A stretch of 42,002 nucleotides of DNA, taken from assembly GCA_026390075.1 (NCBI GenBank), contig JAPLGP010000020.1, forward strand, positions 1 to 42,002, written 5' to 3'. The position numbers and the translations under genes were made by a program. This DNA is from Campylobacterales bacterium (lineage in GTDB: Bacteria > Campylobacterota > Campylobacteria > Campylobacterales > Sulfurimonadaceae). The notes under the pieces are model-generated. The model did not search any database and was not told the origin of the DNA. It was given only the letters and a program-made list of their open reading frames with translations. Shown piece after piece: positions 1 through 42,002 of this stretch; positions within the stretch are counted from its first letter, which is position 1, and each line of letters begins with the position of its first letter.

Positions 1-1354
1 CTGCGATATCTTGCTTATTGACTATGTCATGACGAAAATGTGGCACAGATATAATAAAACCATCGGCTATAGATTTTGAAGTATTAAAACCTAAATTTTT
101 AAAAATTTTTGTTATTTTTACTTTTTCTATATTCGCACCAATAATATCATCAATAGTTTGTTTACTAATACTTACAATCGTATCTTTATGCGCATATCCA
201 TAATCAATACTTCCACTAAAAGTAGACGAGTTAGAATGTGATTCTATTAAGTTTACACAGTAAGTAAGCCCGTAATTTAACTCTGGTTCACTTCCTCTTG
301 AAGTTCTATAGTACATTGTGCCCACTTCTACTTTATGTTCCGCCATCTTTTTAGAAATAACATCTGGCTGAATATAACTAGCTTCAAGTAAAACTGTACC
401 TTCATCATAAGTTACTTTTGAACAATCTTCTTGGATAACTCCTACAATGGAAGCTTTTTGTTTGCCCATAATACAAGCAAAACCATTTTCATCTTCACGA
501 AGTTCAAGCTTTGCCATAATCTGATTATCATCACAAAAATAGCCATAATTATAGGCTCGAAGTACTACACCAACACTATGCGTTGCATAGAGTAAAATAG
601 ACTCAATATCACTCTTTTTTGTCTCTTGTATTTGAGCCAATCTAAGTTTCATTAAAAATGGAAGCTGTAACTCTTTTAAGTCAAAAGCTTTGTAACGCAG
701 ATTTACATTTAACTCTTTTGCATGAGAAAGATTTAAGATTCTGCCAATTCCTTTTTTATTTTCATTATCAATTGGTTTATACTCTTTTAAGGCTCTGTCA
801 AACGCCGCACTGAGGTCTCTTGCAACACCTCGGATGCTTAAACAATCACCTCTATTTGCAGTTAATTCTATCTCTATTAAAACATCATTTAAAATGTGAT
901 TCTCAGAAACTTCTTGACCTAAAAAATACTCTCCGATACTACTGTCAATCTCTAATATGCCATCTTCAAAGCTCTCAAGCCCTATTTCACTCGCAGAACA
1001 AATCATGCCCTCAGATGCAACATCACGAAGAACTACAGGTTTAATAACTAAACCATTTGGCATTACAGCACCTATTGTTGCGACAATAACATCAAGCCCT
1101 GCTCTCACATTTGAAGCACCACAAACTATTTGACGAATACATGTTCCTAAATCTACCTGACAAATATTAAGCTTATCTGCATCAGGATGTTTGACACACT
1201 CTAAAACTCTACCAAAAATAATTCTCTTTGGTATATCATATTTTTGGACTCTATCAACTTCCAAACCAATGGAGTTCAGCGTTTCTAATAAATTTTCTGT
1301 CGCTATACCTTTTAAATCTATCCACTCATTTAACCATGTTCTTGTAACTATCAT
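1..1354 (-). CDS. pheT: Phenylalanyl-tRNA synthetase beta subunit (partial, 3' end outside window)
   Basis: The frame opens with ATG at 1354 and runs off the left edge without a stop, giving about 451 N-terminal residues. The product is the large subunit of the alpha2-beta2 enzyme that charges tRNA-Phe in the cytosol. The start [11 protein letters not shown] is typical of PheT. Residues about 40-150 form the tRNA-binding OB domain ([20 protein letters not shown], later [11 protein letters not shown]), and B3/B4-like sequence follows ([16 protein letters not shown]). The C-terminal anticodon-binding part is missing only because the window ends. The ATG overlaps the TGA of pheS as ATGA, so the two subunits are translationally coupled. 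Identity is near certain. Confidence 0.96.
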
Positions 1355-2343
1355 TGAAACTGCTCCAACAATTTAATATCACCCTCAAAAAGAGAGCGAA
1401 GATCACCAATTTGATGAATCAGCATAGTAAATCTCTCAACACCAAGCCCAAAAGCATATCCACTTACATGTTCATATTTAACAGCTTCAAATACATTTGG
1501 ATCTACTATTCCACATCCTAAAACTTCTAACCAACCTGTTTTAGAACAAACACGACATCCCTCACCTTTACAAAAAACACATGAAATATCAACCTCTGCA
1601 GATGGTTCAGTAAAAGGGAAAAAAGATGGACGAAAACGAACTTTCACATCGCCAAACATATATTTTAAAAAATCTTCCAATATATACTTTAAGTTAGCAA
1701 AAGAAACTTTACCCTCTTCATCTACTAAAAGTCCTTCAACTTGATGGAACATAGGCGTATGCGTCAAATCATAATCACGACGAAATACGGCACCTGGTGC
1801 TATCATACGGATTGGTGGTTTTGTACTCATCATCGTTCTAATTTGAACAGGGGAAGTATGTGTTCTTAGAAGCATTTCATCTTTAAAATAAAAAGTATCT
1901 TGCATATCTCTTGCTGGATGATGTTTTGGCAAATTAAGTGCTTCAAAATTATTGAAATCATCTTCTACCATATTACCAGTCTTTACAGCAAAGTTCATCG
2001 CAGAAAAATACTCTACAATTCTATCCATAGTTTCCATAACGGGATGAAGAGCACCCGCTTGACTTTTTGAGCCATATAACGAAACATCTATGTATTCTGC
2101 TTTAAGAGCTTCTTGTAATTCTAGAGTTTGTAAAATTATTTTTTTAGCACTAAACTCATTCATAAGAGCATTTTTATGTGTATTTAATTCTTTTGCAATT
2201 TGTGCTTTTTGATCATCCGTGGCATTTTTCATCTTGGCAAATTCTTCTGCTAAAACACCTTTTTTACCAAAGACAGAAATGCGAATTTCTTCAAGCTTTT
2301 CAACATTCTGTGCCTCTTTTATTGCATCATACCACTCGTTCAA
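1351..2343 (-). CDS. pheS: Phenylalanyl-tRNA synthetase alpha subunit
   Basis: This 330-residue protein is the catalytic subunit of PheRS and pairs with the downstream pheT product. Class II motifs are visible: [11 protein letters not shown] and [12 protein letters not shown] in the middle, [18 protein letters not shown] (motif 2) and [10 protein letters not shown] near the C-terminus (motif 3). A Cys-rich stretch [12 protein letters not shown] lies near residue 265. The start appears to be TTG, not ATG: the nearest upstream ATG (2356) is out of frame, and a GGAG ribosome-binding site lies 7 bases before the TTG. The length matches the family. A divergent gene starts about 125 bp upstream, so the gap probably holds both promoters. 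Confidence 0.96.
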
Positions 2344-2469
2344 ATAGAGTCTCCATAACTATAAAATTTTAATTGGAGATTATAGTCAAAAATAATTTAT
2401 ATATAGCTTCATAAACTGCACTATATTGAAATTTCTATGCTACAATTACTCAAAAACAAGGAAATATTC

Positions 2470-2826
2470 ATGTGTTTATTTTGTAAAATAGTAAAAAAAG
2501 AGATACCTTCAAACATAATTTTAGAAGATGAAAATTTCATCGCTTTTCACGATATTAACCCAAAAGCACCTGTTCATATTTTAGCAATACCTAAAATTCA
2601 TGTCGATAGTTTCAATGAAGTACCCGCAGAACTTATGCAAGGAATGACAACTTTTATGCAAAATGTAGCAAAAGAAGTGAGCATAGATGAGAGTGGGTAC
2701 AGAGTTATAACAAACATTGGTGAAAATGGCGGTCAAGAGGTAAAACATCTCCATTTTCATGTTCTTGGCGGTGCAAAACTCAAATGGGATCACTTTAGCG
2801 ACGCAGACCCACAAGGTCATTTTTAA
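2470..2826 (+). CDS. HIT family nucleotide-binding protein (HinT-like)
   Basis: This 118-residue protein is a histidine-triad nucleotide hydrolase. In this family the triad hydrolyses purine nucleoside phosphoramidates such as adenosine-lysine or adenosine-AMP conjugates. The N-terminal MCLFCKIVKKEIPS, the middle NPKAPVHILAIPK and the C-terminal triad HLHFHVLGG are all intact. I place the start at 2470, not at the upstream in-frame ATG (2437), because AAGGAA sits 6 bases before it and the family normally begins at MxxxFCKI. It is a lone gene divergent from pheS. A long AT-rich inverted repeat follows its stop. Confidence 0.93.
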   Translation: MCLFCKIVKKEIPSNIILEDENFIAFHDINPKAPVHILAIPKIHVDSFNEVPAELMQGMTTFMQNVAKEVSIDESGYRVITNIGENGGQEVKHLHFHVLGGAKLKWDHFSDADPQGHF

Positions 2827-2847
2827 ACTATCATCCACTTTTTTCAG

Positions 2848-2881
2848 GCAAAACCTAAAAAAAACTTTTTTGGTTTTCGCC
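2848..2881. terminator. AT-rich inverted repeat after the HIT gene
   Basis: The arms AAAACC and GGTTTT extend through a T-G wobble into A6/T6, around an AAC loop. GGC and CGCC flank the arms. It could end transcription from both sides, because the A and T tracts lie in the arms. It overlaps the last codons of the small minus-strand ORF. Confidence 0.4.
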
Positions 2882-2968
2882 CCATTCTCTTCGTATCATT
2901 AATGAAAATTCATAAGCCACCATCATCAAAATCCCACATGCCAACAATACAATGCTCATCTCTAACAT
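2855..2968 (-). CDS. Possible 37-residue single-pass membrane protein
   Basis: A short frame begins at ATG 2968 and stops at TAG 2855. AAGGA lies about 7 bases before the start, a good ribosome-binding site. The product starts MLEMSIVLLACGILMMVAYE, a hydrophobic helix of roughly 20 residues, followed by a basic and polar tail (MIRREWGENQKSFF). I do not recognise a family. The helix then positive tail suggests an inner-membrane peptide with its C-terminus in the cytoplasm. One copy of the window's repeated word GGCATGTGG (2934-2942, minus sense) lies inside the frame and encodes part of the helix. It could be a chance ORF; the clear ribosome-binding site is the main argument for it. Confidence 0.4.
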   Translation of the reverse strand: MLEMSIVLLACGILMMVAYEFSLMIRREWGENQKSFF

Positions 2969-3074
2969 TTTATATTCCTTCTTACTTTTCAAAATAATAG
3001 GTAATTTATTTTAGAAATGTGAATTCTATTGCAATTTGTCATAGTTTTTTGATAAAAGAAGGTAAAAAGAGGAA

Positions 3075-3178
3075 TAGACTTATTGCAAAACTAAGATTGC
3101 TTCGTCGTTTCTCCTCGCAATGACGGTCATTGCGAGCGAAGCGAAACAATCTAAAAAGAGAGTTTTGCAAGAAGTCTA
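3075..3178. repeat. 104-bp palindromic MITE-like element, copy 1
   Basis: The outer 18-bp arms (TAGACTTATTGCAAAACT at 3075-3092; its complement with one mismatch at 3161-3178) enclose a second palindrome. The inner palindrome has AGATTGCTTCGTCG on one side, AAACAATCT on the other, and CGCAATGAC/GTCATTGCG at its centre. Copies with similar ends lie at 5132-5237 and 27043-27157. There is no coding capacity, so any movement would depend on an enzyme encoded elsewhere. Confidence 0.8.
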
Positions 3179-3201
3179 ATAAATAATTGGCATGTGCAAA
3201 T

Positions 3202-3235
3202 CTTGGCATGTGGAATTATATTTCCACATGCCAAG
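3202..3235. terminator. Hairpin made of two inverted GGCATGTGG words
   Basis: CTTGGCATGTGGAA (3202-3215) and its exact reverse complement (3222-3235) form a 14-bp stem with a 6-base loop. It lies just past the stop of the minus-strand OsmC-like gene, where a terminator would be expected. A related half-copy, GGCATGTGC, lies at 3189-3197. The same design recurs at 14771-14796. Confidence 0.7.
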
Positions 3236-3255
3236 CAAAAAAATTTAAGAGCTCT

Positions 3256-3720
3256 TTAACTAGGACAGCTCTCTATTTCGCCCATATCTATTTGAGTACC
3301 ACCGCCAGAAATCATCTTTTCATTTTCACGAACAGTATTTCCATTATGGACTATAGAGTACGAAATAGCGGTTGTATCACGAATAGTGTTTATCGTTGAG
3401 CAGTAAGTCTCCAGCGAAGCCATAACCCATCTTGATGCCGTTATATCATCTGCATCTGAGTTGAATTTATATGTTAAATGCAGAGTATTAAATTTTCTAG
3501 GCTGTGTTTCATTTCGTACAACATCGCCATCTATCACTAAATCGGTTACAGTTTTACCCTGATTTTTTGGTATCAAAATCATGTCGGTTGCACTACATGT
3601 AATAATTCCAGCTAAAAAATACTCCACTGGAGAGATTACAGGGCAATCAATCACAAAACTGCTTTTCTCAGTTTTTGCCTCAAATTTCATTCCATCTTGA
3701 TGAGCAACAGTTACTTTCAT
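3256..3720 (-). CDS. OsmC/Ohr family protein
   Basis: This 154-residue protein belongs to the OsmC/Ohr fold, whose studied members reduce organic hydroperoxides with two conserved cysteines. Both are visible, in ITCSATDM (about residue 42) and LETYCSTINTI (about residue 107). The spacing is as expected for the family, including the PVEYFLAGI motif before the first Cys. It follows argH with a 2-base gap, so it is probably the last gene of that transcript, and the hairpin at 3202-3235 lies just after it. Which subfamily it belongs to (OsmC, Ohr or YhfA-like) cannot be settled by eye. Confidence 0.85.
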   Translation of the reverse strand: MKVTVAHQDGMKFEAKTEKSSFVIDCPVISPVEYFLAGIITCSATDMILIPKNQGKTVTDLVIDGDVVRNETQPRKFNTLHLTYKFNSDADDITASRWVMASLETYCSTINTIRDTTAISYSIVHNGNTVRENEKMISGGGTQIDMGEIESCPS

Positions 3721-3722
3721 AT

Positions 3723-5102
3723 TTATATCTCCAAAAACTTTTTAAAATATTCTAACTGCTCTTGTGTTCTAATCGTTGCAGTTCCACCCTCTGAAGTTCG
3801 AGCGTTCATAGAGTTTATAATAGATAAAAACTGTAATACATCTTCGCTTATTCTACTGTCAATCGCTTGAAGGTAAGAGAGTTCTATATCACTCAAATCA
3901 ATTTTCAACTCTTCACTTTTTGCAACTGCTTTACCTGTAATAAAATGCGCTTCACGAAAAGGAATATTGCACTTTTGAACCAAATAATCCGCCAAATCTG
4001 TTGCACTCAAATGCCCAATTTTAGAAGCTTTTTCCATATTATGAGGTTTAATCTGCATAGTTTTAATCGCTTCTTTGAGTATCTCTAACGATATTTCAGC
4101 CGTTTCAACTGCATCAAAAACACCCTCTTTATCCTCTTGCGTATCTTTGTTATAGGCAAGTGGAAGCCCTTTCATAACGGTTAAAAGCCCCATGAGTGAG
4201 CCATAAACACGCCCTGTTTTTCCGCGAAGAAGTTCTGGAACATCGGGATTTTTCTTTTGTGGCATGATAGAAGAACCTGTTGAATACTCATCACTCAGTT
4301 CAACAAAACCAAACTCATAACTTGACCACATTACAAGCTCTTCACTCAAACGAGAAATATGCATCATCATCGTTGCAATATTAAATAAAATTTCGAGTGC
4401 AAAATCTCTATCACTTACCGTGTCCAAACAGTTCACACTCACGCCATCAAAACCTAAAAGTTCTGCTGTCATACCTCTATCTATGGCATGTGGAGTTCCA
4501 GCGAGTGCTGCACAACCAAGAGGAGAAATATTGTTTCTTTTATGTGAACTCTCAAATCTTTCAATATCTCTTTTAAACATAGATAAATACGCACCCAAAT
4601 GAAAACCAAAGTTTATCGGTTGCGCATGTTGTAGGTGTGTCATACCTGGTAAAATTGTATCTGTATGCTTTTGGGCAACCACTAAAACTTCATGCATTAA
4701 AAGTTTTAACGCATCTACAATCTCTAAATTTTTACGCAAAACATAACGGCGAAAATCAACAGCAACTTGATCATTACGACTTCTAGCTGTATGAAGTTTT
4801 TTCCCTGCATCACCGATAATAGCAGTCAAACGCTTTTCAATCGCCATATGCAAATCTTCATCCGAAATTTTCCATTCAAACGCACCTGACTCTATTTCGC
4901 TCATCACTTGATTCAATCCCTCAGTGATTTGGCGAAACTCCTCAGTTGTCAATATATTTTGTTTTGTTAACATTGCGGCATGTGCAAGTGAGCCTTCGAT
5001 ATCTTCACGATAAAGTTTTCTATCAAACATGATAGAGGCATTAAAATTATCTAAAAGACTTGATGCACTTCCAACAAAGCGACCTGACCACATTTTATCC
5101 AT
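3723..5102 (-). CDS. argH: Argininosuccinate lyase
   Basis: This 459-residue enzyme splits argininosuccinate into arginine and fumarate, the last step of arginine synthesis. The fumarase/aspartase superfamily signature [19 protein letters not shown] is intact and carries the catalytic serine loop. [15 protein letters not shown] and [14 protein letters not shown] match the substrate-binding regions. The N-terminus MDKMWSGRF is the standard ArgH start. The gene is full length. One GGCATGTGG word (4485-4493) and one variant (4977-4985) lie inside the coding region. Confidence 0.97.
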
Positions 5103-5131
5103 ATCAATTTCCTTAATTTTATTTTCTATAT

Positions 5132-5237
5132 TAGACTCTCTGGAGAAACTCTCTTTTTAGATTGCTTCACTCCGTTCGCAATGACGGTCATTGCGAGGAG
5201 GAACGACGAAGCAATCTTAAGTTTTACAAGAACTCTA
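5132..5237. repeat. Palindromic MITE-like element, copy 2
   Basis: The inner palindrome (AGATTGCTTCACTCC at 5159, GACGAAGCAATCT at 5205) is the same core as copy 1 at 3075-3178, in the opposite orientation. The outer arms are weaker: TAGACTCTCTGGAGAAACT at 5132, against AGTTTTACAAGAACTCTA ending at 5237. It fills most of the gap between argH and the UbiD-family gene. Confidence 0.75.
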
Positions 5238-5242
5238 TTTAT

Positions 5243-7060
5243 TTATGAAAGTTGATACTCTTTATAAAGCGTATCATCCAAATCCCAAAGACCTCTTTGC
5301 TTGAGTGATTCTACTACACTCTGGGTACAATCAACATCATCTGGCCACTCTCTGGCATATTTATCAAGAGGTGTTTTTTTTGTCCCATCAATTCCAACCA
5401 TAAGTCCTGAAGAAAAAATATCTCTCATTGCATCGATATTGTTGGTAACTCTCCAAACAAGCATATAAGCGTTCGACACATCATTTTTAGCTTCATCTAC
5501 AAACACAACTATTCTTATATTTGTACTTAAACAGATCAATAAATCAAAATACTCTTTTACTGTTTTTGTTTTATTTAACGAGATTACGGTTATAGGATTA
5601 TTTGTATGTCTCATATACTGTTGCAAATTTACAGCATCAGGAATAAACTCTTTTACTTTTTGAAGCAACTCTTCATCGCCTAAAAGTTGTGGAGGGTCAA
5701 CTTTATACGCACCAGTTGCATCGATACCCAATTTTCCACCCACTAATGTTTCAGGAGAGGAATGGTCAAGTGCATCTAAAATTCCCTCAGAAATAAACAT
5801 AGATTTCGGATTAAATCTGTTGAGTATATAAGTTGTAAGGGCTTTATAGTTGTCAAGTCGTGGAGCATTTTCATCTAAAAAGATTGCATGTTTTACAAAA
5901 CTCATCTGTCCTGCACCCCAAAATACATGCATAAACTGCTTTGCATGTCCTTTGTAATGCGGTTGCATTTTTGCAAGGATGAGATTATGAAAACCTCCAT
6001 TTTCTGGCATGTGGTAATCAATCAAATCTGGTGCAGTTGTTTTTAAGAGTGGCAAAAATATTCGCCCAGTTGCCCAACCCATATATTTATCTTCAAGTGG
6101 TGGTTTACCAACAACCGTTGCTAAAAACACTCTCTCTTGTTTCGTTGTAATCGCACTCACTTTCATAAACGGATAGGACTCTTTAAGGGTGTAATATCCT
6201 GTATGATCACCAAATGGACCCTCAGTTTTAAACTCATTTGGATCCACCCAACCCTCGATGACATAATCCACATCTTCTGGAATATAGAGTGGTGTTGTAA
6301 GAGACTTCACAAGTTTCGCTGACTCTTTTTTTATAAGCCCGTACATTAAAAGTTCATTCACTCCAAAAGGAAGTGGTGCTGTTGCACACCAAGTATAGAG
6401 TGGGTCACCGCCGATTGCTACACAAACAGGCATTTTTTTACCTGCTTTTTGGTACTGGTCATACAAATGAGAGGAATCTTTATGAATCTGCCAGTGCATC
6501 CCTAAGTGATTTTTATCATATACTTGAAGTCTGTACATCCCAAGATTTACCAACGCACCATCAAGACTTTGCGTATAAACCTGTCCCATTGTGATAAATG
6601 GACCGCCATCTTGCTCCCATGTTGTTAGAACTGGAATTTTGTGAAGGTCTATCTCATCTTCAAGATATTTGATTTTTTGACAAGCACCCTCACCTTTAAG
6701 GCGTTTTGGAAATATATTTTTTAAAGAAAAAAGTTCACTTGCCATGGAGAGTTTATCTCTAAAACCAACAGGTGGTTTCATGTGTAAAAGTTTTGTTATC
6801 TCATCTGCAACTGATTCGATACTTCTTCCAAAAAGAAGCTCACATCTTTTGTATGAACCAAAAACATTCATCAGAACTGGCTCTTCAAACTTTGTGCCAC
6901 TTTTTTTATCTATAACATTTGTAAACAAAAGAGCTTTGCCACCATCTTGTTTTTTAACTTCAGCATACGCCAAATGCGGTATTTCAAGATAAATATCTAA
7001 TTCATCTTCTATAACTCTAAGTTCATTCTCTTTTTTTAACAGCTTTATAGTTTTTTGCAT
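5243..7060 (-). CDS. UbiD family (de)carboxylase, possibly the MqnL of the futalosine menaquinone pathway
   Basis: At 605 residues this is a full-length UbiD-family enzyme. These enzymes use prenylated FMN to remove or add carboxyl groups on aromatic acids. Family landmarks are EGPFGDHTGYYT (about residue 280), the MGWATGRIFLPLLK region, and AGQMSFVKHAIFLDE. Campylobacterota make menaquinone by the futalosine route, where a UbiD homologue (MqnL) decarboxylates the prenylated naphthoate, so that role is the best guess. It cannot be proven from sequence alone. It starts one base after the hemC stop, so the two genes are co-transcribed. One GGCATGTGG word lies at 6006-6014. Confidence 0.88.
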   Translation of the reverse strand: MQKTIKLLKKENELRVIEDELDIYLEIPHLAYAEVKKQDGGKALLFTNVIDKKSGTKFEEPVLMNVFGSYKRCELLFGRSIESVADEITKLLHMKPPVGFRDKLSMASELFSLKNIFPKRLKGEGACQKIKYLEDEIDLHKIPVLTTWEQDGGPFITMGQVYTQSLDGALVNLGMYRLQVYDKNHLGMHWQIHKDSSHLYDQYQKAGKKMPVCVAIGGDPLYTWCATAPLPFGVNELLMYGLIKKESAKLVKSLTTPLYIPEDVDYVIEGWVDPNEFKTEGPFGDHTGYYTLKESYPFMKVSAITTKQERVFLATVVGKPPLEDKYMGWATGRIFLPLLKTTAPDLIDYHMPENGGFHNLILAKMQPHYKGHAKQFMHVFWGAGQMSFVKHAIFLDENAPRLDNYKALTTYILNRFNPKSMFISEGILDALDHSSPETLVGGKLGIDATGAYKVDPPQLLGDEELLQKVKEFIPDAVNLQQYMRHTNNPITVISLNKTKTVKEYFDLLICLSTNIRIVVFVDEAKNDVSNAYMLVWRVTNNIDAMRDIFSSGLMVGIDGTKKTPLDKYAREWPDDVDCTQSVVESLKQRGLWDLDDTLYKEYQLS

Positions 7061-7061
7061 T

Positions 7062-8003
7062 CTAGTGATTCACCATCATCGCTTCAGCTTCAAGAAGTAA
7101 CTCTTTTGCACCTCTATTTATAAACTCTTGCGCTATTTCTCTTCCTATAGTTTTATAACTCTCTTTTGAAACAATCTTTGTATCACTCAAAATTTTAGTA
7201 CCATTTGGAAGTCCTAAAACTGCATTAACAACTACATCTCCATTGTCTAAAACTGCAGCATTTACACCAATAGGAACATGACAACCACCATTGAGCATAT
7301 CCACAAAATCTCTTTCGATTGTAGTTTCAACTCTACTAGACTCATCTTCTAATCTTGCCACAATTGCTAAAACTTTTGGGTCATTCACGGCTTCTATTCC
7401 TAGAGCACCTTGTCCCATAGATGGAATCATTTCATCAAGTGAAATTGGATAAAAGTACTGAACACTTTTTTGAAGTCCAAGTCTATTAATTCCTGCAGCT
7501 GCAAGTATAATAGCATCAAATTCACCCTCTTTGAGTTTTCTGATTCTTGTATCTACATTTCCTCTTAAATCTTTAATCTTCAAATCTGGTCGTATCTTTT
7601 CAATCTGCATACGGCGACGAAGCGAAGATGTACCGACTGTTGCACCTTTTGGAAGAGAATTTATGTCAGTATATTTTTCAGATAAAAGAGCATCTCTCAC
7701 ATCTTGTCTGTGTGTAATTGCTGCTAAGAGTAACCCCTCAGGCATTACAGTTGGGACATCTTTGAGTGAGTGCACAGCGATTTGCGCTTCACCTCGAAGC
7801 ATAGCCTCTTCTAACTCTTTTAAAAAAAGCCCTTTTCCACCGATAGCAGCGAGTGGTCTATCTATAATTTTATCTCCTGTTGTCACGATAACATTTAATT
7901 CTACTTCTAATCCTGGATTTTGCACTTGTAAAACTGCTTTTATATGGTTTGATTGCCAAAGTGCAAGTTGTGAGCCTCTAGTTGCTATTATTAATTTTTT
8001 CAT
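7062..8003 (-). CDS. hemC: Hydroxymethylbilane synthase (porphobilinogen deaminase)
   Basis: This 313-residue enzyme joins four porphobilinogen units into hydroxymethylbilane for haem synthesis. The opening IATRGSQLALWQSNH, the HSLKDVPTVMPEGL loop with its catalytic Asp region, and GTSSLRRRMQ are classic. The Cys that carries the dipyrromethane cofactor is in LNGGCHVPIGV (about residue 241). It sits in a tight minus-strand run with hemA two genes upstream, so two haem steps share one neighbourhood, as in H. pylori. Confidence 0.97.
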   Translation of the reverse strand: MKKLIIATRGSQLALWQSNHIKAVLQVQNPGLEVELNVIVTTGDKIIDRPLAAIGGKGLFLKELEEAMLRGEAQIAVHSLKDVPTVMPEGLLLAAITHRQDVRDALLSEKYTDINSLPKGATVGTSSLRRRMQIEKIRPDLKIKDLRGNVDTRIRKLKEGEFDAIILAAAGINRLGLQKSVQYFYPISLDEMIPSMGQGALGIEAVNDPKVLAIVARLEDESSRVETTIERDFVDMLNGGCHVPIGVNAAVLDNGDVVVNAVLGLPNGTKILSDTKIVSKESYKTIGREIAQEFINRGAKELLLEAEAMMVNH

Positions 8004-8006
8004 CTT

Positions 8007-8843
8007 TTAGTTAGCCTTTTGATATTTCTTTTTTGTTTTATCCATTTTACCATCAAAAAACAGCGTTGGAGTTCCTTGAACCATCATCTCTTCAGCCATC
8101 TCCGCATCATGCGTAAACTGGTTCATTACTGCAGTTGATTTTAAATCTGATTCTTTTATATCTGTTTTCATCTCTTTGTTAAATGCTGCTAGTATTTTAT
8201 TTATATCTCTCTCTTTTGGGTCTATTTCCACCTTATAAAGATTCAGCACCACATCTTTATTTCCCTTTAATTCAGCAGCAATTGCTGCAAGTGAGAGTTC
8301 TAACGCTGCGGGATGAAGTGAAACAAGTGGAAAATGAAAATAATAAATTGCAAACTTACTAGGTTCTTTTTTCATCTCCTCTATAGCTTTAGGAACGAAA
8401 TCTCTACAAAATGGGCATAATGGGTCAGAAAAGATAACTACTTTATGTTTTGCATCTGCATTCCCATAGATGAGATTCTCTTTTTTATAGTACTCATCTT
8501 TAAACGATGGAGCAACTAAATCTTTTAAATCACTTCCAGTATTGATATCTGTTAGCTCTTTAGTAATGATAGTTCCATTTGTAAACCAAATCATTTTTTG
8601 TTTAACAACTTTATTTTCTGGTTGCGCTTTAACGGTTGCGTCTATCTTGACAATAACAGCATCCCAGCCTTTTAGTTCTTCAATAGCCACTTTATCTACC
8701 ACATTTACTTTTAATGATATGATATTTGGATTGCTTTTAAATGATTCTTCTAAAAACTTCTCGACACTTTTATTTTGTGAACTTGCAAAGAGGGTGCTAC
8801 TTAAAAGAAGCGTTGTCGCTAATAATTTCAACATCAATAACAT
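8007..8843 (-). CDS. Periplasmic thioredoxin-fold disulfide oxidoreductase (DsbC/DsbG-like)
   Basis: This 278-residue protein has a cleavable signal peptide (LKLLATTLLLSSTLFASS), a DsbC-like N-terminal region, and a thioredoxin-fold domain with active site CPFC (about residue 132) and the cis-proline loop GTPTLFFDGK. These are the parts of a periplasmic disulfide isomerase or reductase. The start at 8843 is supported by AAGGA 5-6 bases upstream. It overlaps the 3' end of fxsA by 47 bp. The partner that keeps it reduced is not in the window. Whether it isomerises or oxidises is uncertain. Confidence 0.85.
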   Translation of the reverse strand: MLLMLKLLATTLLLSSTLFASSQNKSVEKFLEESFKSNPNIISLKVNVVDKVAIEELKGWDAVIVKIDATVKAQPENKVVKQKMIWFTNGTIITKELTDINTGSDLKDLVAPSFKDEYYKKENLIYGNADAKHKVVIFSDPLCPFCRDFVPKAIEEMKKEPSKFAIYYFHFPLVSLHPAALELSLAAIAAELKGNKDVVLNLYKVEIDPKERDINKILAAFNKEMKTDIKESDLKSTAVMNQFTHDAEMAEEMMVQGTPTLFFDGKMDKTKKKYQKAN

Positions 8844-9225
8844 TTGAATCCTTTTTTATATGAGTTTGTCCAAAATTTGTTTTGCAATTTCCTGATTTTA
8901 CATTATAACGGTTAACAAGCATAGCGGTAATGACACTAAACTGCATTAATGCGCCGATAATATCTGTTAAAAAACCTGGAAGTATGAGTAAGATAGCACC
9001 AAAAACTGTAAACAGATTTAAGCTTTGAAACTGCTCTAAATCAATGCAGTCATAAGCAACTGCTGTAATATTTTCAACTAATGTTTTTCTAAAATTAAGA
9101 AGTATCATTATCCCAATAACAGCACTTCCAACTATCTCAAGAAAAGTCATAACGCTACCGATAGCTGATGAAATGCTAACCGATACCAATACTTCTAAAA
9201 AAAGATAGATTAAAAAATAGAGCAT
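8797..9225 (-). CDS. fxsA: FxsA family inner-membrane protein
   Basis: This 142-residue membrane protein has four hydrophobic stretches within residues 1-105 and a hydrophilic C-terminal tail. The segment GAILLILPGFLTDIIGALM is the FxsA hallmark. In E. coli FxsA suppresses F-plasmid exclusion of phage T7, but its normal job is unknown. It begins 2 bases after the proS stop and overlaps the following disulfide oxidoreductase gene, so it is part of the same transcript. Confidence 0.85.
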   Translation of the reverse strand: MLYFLIYLFLEVLVSVSISSAIGSVMTFLEIVGSAVIGIMILLNFRKTLVENITAVAYDCIDLEQFQSLNLFTVFGAILLILPGFLTDIIGALMQFSVITAMLVNRYNVKSGNCKTNFGQTHIKKDSNVIDVEIISDNASFK

Positions 9226-9226
9226 T

Positions 9227-10927
9227 TTACAAAAGCCTCATAATTTCATCAAATACTTCATCTTTATTTACAGAAACACTCTCTTTTGTTTTTCTATCAA
9301 ATATCTGCACTAAGCCATTTTCTAGCTCTTTGCCAATAACAATAGTGTAAGGAAAACCAATAAGTTCAGCGTCTTTCATTTTAAAACCAAATCTCTCTTT
9401 TCTATCATCAATCATAACTTCCACATGCCGTGCTTGAAGTTTTTCATAAAGTTCTTCGCCTAATGAAACCTGAGCTGTTTCTTTGATATTTGAAATCATA
9501 ATATTGACCATATAAGGCGCTGTTTCTTTTGTCCAGATACAACCATCTTCATCATGGTGCTGTTCTATAACTGCAGCAACAAGACGGCTCACACCCATTC
9601 CATAAGTTCCCATTACAAAAGGTTGCGCTTTTCCATTTTCATCTAAAAATTCTGCTTTGAGTGTGCTCGAGTAAGTTGTTCCAAGTTTGAAAATATGCCC
9701 AACTTCAATGCCTTTCGTAAAAGAGAGTTTTCCACTGCAATAGGGACAACTATCTCCTTCATTTACGGCTGCAATATCTGCAAAATAGGCTTGACCTAAA
9801 ACCGACATATCTACATTTACAAAGTGATAATCCTCTTCGTTTGCTCCACAAATCATGTTTTTTGCATCTTTTAAATCAATATCTATAACATGTTTCGCTT
9901 TGTCTTGCTCTAATGGCCCGATAAATCCAGCAATGAGACCTAATTCACAGAGTTCTTCTTCACTCACATCTACAATATCTAAAGCACCTGTAGCATTTTG
10001 CGCTTTAACTTCTTGAAGCGTGTCGCATCCTCTTATAAAGAAAAGTACTATTTCGCTATCCTCTTCATAAACAGCTCTTTTTGCAACGCACTTCATCGTG
10101 TAATAACCATCAACTTTAAAAAAGTTTTCTAAATCTTCTATGGTTTTTATATCTGGTGTTTTAAACTTATTAAACTCAGCTACTGGAGCTTCTGGAATGC
10201 TTACTCTGCCAGAGCGTTTTGCCGCTTCAACATTTGCACCATATTCGCATTTACTACAAACAGCGATAGTATCTTCGCCACTTCCGGCCAAAACCATAAG
10301 CTCTTTTGAACCACTTCCGCCGATTGCACCGCTATCTGCTTCAACAATTCTAAAATCAAGTCCAAGTCTAGTTAAAATCTTTTTATATGCTGTTTCCATA
10401 GCATCAAATTCTCTATCCATATCAGCGATGGATGCATGAAAACTATAGCCATCTTTCATGATAAATTCACGACCACGCATAAGCCCGAATCTAGGTCTTG
10501 CCTCATCACGAAACTTTGTTTTTATCTGATAAAGGTTGATTGGAAGTTGTTTGTAACTTGTAATGCGGTTACGAACCATATCCACCATCATCTCTTCATG
10601 TGTTGGCCCTAAAACAAAAAGGTTCTCTTTTCTATCACGAAATCTTAAAAGCTCTTTTCCGAACTTCTCGATGCGTCCACTCTCTTGCCAAAGTGCGGCT
10701 GGAGTTACAAAGCTCAGCTCCACTTCCTCCGCACCAGCTTTTGCCATCTCTTCATTGATAATATTTTCAATTTTTTTAATAACTCTTTTTGCTAATGGCA
10801 TATAGCTGTAAAGTCCACTCGCCACTTGAGAGATAAAACCCGCACGGGAAAGATAAATATGACTTGCTAATGAAGCATCTGAAGGTGCTTCTTTTGTTGT
10901 TGGTATAAATGCTCTACTTCTTCTCAC
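9227..10927 (-). CDS. proS: Prolyl-tRNA synthetase
   Basis: This 566-residue protein is the bacterial-type ProRS that charges tRNA-Pro. Class II motifs are clear: [12 protein letters not shown] near residue 40, [21 protein letters not shown] (motif 2; residues within it are conserved), and [19 protein letters not shown] (motif 3). Between motifs 2 and 3 lies the editing insertion of about 180 residues that clears mischarged alanine. The start ATG overlaps the hemA stop as ATGA. One GGCATGTGG word lies at 9421-9429. Confidence 0.97.
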
Positions 10928-12219
10928 TTTTGTCCTTTTAACATATGTTCACACTTGTATTCATCTAAAACACTTTTATTATTATCTTTTTGAACTAAAA
11001 ACTGCAAAGCTCCAGTTATCATGTCTGATTTTGACTCCGAGGAGACACTTCGCATTTTATAAGTCATATCATGTAAAAATCTTTTTAACACTTGCTCACA
11101 CATTTTATGAACCTGAACCTCATACTCTTTTGGAATATACCCATTTTTTATCACTCTTTTACTCTCAGCTTCTGCTGCAAGTGAAGCTTTTTGATAGATT
11201 TCTTTTATCATCGGTTCGACATCAAGCGTGTTAAGCCACTCAAAAAACTCAACAACAGCACGACCAATAATCCCATGTGCTGCTCTTGCACTCTCTTCAC
11301 GAATACCAATATTTTCACTTACTATCGTTTTTAAATCATCAATCGCATAAAGATTTATTTTCTCACCATGCAAACATTGAATATCTCTGGGAAGTGCCAT
11401 ATCAAACCAATATCGCTCAAAATCACAAGGTTTTATAATCTCATCTGTAATGATAGGCTTAGGGGAGGAAGTGGCTGTAAAAAGAATTTCAAACTCATTT
11501 ATGGCATGTGGAAGTTGTTCAAAATCCAATACTTTTGCACCACAACTCTCTGCAAGAGCAAAAGCTTTTTCCTTGGTTCTGTTCATTATATAAACATCAG
11601 CGCCGTTTGATATCAGGTGTTTTGCAGTTATTTCCGACATATCCCCAACACCGATTACTAAAGCTTTTTTACCACTTAAATCATGCACAAGTGATTTGAG
11701 ATTTGAAACAGCAACACTTGCTATGGAAACTGGTTTGGAAGAGATATCTGTTGCATTTCTTACTTTTGCAGCACATTTAAAAGCATTATGCATTGCACGG
11801 GCGAGTTTTTGACCGCTAAATCCACTATCATATGAAAAGCGAAACGCATCTTTTAACTGACCCGCGATTTGAGTTTCACCAATAACCATCGAATCAAGGG
11901 AAGCGGCAACGCTGAAGAGATGGTGAATTGCACTGCTATCATCATAAATATCAGCTCTTCCTTCAAGTTCATCTATACTGATTCCAGCTCTTTGGCTAAG
12001 CATTTCAAAAATATGCTGCGTTGCCTTTGCTATGTCACTACAACTGCAAAAAACTTCCATTCTGTTGCATGTGGAAATAAGAATCGATTCGTTTATATCT
12101 TCACTACTATTGAGTTTAGTTAGGCACCCTTTTAGATGTGCATCATCTGGATACGATAATTTCTCTCGTATCTCAAGTGTAGAATTTTTGTGTGAAAAAC
12201 TTATATTTAAGTAATGCAT
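10924..12219 (-). CDS. hemA: Glutamyl-tRNA reductase
   Basis: This 431-residue enzyme reduces glutamyl-tRNA to glutamate-1-semialdehyde, the first committed step of the C5 route to haem. The catalytic Cys lies in [11 protein letters not shown] (about residue 50). The substrate loop [15 protein letters not shown] and the NADPH-binding region [17 protein letters not shown] follow. The C-terminal dimerisation helix is present. It abuts the polyprenyl synthase gene upstream and overlaps proS downstream. A GGCATGTGG word lies at 11503-11511 and a one-mismatch copy at 12066-12074. Confidence 0.97.
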
Positions 12220-13106
12220 TAATAACTTCTTTGTATCATAGTTTGTAAAATTTGTACTAACTCTTCATCATCTTTCATCACTTGCATCGCCTCATTTGAA
12301 AGCTCTTTCGCAAGAGTAAATGATTTTTCTATACATGCAAATTCACCCATTTTTTGTTTTATCCACATGCCATCACTTTGACTAAGTGGCTTGGCATGTG
12401 CATTTTCCAATCTTTGCTTATCTTCAGAATTTAGAGCCTCATAAAGATAAATGTAAGGGAGTGTGCATTTTCCTTCTACAAAATCATTCATAGCAGGTTT
12501 TCCAAGAGTTTTTTCATCTGAAGTTATGTCTAAAATATCATCAATTATCTGGAATGATAATCCAAGGTTTCGTCCATAAACTCCATGTTTTTCTGCATCT
12601 TTACCACAAAGTAAAGCTGCACCAACCGCAGCAGACTCAATAAGCGTTGCAGTTTTGAGATAAAGCATATCAAGATACTTAGCTTCATCACTGTTAAACT
12701 CTTGTGCCATTTTTACATCTTGCATTTCGCCTTTACTAAGTGTCGTAACTGAAGAAGCAACAACTTTTGCAATCTCTTTATCAAACTCTACAAGAGAACT
12801 AAAAGCTTTTGAGTAAAGAATATCTCCAAGCATAACAGCTGTTTTACTTCCATCTGTCGCATTGACTGAGGCTACTCCGCGTCTAAGAGTTGATTCGTCA
12901 ATAACATCATCATGAAGTAAACTCGCAGCGTGAATAAGTTCGACAATCGCTCCAAGAAGAGGTGCTTGTTCATGGTTTGTTGCTATTTTTAAAATCAGTT
13001 TTGCACGGAGTCTTTTACCACCGCTGAGCGTACCAAAAAGACGAGTAACTTCATCGTAGTCAATCTCTTTTATCAATCTCTCTATTTCATGCTCAACTCT
13101 TTGCAT
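12219..13106 (-). CDS. ispB: All-trans polyprenyl diphosphate synthase
   Basis: This 295-residue protein is a head-to-tail prenyltransferase. Both aspartate-rich motifs are present: LLHDDVIDESTLRRG (about residue 66) and QIIDDILDITSDE (about residue 188). They bind Mg-diphosphate of the allylic and isopentenyl substrates. The position next to hemA matches the octaprenyl synthase HP0240 of H. pylori, so it probably makes the long side chain of menaquinone. Chain length cannot be read from sequence here, and a shorter-chain synthase is possible. A GGCATGTGG word (12363-12371) and a variant (12393-12401) lie near its 3' end. Confidence 0.92.
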   Translation of the reverse strand: MQRVEHEIERLIKEIDYDEVTRLFGTLSGGKRLRAKLILKIATNHEQAPLLGAIVELIHAASLLHDDVIDESTLRRGVASVNATDGSKTAVMLGDILYSKAFSSLVEFDKEIAKVVASSVTTLSKGEMQDVKMAQEFNSDEAKYLDMLYLKTATLIESAAVGAALLCGKDAEKHGVYGRNLGLSFQIIDDILDITSDEKTLGKPAMNDFVEGKCTLPYIYLYEALNSEDKQRLENAHAKPLSQSDGMWIKQKMGEFACIEKSFTLAKELSNEAMQVMKDDEELVQILQTMIQRSY

Positions 13107-13120
13107 TCATCCCTCTTCCA

Positions 13121-13531
13121 CTATTTTTCTAAATATTTTAATTTAATTTCTTCACTTTTGTCAGCCAAATATATCTCAAAAAGAGCTGTATGGGTTACAT
13201 AATCAAACTCTTTAAATTGTACCAACAAGTACGAAGAGTCATAAGTACTCTCTCTTGGTTTTAGCTCAACTCTAAAGCTTCTATTTTTATTTGTCAAATA
13301 CAGTACATTTTGTGCAACAATTTTATCATAAGAACGAAAGAGAACTAGCCCACCGTTGTGATAAAGTGTCCATCTAAATTTAAAAATTTTTTCAATCGAG
13401 CCATATTTTACAAGAATTTTCTTTTGCTCATCCTTTTTTAGAGAAATTTTTTGTACATCTCTAAATTCATCTGCAAAAGTAGCACTCAAACTGACTGCTA
13501 AAATCAAAATAACTTGTAAAAATAACTTCAA
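13121..13531 (-). CDS. Conserved secreted protein, HP0241-like
   Basis: This 136-residue protein has an N-terminal signal peptide (MKLFLQVILILAVSLSATFA, cut probable after it), so it is likely periplasmic. The mature part is rich in Lys, Phe and Tyr and in predicted beta strands, with no motif I recognise. Its place between the polyprenyl synthase and the DUF2018 gene matches HP0241 in H. pylori as I recall it. That positional match is the only basis for the name. It lies 14 bases upstream of the synthase gene and is probably co-transcribed with it. Confidence 0.75.
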   Translation of the reverse strand: MKLFLQVILILAVSLSATFADEFRDVQKISLKKDEQKKILVKYGSIEKIFKFRWTLYHNGGLVLFRSYDKIVAQNVLYLTNKNRSFRVELKPRESTYDSSYLLVQFKEFDYVTHTALFEIYLADKSEEIKLKYLEK

Positions 13532-13539
13532 AATATCAA

Positions 13540-13821
13540 CTATTCACTTTGAGAAAGAACAGCACCCATAAGTTCAACATATAAACTTTTAGCTTTTGTA
13601 TCCACATCACTCTGATTTGAAATTGTAAATTTCCTTACTTCTTTATCAATATCATCTCCCACATGCCCAGCCAACATCAACTCCATCGCCGCAACTTTAT
13701 CTATAAAAATTTCTAGCTCTTGTCTTACTATGTCGTTGTTAGCATTAAACACAACATCCATAAACTTACTCTTTGGTGAACCCATAAATATATCATCTTC
13801 GTCTTCAAATATTCCGTACAT
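13540..13821 (-). CDS. DUF2018 protein, HP0242-like
   Basis: This 93-residue acidic protein opens MYGIFEDEDDIFMGSPKSKF and is otherwise mostly helical, which fits DUF2018, a family I know only from Campylobacterota. Its H. pylori member HP0242 forms an intertwined helical homodimer of unknown function. It heads the minus-strand run leading into the haem and prenyl genes, and the promoter should lie between here and psiE. One GGCATGTGG word (13659-13667) lies in the coding region. The family assignment is from memory of size, opening motif and synteny. Confidence 0.75.
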   Translation of the reverse strand: MYGIFEDEDDIFMGSPKSKFMDVVFNANNDIVRQELEIFIDKVAAMELMLAGHVGDDIDKEVRKFTISNQSDVDTKAKSLYVELMGAVLSQSE

Positions 13822-13974
13822 TATTGTTCCTAATTTTATTTTTTGAGATTATAGCATCACTACAACTATGTGGACTTGAAATAGTACATTGACTTGTTTA
13901 TTTGAAATAGAATGAATGATTTTTGTAACAATAATATTAGGTTAGAAATTTTCTATTTTTGAAGTAAATATTAC

Positions 13975-13980
13975 TATAAT
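13975..13980 (+). promoter_or_regulatory. -10 element for psiE
   Basis: A perfect TATAAT lies 30 bases before the psiE ATG in a very AT-rich gap. No good -35 is visible at 17 bp, which is common for sigma-70 promoters in this phylum. Confidence 0.5.
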
Positions 13981-14009
13981 GGTAAAAATTTCTATACAAA
14001 GAGTATACA

Positions 14010-14477
14010 ATGAATGACGCAACCAAACCTACATCAAAAGTGACCACTACTTGGGAATCTAAAATCGAAGAGATTATGCAAGGGGGTATTCAAATTCTCC
14101 GCCTCTTTTTTATTGCAATAATGATTGTCTATCTTTTTTCCTGTCTCATCGGTCTCTCAACCAAACTCATCGACCTTACTTTGCAATACGGAGCTCTCGA
14201 TTTTTCGAGTATGAAAAATATTTTAACCGATGCACTGTTTACACTGATTGTACTGGCAATCGTCCGAACACTTTTTATCCGAAATGGGTATTTATATGCA
14301 CTTACCTTGCTCGAAATTGGGTTCGTAGTTATCATCCGAAAACTTATTTTGCTAGAAGTAGATCCGAGTGAAACATGGCTTATTCTTATTTTAGGCGGTA
14401 TATCAGCACTCTTTTTTGCTTTAATTATGTTTGCCCATTTTTCTAAATTTCATAATAACTGTCAACGGCGGAGTTAA
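14010..14477 (+). CDS. psiE: PsiE-like membrane protein
   Basis: This 155-residue protein has four predicted membrane helices and the PsiE core FIRNGYLYALTLLEIGFVVIIRKL at about residues 89-112 (key residues RNG, E and RK). PsiE is induced by phosphate starvation in E. coli, but its biochemical role is unknown. The gene stands alone. Its stop is followed directly by a methyltransferase fragment, so its last codons (about NNCQRRS) may have been altered by the same deletion or insertion. No Pho box is evident. Confidence 0.8.
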   Translation: MNDATKPTSKVTTTWESKIEEIMQGGIQILRLFFIAIMIVYLFSCLIGLSTKLIDLTLQYGALDFSSMKNILTDALFTLIVLAIVRTLFIRNGYLYALTLLEIGFVVIIRKLILLEVDPSETWLILILGGISALFFALIMFAHFSKFHNNCQRRS

Positions 14478-14743
14478 ATTCGGCAGTTATCCATCCACAT
14501 CCAAACGCACATCGCAGGCTATCTGTTCGAGAATGTGCAAGAATACAATCTTTTCCTGATGACTTTATATTTAAAGGCAGTAATGGAGCTTGTTTTGCTC
14601 AAATAGGAAATGCTGTTCCACCCATAATGTCATTTTTTATTGCTAATCAATTGAGATTACTTGTTGGAAAAAAACCAAAATTATTTGATAAAGCTGATTG
14701 GAATCTGCCTTATACAAAAGACATTGTAGATAGGTTATTATAA
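14465..14743 (+). pseudogene. 3' remnant of a C5-cytosine DNA methyltransferase
   Basis: From about 14465 to the TAA at 14743 an open frame without a start codon reads AVIHPHPNAHRRLSVREC, then ARIQSFPDDF and AQIGNAVPP. These are the closing motifs of C5-cytosine methyltransferases (RxLTxREaARxQsFPdxF is motif IX-like and QxGNAVPP is motif X). The catalytic PCQ and ENV motifs and the AdoMet site are gone. The fragment overlaps the end of psiE in another frame, so a deletion seems to have fused the two. This is the relic of a lost restriction-modification system. Confidence 0.85.
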
Positions 14744-14770
14744 AAATCAAGGCAAACACACCACACTAGC

Positions 14771-14796
14771 TGGCATGTGGAAATTTCCACATGCCA
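14771..14796. terminator. Palindrome made of two inverted GGCATGTGG words
   Basis: GGCATGTGG at 14772-14780 and its complement at 14787-14795 are joined by AAATTT, giving a perfect 26-bp palindrome. It lies 10 bases past the rny stop on the minus strand and 28 bases past the methyltransferase remnant on the plus strand. It could therefore end transcripts from both sides. Confidence 0.7.
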
Positions 14797-14805
14797 AGGT
14801 TTTAA

Positions 14806-16374
14806 CTATTTAGCAAACACCACCGTTCTGCTTTCGCGGATGACATTCACTTTTATTTCCCCAGGATATTGAACTTTTTCTTCTATCTCTTTAGCTATTT
14901 CTTTCGCCATTAAAATAGCTTCATCATCATTTATTAAAGTAGCATTAACGATGACTCTCACTTCTCTTCCAGCATTAATAGCATATGCTTGTTTTACGCC
15001 AATCGCACGAGAAGCTATCTCTTCTATCTCAGTTACGCGCTTTAAAAAGCTCTCTAAAACTTCGCGTCTCGCCCCTGGTCTTGCCGCTGAGAGAGCGTCC
15101 GCTGCACAAACAGCTCCACACTCTACAGAATGTATCTCTTCTTGTCCATGATGTGCATAGATAGCATTTATGACAACGCTATGCTCATTATAACGGTTAC
15201 AAATCTCAGCACCTAAATCTACATGATTTCCATCTTGGTCATGCGTCAGAGCTTTTCCAATATCGTGCAGTAGCCCTGCTCTTTTTGCCAAAATCGGGTC
15301 TCCACCCATTTCAGCCGCCATGATACCAGCTAAATGTGCCACTTCAAGCGTGTGCGCTAAAGCATTTTGCCCATAACTCGCACGGTAACGCAAACGCCCT
15401 ATGAGTTTGACAAGTTCTGGATGCATTACGCCAATATTTAAATCGGCTATAAGTTCTTCACCTTCACTCAATATAGAAGCTTCAAACTCATCAGAAACTT
15501 TCTCAAAAATTTCTTCAATCCTCGCTGGTTGAATTCTTCCATCTTCTATGAGAAGTTGCAAAGTTTTCGTAGCTATAGCACGACGATAAAGATTAAAACT
15601 ACTCACTAAAATGGCATTTGGAGTATCATCGATGATAATATCCACGCCCATTATAGCTTCAAGAGTTTTTATATTTCTACCCTCTTTGCCAATAATACGA
15701 CCTTTTAACTCATCATTGTCTAAATGTACAATGTTCGTAAGTCTCTCAGAAGCAAACTCTCCCGCATAACGGCTTGTTGCCTGAGCCAAAATATAGTTTG
15801 CTCTTTTTTTTGCCTCTACTCTTGCTTCATTTTCACATTTTCTTACTATATGCGCTATATCAGCACGCGATTTTTCTTCTACTTTTTCCAGTAAAACCGC
15901 TTTAGCCTCATTTTGCGTCATTCCTGCACTATGCTCGATAGTATGAACTGCTTCATCTATCTTGCTTTCATATCTTTGCTTAAGCGAATTTAACGATTTT
16001 TCATTTCTCTCTAAATCAATTCTTTTTACTTTAAGAGTGCTATTCTCTTCATGAATTCTATTCTCTTCATTTTGTTTATATCTCTTAAAGATTTGCTCTT
16101 TTCGTAGGACATCATCTTCTCTTTGAGAGAGATCTGCTTTGGCTCTATCTTTAGCATTTTCATAATACTTAATAGCTTCAAGCTCCATCTCTTGAGATTT
16201 TAAATGAGACTTTTGTAAAAGTAATTCAGCTTCATTTTCAATTGCACCAGCTTTTGCTTTTGCTTTGTCCACATAAATATCAAAATTAGCACTCGTAATT
16301 TTTTTAGAGATGATAAATCCAATAAACCCACTCACTGTAGCTGTGAAGCCACCTAGTAGTATTTCGTTTAACAT
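14806..16374 (-). CDS. rny: Ribonuclease Y
   Basis: This 522-residue membrane-anchored endoribonuclease starts bulk mRNA decay. Its parts appear in order: an N-terminal membrane helix (GFTATVSGFIGFIISK), a long charged coiled coil (residues about 30-200), a KH domain with GRIIGKEGRNIKTLE (about 230), and an HD phosphohydrolase domain with GLLHDIGKAL (about 370) and later IYAHHGQEE. The length equals the family norm. It begins exactly after the stop of the upstream cyclo-ligase gene, so the two are co-transcribed. Confidence 0.96.
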   Translation of the reverse strand: MLNEILLGGFTATVSGFIGFIISKKITSANFDIYVDKAKAKAGAIENEAELLLQKSHLKSQEMELEAIKYYENAKDRAKADLSQREDDVLRKEQIFKRYKQNEENRIHEENSTLKVKRIDLERNEKSLNSLKQRYESKIDEAVHTIEHSAGMTQNEAKAVLLEKVEEKSRADIAHIVRKCENEARVEAKKRANYILAQATSRYAGEFASERLTNIVHLDNDELKGRIIGKEGRNIKTLEAIMGVDIIIDDTPNAILVSSFNLYRRAIATKTLQLLIEDGRIQPARIEEIFEKVSDEFEASILSEGEELIADLNIGVMHPELVKLIGRLRYRASYGQNALAHTLEVAHLAGIMAAEMGGDPILAKRAGLLHDIGKALTHDQDGNHVDLGAEICNRYNEHSVVINAIYAHHGQEEIHSVECGAVCAADALSAARPGARREVLESFLKRVTEIEEIASRAIGVKQAYAINAGREVRVIVNATLINDDEAILMAKEIAKEIEEKVQYPGEIKVNVIRESRTVVFAK

Positions 16375-16950
16375 CTATTTTTTCCTCTTTTTGACCCTAG
16401 CCATAGGCAACATTCTTGCTTTTGGTGTCAATAATAAATCGCATGCAATATCATGTGTATCACAAATAAATTTTTTCGTGTAACAAATTTCAGGTTGTAT
16501 AAAAATAATATAAGGTCTCTTTTTTAACTTTGCAAAGAAACGATCATACATCCCTTTTCCAAAACCAACTCTTTGTAAATTACCATCAACACCAACTGCA
16601 GGTACTATAGCTATATCAATTTTTTTTATATTTCTTATCGTGTTTCCCGCCTCAAAGATACCAAAACTATTTCGTTTCAGCGGTAACCTAAATGGTACCA
16701 TCTTAAAACTTTGGGCTTCCATAAATGGCACAAAAACAGTACACTTTTTTCGCATATGTTTAAGAGTTTGAATCACATTCGCTTCAAAAGGCAGAGGATA
16801 ATAAAAGAGTATATTTTTCTTTTTAGTAAACTTCAGCTCTTTTAGGAGCTTTGTATTTAAAAGATGATTTTTATATAATTTATTATGAGTTGTAGAGTTT
16901 TTTATCTTTTTTAGACATATTTGTCTAAATATTTGTTTTGTAAGAGGCAT
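16375..16950 (-). CDS. 5-formyltetrahydrofolate cyclo-ligase
   Basis: This 191-residue protein matches the MTHFS/YgfA family, which uses ATP to convert 5-formyl-THF to 5,10-methenyl-THF. The C-terminal signature PAVGVDGNLQRVGFGKGMYD contains the substrate and phosphate-binding residues, and the N-terminal part has the expected YYPLPFEANV strand. Lys and Arg are unusually frequent, including a C-terminal run RVKKRKK. It precedes rny with no gap and is divergent from the TlpA-like gene. Confidence 0.88.
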   Translation of the reverse strand: MPLTKQIFRQICLKKIKNSTTHNKLYKNHLLNTKLLKELKFTKKKNILFYYPLPFEANVIQTLKHMRKKCTVFVPFMEAQSFKMVPFRLPLKRNSFGIFEAGNTIRNIKKIDIAIVPAVGVDGNLQRVGFGKGMYDRFFAKLKKRPYIIFIQPEICYTKKFICDTHDIACDLLLTPKARMLPMARVKKRKK

Positions 16951-17017
16951 ATAAAATCTTTATGGCTATAATTTGAACCTAATTTTACTAGAAAAATAAA
17001 AAAAGAGGTATCTTCAA

Positions 17018-17605
17018 ATGATAAAAACATCAATTTTAACCGCAATCTTTACATTTGCCATTCTATTTAGTGGATGTAGTGATAACAATAAGAAGAAAGA
17101 GTCTAATACCACTAAACAGACAACTGAAGCTGTAAATTCTATGATTAGTACACCAGAATATGTACTTAAAACTCTAAAAAATGAGCAACTCACTGTAAAA
17201 GAAACACCGAATGGTTTTGTTTTAGATAGCGCAAAAGACAAAATTGTTATATTTGATATCTTTGCTACATGGTGTCCACCTTGTCAAGGCTCAGCTTCAC
17301 ATCTAAGTTCACTTCAAAAGAAATTTAAAGATGACCTTATAATTATAGGTGTAACGATAGAAGAAAATATCTCAAATGAAAAACTTCAAGAGTTTAGCAC
17401 TGCATATAAAGCTAATTACACTTTAGTAAATTCTGATCAAAATCGTCGTTTAGTTAATGCCATAGCTGCTTCGTTGAAAGTAGGAGAAAAATTTCCTATT
17501 CCTTTGATGGCGATGTATAAAGATGGTCAATTGGTAAAACATTATTTAGGTGCTGTCCAAGAAGAGTTTATTGAGAGTGATATCAAAAAAGCTTTAGGAA
17601 AGTAG
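17018..17605 (+). CDS. TlpA-like thioredoxin lipoprotein
   Basis: This 195-residue protein has a lipoprotein signal peptide ending in a lipobox (LFSGC, Cys about 20) and a Lys/Asn-rich linker. It also has a thioredoxin fold with active site WCPPC (about residue 87) and the cis-proline loop FPIPLMAMY. TlpA/ResA proteins in the periplasm reduce disulfides, often in apocytochrome c maturation. The ribosome-binding site AGAGG precedes the ATG. ftsY starts 10 bases after its stop. The particular substrate is unknown. Confidence 0.88.
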
Positions 17606-17615
17606 GCACTTCTTT

Positions 17616-18494
17616 ATGTTTGGATTTATTAAAAAATCTCTTGCAAGAACTGTTGATGCCATAAAAACAGTTGCACCTAAAAAGAAAATATCTTTTACTA
17701 AAGAAGAACTAGAAGATATTTTACTCGAAGCGGATGTTGAATACGCTTTAGTAGAAATAATCATAAATGAAATCTATCAAAACAAAATTACTCGTGAAAT
17801 ACTACGCTCAAAACTTTTAGCAACACTCGCACATACATCATACAAAGAACCAGAGTTTACTGCTCCTTTTGTAGAACTTATCGTTGGGGTAAATGGAGCT
17901 GGAAAAACTACAACTATCTCAAAGTTAGCCGCAAAGTACAAAAATGAAGGTAAAAAAGTAATGCTTGGTGCTGGAGATACATTTCGTGCAGCAGCCATAG
18001 AACAGCTTACTCTTTGGGCAAACAAGTTAGATATTCCTATCGTATCTTCAAAACAAGGTCATGATAGTTCTGCGGTTGCGTATGACACCATCGATTCTGC
18101 AAAATCTAAAGGTTTTGACAATGTTATCATTGACACAGCAGGACGACTTCATACACAAACAAATCTAGCAAATGAACTTAAAAAGATAAAACGCATTTGT
18201 GAAAAAGCACACGATGGAGCACCACACAGAACGCTTCTCATCCTAGATGGAACACAAGGAAATTCCGCGATAGCCCAAGCAAAAGCTTTTAATGAGATGA
18301 TAGGCATAGATGGCATCATCATCACAAAACTTGACGGTACTGCAAAAGGTGGTAGTATTTTCAGCATCGCTTACGCTCTTGAACTTCCTATACTTTTTGT
18401 AGGAACAGGCGAACAACCAGAAAATCTCACTCCATTTGACAAATATGAGTTTGTAGATGGTTTACTTGATGCTATTTTTGTAGAAGAAGTATGA
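17616..18494 (+). CDS. ftsY: Signal recognition particle receptor FtsY
   Basis: This 292-residue SRP GTPase docks ribosome-SRP complexes at the inner membrane. The NG domain is complete: P-loop [15 protein letters not shown] (about residue 92), [23 protein letters not shown], and [17 protein letters not shown]. It has only a short N-terminal region (about 25 residues) in place of the long acidic A domain of E. coli, which is normal for this phylum. The last codons overlap the next gene's ATG as ATGA. Confidence 0.97.
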
Positions 18495-20488
18495 AAAATC
18501 AGATTTCAAATCGTCAATTAGTTGTAAGAATTACACTCTCTTTGTTATTAGGTAGCATTGTAACGGGTGTTATTTTTAGTATCTATTTAAAAGATATAGC
18601 GCTAAACACTCTTACGAAACAAGATGCAGAACATACAAGTGAACTCATCTTTGAAGTCATGAAAACAAAAATGCAAGAGGGTTGGGGCAAAGAAGACTTA
18701 GTCAAAATCATGAAACGCCTCAACAATGTTAAAGATGGTTTAGAAATCAACGCATACAGATCCGATAAAGTAACAGAGCTTTTTGGTGAAGACCCTCTAT
18801 CTACACAAGCACTCAAATCAAATCCAAAAATTCAAGAGGCAATGAACGGTAAAGAAACATTAGTTGTTGGTGCAAATGATTCCATTCGTTTTTACTACCC
18901 GATGAGAGTAAAAGAGGAGTGTATAACTTGTCATTACAACACAAAAGCTGGTGATGTAAATGGTGTTTTAGACATTTATTTTCCAGCAAGTGAGATAAGT
19001 ATTCCTCTCTATAAAATGATTGGATATTTTATTTTATTTTTAATCTTTTTCCTTATTCTTGTATTTATTATATTTTATTTTATACTTAACAAAAAAATTG
19101 TATCGCCATTAGTAAACTTTACATTCCAAATGAAAGAAATTATAAAACAAGAAAATATGGATAAAAGGATTTTGGTAAATGCTCCAATTAGAGAGATAAA
19201 TGAATTAGGTTTAGAGTTTAACAATCTTCTTGATAAAATAAAATATTATTATGAAAAGTTAATTCATCAATTTTTCATAGACCAACTTACTTCTCTTCCT
19301 AACATTTTGGCTTTAAAAAGAGATATTGAAAAAAGCAACACTCCAACACTTGTCATTTTCAATATTAATCAATTTAGAAATATTAATAATTTTTACGGAT
19401 ATGCAGCTGGTGATTCTATTTTGATTGAGTTTTCAAAATTATTAAACTCCCATGGCAGTGAGTCTGAACGATTTTATAGACTCAGTGGAGACCAATTTGG
19501 TTGGCTAAAAAATGAAATGATTGACTTATATGACCTATTAGAAATTATAGAAGAATTACAATCTCATCCTTTTATATACAAAGAGAGTGAAATATATTTA
19601 GGTCTCTCATGTGGGATATCTGAATCTAAAAACAGAACAATTGAAAATGCTATTTCCTCTTTAAACAGAGCAAAAAAAAGTTCCAAACCTTTTGAAGTGT
19701 ATGACGCTTCAATGCAAGAAGACAGCAAAATAGAACAAAATATTTACTGGACACAAAAGCTAAAAAATGCACTCAATAACGATGGAATAGTTATCTATTT
19801 TCAACCTATTTTAGATGTTAATCTACAAAAAGCAAATAAGTTTGAAACATTAGTGAGACTTAAAGATGTGGATGGAACAATATACTCTCCAATCCATTTT
19901 ATGGAAGTTGCAAAGCTCTCAAGACTCTATTTACGCTTAACGCGCACCGTTATGAAACAGGCATTTGAGTATTTTAAAAATAGACCGTATGAATTTTCTG
20001 TAAACATCTCTATGGATGACATAGTAGATAACCCTACAAAAAATTACATCATTAATTTACTGAAAAATTTTCCAGAACCACACAGAGTTGTTTTTGAAAT
20101 TTTAGAAACAGAAGAAATTACAGAACTTGACCTTATTAATGATTTTGTTAAAGAGGTAAAAGAGCTTGGTGCTAAATTAGCCATAGATGACTTTGGAAGT
20201 GGATATTCTAATTATAACTACATCATAAAACTCAATGTAGATTTTTTAAAAATCGACAGCTCTTTGATTATGAATATAGACAAAGATGCACAAATTGCGA
20301 TAGTTGTAGAATATATTATTAAATCTGCAAAAAAACTTGGACTCAAAACCATAGCTGAGTATGTTCACTCTCAAGAAGTTATGGATAAAGTAAAAGAGTT
20401 GGGAGTTGATTTTATTCAAGGATATCACATAGATGAACCGCTCTCAAGTGTTGAACTTCATACTCAAACGGCTCAAATAATTTTATAG
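18491..20488 (+). CDS. Membrane haem-sensor protein with degenerate GGDEF and EAL domains
   Basis: This 665-residue protein likely tunes cyclic di-GMP. A membrane helix at about 14-33 is followed by a periplasmic domain with a c-type haem motif CITCH (about residue 138) in a DUF3365/Tll0287-like setting, a second helix at about 175-200, and a HAMP-like linker. The GGDEF domain carries SGDQF instead of GGDEF, so it is probably not a cyclase. The EAL domain keeps [13 protein letters not shown] and the FQPI strand, but the signature reads ETL. Phosphodiesterase activity is plausible, with the haem domain sensing redox or gas. It is translationally coupled to ftsY. Confidence 0.85.
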
Positions 20489-21739
<1,251 letters not shown>

Positions 21740-21746
21740 TTTAAAC

Positions 21747-21819
21747 GCTAAATGAGCAAAGCCCATTTAGCTACGCTAGCCGCTATGGCACTAAAGCACA
21801 AAAATGCTTTCGGCATTTT
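21747..21819 (+). terminator. Two hairpins between nifH and the next gene
   Basis: GCTAAATG (21747-21754) pairs with CATTTAGC (21764-21771), and AAAATGC (21801-21807) pairs with GCATTTT (21813-21819). Both stems are perfect. No long T run follows, so they may stabilise the 3' end of nifH mRNA or act as a leaky terminator, giving more nifH than nifDK transcript. Confidence 0.55.
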
Positions 21820-21913
21820 CGTAAATTTGAAGTCATTGGTTTTCTCCCTTTAACTAGGGGGAATTAACATTCTCATAATGAAAAGAAAATAATAGATAAA
21901 GTAGGAGAAAAAC

Positions 21914-22261
21914 ATGTTTATTTTAGGTTTCCACTTCCCAGCAAGTATGGGTAACACAGTTCCAGATGAAGCAGTAGTTGCAAAATTAGATGAAGCAAAA
22001 GTTGATGTAAGCGGTATAAATGAAATTAAAATGCTTACAGAATATCATGGGCAAAAAGAAGAACTTTCTTACTCTAAGAAAGATACATTTATGTTCAAAG
22101 CTCTTGCACACTATATACAAACAGCAGAAACAGATTATATGATTTACACAAATCGTTACCAAATTTCTGAGCTCTCAAAAAGATTAGATTCTGATGAAGA
22201 AACTATGGCTCTTTGTAAAAAATTTGACTCAATGGCTCACTTTAAAATTACAGCTGCTTAA
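21914..22261 (+). CDS. Unknown 115-residue protein between nifH and nifD
   Basis: I do not recognise this protein. It begins MFILGFHFPASMGNTVPDEA, is slightly acidic, mostly helical by eye, and has one Cys (in MALCKKF). There is no signal peptide or membrane helix. AGGAG lies 6-7 bases before the ATG, and the gene sits squarely in the nifHDK operon, so a nitrogenase role is likely. Archaeal and clostridial nif operons carry two PII-like genes (nifI1 and nifI2) in this slot. The length is similar, but I see no PII signature such as the T-loop YRGAEY. It might regulate or protect the Fe or MoFe protein; that is inference from position only. Confidence 0.85.
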   Translation: MFILGFHFPASMGNTVPDEAVVAKLDEAKVDVSGINEIKMLTEYHGQKEELSYSKKDTFMFKALAHYIQTAETDYMIYTNRYQISELSKRLDSDEETMALCKKFDSMAHFKITAA

Positions 22262-22311
22262 GTAGAAGTAGTTTTAAATTAAGAGCGCGTTGAAAAAATA
22301 AGGAGACTAAA

Positions 22312-23778
22312 ATGAGTTCATTAGAAGCAAGACAAAAAGCGGCGGTTGAGGAAGTTTTAAAAGCATATCCTGAAAAAGCTGCAAAAAACCGTGCAAAACA
22401 CCTAGGTGTTGGTTCTCCAGATGATGAGAGTCAAAAAACATGTGGAAATGTTCGTTCAAACAAAAAAACTGTTGCTGGTGTTATGAGCCAACGCGGTTGT
22501 GCTTATGCTGGTAGTAAAGGCGTTGTTTGGGGACCTGTAAAAGATATGGTTCATATTTCTCACGGTCCAATCGGTTGTGGTCAATACAGCCGTGCAGGTC
22601 GTCGTAACTACTATATCGGTACAACGGGAGTAGATTCGTTTGTAACAATGAACTTCTCTTCAGATTTCCAAGAAAAAGATATCGTTTTTGGCGGTGATAA
22701 AAAACTGACAAAATGTTTGGAAGAAATCGATGTACTTTTCCCACTTAACAATGGTATTACGGTTCAATCTGAGTGTCCAATCGGTCTTATTGGGGATGAT
22801 ATCAACGCAGCGTCAAAAATGTATGCTCAAAAAACTGGTCATACAATCGTTCCTGTAAACTGTGAAGGTTTCCGTGGGGTTTCTCAATCTCTTGGTCACC
22901 ACATTGCAAACGATACAGTGCGTGATTATATCTTCGATGCTTCTCCAGCGACACTTGGTGAACCAATCGCTGTAACTGACTATGATGTTGCAATTATTGG
23001 GGATTATAATATCGGTGGAGATGCTTGGTCGAGCCGTATTTTACTTGAAGAGATGGGTTTACGCGTTGTAGCTCAGTGGTCAGGTGATGCGACGATTAAA
23101 GAGATGGTTCAGACTACAAAAGTGAAACTAAACTTGCTTCACTGCTACCGTTCTATGAACTATATTTCTCGTCATATGGAGAAAGAGTATGGGATTCCTT
23201 GGATAGAGTATAACTTTTTTGGCCCTAGCCAAACGATTAAATCTTTACGAAAAATCGCAGCATTCTTTGATGTAAGTATTCAAGAGAAGTGTGAAGCAGT
23301 TATCGCAAAATATCAACCGCTAGTTGATGCAATAACTAACAAATATCGTCCACTCCTAGAAGGCAAGACAGTAATGTTGTTTGTTGGTGGTTTACGCCCT
23401 CGACATGTTATTGGTGCTTATGAAGATTTAGGTATGGAAGTTATCGGAACTGGGTATGAATTTGCGCATGATGATGACTACAAAAGAACAAAAGATGAAA
23501 TTTTTCGCTCAACTGTAATTTATGATGATGTAAATGAATATGAGCTTGAAGCGTTTGTTAAAGCACTTCAACCAGATTTAGTGGCTTCAGGAATTAAAGA
23601 GAAATATGTATTTCAAAAAATGGGTCTTCCATATAGACAAATGCACTCTTGGGATTATAGCGGACCATATCATGGATATGATGGTTTTGCGATTTTTGCA
23701 TCAGACATGGATTTAGCGATTAACTCTCCAGTTTGGGGACATAGCAAAGCACCATGGGATAAAGAAGGAGAAGCGTAA
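22312..23778 (+). CDS. nifD: Nitrogenase MoFe protein alpha chain
   Basis: This 488-residue protein carries the FeMo cofactor and half of the P-cluster. P-cluster Cys are C63 (RGCAYAG), C89 (GPIGCGQYS) and C155 ([11 protein letters not shown]). The cofactor ligands are C278 ([10 protein letters not shown]) and H445 ([11 protein letters not shown]). All match the Azotobacter positions with small offsets, so this is a Mo-type catalytic subunit and not NifE. The length is normal. Its stop overlaps the nifK start as TAATG. Confidence 0.98.
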
Positions 23779-25322
23779 TGCAAGAGCTTGAAAATATAGT
23801 AAATGGTCAAAGACTATTTCAGCGTCCTGAATATTTAGAAGTTTTAGAAAACAAAAAACAATTCGAAGGCGGCATGGGTGCAATAAATCCTGCTAAAGTT
23901 GAAGAGATTGCAGAGTGGACTAAAAGCTGGGATTACAGAGAGAAAAACTTAGCGCGTGAGGCTATAACAGTTAATCCTGCAAAAGCATGTCAACCTCTTG
24001 GTGCTGTAATGGTAGCTTTAGGTTTTGAAAATACTATGCCTTATGTTCATGGGTCTCATGGATGTGTTGCGTATTTTCGTTCATACTTTACAAAACACTT
24101 TAAAGAGCCGACTCCTTGTGTTTCTGATTCTATGACAGAAGATGCAGCAGTTTTTGGCGGTCTTGCAAATATGAAAGATGGTCTTAAAAACTGTGCAGCA
24201 CTTTATAAACCTGAGATGATTGCAGTTTCTACTACTTGTATGGCTGAAGTTATCGGTGATGACTTGTATGCGTTTGCACTTGCTGCAAAAGAAGAAGATG
24301 GTGGTGAATTTTTACCAGCCGATTTTCCTATAACTTATGCACATACACCATCATTTACTGGAAGTCATATCACTGGTTATGATAACATGATGCATGGTAT
24401 TATGTCTCAGCTTACTGAGGGTAATAAAAAAGAAGAAACAAATGGAAAAATTAACATTATTCCAGGGTTTGAAACTTACATAGGTTCAATCCGTTCGGTC
24501 AAAGCTATCGTTGAAGCTTTTGGTGCAAGTTACACAATGTTAGGCGACCACTCTGATCAGTGGGACATGCCAGCGGGTGATTACAGTATGTTTGCTGGTG
24601 GAACGCCTATTGCAGATGCAAAAGATTGTATCAATGCTAAAGCGACTATTTCACTTCAAAAATATGCAACTGTAAAAACTATGAAAATGGTTAAAAAGTG
24701 GAAACATGCGGGTGGCGTTTCTAACCCAATAGGTCTAAAAGGAACGGATGAGTTCGTTATGAAGCTTTCAGAACTAACAGGTGTTGAAGTTCCACAGAAA
24801 CTCAAAGTTGAACGCGGTCGTTTAGTGGATGCTATGCAGGATTCTTATCCTTACATGCACGCTAAAAAATTCGCAATCTGGGGAGACCCTGACTTTTTAG
24901 TGGGCGTGGTTTCATTTTTACTTGAAATGGGTGCATATCCAACACATGTTCTTTGTCACAATGCACCAAAAGGTTGGGAAGATGAGATGAGAGCTATGCT
25001 TGACACATCCCCTGCAGCGGCAAACTGTCATGTATGGGCTGGAAAAGATTTATGGCACATGCGAAGTTTACTCTTCACAGAACCAGTTGATTTTATGATT
25101 GGTAACAGTTACGGAAAAGAGCTTATGCGTGATACGAAAATACCGTTAATCTACATAGGTTTCCCGATATTTGACCGTCACCACTTACACCGTTATTCAA
25201 TCAGCGGATACGATGGTGCCCTAAACTTATTGACTTGGATTACAAATAAAGTTCTAGATCAGTTAGATGAAGAGACAAAAAACATCGCTTCAACTGACTA
25301 CTTCTTTGACTTAGTTCGTTAA
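23778..25322 (+). CDS. nifK: Nitrogenase MoFe protein beta chain
   Basis: This 514-residue partner of NifD forms the alpha2-beta2 dinitrogenase. P-cluster Cys are C71 (NPAKACQPLGA), C96 (GSHGCVAYFRS) and C154 (STTCMAEVIGDD). The conserved PVDFMIGNSYGKEL and GFPIFDRHHLHRY regions are near the C-terminus. It is translationally coupled to nifD. The stop is followed by two strong hairpins, so the first nif transcript likely ends here. Confidence 0.98.
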   Translation: MQELENIVNGQRLFQRPEYLEVLENKKQFEGGMGAINPAKVEEIAEWTKSWDYREKNLAREAITVNPAKACQPLGAVMVALGFENTMPYVHGSHGCVAYFRSYFTKHFKEPTPCVSDSMTEDAAVFGGLANMKDGLKNCAALYKPEMIAVSTTCMAEVIGDDLYAFALAAKEEDGGEFLPADFPITYAHTPSFTGSHITGYDNMMHGIMSQLTEGNKKEETNGKINIIPGFETYIGSIRSVKAIVEAFGASYTMLGDHSDQWDMPAGDYSMFAGGTPIADAKDCINAKATISLQKYATVKTMKMVKKWKHAGGVSNPIGLKGTDEFVMKLSELTGVEVPQKLKVERGRLVDAMQDSYPYMHAKKFAIWGDPDFLVGVVSFLLEMGAYPTHVLCHNAPKGWEDEMRAMLDTSPAAANCHVWAGKDLWHMRSLLFTEPVDFMIGNSYGKELMRDTKIPLIYIGFPIFDRHHLHRYSISGYDGALNLLTWITNKVLDQLDEETKNIASTDYFFDLVR

Positions 25323-25336
25323 CTACCGATGTTACG

Positions 25337-25364
25337 CACTAAAACGAACAAGTCCGTTTTAGTG
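25337..25364 (+). terminator. Hairpin after nifK
   Basis: CACTAAAACG (25337-25346) pairs perfectly with CGTTTTAGTG (25355-25364) across an 8-base loop, 15 bases after the nifK stop. Confidence 0.6.
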
Positions 25365-25406
25365 GTAATGTCCAATTAATTAGTAATTTTTTTCTTCATT
25401 CTCTTT

Positions 25407-25434
25407 AAGCCATCCCTGATTCATGGGATGGCTT
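25407..25434. terminator. Bidirectional terminator between nifK and the minus-strand gene
   Basis: AAGCCATCCC (25407-25416) and GGGATGGCTT (25425-25434) form a perfect 10-bp GC-rich stem with an 8-base loop. It lies between converging genes and could serve both. Confidence 0.7.
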
Positions 25435-25449
25435 TATCATTCATAATAA

Positions 25450-25803
25450 TTAAATCATAAAAAAAAAAGTATATTGTTTTTGTTCATGGTTCTCACCAAA
25501 CCCGATAACGGGCATAAGCGGATGTTCATCTGAAACTTTTACCACGATTTCATACATCATAGCTTCCATTTTCAAAGAGTTTACACACTCTAATAACTCT
25601 TTTGTCGTAACATTTTCATCTAAAAATCCTAACCGTAACTGCTTTGTATCATGGTCAATAGTGAAAGATGTAATAATTTTCTCACCAGCATTTTGAAAAT
25701 TCTTAAGATCCTCTTCTTTTAAAAGCATAGCCAAAAGAGTGTAGTCATTAGCATTTTGTATATTCTCGCGTATGTCGTCTATCATGTCTATAATATATTT
25801 CAT
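25450..25803 (-). CDS. Unknown 117-residue protein
   Basis: I do not recognise this protein. It starts MKYIIDMIDDIRENIQNAND and ends in a hydrophobic YTFFFMI. It has one Cys (LLECVNSLK), no signal peptide, and looks like a small alpha/beta domain. It is convergent with nifK and is followed upstream, 88 bp away on the same strand, by the hemerythrin gene, so the two may be co-transcribed. Whether it belongs to nitrogen fixation or to an insertion in the nif locus is unclear. Confidence 0.7.
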   Translation of the reverse strand: MKYIIDMIDDIRENIQNANDYTLLAMLLKEEDLKNFQNAGEKIITSFTIDHDTKQLRLGFLDENVTTKELLECVNSLKMEAMMYEIVVKVSDEHPLMPVIGFGENHEQKQYTFFFMI

Positions 25804-25891
25804 TCTTGCCCCTTAAAAAAACCGTATTTTATCTAAATCAAAGCCGGCTAGTTGAGGAGATATTTTTGTGTAAGGATTTAGAAAGAAATAT

Positions 25892-26266
25892 TTAAAAACC
25901 ATGCTCTTTTAGAAACATCGCAAGTTGCGAATCTATGTTAATAATGTGGCGTTTAAATTTATCGTAAGCGTATTCGTGGATGTAGGATTTTCCAAATGTA
26001 GGAAATTTTTTGGCTTTGTTATAAAAGTATTCCATCTCGCCGAGCAAGTTTGCATGTTCATCCAAATGCTCTTGTTTACCATAAAAATTATGCTGATTCA
26101 TAATCTCTTCTTCGTAAGCAAAATGCTCTTTTGTATGGGCTATCATCTCTTCAAAAAGAGGCATAAATTCACTCTTGGAACAAGTTTTTATTTGAGAAAG
26201 TAAGGCTAAAAATGCATCGTGTGTTGCATCCATACTTTCGATGTTAAGGTGGAGATTATCGCTCAT
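25892..26266 (-). CDS. Bacteriohemerythrin
   Basis: This 124-residue single-domain hemerythrin binds O2 reversibly at a di-iron site. The ligands are visible in order: H (MDATHDAF), H and E (HTKEHFAYEEEIM), H and H (HLDEHANLLGEM), and H with D near the end (FKRHIINIDSQLAMF). It has no fused signalling domain, so it probably buffers or delivers O2. Next to nitrogenase it may shield the enzyme or supply a terminal oxidase. That is inference. Confidence 0.92.
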   Translation of the reverse strand: MSDNLHLNIESMDATHDAFLALLSQIKTCSKSEFMPLFEEMIAHTKEHFAYEEEIMNQHNFYGKQEHLDEHANLLGEMEYFYNKAKKFPTFGKSYIHEYAYDKFKRHIINIDSQLAMFLKEHGF

Positions 26267-26333
26267 ACTTTCTCTCTTATCTCTAGTTTATATTTTCTTT
26301 AAATGAATATGCAATTTCTAAACTAGAAATCTT

Positions 26334-26435
26334 GGCATGTGGAAATCCTATAGAATTCAACCCTTTAAAATTTAGATTTCCTCGTTCCATCCTCTCCTAA
26401 GCTAGAATGCATACTAAAATCAAAATCCACATGCC
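26334..26435. repeat. Inverted GGCATGTGG pair flanking a degenerate palindromic repeat
   Basis: The word at 26334-26342 (plus) and its complement at 26427-26435 bracket a repeat reading TCGTTCCATCCTCTCC then AGAATGCATAC (about 26377-26414). The same repeat, followed by the same inverted word, lies at 28160-28227 before nifE. The arms could pair over a long loop. Confidence 0.65.
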
Positions 26436-26494
26436 AAGAAGTAAAATTTCGACTAGCACACTCTATGCAGTACCATTTTTAAAAGGATAATCCC

Positions 26495-26725
26495 ATGAAC
26501 CATCATGTTGTTTTAGAGAAGTTGTGTGCGTGTGCGAAAAAACATGAGACACAGAGAATATGCAGTTTTGAAACAAAAGCCCAAGCTGAGGAACATGCCT
26601 ACGAATGGGCGGAGAGCTTGAACACTTTGTTTTGTGGTAAACACGGTTTTGATGTTGTAGAAGTCGATGACAATTATGTCATTAGTGTAGAAACAGGCGG
26701 TTTTGTTGAGGCTTGTGAGATGTAA
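26495..26725 (+). CDS. Unknown 76-residue Cys- and His-containing protein
   Basis: I do not recognise this protein. It has five Cys: C11 and C13 (KLCACAKK), C23 (RICSF), C47 (LFCGKH), and C74 (FVEACEM). Together with nearby His (HH at 3-4, KKHET, GKHGF) these could bind metal. AAAGGA lies 8 bases before the ATG. It stands alone on the plus strand. Its upstream region resembles that of nifE, with the same repeat and a shared TGCAGTA..C...TTTTTA stretch, so the two may be expressed together. A nitrogen-fixation role is only a guess. Confidence 0.7.
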   Translation: MNHHVVLEKLCACAKKHETQRICSFETKAQAEEHAYEWAESLNTLFCGKHGFDVVEVDDNYVISVETGGFVEACEM

Positions 26726-26727
26726 AA

Positions 26728-26964
26728 TTATTGTATACTATGATATTGGCATGTCCAAGCACTTTCTTCTAAAGCCTGTTTTGAAGAATCTGCATAATCT
26801 GAAAACACACCTCTAAGAGACTTTATATCACTCTTTTTTTGCGTATTATTTGCCGACTCAAAACTATTTTTCGATACTAAACTGACTAAATAATTCCTCA
26901 ACTCATCACTAGAGTTATGAAAAAATCTCTCAACATTCGGATTATCAATCACTACAGTCATCAT
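26728..26964 (-). CDS. Orphan antitoxin-like protein
   Basis: This 78-residue product starts at 26964, where AGAAGGA lies 6 bases upstream. Longer upstream frames read into a palindromic repeat (encoding RHSELDSESS) and are not real. The C-terminal LRGVFSDYADSSKQALEESAW resembles the toxin-binding tail of many small antitoxins (leucine-glycine, then a YAxP-like stretch, then EExAW). After AW the sequence ends abruptly as TCQYHSIQ. No toxin gene lies on either side, so this looks like an orphaned and perhaps truncated antitoxin. Confidence 0.55.
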   Translation of the reverse strand: MMTVVIDNPNVERFFHNSSDELRNYLVSLVSKNSFESANNTQKKSDIKSLRGVFSDYADSSKQALEESAWTCQYHSIQ

Positions 26965-27042
26965 TGTATATCCTTCTAATTTTTTATTATTATAGCAAAA
27001 TTTAAGAGTTCTTATTTTTTTATAAACGAGAGAAATATCCAA

Positions 27043-27157
27043 TAGATTTCTTACAAAACTCAAGAAACTAGATTCCGAATCAAGTTCGGAATGACGAAGT
27101 ATAGAAACTTTCGTCATCCTGAACTTGATTCAGGATCTTTAGTATTGCAAGAACTTA
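27043..27157. repeat. Palindromic MITE-like element, copy 3 (different core)
   Basis: Left arm TAGATTTCTTACAAAACT (27043-27060) and right arm AGTATTGCAAGAACTTA (27141-27157) resemble the arms of copy 1. The core is different and holds two hairpins: ATTCCGAA/TTCGGAAT and ATCCTGAA/TTCAGGAT. Confidence 0.75.
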
Positions 27158-27250
27158 AATGAAAATATTTTAAATTTTGATTTTATGTATTCGTTAAGAT
27201 ACAATAGTGAAATATCAATTTAATTAAAGAGATTGGAGATATTCAAATAA

Positions 27251-27451
27251 ATGAGTAAAAATTTAATCGCTTTTGATGCTACACGCTACTAGGATTCCAA
27301 AGAGATGAGAGCGGAGTATCTCTCACAAGTTTTGAGTGATGGCGACATGGACGAGCTTTTGAATGTAGTAAATTTGATAATAGAAGATACAAAAAATAAT
27401 GAGCTTTTAAGTGAAAAATTTATTTTTTTACATCTAAATAGTTCAGAATAA
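27251..27451 (+). pseudogene. Broken antitoxin of the TIGR02684 (addiction module antidote) type
   Basis: The frame reads MSKNLIAFDATRY, then TAG (27290-27292), then DSKEMRAEYLSQVLSDGDMD and on to TAA at 27451. Intact relatives read FDxxxYLDSEExxAEYLxxxLExGD, so the TAG replaces the conserved Leu, probably by one base change from TTG. The C-terminal helix-turn-helix part is not recognisable. The RelE/Gp49-like toxin normally found upstream is absent; palindromic element copy 3 is there instead. A -10-like TACAAT (27200) and GGAG precede the ATG. Confidence 0.7.
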
Positions 27452-27461
27452 AAGGAATTTA

Positions 27462-28130
27462 GTGATAAAAGAATTTGAATTTATTAGACCATTAAATGCA
27501 CAAGTATCTGAAGAAGAAATAATTTTAGATTTAAAGTCTGTCGCTAAACAGTTGGCAAAAGAGAGTGTTACTCAATTGGCTTATAGTAAACTTGGAAAAT
27601 ATGATTATACTACTGTAAGTCGTAAATTTGGTACATGGAATAAAGCTTTAAAAATTGCTAACCTTTCTTTTTCAAATGAAAGTAATATTTCTGATGAGCG
27701 TTTATATGAAAATATTTTAAAAATTTGGCAACATTTTGGTCGTCAACCTAGGCGTAGAGATTTAACTTCTGAAATATCAGAATTTTCACAAAGTCCATAC
27801 AATCGTAGATTTATGACATGGACAAATACTTTGCAAAGTTTTGTTGATTATGCTAATGGTGAAGATTTAAAGATGCCAAATCCAAATGCGAATGCGAATG
27901 ATATTAATAATAAATTAAAAATAGGACGAGATCCATCATTAAGATTGCGATATAGAGTTTTGCAAAGGGATTATTTTACTTGTAAGCAATGTGGGGCAAG
28001 TCCATCTAAAAATCCAAATGTAGTATTACATATTGACCATATTATTCCATGGAGCAAAAATGGAGAAACAGTGTTAGAAAATTTACAAACTCTTTGTTCA
28101 GATTGTAATTTAGGCAAAAGCAACTTATAA
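27462..28130 (+). CDS. HNH endonuclease with two homing-endonuclease-associated repeats
   Basis: This 222-residue protein starts with GTG, preceded by AAGGAA. Residues about 15-65 and 80-130 are two related repeats ending in FGTWNKAL and FMTWTNTL, as in the DNA-binding repeats that accompany homing-type HNH enzymes. The nuclease domain at the C-terminus has CKQCGASPSKNP, then HIDHIIPWSKNG, then LQTLCSDCNLGKSN, giving the HNH residues and two Zn-binding CxxC pairs. It lies 10 bp after the broken antitoxin in the block that splits the nif genes. It may be a mobile or defence nuclease; its target is unknown. Confidence 0.88.
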   Translation: MIKEFEFIRPLNAQVSEEEIILDLKSVAKQLAKESVTQLAYSKLGKYDYTTVSRKFGTWNKALKIANLSFSNESNISDERLYENILKIWQHFGRQPRRRDLTSEISEFSQSPYNRRFMTWTNTLQSFVDYANGEDLKMPNPNANANDINNKLKIGRDPSLRLRYRVLQRDYFTCKQCGASPSKNPNVVLHIDHIIPWSKNGETVLENLQTLCSDCNLGKSNL

Positions 28131-28159
28131 AATAATAGATAAAAATAAAGGAAAAAGTT

Positions 28160-28273
28160 TTTCTCGTTTCATCCTCTCCCGAGGTGGAATGCATACAAAA
28201 TCACAGCTTCATAAAAATCCACATGCCAATTAAAAATCAAAAAATGTAAAAGCCATCCAATCTTGGCATGTGG
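28160..28273. repeat. Second palindromic repeat and inverted GGCATGTGG pair before nifE
   Basis: TCGTTTCATCCTCTCC then GGAATGCATAC (about 28160-28196) matches the repeat at 26377-26414. CCACATGCC at 28219-28227 and GGCATGTGG at 28265-28273 face each other. The nifE promoter should lie after this, where TATACA at about 28352 is a weak -10 candidate. Confidence 0.65.
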
Positions 28274-28372
28274 AAGTAAAAACAAAACTAAAACCCCATA
28301 AAACAGCCACTTTTCCCCTCTCTCGAACAAAACTTGCAGTAGCACTTTTTATACAGCTCCAAAGGGGTATTT

Positions 28373-29734
28373 ATGGTAAGTCGTGCAAAGATAAAAGAGC
28401 TTATGAACGAGAGTGCTTGTTCTCATAACAAAGATAAGAAAAAAGGTGAAGGGTGTGATATGCCTAAACCAGGAATGGCGGCGGGTGGTTGTGCTTTTGA
28501 TGGGGCGCAGATTTCGCTTTTTCCTTATGCCGATGCTGTGCATTTGGTGCATGGTCCGCAGACTTGCCTTGGTGCTTCTTGGGAGACGCGTGAGACACTT
28601 AGCTCTTACTCTGGACGCAACCACACCGTGATGGGTTTTACCACGGGTATCACGACAAATGATGTTATTTTTGGCGGAGACAAACGCCTCTCTAGCTCTA
28701 TAGATTACATTGTAGAGCATTACGCTCCTGAGGCAATTTTCGTCTATTCTACCTGTGTTACGGCTATGGTTGGCGACGATATTGACATGACTTGTAAGAA
28801 AGCAAGTGAAAAACATGCCATTCCTGTTGTTCCCGTTCATGCTCCCGGATTTGTGGGTGGGAAAAATTTCGGTTCTCGTTTGGCTGGAGAGGCTGTTTTA
28901 GAGCATCTCATCGGCACACAAGAGCCAGAATATACAACGCCTTACGACATCAATCTCATCGGCGATTACAATGTTACCGGTGACATGTGGGAGTATCTTC
29001 CTCTGTTTGAGAAAATCGGAATTCGAGTTTTAAGTTCACTCAGCGGAGATGGGCGTGTAGGCGACATAAGAACTGCACACCGAGCAAAACTCAATGTCAT
29101 CGTTTGTGCAAAATCACTCATCACTTTGTGTCGTAAAATGCAAGAAAATTACAATATTCCTTGGGTGTCTGTCTCTTTTTATGGCAAAAGAGATACAAGT
29201 TTTGCCATCATGGAAATCGTTAATGCACTCGGCGATGAGACACTTATCCAAAGGGCAAAAGAGGTTATCGCAGAGGAAGAAACAAAGCTTGAAGAGAAAC
29301 TTTTACCGTATAAAAAGTTATTTGCAGGGAAAAAAGCAGTTCTCAACACAGGCGGAAACAAGGCGTGGTCGATTGCTTCGGGGCTTCAAGATTTGGGCAT
29401 TGAAGTGGTAGCAACTTCTGTTCGTAAATCCACAGCAGAGGACAAAGAAAAAGCGAGAGAATATCTCGGAGAAGAAGGCATTTTGATGATGGCTCCCGCC
29501 TCGGAACAGTCCAAAATCATCGATGAAAAAAATGCAGATATTTTACTCGCAGGCGGGCGAAGTCTCTACACGGCGATAAAGAAAAAAATCTCTTTTATCG
29601 ATGTCAATCAAGAGAAAAAAGTAAGCTACGGCGGATACAACGGACTGCTCAATCTTGCAGAAGATTTGAAGTACGCCTTTTCCAACCCCGTCTTTGCAAA
29701 TGTTTCCAAAAAAGCACCGTGGGAGGCACAATAA
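28373..29734 (+). CDS. nifE: Nitrogenase iron-molybdenum cofactor assembly protein NifE
   Basis: This 453-residue protein is the alpha-like half of the NifEN scaffold on which the cofactor precursor matures. Cluster Cys are visible in AGGCAFDGAQ, GPQTCLGASWE and YSTCVTAMVGDDID, and IGDYNVTGDMWEYLPLFEK is NifE-like. It lacks the His ligand context of NifD (no HSWDYSG), which supports NifE over NifD. AAAGGGG precedes the ATG. Its stop overlaps the nifN start. Base composition is visibly more GC-rich than in nifHDK, so the two nif blocks may have different histories. Confidence 0.96.
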   Translation: MVSRAKIKELMNESACSHNKDKKKGEGCDMPKPGMAAGGCAFDGAQISLFPYADAVHLVHGPQTCLGASWETRETLSSYSGRNHTVMGFTTGITTNDVIFGGDKRLSSSIDYIVEHYAPEAIFVYSTCVTAMVGDDIDMTCKKASEKHAIPVVPVHAPGFVGGKNFGSRLAGEAVLEHLIGTQEPEYTTPYDINLIGDYNVTGDMWEYLPLFEKIGIRVLSSLSGDGRVGDIRTAHRAKLNVIVCAKSLITLCRKMQENYNIPWVSVSFYGKRDTSFAIMEIVNALGDETLIQRAKEVIAEEETKLEEKLLPYKKLFAGKKAVLNTGGNKAWSIASGLQDLGIEVVATSVRKSTAEDKEKAREYLGEEGILMMAPASEQSKIIDEKNADILLAGGRSLYTAIKKKISFIDVNQEKKVSYGGYNGLLNLAEDLKYAFSNPVFANVSKKAPWEAQ

Positions 29735-31107
29735 TGAACCAAAACAGTCACTGCGAGGCTTTGCAAAAGCCGCGGCAGTCTAAAAATGCGTATTTAGAGA
29801 TTCCACTCAGCAAACACGAGCATAAACCGCTTCAAGTCAACCCCATAAAACTCTCACAACCGATGGGTGCGGCACTAGCATTTATGGGCATACGAAATTG
29901 TATGCCACTCATGCATGGCTCACAAGGGTGCGCTTCGTACGCAAAAGTTTTTTTTACCCGTCATTACAACGAGTCGATTCCTTTATACAACACTTCTGTA
30001 GGCGATATCACGGCGATTTTAGACGGTGGAGATTACTCTATTTTGATGGCGATTGAGAACATTACAAAGAAAAATACGACGCTCAAACCAGAGCTCATCG
30101 GGCTTTGCACAACGGGACTTACAGAGACAAAAGGCGACGATGTACGCAATGTGGCAACGCATATTGAGATTCCTTACTGCTATGTAAATACGCCTGATTA
30201 TGAGGGCGGAATGGAGAGCGGTTGGGCACTCACAGCAAAAGCACTCATCAAACAGCATACAAAAAAGACAACTACGATAGAAGCAAACAAACTTCTTTTA
30301 CTTCCACATGCCAGCATGCAACCCATCGAAGTGGAAAAAATCAAAGAGTTTTGTGAGAGTTTCGGGTTTGAGACTTACGCTTTGCCCGATTTATCCACCT
30401 CTTTGGATGGCTATTTGAGCCAAAATCAAGGCAAATTAGGAACAGGTGCGATAGGAATAAAAGAGATTAGAGAACTCGGAACTTGTGCAACTGTTGTGAG
30501 CATCGGGTTATCTATGCAAATCGCAGCAAAAGCACTTTTAGAGAAAAATCAAAATATTTTGCACTTGCATTTTGACCATCTTATGGGACAAGAAAATAAC
30601 GACAATTTTGTAAGTGCTTTGATGAAAATACGACAAAATGAGCCAAAATCATCCATAAAAAGATGGAGAGGAAGACTTCAAGATGCGATGCTTGACAGCC
30701 ATTTTCTTATCGGTTCATCGCATTTTGTCATTACTGGTGAGCCTGATATGTGTGTTGGCATGTGCGAATTACTTTGTAGCGTCGGAGGTACTATTGATGC
30801 GGTTATTGCGACGGTTTACAGTAGTGTTTTGGAGACAATAAGTGCAAAAAATGTCTTTGTTGGTGACCTAGAAGATGCAGAAATTTACTTTGAAAATGCA
30901 GATTTAGTCATTAGTAATTACCATGCAGAACGATTATTGCACATGCAAGAGAGACATACAGGATTGATTCTTAGAGGATTTCCAAACTACGAAGAGTTAG
31001 GAAATCAACTTAAAAACGACCAGCTTTATGAGGGAAGTACCTACTTTCTTTTTGAAGTGGCAAATAAACTAAGGGAAATAAAACATCATGCAAACATCAA
31101 TGAATAA
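29734..31107 (+). CDS. nifN: Nitrogenase iron-molybdenum cofactor assembly protein NifN
   Basis: This 457-residue protein is the beta-like partner of NifE. Landmarks are SQPMGAALAFMGI, LMHGSQGCASYAKVFF and LCTTGLTETKGDDV. I place the start at the ATG at 29734 (TAATG overlap with nifE, GGGAGG 8 bases upstream) and not at the in-frame GTG at 29719. Codons 5-16 (SHCEALQKPRQS) come from a palindromic repeat inserted in frame at 29747-29781. One GGCATGTGG word lies at 30304-30312 and a variant at 30757-30765. Confidence 0.95.
   Translation: MNQNSHCEALQKPRQSKNAYLEIPLSKHEHKPLQVNPIKLSQPMGAALAFMGIRNCMPLMHGSQGCASYAKVFFTRHYNESIPLYNTSVGDITAILDGGDYSILMAIENITKKNTTLKPELIGLCTTGLTETKGDDVRNVATHIEIPYCYVNTPDYEGGMESGWALTAKALIKQHTKKTTTIEANKLLLLPHASMQPIEVEKIKEFCESFGFETYALPDLSTSLDGYLSQNQGKLGTGAIGIKEIRELGTCATVVSIGLSMQIAAKALLEKNQNILHLHFDHLMGQENNDNFVSALMKIRQNEPKSSIKRWRGRLQDAMLDSHFLIGSSHFVITGEPDMCVGMCELLCSVGGTIDAVIATVYSSVLETISAKNVFVGDLEDAEIYFENADLVISNYHAERLLHMQERHTGLILRGFPNYEELGNQLKNDQLYEGSTYFLFEVANKLREIKHHANINE
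29747..29781 (+). repeat. Palindromic repeat inside the nifN coding region
   Basis: ACTGCGAGGCTT and AAGCCGCGGCAGT form near-matching arms around TGCA. The sequence resembles the intergenic TCATTGCGAG...GCAATCT repeats elsewhere in the window, with an open frame through it. Its in-frame insertion adds about 12 codons to the NifN N-terminus. Confidence 0.7.
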
Positions 31108-31507
31108 TTCAATTAAAGTAGCCTTTGCAACAAAAGATATGAAAACCGTTAATGCACACTTTGGCGGAGCAAAAGAGTTTGCCATTTACAAAGTTTCTAA
31201 AGATGGCTTTGAACTAGAGAGTGTTTTAAAAACAGATACAGAAAATTTAGAAGGCGATGACAAATCGGATTTTAAAGTAAAAGCACTCAGCGGTGTAAGT
31301 ATAGTTTATTGTGAATCTATCGGTGGAACTGCGGCTGCGAAGGTCATTCGTGGTGGTATCAATCCTATGAAAGTGCAAGAAGATAGCAAAATCGAAGATA
31401 TACTGCAAGACCTTGTAACCATGATAAACGATAATCCTCCGCCTTGGGTAAAAAAAATAATGAACATAGAAACAACCGAAGATGTGCGTTTAGCGCGTTG
31501 GGCATAA
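31088..31507 (+). CDS. nifX: NifX, FeMo-cofactor precursor carrier
   Basis: This 139-residue protein of the NifX/NifB-C-terminal fold binds the NifB cofactor and moves it between NifB, NifEN and NifDK. The opening KVAFATKDMKTVNAHFGGA and the middle VYCESIGGTAAAKVIRGGI are typical. It overlaps the end of nifN by 20 bp. AGGGAA lies 10 bases before the ATG at 31088, and a second ATG 12 bases on is also possible. The tail PPPWVKKIMN is the usual NifX end. Confidence 0.93.
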   Translation: MQTSMNNSIKVAFATKDMKTVNAHFGGAKEFAIYKVSKDGFELESVLKTDTENLEGDDKSDFKVKALSGVSIVYCESIGGTAAAKVIRGGINPMKVQEDSKIEDILQDLVTMINDNPPPWVKKIMNIETTEDVRLARWA

Positions 31508-31514
31508 GGAAAAA

Positions 31515-31973
31515 ATGATGAGCGAAAAACTTGAAATGAATGCATTTACTGGAGAGCTGATTCGTCAACTCAGAGCAGCTGATCAATTTGGTAACTGGTC
31601 AAAAATGAGTGATGAAGAGTTGCTGATTAAAAAGTTTGTAAAAACCAAAGAGGATTTGAGAAGTATTCCTATTATTGCGGATATTGACGAGATGCTCATT
31701 GGCGAAATAAAGATGATGTTCAAAGCCATAGCACTTCAATTTGAGCGTAAAACAGGCGTGATGTGTAATGTTGTTATGGAGATGAGTCATGAGGGTTTTG
31801 GGCGTTGTATCGTGTTTGCAGGTCGCATTATTTTGGTTGACAAATACTTCAAAGACGCACACCGTTTTGGGTTTAGAACACTCGAAAAGCTCTATGAAGA
31901 AGGACAAAACTATCTTGATAAATCGCATGAAGTGTATGCACAGTACCAACCTTATATAAAAGAAAATGATTAG
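31515..31973 (+). CDS. NifX-associated nitrogen fixation protein (DUF269)
   Basis: This 152-residue protein matches DUF269, a family found almost only beside nifX. Recognisable parts are ELIRQLRAADQFGNWSKMSD near the N-terminus and GRIILVDKYFKDAHRFGF in the middle. The exact role is unsettled; a part in cofactor assembly is assumed from position. AAGGA precedes the start, 7 bp after nifX, so the genes are co-transcribed. Confidence 0.92.
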   Translation: MMSEKLEMNAFTGELIRQLRAADQFGNWSKMSDEELLIKKFVKTKEDLRSIPIIADIDEMLIGEIKMMFKAIALQFERKTGVMCNVVMEMSHEGFGRCIVFAGRIILVDKYFKDAHRFGFRTLEKLYEEGQNYLDKSHEVYAQYQPYIKEND

Positions 31974-31982
31974 GAGAAGAAA

Positions 31983-32513
31983 ATGGCAAATGTAGGAATT
32001 TTTGTAGGAAGCAGTGGCGGAGTAACACTTGGAGCGGCAGAGAAATTACAAGAGTTATTTGAGGATTCAGAACTCATCAACATGGAAGAGGATTATGATG
32101 GACTTGAACAATTCGATGATTTTGATATTTTACTCATCGGAAGCTCCACTTGGGGACAGGGCGACCCACAACGAGATTGGGTCGATGTTTTGTATGAGAT
32201 GCAAAATGATGCGCCAGATTTAAGTGGCAAAAAGGTTGCATTTTTTGGAGCAGGAGATCAAAAAACACATGGCGAACACTTTGTAAGTGCTTTGGCAAAA
32301 ATGGAAGAAATATTTAAGAAGTGCGGTGCAAAAACTGGTTTTGGCTACACCTCGACTGCTGGATATGAGTATAAACTTTCTTTAGCAGAGAAAGATGGAA
32401 AATTCTGCGGACTTGCGATAGACGACATCAACCAAAAAGATGCAACATCTAAAAGAGTGAGTGCATGGGCAGAACAACTCAAAAAAGAGATGGGCATAGA
32501 CGATGATGACTAG
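31983..32513 (+). CDS. Flavodoxin, likely electron donor to nitrogenase
   Basis: This 176-residue FMN protein has the phosphate-binding loop GIFVGSSGGVTLGAA at residues 4-18. Ser stands in GSSGGVT where most flavodoxins have GTxTGNT, a mild departure. The isoalloxazine loops STWGQGDPQRDW (about 57) and GAGDQKTHGEHFV (about 92) are intact, and the length class is long-chain. Its place inside the nif operon suggests a NifF role. AGGAG precedes the ATG. Confidence 0.93.
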   Translation: MANVGIFVGSSGGVTLGAAEKLQELFEDSELINMEEDYDGLEQFDDFDILLIGSSTWGQGDPQRDWVDVLYEMQNDAPDLSGKKVAFFGAGDQKTHGEHFVSALAKMEEIFKKCGAKTGFGYTSTAGYEYKLSLAEKDGKFCGLAIDDINQKDATSKRVSAWAEQLKKEMGIDDDD

Positions 32514-32853
32514 ATTACAAGAGTTTGAAACACTCACAGACACAGAAGAGTTTTTTGATTTTTTTAATGTGGAGTATGATGAGAAATTGGTCTATGTCAA
32601 ACGCTTTCATATCATGAAAAAGTATGGAGAAATGCTTGCAAAAGCTAAAGAACAGGAGTTTGTAAACGATGAGATAAAACTCAATTTTTACAAATTTGCA
32701 CTCATAAGTGTGTATAAAAATTTTGAAAATGGATACGCTCCATCTGCTGCAGATATCTGGTCGATGTTTGATAAACCTTCGGCATGTGGAAGTTGTTCGA
32801 CGGCTACGAGTTGCAATTCAGTTGAGGAGGTTTCAAGTGGAGTTCACGCCTAA
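32503..32853 (+). CDS. nifW: NifW, nitrogenase stabilising/protective protein
   Basis: This 116-residue protein matches NifW (EEFFDFFNVEYDEKLVYVKR, then HIMKKYGEMLA), which binds the MoFe protein and is thought to protect it from oxygen. It overlaps the flavodoxin end by 11 bp. The C-terminal tail (CGSCSTATSCNSVEEVSSG) is Cys/Ser rich and atypical. It ends in the first copy of a 37-bp direct repeat, and with that copy removed the frame would end differently (CTSQPNLSFN). One GGCATGTGG word lies at 32781-32789. Confidence 0.88.
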   Translation: MMTRLQEFETLTDTEEFFDFFNVEYDEKLVYVKRFHIMKKYGEMLAKAKEQEFVNDEIKLNFYKFALISVYKNFENGYAPSAADIWSMFDKPSACGSCSTATSCNSVEEVSSGVHA

Positions 32854-32917
32854 AGCATTAAAGACTGCTCTTGCTTTTATAATTCAGTTGAGGAGGTTTC
32901 AAGTGGAGTTCACGCCT
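32815..32917 (+). repeat. 37-bp direct repeat duplicating the nifZ ribosome-binding site and start
   Basis: The 37 bases at 32815-32851 recur exactly at 32881-32917, offset 66 bp (22 codons). Each copy holds GAGGAGG, 6 bases, then GTG. The 29 bp between the copies stays open in the nifZ frame. Confidence 0.92.
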
Positions 32918-33298
32918 GCACAAGCCAACCAAATCTCAGCTTCAACTAAAGATGAAATTCTTCCTGTTTTTCATTTAGGGCAGAGAGTTCGTATTACAAA
33001 ACCTATAAAAAATGACGGCTCAAACCCGTTCCATGAACCAAATGCTGTTTTAGTTCCTACAGGTGCTGAGGGGTATGTCAAGTTTATCGGCGATTGGCTT
33101 CAAGTGATTCGCATCTATGAGGTGCATTTCATAGAAGAAGGCGATACTTACGGGTGTCGTGAAGCGGAGTTAGAAGCCATAGACGATGTCGATGGTTACG
33201 ATGAAATAGCAGAAGAACTCAGATGGATTCGTGAACATAATGCAGAAAAAGAAGCTAAAAAAGCTCTCAATTTGCAATCCCAAAGAGAAGGAGAATAA
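32903..33298 (+). CDS. nifZ: NifZ
   Basis: This protein of about 131 residues matches NifZ, needed to mature the second P-cluster of the MoFe protein. The core HLGQRVRITKPIKNDG and GAEGYVKFIGDWLQ, with the YEVHF strand, is characteristic. I chose GTG 32903 (GAGGAGG 6 bases before it) because it gives the usual family length. An identical signal and in-frame GTG at 32837 would add 22 residues (starting MEFTPKALKTALAFIIQ) and overlaps nifW, which would allow coupling. Both forms may be made. The tail after residue 100 is charged. Confidence 0.88.
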   Translation: MEFTPAQANQISASTKDEILPVFHLGQRVRITKPIKNDGSNPFHEPNAVLVPTGAEGYVKFIGDWLQVIRIYEVHFIEEGDTYGCREAELEAIDDVDGYDEIAEELRWIREHNAEKEAKKALNLQSQREGE

Positions 33299-33373
33299 CC
33301 AGATTTTTGTGATTATGAGCAATGATTCAAATGTGTAGGGGTTATCTTTTGCAGTTTTGCTAAAGAGAGGAAC

Positions 33374-33420
33374 AAGCGTCAAACAGACGCTTAGTAATAT
33401 TTAGTCAATGCTATGACTAA
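33374..33420 (+). terminator. Two adjacent hairpins before the ferredoxin gene
   Basis: AAGCGTC/GACGCTT (33374-33392) and TTAGTCA/TGACTAA (33401-33420) are perfect 7-bp stems, followed by an A-rich stretch up to the ferredoxin ribosome-binding site. They could separate ferredoxin expression from nifZ or protect the downstream mRNA. Confidence 0.5.
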
Positions 33421-33442
33421 AAATAAAACAAAGGAAAAAACA

Positions 33443-33733
33443 ATGACAACACGCGTAGAGATTATAAATGACTTTTTAGCAATCAATGTTATACCAGGCA
33501 AAACGATTCAAGACATAGTTGAAGCTTCTGGAAGTGCATTGCCATTTGGTTGCCGTGATGGAGAGTGTGGTACTTGTATAGTAAGTATCGAATCAGGAAT
33601 GGAATTTTTAAGTGATGTAACTGACAAAGAAGTAGCAGTTATGAAAATGTTAAATGAAACAAGCCCAAAAGCGCGTCTTTCATGCCAAATGAAAATCGTA
33701 AAATCAAATGGTGTTATCCGTCTTAAATACTAG
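33443..33733 (+). CDS. 2Fe-2S ferredoxin (plant type)
   Basis: This 96-residue protein has the plant-type cluster motif GCRDGECGTC (about residues 35-44) with the fourth Cys in LSCQM near residue 81. It carries low-potential electrons, probably to nitrogenase, similar to FdxH-type proteins in other nif clusters. I take the ATG at 33443 with AAGGAA 6-7 bases upstream; an in-frame earlier start adds MTKNKTKEKT and has no good signal. It is the last gene of the nif locus. Confidence 0.92.
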   Translation: MTTRVEIINDFLAINVIPGKTIQDIVEASGSALPFGCRDGECGTCIVSIESGMEFLSDVTDKEVAVMKMLNETSPKARLSCQMKIVKSNGVIRLKY

Positions 33734-33750
33734 AAAATAGTAATTCTCTG

Positions 33751-33770
33751 GGAGGCGATAGCTCGCCTCC
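33751..33770. terminator. Hairpin between converging ferredoxin and secretion genes
   Basis: GGAGGCGA (33751-33758) and TCGCCTCC (33763-33770) form a perfect 8-bp GC-rich stem with a 4-base loop, 18 bases after the ferredoxin stop and 24 before the end of the minus-strand operon. Confidence 0.7.
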
Positions 33771-33793
33771 GCTTTACCTATAGAAAGTGAAGT

Positions 33794-34309
33794 TTAATTT
33801 TCTAAAGATTTAATTTTAAGTAAAATATCCTCTTCATTTTTAAAATCCACATGCAGTAAAAACAGTTGTGAAACACTTTTTTCTATGGTTTTATCAAACT
33901 TATATACGCTAAAACTATTTATTTCCCCAAGATAATCAACACTAAATTCACTATCGGCACTTAATGGAAGGAAAAGTTTTTTAAGTGATTCAAGTCTGTA
34001 AAGTTTAAAATCTTTTACAATATAGGCTATGTAAGGATTGTATCTGTTATGCAGGGAATTTGAACTTTGCAAAAGCAGTGCATTTTCTTTGGTTTCTTGA
34101 TTTAAAATAGTTGGTTGACCCAGTGCTAAAGAGAAATCTAAAAAAAATACTTTCTTTAAAAGTTGTTGCTCTTTTATCTGATTTACCTCTTTTTTATAGA
34201 AGCTGTTGGAATGGTTGAGTGAAGCGTAACTTTTATATAAAAACAGCATCATTATGGAAAGAATAGTAATAGATATAAGTAATTCTATAAGAGTAAAACC
34301 TTTTTTCAT
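33794..34309 (-). CDS. Type II secretion minor pseudopilin (GspJ-like)
   Basis: This 171-residue protein has the class III prepilin signal MKKGFTLIELLISITIL, cut after Gly by the prepilin peptidase, then a hydrophobic helix and a globular domain. It overlaps the preceding pseudopilin gene by 4 bp. Last place in the operon and its size suggest GspJ, but minor pseudopilins are too divergent to assign firmly by eye. It may cap the pseudopilus with GspK and GspI. Confidence 0.75.
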   Translation of the reverse strand: MKKGFTLIELLISITILSIMMLFLYKSYASLNHSNSFYKKEVNQIKEQQLLKKVFFLDFSLALGQPTILNQETKENALLLQSSNSLHNRYNPYIAYIVKDFKLYRLESLKKLFLPLSADSEFSVDYLGEINSFSVYKFDKTIEKSVSQLFLLHVDFKNEEDILLKIKSLEN

Positions 34310-34770
34310 TTTACTTTCAGCCTAAGTAGAGCGATGGATGAGTCATCTGTCTTGAAAACTGTTTTTCCTATTTCAAAAACCATATTAGAATGAACAGTTT
34401 GATTTTCTTTGCTCGATTCTAATTTTTCTTTTTCTCTGTTTTTATCGTCATATTCACTCATATCTATCTGCTTAACTTTTTGATACACTATCTCAACTTT
34501 ATTTTTTTTAAGCTCACTATTCAGGGCATCATTTACTTTAAAATCACTTACCAAATCATCTAAGTTAACATGTTTTGTCTCAAAACCATAGTCTGGATTT
34601 GCTAGAAAGAGTGAAGCGTATTGATTCATTTTTACTTGTTTTGTGAGTTGTGAAAATATATGTGTGTTATTTGCAAACATTTGTAAAAGAGCTAAAATTA
34701 CGACGGAGATAATCATAACCGCCACCATAACTTCTATGAGCGTAAAAGCTCGTTTAGCTCTTTTGCACAT
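34306..34770 (-). CDS. Type II secretion minor pseudopilin (GspI/GspH-like)
   Basis: This 154-residue protein opens MCKRAKRAFTLIEVMVAVMI, a prepilin signal with Ala (not Gly) before the cleaved Phe, a known but less common variant. The helix continues to about residue 35. The rest is Lys/Glu rich, with a charged run around YDDKNREKEKLESSKEN. It overlaps gspE by 17 bp. A variant word, GGCATGTGC, lies at its start (34765-34773). Assignment to I or H is uncertain. Confidence 0.75.
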   Translation of the reverse strand: MCKRAKRAFTLIEVMVAVMIISVVILALLQMFANNTHIFSQLTKQVKMNQYASLFLANPDYGFETKHVNLDDLVSDFKVNDALNSELKKNKVEIVYQKVKQIDMSEYDDKNREKEKLESSKENQTVHSNMVFEIGKTVFKTDDSSIALLRLKVK

Positions 34771-36274
34771 GCCCTAAACCAATCCTAATCGCTTCATCTA
34801 AAGATGTTTCGCCATTAAGTAACATTTGTGAGAGTTGAGCGGAGATGGTCTTTAGCCCATCTTTTTCTAACGCTATTTTGATAGTATGCTCATCCGTTGA
34901 GGTAGTCAGTAAATCTCTTACTTTATCATTCATAACCAAAAGTTCACCGATAGAACGACGACCTTTATAGCCACTATAATTACAAGTTTTACAACCAACA
35001 CTTTTAAATATTTGAGCATTTTCTTTTAAGTTGTAATACTCCGCAAATTCCTCAGCGATTATGTCCTCTTCTTTGCACATATCACAAAGTACGCGCACAA
35101 GTCTTTGAGCCAAAATACCAAGGAGTGAAGATGAGATAAGAAATGGTTGTATTCCCATGTCTGAAAGCCTAGAGATGGTCGCTGCTGCTGAGTTTGTATG
35201 AAGTGTTGAAAAAACCAAGTGACCTGTAAGTGCTGCACGAACAGCGATTGCAGCTGTCTCTTCATCACGAATTTCCCCTATCATGATAACATCGGGGTCT
35301 TGTCTTAAAATCGAGCGAAGTGCCGCTGCAAAGGTCAATCCCACTTTTTCGTTTACTTGAATTTGAGAAATATTGTCTGACTTGTACTCTACTGGGTCTT
35401 CAACTGTCAAAAGATTTTTCTCAGGTTCTTCAACTTCTCGCAAAAAGGAGTGAAGTGAAGTTGTTTTACCACTTCCAGTAGGTCCTGTTACGAGTATGAT
35501 GCCATGCGAAGAGCGAAGTAATTTTTTTACATCTTCGATAATCTCACTATCAAATCCAAGTTCGGTTATATCTGGGATTTGAGAACTTTGCATAAGAAGT
35601 CTCATAACAACTCTCTCACCATAGAAAGTTGGCAAGATAGAAACACGCACATCTAAACTCTCTCCAGCAATCTTTATCTGCGTTCGCCCATCTTGAGGAA
35701 TTCTCTTTTCTGAAATATCAAGGTTTGAGATAACTTTTATACGACTCACAATCAGATTTACCACTTTTTTGTCTAAATCTGCATTTTTGATGAGCATACC
35801 ATCTATGCGAAATCTTACTTCTCCTCGTTTTTCTTGCACTTCTATGTGAATATCTGAAGCTCTCTTTTTGATAGCCTGATAAAACAGAGCATTCACAAAC
35901 TTAATAATCGGAGCAGACTCTTCTGAGGTTAAAATATCGGATGAAGTGCGTAAAAAATCTGTTAAAGAAAGTTCATCTTCACTCTCTTCTTGATTTTCTT
36001 GCATAGTCACTATTGCTTTATCAGATCTTAGTTCTAAAAAGCGGTTATAGAGCCTATCGTACGAGTCTTCATCGAGCATGTACAGAGGATATTTGTTGTC
36101 GAGTTTTGAGTAAAAATTACTTGCTTGAACTAAGTATCTCTCACACATAAATGCGCAAACTTCGCCATGAAGCTCACTAAAAAGAAGATAGTTTTTTACG
36201 CTTACATCCGTGACTATATCCGATGGCTCATAAACTTCTAGTTTTATGTTGTGAAGAGGTTCGAGAGAGAGCAT
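34754..36274 (-). CDS. gspE: Type II secretion ATPase GspE
   Basis: This 506-residue cytoplasmic ATPase powers pseudopilus assembly. Walker A GPTGSGKTTSLHSF is at about residue 264, the Asp box with TVEDPVEYK follows, Walker B is DVIMIGEIRDEETAA, and the His box is HLVFSTLHTNSAA. A tetracysteine zinc motif (LCDMCKE, then CKTCNYSG) sits at about 400-425, as in GspE and PilB. The N-terminal domain is shorter than in E. coli. It starts 2 bases after gspD. Confidence 0.96.
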   Translation of the reverse strand: MLSLEPLHNIKLEVYEPSDIVTDVSVKNYLLFSELHGEVCAFMCERYLVQASNFYSKLDNKYPLYMLDEDSYDRLYNRFLELRSDKAIVTMQENQEESEDELSLTDFLRTSSDILTSEESAPIIKFVNALFYQAIKKRASDIHIEVQEKRGEVRFRIDGMLIKNADLDKKVVNLIVSRIKVISNLDISEKRIPQDGRTQIKIAGESLDVRVSILPTFYGERVVMRLLMQSSQIPDITELGFDSEIIEDVKKLLRSSHGIILVTGPTGSGKTTSLHSFLREVEEPEKNLLTVEDPVEYKSDNISQIQVNEKVGLTFAAALRSILRQDPDVIMIGEIRDEETAAIAVRAALTGHLVFSTLHTNSAAATISRLSDMGIQPFLISSSLLGILAQRLVRVLCDMCKEEDIIAEEFAEYYNLKENAQIFKSVGCKTCNYSGYKGRRSIGELLVMNDKVRDLLTTSTDEHTIKIALEKDGLKTISAQLSQMLLNGETSLDEAIRIGLGHVQKS

Positions 36275-36276
36275 TT

Positions 36277-38151
36277 TTATTTGTCTCCTGAGATAGTATT
36301 TACTTGACTTGTACTATTTTGTGTATCAGAAGTTTTTATTTTCCCTTTCTCTTCTATTATCTTGAAAATTTTATCGTTATATTCTTTTTGAAGGTTTGCA
36401 AGTACGCCCAAATCTTGTTGCAACTGAGATAATTTTTCACTTTTATCTATAACGAAAGGTGTTAAAATGACTATCAAATTATCTTTTTCATTTGTTGTGG
36501 ATGTGGATGAAAAGAGGTATTCGCCAAGTAAAGGGATGCTTCCTAAAATAGGAAGTTTACTTTCACTTGTTACATCATAGTTTTTTACAAGACCACCTAT
36601 GATGATGCTCTCTCCATGACGAAGAATGGCTTGTGTTTTAACTTCTTGTTTGGATGTAATAGGTTGTCCAGTTGTATTATTTTTACCATCATCTAAAATA
36701 TTTTCTAATTTCGTCTCAACATCTAGGGTTACTTTATCAACAGATGAAACACGAGGTTTGATTTTTAATGTCAAACCAACTTCTTCTCTTTTGAAGCTAT
36801 TTGTGAGTCCTACGCTTGAGATAGCGTTGGTACTAGAGATAGAACCAGTTGCGATAGAGATAGTTTTACCAACATAGATGGAAGACTCTTTGTTATTTAC
36901 GCAAAGTATAGATGGGTTGGATAAAGATTTTGAAGCACCGTTGGTTTGTAAGAAATCTATCGCTGCACCTAAAGCAAAACCAGAGTCTAAGTTTTTTGGA
37001 AGAGTTATGAGTGTGGATGCTGCTTTGGAAATAGAAGCACCACCAAAGTTTGACGATAAAGAATAAAGTCCACCGCTTGAACTCACAAGCGCACCATCAA
37101 AGCCCCACTTGACGCCCAGAGCTTCGGTATTGTTTTTATTGATTTCTATCACTCTTGCTTGAACATAGACCTGATATTTTTCCATATCGAGTTCATCAAT
37201 GATATATTTTATACCTTTTACAGCTTCTGGTTCACCAACCACAATGATGGCATTTATCTCTTCACTCATAGATACATTTGGTTTGAGTGTCGGGTCAGGA
37301 TAAACTTGCTTTGAAATGATTTCAGTCAAACTTGCCAAAACTGCTTTGGCATCGGAGTTTTTAAGATTAAAAATCTGAACACTGTTGGTAATATTTGATT
37401 CCACATCAAGTTTTTTAACAAGAGCTTCTACAACTTTTGAATTCTCTTTATTTGCAACAATGATAATTGAATTTGTATTGTCATCCAAAATGATTTTAAC
37501 TGCATCTGCGGCTACTTGTTCATTAAAAAGTGACTTAGATATATCTGCAAGTTTTGCTTGAAGTTTTTTGCCCTCTGCAAATTTAATAGGTACTATTTTT
37601 ACAGTTGCCTGAATATTTGTATCTATATCTTGAATAACTTTTTTTATAGTTTCAATATTTTTAGGGTAGTCCGTAATAAGGAGAGTATTGCTCTCTTTCA
37701 TCGTCATGAGTTTTGCAGTTTTTGAGATAAGATAACGGATTTTAGCCGCTATGACATCTACATTTTCCCCATTAATCACGATAGCTTGGGTCACCATGAG
37801 TGAACCATCAAGACTTTTTCCCTGTGATGCAACTTTGAGATTACTTTGCGCGGCATCTGCTGAACGCACTATCTCATACAAAGAACCATTTTGTACAAGA
37901 GTAAAACCCTTTGATTCCAAAACAGATATTAAAATACCCATAAGTTCATCATCATACACGGCAGTTGAACTTACAAAATCAACTGTACCGCTCACTTTGT
38001 TGTTAATCAAAATATTTTTATTTGTAATCTTGGATACCAACTTGATAAAATCATCTATCTCTAAATTTGAGAAGTTGACATTTACCTGCTCTCTTGCTGA
38101 AACAACTAACACTAAACAAAGTGTTAAAAATAGTACTCTAACGAATTTCAT
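36277..38151 (-). CDS. gspD: Type II secretion secretin GspD
   Basis: This 624-residue outer-membrane channel has a signal peptide (VRVLFLTLCLVLVVSA), then N0 (VNVNFSNLEIDDFIKLVSKI) and repeated N1-N3 domains in the periplasm. The C-terminal secretin core has VYVQARVIEINKNN, then EVGLTLKIKPRV and the closing LPILGSIPLLGEYLFSS. The S domain is short, and no pilotin gene is seen nearby. It overlaps the gspC-like gene by 14 bp. Its position before gspE is canonical. Confidence 0.95.
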   Translation of the reverse strand: MKFVRVLFLTLCLVLVVSAREQVNVNFSNLEIDDFIKLVSKITNKNILINNKVSGTVDFVSSTAVYDDELMGILISVLESKGFTLVQNGSLYEIVRSADAAQSNLKVASQGKSLDGSLMVTQAIVINGENVDVIAAKIRYLISKTAKLMTMKESNTLLITDYPKNIETIKKVIQDIDTNIQATVKIVPIKFAEGKKLQAKLADISKSLFNEQVAADAVKIILDDNTNSIIIVANKENSKVVEALVKKLDVESNITNSVQIFNLKNSDAKAVLASLTEIISKQVYPDPTLKPNVSMSEEINAIIVVGEPEAVKGIKYIIDELDMEKYQVYVQARVIEINKNNTEALGVKWGFDGALVSSSGGLYSLSSNFGGASISKAASTLITLPKNLDSGFALGAAIDFLQTNGASKSLSNPSILCVNNKESSIYVGKTISIATGSISSTNAISSVGLTNSFKREEVGLTLKIKPRVSSVDKVTLDVETKLENILDDGKNNTTGQPITSKQEVKTQAILRHGESIIIGGLVKNYDVTSESKLPILGSIPLLGEYLFSSTSTTNEKDNLIVILTPFVIDKSEKLSQLQQDLGVLANLQKEYNDKIFKIIEEKGKIKTSDTQNSTSQVNTISGDK

Positions 38152-38953
38152 ATACTAATTCCTTTTCTTGATTTTCTCTTATGACTACGATTTGTATCGT
38201 GTCTATTTTGTCTATATTGTTATAGATTTCTATGGCATCTTTGTAAGATTCAATGGTTACATTATTTAACTTGATGATTAAATCATTTTCTTTTAATCCT
38301 AAAGAAATAAACTTTGATTTAGGATTTATTTTTGTTACTTTAAATCCAACTATTTTATCTGCATCTTTTACTTCAACGATGGAGATATCTTTCCATATTT
38401 GTGCGGGGTCTTTAGCAAAAAAAGCTATATCCGCACGGGAAACATTGCTTGAACTAGGTTCTTGCTCATTACTTTGGTTCTTTACAACATTTATGGAACT
38501 CTTATCCATATTTTCCAAACTCAGAATAAAATCTTTTCCTTGTCTTTGAAAAATTGCATTTGTAAATTCGATAGACTTTAAAGTATACCCTTGATACTCC
38601 TCTTGCATTGCTACAATAGTCGTCTCTTTAGGTGTTGATTTCATAGCAACGATGACATAACCAAAGGTATCGGTTTTGTATAAGCCTTTTAAAACCATAT
38701 TGGTAATGCTAATGTTTTCAGTAGAGTTTGTACCGCCTAAAACACCATTTTTATCCTTGCCTTGGGCTTTGCTAATCATATTTGAAAAATCAACTTTTTG
38801 ATATTTTGGTTGATAATTTTGTTTTACATTTAGCTCCACTCCATCATTTGGAAGATACCACCACAAGCCAAGTGCAAGAGCCTTAGCCATGGCTAAAAGT
38901 ATTAGCAGTTTTGTAAAAATTGCAAGAAGTTTAGAGTGAGATATTTTTATCAT
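38138..38953 (-). CDS. gspC: GspC-like inner-membrane protein with PDZ domain
   Basis: This 271-residue protein has one N-terminal membrane helix (LLAIFTKLLILLAMAKALAL), a periplasmic homology-region-like part (VLKGLYKTDTFGYVIV), and a C-terminal PDZ domain (VTKINPKSKFISLGLKENDL, then IIKLNNVTI). This is GspC architecture, linking the inner-membrane platform to the secretin. I prefer ATG 38953 over 38974 because GGGGAG lies 8 bases before it. It overlaps the preceding gene by 23 bp. Confidence 0.85.
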   Translation of the reverse strand: MIKISHSKLLAIFTKLLILLAMAKALALGLWWYLPNDGVELNVKQNYQPKYQKVDFSNMISKAQGKDKNGVLGGTNSTENISITNMVLKGLYKTDTFGYVIVAMKSTPKETTIVAMQEEYQGYTLKSIEFTNAIFQRQGKDFILSLENMDKSSINVVKNQSNEQEPSSSNVSRADIAFFAKDPAQIWKDISIVEVKDADKIVGFKVTKINPKSKFISLGLKENDLIIKLNNVTIESYKDAIEIYNNIDKIDTIQIVVIRENQEKELVYEIR

Positions 38954-39470
38954 AAACATACTCCCCGTTTTCATTTTTACTCATATTTTGGAGTGTACTT
39001 TTATACTCTTTTAACATCAAATCCGAGGGTTTTACCTTAAGATGAAGCGCTCTCTCAAGTAAGTTAAACTTTACATCCGCCTCTCCAAAAGTACCATTTA
39101 TTTTAGCGACAACATTGAGTGGGTTTAAAAGAGTGTATCTTATGTCTGCACTTTCCACATGCCGTGGAATAAATGCTTGTACAGCGCTTGAGAGAGTGAT
39201 ATCTTTAAATTCAATCCTATTATAAAAAGCAAATATTTTTACATTTGTCTCTGCTATAGTTGCACTCTCAATGGATTGAACAGAGATATTCGCATGATTT
39301 ATACTAAGTGTAAAAGCATTGTCAATTACTGCTTCTGAATTTATAGTTACGGCATGTGGAACAAGCATGGTTTCTAAAAAATAATAGACACTGACCTTAG
39401 GAGTAAAACAGATAAGCGCTAAGATAAAAAATAGCGAATATCCAAGAAATTTTGTCATTTTTTTCACCAT
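38931..39470 (-). CDS. GspN-like protein of the secretion operon
   Basis: This 179-residue protein has one N-terminal membrane helix (LGYSLFFILALICFTP) and a beta-rich periplasmic part. Position between the M- and C-like genes and a weak likeness to GspN (PHAVTINSEAVIDNA) suggest a GspN role, an accessory part of some type II systems. I am not confident of the family. Two GGCATGTGG words lie inside (39155-39163 minus sense, 39351-39359 plus sense). Confidence 0.6.
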   Translation of the reverse strand: MVKKMTKFLGYSLFFILALICFTPKVSVYYFLETMLVPHAVTINSEAVIDNAFTLSINHANISVQSIESATIAETNVKIFAFYNRIEFKDITLSSAVQAFIPRHVESADIRYTLLNPLNVVAKINGTFGEADVKFNLLERALHLKVKPSDLMLKEYKSTLQNMSKNENGEYVYDKNISL

Positions 39471-39871
39471 AAAACCTCCACATAAAGAGTGGCATTTGTT
39501 TGGCTAATCTTTTTGATATCTAATGCACCGATGTTGTATGAACCATTTAAAAGTTTACTCATAAGAGTGTTCAGTATGTCTGCATCTATCTCTTCTGAGC
39601 TTAAAGTGATTCCTGAACTTTTTACTTCTTGAACTATTTTTGCCGATTTTAAAGAGGATTGCTCCAAAATTCTGCTCAGAGATTTTTTAATTTTTTCTTT
39701 ATCATCATATACCTCTTTAAGCTCACTGAGATGAGATGCAAGAGCAAGAGTCTCTTTGTGTAGCTCTTTAGCCTCGGCTAATTCACTTTTTGCACGGCTC
39801 AGATTAAAAACTAAAAACAGCAAAACCACAACGAGCAATATTCCAATGTGTAGGGGATTTATTCGGTTCAT
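39464..39871 (-). CDS. GspM-like protein
   Basis: This 135-residue protein has an N-terminal membrane helix (LHIGILLVVVLLFLVF), a coiled coil (residues about 27-70) and a small C-terminal domain, the GspM or PilO layout. The start is ATG 39871: it overlaps the GspL stop as ATGA and has GGAG 8 bases upstream. An in-frame ATG at 39892 begins inside a GGCATGTGG word (39882-39890) and would add MACGDFN. The same word supplies part of the GGAG signal. Confidence 0.75.
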   Translation of the reverse strand: MNRINPLHIGILLVVVLLFLVFNLSRAKSELAEAKELHKETLALASHLSELKEVYDDKEKIKKSLSRILEQSSLKSAKIVQEVKSSGITLSSEEIDADILNTLMSKLLNGSYNIGALDIKKISQTNATLYVEVLW

Positions 39872-40890
39872 ATTGAAATCTCCACATGCCATGATTTATC
39901 TTTAAAAGATGATTTAAACTCTATTTTTTTATCTTTGAGACTTTGTGTAATTTGTAACTCCTTACCCTCTGTGATGCCATTAAATTTAGCTTCTAAAACA
40001 TTGTTCTTAAATTTGAGTTGTGAAAGTTCTTCCGAGGGATTGAGCTTTAAAGCTAAAATAGAGGAAATTGTATCTCGAAGTTTCATCTGCTTTGTGTGAA
40101 GTGCATCGTATTTTTTGAGTAGAGATGTGTTTTGTAATAGAGTGGGCTGGAGATTATATTTTGCAAACAATTCATCTTTGAGCTTTGTAACTTCTTGTAG
40201 TTTATGTGCCGTAATAAAGTACTCTGTGCCAAGGAGCAAAGACAAAATGAACATAATAACGCCTATTTTGTATAAACTTTTGCTATCAACAAGATGCCCA
40301 AACTGCTGAAGTGTTATGGAGTGTTTTGAAGTGTTTATCTGACTTAAATCTAAAATGCTACTCGTTTGTACCCAAGAGGATGGAACAACAAGAAGTATTT
40401 CATCTTTTACATAGATGCTCTGAGAGACATTTATCTTCATCGCGTCCCCTATATGTCCTAGCACACTTTGTGCAAAATAGACATTTACTACGCTGGATGC
40501 TGGAATGTTGTTTTGAGATAAAGTATCCAAAATTTGGCGGTCTTCATAAGCAAATATAAAAAATTCATTATCACTTTTATAGGCTGTATAACTGTAGTTT
40601 CCAGAGGGCAAAGTATCTTCAAAAAGTGAAGGTAATAACTTTTTTACATCTCTTACATTTTGAAGAGGCAGAGATACTTTTTTGACCCAATAAAGTGATG
40701 GGGAGAGTATGATATTTATTTTTTCATTGCTGTTTATACCCTGCCCATTCTTGGTACCCCAAGGGTATTTGTCGCTGTGCTCGGGCACATGAGGAACTTC
40801 AGCTTGTGGATCTAAAAAAATATATTTATATCGTTTTTTAAATTTCGTAAACAAAATTTGACCCCTTTTTTGTACTGATATCGTATTCAA
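39868..40890 (-). CDS. GspL-like protein
   Basis: At up to 340 residues, this has a cytoplasmic actin-like N-terminal part, a membrane helix at about 208-225 (IGVIMFILSLLLGTEYF), and a periplasmic coil plus small C-terminal domain. That is GspL layout, which anchors GspE to the membrane with GspM. The ATG at 40890 overlaps gspK by 53 bp. A TTG at 40854, with AGGGG 7-8 bases upstream, is a likely alternative start. A short insert with SDKYPWGTKNGQG near residue 40 is unusual. Confidence 0.75.
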   Translation of the reverse strand: MNTISVQKRGQILFTKFKKRYKYIFLDPQAEVPHVPEHSDKYPWGTKNGQGINSNEKINIILSPSLYWVKKVSLPLQNVRDVKKLLPSLFEDTLPSGNYSYTAYKSDNEFFIFAYEDRQILDTLSQNNIPASSVVNVYFAQSVLGHIGDAMKINVSQSIYVKDEILLVVPSSWVQTSSILDLSQINTSKHSITLQQFGHLVDSKSLYKIGVIMFILSLLLGTEYFITAHKLQEVTKLKDELFAKYNLQPTLLQNTSLLKKYDALHTKQMKLRDTISSILALKLNPSEELSQLKFKNNVLEAKFNGITEGKELQITQSLKDKKIEFKSSFKDKSWHVEISI

Positions 40891-41758
40891 ATTTTATTTT
40901 AGCATTTTGAGAGTTTTGAGTAATCTCAACCACAACATCTAAATAAGGCTCAAAATAGCTTGTCTTAAACCGAGAAAGAGCCTTTTTTTCTTCACTACTT
41001 AAATTTAAATTTTCTAAAAGCTTATATGCACCTCCACCTAAAGTAAGCTGTTTTGCTCTTGATGTATCACAGCCAAGCATCATTTGCCAGGTTGGAGGTG
41101 TCGCATAATTGAGGTCAATTTTACTACTTTTATCTTTAGTAAAATAAAAAAGATTTTCAAAATCTATATTTTTTAGACTGTTGTCATGATACGATTGCAT
41201 ATAAAAATTGTTGACCTCACGCAAGTGTTTGCTTGAAGTAATATACTCTCTAAAAAGAGAAGGTTTTTCATGAAAAATACCACTATTGTAGGACATATCT
41301 TCTTTAATTCCACCCATTGCATCAAGTAAAATTGAAATATACTCACTACGAACATTGTTGGTAGTCATATACTGTGTTAAAGCATTTGTTGTCTCATGGT
41401 TGATTGTATTATTGTTCTCAATCAAACTATTTGGATTAAACTTTTTTCTTGCACTACTTATCTTTATGCTCACTTTCATGCCTGAATTCTCAAAAGGAAT
41501 AAACGATACACTTGATAAAAAAGCAAAAAATCCTTCGCTAGATTTCTGTTGCACTATCGTATCTAACTCTTTTGAAGTTTTTAAAATATTTAAAACATCA
41601 TCTAAAGTAGTGCTTGTTTGAAGCATAAAGTTTTCATTTTCCACATGCCAAGATGCTTCCTTGACTTGTTTAAGTCCAATGCCGATAGCAACCGTAATCG
41701 CCATAACAAAAAGAACGGTTATCAGTAAAGCGATGCCTCTTTTTTTTAGTTTCCACAT
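40838..41758 (-). CDS. gspK: Type II secretion minor pseudopilin GspK
   Basis: This 306-residue protein has the pseudopilin start MWKLKKRGIALLITVLFVMA and a large globular domain (NYATPPTWQMMLG fits the GspK alpha domain). GspK caps the pseudopilus tip. I prefer ATG 41758, because the earlier in-frame GTG at 41776 lacks a ribosome-binding site and lies inside gspF. The ATG is part of a GGCATGTGG word (41753-41761), and a second lies at 41641-41649, where it encodes part of the N-terminal region. Confidence 0.85.
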   Translation of the reverse strand: MWKLKKRGIALLITVLFVMAITVAIGIGLKQVKEASWHVENENFMLQTSTTLDDVLNILKTSKELDTIVQQKSSEGFFAFLSSVSFIPFENSGMKVSIKISSARKKFNPNSLIENNNTINHETTNALTQYMTTNNVRSEYISILLDAMGGIKEDMSYNSGIFHEKPSLFREYITSSKHLREVNNFYMQSYHDNSLKNIDFENLFYFTKDKSSKIDLNYATPPTWQMMLGCDTSRAKQLTLGGGAYKLLENLNLSSEEKKALSRFKTSYFEPYLDVVVEITQNSQNAKIKFEYDISTKKGSNFVYEI

Positions 41759-41765
41759 GCCAAGC

Positions 41766-42002
41766 CTACCCAACACTCATAGAAAAAATCGGTAAAAGCA
41801 TGGCTGCAACTATAAAACCAATACTTCCGCCCACAAAAAGCATAAGGGCTGGTTCAAGAAGCGTTAAAAGCATACTTATTTTATCTCTGTTTTCTTCAAA
41901 ATAGAGTTCTGAAATATTTGTAAGTACACTTTGAATCTGTGAAGTTTCTTCACCTAGTGCGACAGATTGGATAAAAGCATAATCTATTTTCGTTTTGGAA
42001 TC
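41766..42002 (-). CDS. gspF: Type II secretion platform protein GspF (partial, 5' end outside window)
   Basis: The frame enters from the right edge and stops at TAG 41766. The 78 visible residues end with LTLLEPALMLFVGGSIGF and IVAAMLLPIFSMSVG, the highly conserved last membrane helix of the GspF/PilC family. GspF is the polytopic inner-membrane platform on which the pseudopilus is built. Its stop lies inside the start region of gspK. Confidence 0.93.
   Translation of the reverse strand, partial: DSKTKIDYAFIQSVALGEETSQIQSVLTNISELYFEENRDKISMLLTLLEPALMLFVGGSIGFIVAAMLLPIFSMSVG

Follow-up and report, generated by a model that had tools for sequence, protein, structure and literature searches.

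Small proteins that are encoded among the structural genes of nitrogenase, or that act on the enzyme, have been described in several systems. NifI1 and NifI2, two PII proteins, are encoded alongside the structural genes in the slot between nifH and nifD. AnfG and VnfG, the delta subunits, are small proteins whose genes lie among the structural genes of one nitrogenase type, CowN (PF20543) is a small nitrogenase-protective protein, and FeSII (Shethna protein II), a small protein that acts on the NifH-NifDK complex, is a [2Fe-2S] ferredoxin (PMC11301756). The DNA analysed here (the window, 42,002 nucleotides from a Campylobacterales bacterium) carries in the nifH-nifD slot a gene, here called X, that shares with NifI1/NifI2 its location, the small size of its product and its place alongside the structural genes; position alone does not confer membership, and X differs in being a single gene whose sequence is unrelated to PII. 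Its surroundings are as follows.

20732 to 20747, forward strand: weak sigma-54-like candidate, TAGAATAGAGGTTGCA
20831 to 21739, forward strand: nifH, nitrogenase Fe protein (Fer4_NifH, E 1e-114)
21071 to 21112, forward strand: NifH insertion region (nifH residues ~81-94; insertion of about 9 residues)
21740 to 21913, forward strand: nifH-X spacer, RNA fold more stable than 199 of 200 shuffles (z -2.7)
21903 to 21907, forward strand: ribosome-binding site of X, AGGAG
21914 to 22261, forward strand: gene X, 115-residue protein of an undescribed family, ATG at 21914 and TAA at 22259-22261 (115 codons), motifs MFxxGxHFPAxxGN (residues 1-14) and NxYQxSExSK (residues 80-89)
22312 to 23778, forward strand: nifD, MoFe protein alpha subunit
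23778 to 25322, forward strand: nifK, MoFe protein beta subunit, directly after nifD

The open reading frame of X is real, far beyond chance. The initial annotation had called it a well-supported 115-residue frame between nifH and nifD, and this is borne out by the ribosome-binding motif, which precedes X in 133 of 135 loci, by relatives that are intact at 37-97% identity, and by dN/dS values that are low (0.05-0.14 in nearly all tested pairs, with one close pair at 0.36 and another at 0.04); X evolves under purifying selection. Across 98 non-redundant loci, Met1, Phe2, Gly5, Phe8, Gly13, Val21, Ala63, Tyr82 and Gln83 are invariant, and His7, Pro9, Ala10, Asn14, Asn80, Ser88, Lys89, Asp92, Asp105 and Met107 nearly so. 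The invariant Met1-Phe2 pair and the conserved residues that follow support the assigned start codon and point to a functional N-terminal segment.

Searches of X against Pfam (spanning 48 members of the X family), NCBIfam, PHROGs and PDB sequences (with the family profile) gave no match above background, so that the protein stands outside known families, as had been supposed. The same annotation had seen no PII features, and here too the comparisons agree: PF00543 is unmatched in X and the 48 members, and an hhalign comparison of profiles against NifI1, NifI2 and a nif-linked PII is blank (probability about 0.3% or less). Nothing was found by hhalign against CowN, NifW, NifZ, NifX, AnfG or a Fer2 protein either; PF20543 is likewise unmatched, CowN being a separate gene in 24 of the 41 genomes tested. 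AlphaFold2 models X with confidence (48-row alignment; pLDDT 93, pTM 0.86) as two short N-terminal strands, a helix, a beta hairpin, three helices and a C-terminal strand. A Foldseek search of this model against the PDB and viral models returned nothing at E 0.001; among the structures on Foldseek's list, the nearest when re-compared with VIA is the N-terminal domain of DapD (PDB 2rij, 3r5a-3r5d), with 99 residues aligned at an rmsd of 4.3 and a Z of 5.8 against 2rij, a value under the reliability level of the tool, the next unrelated rows being at Z 2.4. An hhalign score of 15.0 between X and DapD lies within column-permuted controls (up to 18.4), and without sequence support the likeness amounts at most to a shared arrangement. 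In the literature searched we found no description of the X gene or of the NifH insertion considered below, and the passages on nif genes that we consulted in papers on Campylobacterota do not mention X; neither this literature nor the libraries searched describe the family.

A striking association with Mo-nitrogenase is evident from the distribution of X. Scanning 84,980 species genomes yielded 117 relatives, and the best 80 of these carry Campylobacterota-type names, bar a few labelled only 'bacterium' or 'Proteobacteria', whose listed records have X and NifH of Campylobacterales type; none was found in viral contigs, phages or plasmids, in a plasmid collection that includes many rhizobial nif plasmids. 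Our main survey covered 397 high-quality genomes from Campylobacterales, the order of the window; X and full-length Mo-type nifD are each present in 73 of them and coincide in 72, which leaves two mismatches. The genome with Mo-type nifD and no visible X (G482) has a contig that stops 89 bases upstream of nifD, which leaves the slot of X out of view. One further genome (G461) has partial nif genes only. In the second mismatch (G333), X lies between nifH and nifD genes that are both frameshifted. In this last locus (L138; G333:C1:1434000-1442000) the frameshifts break nifH, nifD and nifK while X stays open, through either decay or assembly error, and a second NifH-like gene of the genome sits in an unrelated nitrogenase-like cluster. 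A smaller class-level draw agrees, the rows shown being all Campylobacterales and overlapping the 397-genome draw; Nautiliales and other phyla are weakly sampled.

The gene order is nifH-X-nifD, on a single strand, in every locus where both neighbours are visible, with flanking spacers of 10-272 and 7-329 bases (131 loci). The initial annotation had suggested a lineage-specific regulator or protector and had asked whether the position in nifH-X-nifD is constant, an interpretation that is partly supported: lineage specificity holds within one order, Campylobacterales, and the position in every locus there that shows both neighbours, X turned up neither in non-diazotrophs nor in unrelated contexts, and a role as regulator or protector is plausible. 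X also moves with its neighbours over evolutionary time. Two X types (~40% identity) occur within the window's genus, each paired with its own type of NifH and NifD, and over 98 loci the distances between X proteins correlate at 0.93 with those of NifD and at 0.85 with those of NifH; as far as such distances tell, X travels with the operon. In the Sulfuricurvum MAG STA_65, nifH-X-nifD is found on two contigs (L067 and L068), reflecting a duplicated operon or mixed strains.

Cotranscription of nifH-X-nifDK is inferred from this arrangement and from the promoter-like sites. A scan of the window itself for GG-N10-GC gave no site; in related loci such a site (<=2 mismatches) lies 5' of nifH in 27 of 126, and sigma-54-like sites are nearly missing from the nifH-X and X-nifD spacers, with none in the nifH-X spacer of most loci, a pattern that fits a single operon. 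The stably folding nifH-X spacer may perhaps act in the processing or stability of the mRNA, so as to favour NifH over NifDK in amount.

A single intact nif locus in the 397-genome survey is without X (G103), and there two PII genes, NifI1 and NifI2, fill the slot; the earlier comparison of this position with the nifI slot thereby gains a concrete case. NifI1/NifI2 and X are mutually exclusive in the surveyed loci. The NifHDK of G103 is of a different type, its NifH is without the insertion, and we classify this NifHDK, from the NifI genes and a lower TIGR01282 score, as apparently cluster-III-like; the nifH-nifI1-nifI2-nifDK operon (L137; G103:C14:1-14000, 2105-9463) was likely acquired horizontally. 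X is also absent from the Fe-only clusters of three genomes (G108, G319 and G120), where AnfD, AnfG and AnfK occur without it. The constant nifH-X-nifD context, taken with these X-less loci, ties X to the Mo-nitrogenase group common to Campylobacterales.

The neighbouring Fe protein has an insertion, not noticed in the initial annotation, that is the best new clue to a partner of X. NifH of the window is ~9 residues longer than the A. vinelandii type, directly ahead of the Cys85 strand, and the extra length falls, in A. vinelandii numbering, between K77 and C85. All readable NifH proteins adjoining X carry an insertion at this site, of 9-12 residues, with two length classes that differ by three residues. 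The 23 distinct solved NifH-like PDB chains (23/23) align over about 11 residues fewer than the window's NifH, and a 52-residue NifH query that includes the insertion matched 249 plasmid records, of which the 30 best rows span 43 codons, indicating that the insertion is absent from these 30 best matches. The association of X with the insertion suggests that the loop could be the docking site of X. Both may go back to a single common origin, in which case their association does not represent independent events. A model of a NifH-linker-X read-through (23-row alignment) leaves the NifH part mostly at pLDDT <60, with a pTM of 0.37, because of the shallow alignment on the NifH side.

Together, the exclusivity and conservation of X strongly support an accessory role, and X is very probably a dedicated nitrogenase accessory protein. 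Because it is essentially universal with Mo-nitrogenase and comes with a shared NifH loop, X probably belongs to the nitrogen-fixing enzyme of Campylobacterales as an accessory component not described before. For the mechanism, our best explanation, to which we assign a probability of about 0.4, is that X would bind a nitrogenase component, likely at the Fe protein loop, to tune, protect or mature it. X would be co-produced with the Mo-nitrogenase from the nifH-X-nifDK operon, as a small soluble alpha/beta protein according to the model; its target would be one of the nitrogenase components, with the Fe protein the likeliest and the lineage-specific loop or its vicinity as the site, and its invariant N-terminal and NxYQxSExSK segments as the predicted contacts; and, once bound, it may tune or protect Fe protein-MoFe protein turnover, by analogy with NifI1/NifI2 or FeSII elsewhere. 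The insertion favours NifH as the partner, and we give the binding of NifH by X a little less than an even chance; NifDK is a possible alternative, since the X distances fit NifD slightly better than NifH. The narrower proposal, that a new partner with an unlinked fold docks on the Fe protein loop and controls or stabilises Mo-nitrogenase turnover, is a tentative one. Whether X acts in regulation or protection rather than in maturation is similarly a leaning held with reserve, the two being about as likely.

These questions matter because nitrogenase operons are among the best studied, yet the structural operon of an entire order of diazotrophs, and of environmentally important ones, appears to contain an essentially universal gene that has no name, paired with a corresponding alteration of the Fe protein. 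Should X be required, this would bear on the transfer of Campylobacterales nitrogenase to other hosts, and a new means of regulating, protecting or assembling the enzyme could come to light; culturable diazotrophs, e.g. Sulfurospirillum or Arcobacter-type species, would allow a direct test of the hypothesis.

Other nitrogenase-associated proteins of X-bearing genomes bear on which role might be vacant. A GlnB-type PII and a divergent PII are present, and CowN is frequent; in the window's genome, G056 and G275 the divergent PII has an rpoN-like gene and further nif-related genes close by. The roles of regulator and CO-protector may thus be filled already. A search for DraT found no match in 41 genomes, nor in the control genomes, so that this result does not speak for its absence. 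The window also encodes NifW, NifZ, NifX, a flavodoxin, a [2Fe-2S] ferredoxin and a hemerythrin, and with these added to PII and CowN, X fills no obvious vacancy. The divergent PII is a protein of 132 aa with a C-terminal extension (L178, 9823-10221; L180, 15655-16053; L182, 4550-4948).

Of the alternatives, the one that survives best, though doubtful, is that X serves assembly and not control, by helping the insertion-bearing Fe protein, or else NifDK, to mature or fold, in a role like that of NifM, NifZ, NifW or NafY. The retention of X in all assessable Mo-nitrogenase loci fits a required maturation step, and its gene is flanked by genes of both components and missing from the Fe-only clusters. 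This last point, however, cuts both ways: the Fe-only clusters in the same genomes have no intact NifH beside them and may share the NifH of the other system, and a NifH-specific chaperone would then serve both. The window, moreover, already encodes NifW, NifZ and NifX, none of which X resembles.

It is unlikely that X functionally replaces NifI1/NifI2 as an ammonium-responsive nitrogenase inhibitor of unrelated fold. The shared slot and the presence of NifI1/NifI2 there in the one intact X-less locus speak for it, but this is a single exchange that arrived with a different type of NifHDK, and could therefore be the replacement of a whole operon; the GlnB-type and nif-linked PII proteins of X-bearing genomes also weigh against it.

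Many Campylobacterota are microaerobic, which, with the operon position of X, would accord with an oxygen protector that, like FeSII, holds NifH and NifDK together in a complex which is inactive and resists oxygen. The likeness to FeSII is one of proposed role only: the X protein of the window has a single cysteine, no [2Fe-2S] motif and no Fer2 or ferredoxin match, and so lacks the means by which FeSII senses redox, and the nif region has a separate, weakly FeSII-like Fer2 protein as well as the hemerythrin, making oxygen protection by X quite improbable. Least probable is that X adds a further small structural subunit to the MoFe protein, as a counterpart of the AnfG/VnfG delta subunit, to which it is similar in size, in having a gene among the structural genes and in being exclusive to one nitrogenase type, but from which it differs in profile (hhalign probability 0.06% against three AnfG proteins of the surveyed genomes) and in gene order, lying between H and D (H-X-D) and not between D and K (D-G-K).

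Several further features of the window were noted around the operon. The [2Fe-2S] ferredoxin gene (33413-33733, forward strand) lies 3' of nifZ, and its best solved match is Ferredoxin-4 (9i2a), with FeSII weaker. The hemerythrin gene (25892-26266, reverse strand) is in the interval between nifK and nifE, and in locus L182 a hemerythrin-like gene adjoins a CowN gene. The same nifK-nifE interval holds a gene for an HNH endonuclease with homing-endonuclease-associated repeats (27462-28130, forward strand). Finally, the sequence TTGGCATGTGGA occurs in 20 copies in the window (<=1 mismatch; 0.2 expected), many of them as inverted pairs, e.g. at 3203-3234, 14770-14797, 26332-26437, 28218-28274 and 41640-41763, and is an interspersed palindromic repeat of the window's genome.

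Follow-up and report, generated by a model that had tools for sequence, protein, structure and literature searches.

Template-switch events and short templated insertions have been described as FoSTeS/MMBIR and, in Acinetobacter, as SPDIR; SPDIR mostly substitutes bases rather than adding them. According to the accessible part of one study, S. thermophilus Cas1-Cas2 integrates in vitro at non-CRISPR sites, with G preferred, and these off-target sites mimic the leader-repeat junction (PMC6895254). As to the genes considered here, in Azotobacter the immature MoFe protein is bound first by NifW and then by NifZ (PMC6016461), and knockout of nifW or nifZ in Leptolyngbya brings nitrogenase activity to <10% (PMC6428710), as far as the available sections of these two papers go. 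Because of these roles, the effects of changes to the NifW tail and of an extension to NifZ are testable. Our literature search, with subscription papers mostly outside its coverage, found nothing on the nifW-nifZ locus reported here or on rdgB-derived insertions in nif genes, and the parts of PMC8616872, PMC13034035, and PMC6147917 that were accessible held nothing decisive.

The window, by which we mean the whole 42,002-nt stretch of DNA analyzed, is contig C54 of a Sulfurimonas genome, G000 (below, the own genome); its plus strand holds a nif cluster. At the nifW-nifZ junction we found an exact 37-nt direct repeat, 66 nt from start to start (Table 1), which bears out both the perfect 37-bp repeat and the 22-codon offset claimed in the preliminary description. 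No close direct repeat in the window is longer, and since the runner-up measures 22 nt at 91%, chance is excluded as its origin. No other exact direct repeat of at least 18 nt within 300 nt was present in the window. Each copy contains a Shine-Dalgarno (SD) sequence, GAGGAGG, with 6 nt between it and a GTG codon. Both GTGs lie in a single frame with no stop between them, so that two SD sequences and two start codons share one open frame, as expected of a dual-start gene. The doubling of SD and GTG in frame, with one start inside nifW and one beyond it, had likewise been described correctly.

Table 1. Features of the nifW-nifZ junction (positions in the window)
Feature	Position	Strand	Description
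Repeat copy 1	32815-32851	+	SD GAGGAGG 32824-32830, GTG 32837-32839 (start 1); overlaps nifW end
Insert, 29 bp	32852-32880	-	Fragment of rdgB (Ham1, XTP/dITP pyrophosphatase), antisense to nif; encodes IKARAVFNA
Repeat copy 2	32881-32917	+	SD GAGGAGG 32890-32896, GTG 32903-32905 (start 2); corresponds to relatives' nifZ start
nifW, truncated	32503-32853	+	Pfam PF03206 NifW, E=1.1e-18; alignment with 28 relatives; junction comparison
nifZ	32903-33298 (from start 2)	+	Pfam PF04319 NifZ, E=1.4e-22; 131 aa, ancestral form

Comparison with related genomes indicates which arrangement came first. A single scan of public genomes, with NifZ in its 131-aa form as query, yielded 30 nifZ loci, all 30 of whose junctions were read; the nearest to the window belong to Sulfurimonas MAGs. 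The duplication was found in none of the 30, every orthologous nifW-nifZ junction being single copy and lying inside the gene overlap. Counted from the first base of the nifZ start, the nifW stop begins 44 nt downstream in 29 of these relatives and 41 nt downstream in L043, giving overlaps of 47 nt and 44 nt, respectively. The nifZ start is ATG in 26/30 and GTG, as in the window, in L014, L015, L016, and L027. Because all 30 junctions are single copy, the 66 bp is, by this comparison, a derived insertion that is so far private to one genome.

The insertion is more than a repeated stretch. A simple 66-bp tandem duplication was rejected, the middle 29 bp being unlike either flank by eye; of the 66 bp, these 29 do not belong to the locus and derive from rdgB, a point that the preliminary description missed. 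We searched 135 genomes of the genus, including the own genome, for the 29-bp pattern, allowing up to 3 mismatches. Matches occurred in 12 of the 134 other genomes, and a reversed-pattern control gave 0. At all 7 loci that were read, the match lies antisense within rdgB (the copy in L117 has a Ham1 Pfam match at E=6.8e-54), and two of the five remaining hits, which were left unread, are letter-identical to the rdgB of L111 and L112. Of the 32 mismatches across the 12 hits, 30 fall at third codon positions of the rdgB frame. On the pattern of these matches, the 29 bp is a genuine rdgB fragment and not a chance resemblance.

The inserted bases match a template elsewhere, in congener rdgB genes, at best with 2 mismatches in 29. 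In five relatives located through the neighbor of rdgB (L111-L115), the best rdgB site differs by 2, 2, 9, 5, and 6 bases, respectively. We found no second copy of the 29 bp in the own genome at up to 3 mismatches, and neither half was found within 1 mismatch; an intragenomic copy as source was therefore rejected in the own-genome searches. An excision scar of an insertion sequence (IS) with target-site duplication was also rejected, the insert being rdgB coding sequence with no second genomic copy. A phage, plasmid, or viral source found no support either: viral contigs gave 0 exact 21-mer hits, and blastn against phages and plasmids gave only chance-level similarity (E of 0.6 or worse among the matches listed).

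The search for the donor led to a gap in the assembly's gene content. The Ham1 family (PF01725) is absent from the own assembly and present in all 14 control genomes, and the MFS gene that neighbors rdgB in five relatives is absent as well. For 9-12 kb, contig C21 of the own genome is collinear with the relatives' region (84-85% identity), as far as the gene adjoining rdgB; it then enters sequence found at 20 places, nearly all of them contig ends. The genes infC, thrS, and ilvD, as we take the next genes in the relatives' region to be from reading, were not found in the 1.913 of 2.403 Mb of the own genome that was searched. It appears that rdgB, which encodes a nucleotide-pool sanitation enzyme, may have been truly lost or may lie in an assembly gap; in the second case, the exact donor could be the own copy.

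Some features of this region deserve mention in their own right. The last 140 bases of C21 (L174), together with about 19 other places, represent an IS-like repeat of at least 140 bases that breaks the assembly, and one copy of this multi-copy repeat sits just past the expected beginning of rdgB. The own genome is rated 99.99% complete, yet it is without a Ham1/RdgB family gene.

With rdgB and its MFS neighbor missing, the assembly may not be gap-free, and C21 ends in multi-copy sequence next to where rdgB would be expected. These are the circumstances in which a chimeric nifWZ-rdgB molecule could have been assembled as genuine sequence. We consider such an assembly or library artifact very unlikely, however: template switching would have to occur twice and lead back to the same locus within 37 bp, reads of usual length exceed the repeat, and the site lies inside a 42-kb contig with the nifZ frame still open.

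We postulate that the 66 bp arose as a private templated insertion through a replication accident, that both GTGs are used, and that the loss of the NifW tail is mild; we give this explanation as a whole a probability of about 0.6. The insertion consists of a 37-bp local copy plus 29 bp of antisense rdgB, or up to 32 bp if shared end bases are counted. Depending on the rdgB compared, the insert and its possible donors have a T in common at the left end and A or AA at the right, so that the donor piece is 29-32 bp long and junction microhomology amounts to 0-1 bp on the left and 0-2 bp on the right. Because microhomology is 0-2 bp only, the junctions are no proof of template switching. We infer one replication-fork accident, in which either the template was switched in two jumps or a short rdgB single strand was captured. 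In the former, synthesis would leave nifZ after GCCT, copy a short stretch of rdgB, and resume 37 bp back at AATTC; in the latter, which would give the same trace, a short rdgB single strand would be taken up from outside. The ancestral nifZ signal persists unchanged as start 2, and an identical second signal now stands at the end of nifW. The exact donor is unseen, and that the nearest congener rdgB is 2 of 29 bases off counts against a templated insertion.

A further difficulty for a templated insertion is its length. The value of 66 is also the period of type II CRISPR arrays in the genus, a match that the templated-insertion reading leaves to chance. An alternative hypothesis is that a type II Cas1-Cas2 complex put a 30-bp prespacer from the host's rdgB into the nifW-nifZ junction, duplicating a 36-bp non-repeat target as though it were a repeat, and that the complex has since been lost or was left unassembled; the 37th repeat base would then be a chance match. 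The geometry agrees, since 36 + 30 = 66: in 8 arrays beside genus cas1 loci, with 36-bp repeats, a distance of exactly 66 separates the repeats in 108 of 112 cases, so that the duplicated and inserted lengths equal the repeat and spacer of the lineage's type II system. Cas9 was confirmed beside all 7 of these arrays that were scanned for it. The genome of L015, a close nifZ relative, has cas1 and cas9, although its examined contig carries no array. The inserted bases form a clean fragment of a different gene, and on the minus strand the target has the same border bases, G...T, as genus repeats. If this hypothesis were true, CRISPR integrases would in nature be introducing short duplications, in frame, into genes of their hosts, here creating a second gene start, and natural genomes would show off-target adaptation at work as a source of mutation.

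We nevertheless regard it as unlikely. Neither cas1 nor cas9 was found in the own genome, whose assembly may have gaps, and cas1 occurs in 23/60 genomes of the genus. The target is unlike genus repeats (the best of 16 comparisons gave p=0.032, uncorrected and not significant), and its flanks are unlike the leader side. That the in vitro off-target sites mimic a leader-repeat junction, as noted above, weighs in the same direction. The 36 + 30 geometry was noticed after the fact, and period 66 occurs elsewhere in the own genome, in a listing that left out L135, a repeat-rich stretch. L096:9945-10077 (contig C40) is a pure tandem duplication of that period with a 67-bp match, and L146:890-1047 (contig C45) is an imperfect tandem repeat of that period that includes a 37 + 29 pair.

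The insertion also cuts the gene upstream. That the insertion altered the end of nifW had been proposed from the start, and the proposal is upheld: with one repeat unit removed in silico, the nifW frame reads through to ...HACTSQPNLSFN, restoring the ending seen in relatives. The present stop, TAA at 32851-32853, is a product of the junction between copy 1 and the insert. As a result, nifW stops 10 codons early, and the ancestral 47-nt overlap has given way to a 17-nt overlap with start 1 and a 49-nt gap before start 2. NifW of the window has 115/116 aa; among the 30 relatives, 28 have a NifW of 125 aa and two have one of 124 aa. In an alignment that included 28 of the relatives, the window protein is short by exactly the last ten residues. 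The four Cys of the tail are invariant in 30/30 relatives, and the window loses the fourth; given this invariance, the loss might be non-neutral. The codon of the fourth Cys also encodes NifZ residues in the other frame, and conservation alone is therefore no proof of its importance for NifW.

Two lines of evidence point to a small effect. NifW residues 92-125 have pLDDT <50 in the AlphaFold model and are predicted to be disordered, and the Pfam NifW match covers residues 5-78 only, which together make it plausible, on the predicted structure, that losing residues 116-125 is mild. The bodies of nifW and nifZ compared with those of L014-L016 gave dN of 0.02-0.09 and dS of 0.29-0.80, that is, ordinary constraint, and decay of NifW following truncation was rejected for want of a dN/dS sign in the same comparison. 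Separately, we observed that the NifW tail in these Campylobacterota (L014-L043) has the motif C-x2-C-x5-C-x12-C, beyond the Pfam NifW match, and that the last part of this Cys tail is encoded inside the nifZ overlap.

Downstream, translation from start 1 would give a NifZ of 153 aa, with a 22-residue N-terminal extension and a frame open to the stop at 33298. Start 1 overlaps nifW by 17 nt, and start 2 lies 49 nt past the nifW stop. The NifZ domain begins at residue 43 of the 153-aa form, and the extension precedes it. The two starts had been called equal, which holds for their letters and fails for their context, in that predicted opening energies differ and start 1 closely precedes the nifW stop. 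With flanks of 35-100 nt, opening is predicted to cost 8.5-10.5 kcal/mol at start 1 and 10.2-15.1 kcal/mol at start 2, against a mean of 10.7 kcal/mol (sd 2.4) in 29 relatives at 50-nt flanks, L037 omitted. No strong local RNA structure was found over 171 nt (z-score, +1.30). Re-initiation could occur at start 1, just before the new nifW stop. Because start 1 is predicted to be easier to open and lies just ahead of that stop, we expect both GTGs to be used by ribosomes. Start 2 would then supply the normal 131-aa NifZ and start 1 some of the 153-aa form, whose extension would be tolerated.

Use of both starts is a smaller claim than retention for a function. The duplication might have been kept for higher NifZ output or for two isoforms with different roles, since the SD and GTG copies are identical and in frame, the 29-bp insert is stop-free, start 1 is the more accessible by the predicted energies above, and the placement of the nifW stop just past start 1 would favor re-initiation. 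We consider this improbable: the arrangement occurs in one genome only (0/30 relatives); the identity of the two copies suits a recent event, which would have left little time for tuning; the extension comes from antisense rdgB, and blocks of residues 1-40 in the model of the 153-aa form have low confidence, with mean pLDDT of 44-49; and the cost is the NifW tail. We saw no sign of selection as a regulatory device, and no benefit was evident. A rare error of DNA copying seems a better description of the insertion than a designed switch.

One further sequence feature was encountered in the own genome. An uptake-sequence-like motif has the consensus TTGGCATGTGGAAAT, and GGCATGTGGA is the most over-represented 10-mer, with 1044 copies in 1.913 Mb where about 1 is expected; 50 inverted pairs of the motif lie within 12 nt. 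The window has 15 sites of the 11-mer (3205, 3222, 9419, 11503, 14772, 14785, 20506, 26334, 28265, 30302, 32781, 39153, 39351, 41639, and 41751), and 10 of its 23 nine-mer sites fall in the roughly 13% of DNA outside listed genes. Stretches of G083 and G087 are also rich in the nine-mer (24 in 40 kb and 9 in 14 kb, respectively); it is sparse in G135, G085, and G084 and at zero in 9 other genomes of the genus, of which 12-34 kb each were sampled. Directly downstream of the nif cluster, on the minus strand at 33794-38151, is a set of type II secretion or pilus-like genes encoding two proteins with N-terminal methylation motifs, a T2SSE ATPase, and a secretin; machinery of this kind can serve DNA uptake. 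We know of no DNA uptake sequence in Campylobacterota, and a limited literature search found none. The motif looks like a DNA uptake sequence, judging by its abundance, and it may be more interesting than the nifZ duplication.

The duplicated start signal is thus confirmed; its anatomy is real and unusual, and the class of its cause is ordinary. New here are the rdgB origin of the middle 29 bp and the missing NifW tail. Read as a templated insertion, the locus illustrates cleanly, through one event, that a short insertion can create a second in-frame start and re-cut an overlapping gene pair in a nitrogenase-maturation operon.

Compared with the nifW-nifZ junctions of Sulfurimonas, Sulfurovum, and Sulfuricurvum, the window is alike in its genes, in the SD sequence (GAGGAGG nearly throughout), and in having GTG or ATG at the position of start 2; these relatives differ in having one start, an overlap of 47 nt (44 in one), and a NifW tail ten residues longer. 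It resembles off-target Cas1-Cas2 integration, as given in the accessible part of the in vitro study (PMC6895254), in a duplication of about 36 bp around a 30-bp insert and differs from it in that the assembly is without cas genes or similarity to repeat or leader, and in being a single event. In relation to FoSTeS/MMBIR and SPDIR, the window differs in that its exact donor is unseen and its mechanism is read from sequence; with them it shares a short segment from an unlinked gene, a flanking local duplication, and scant junction homology.
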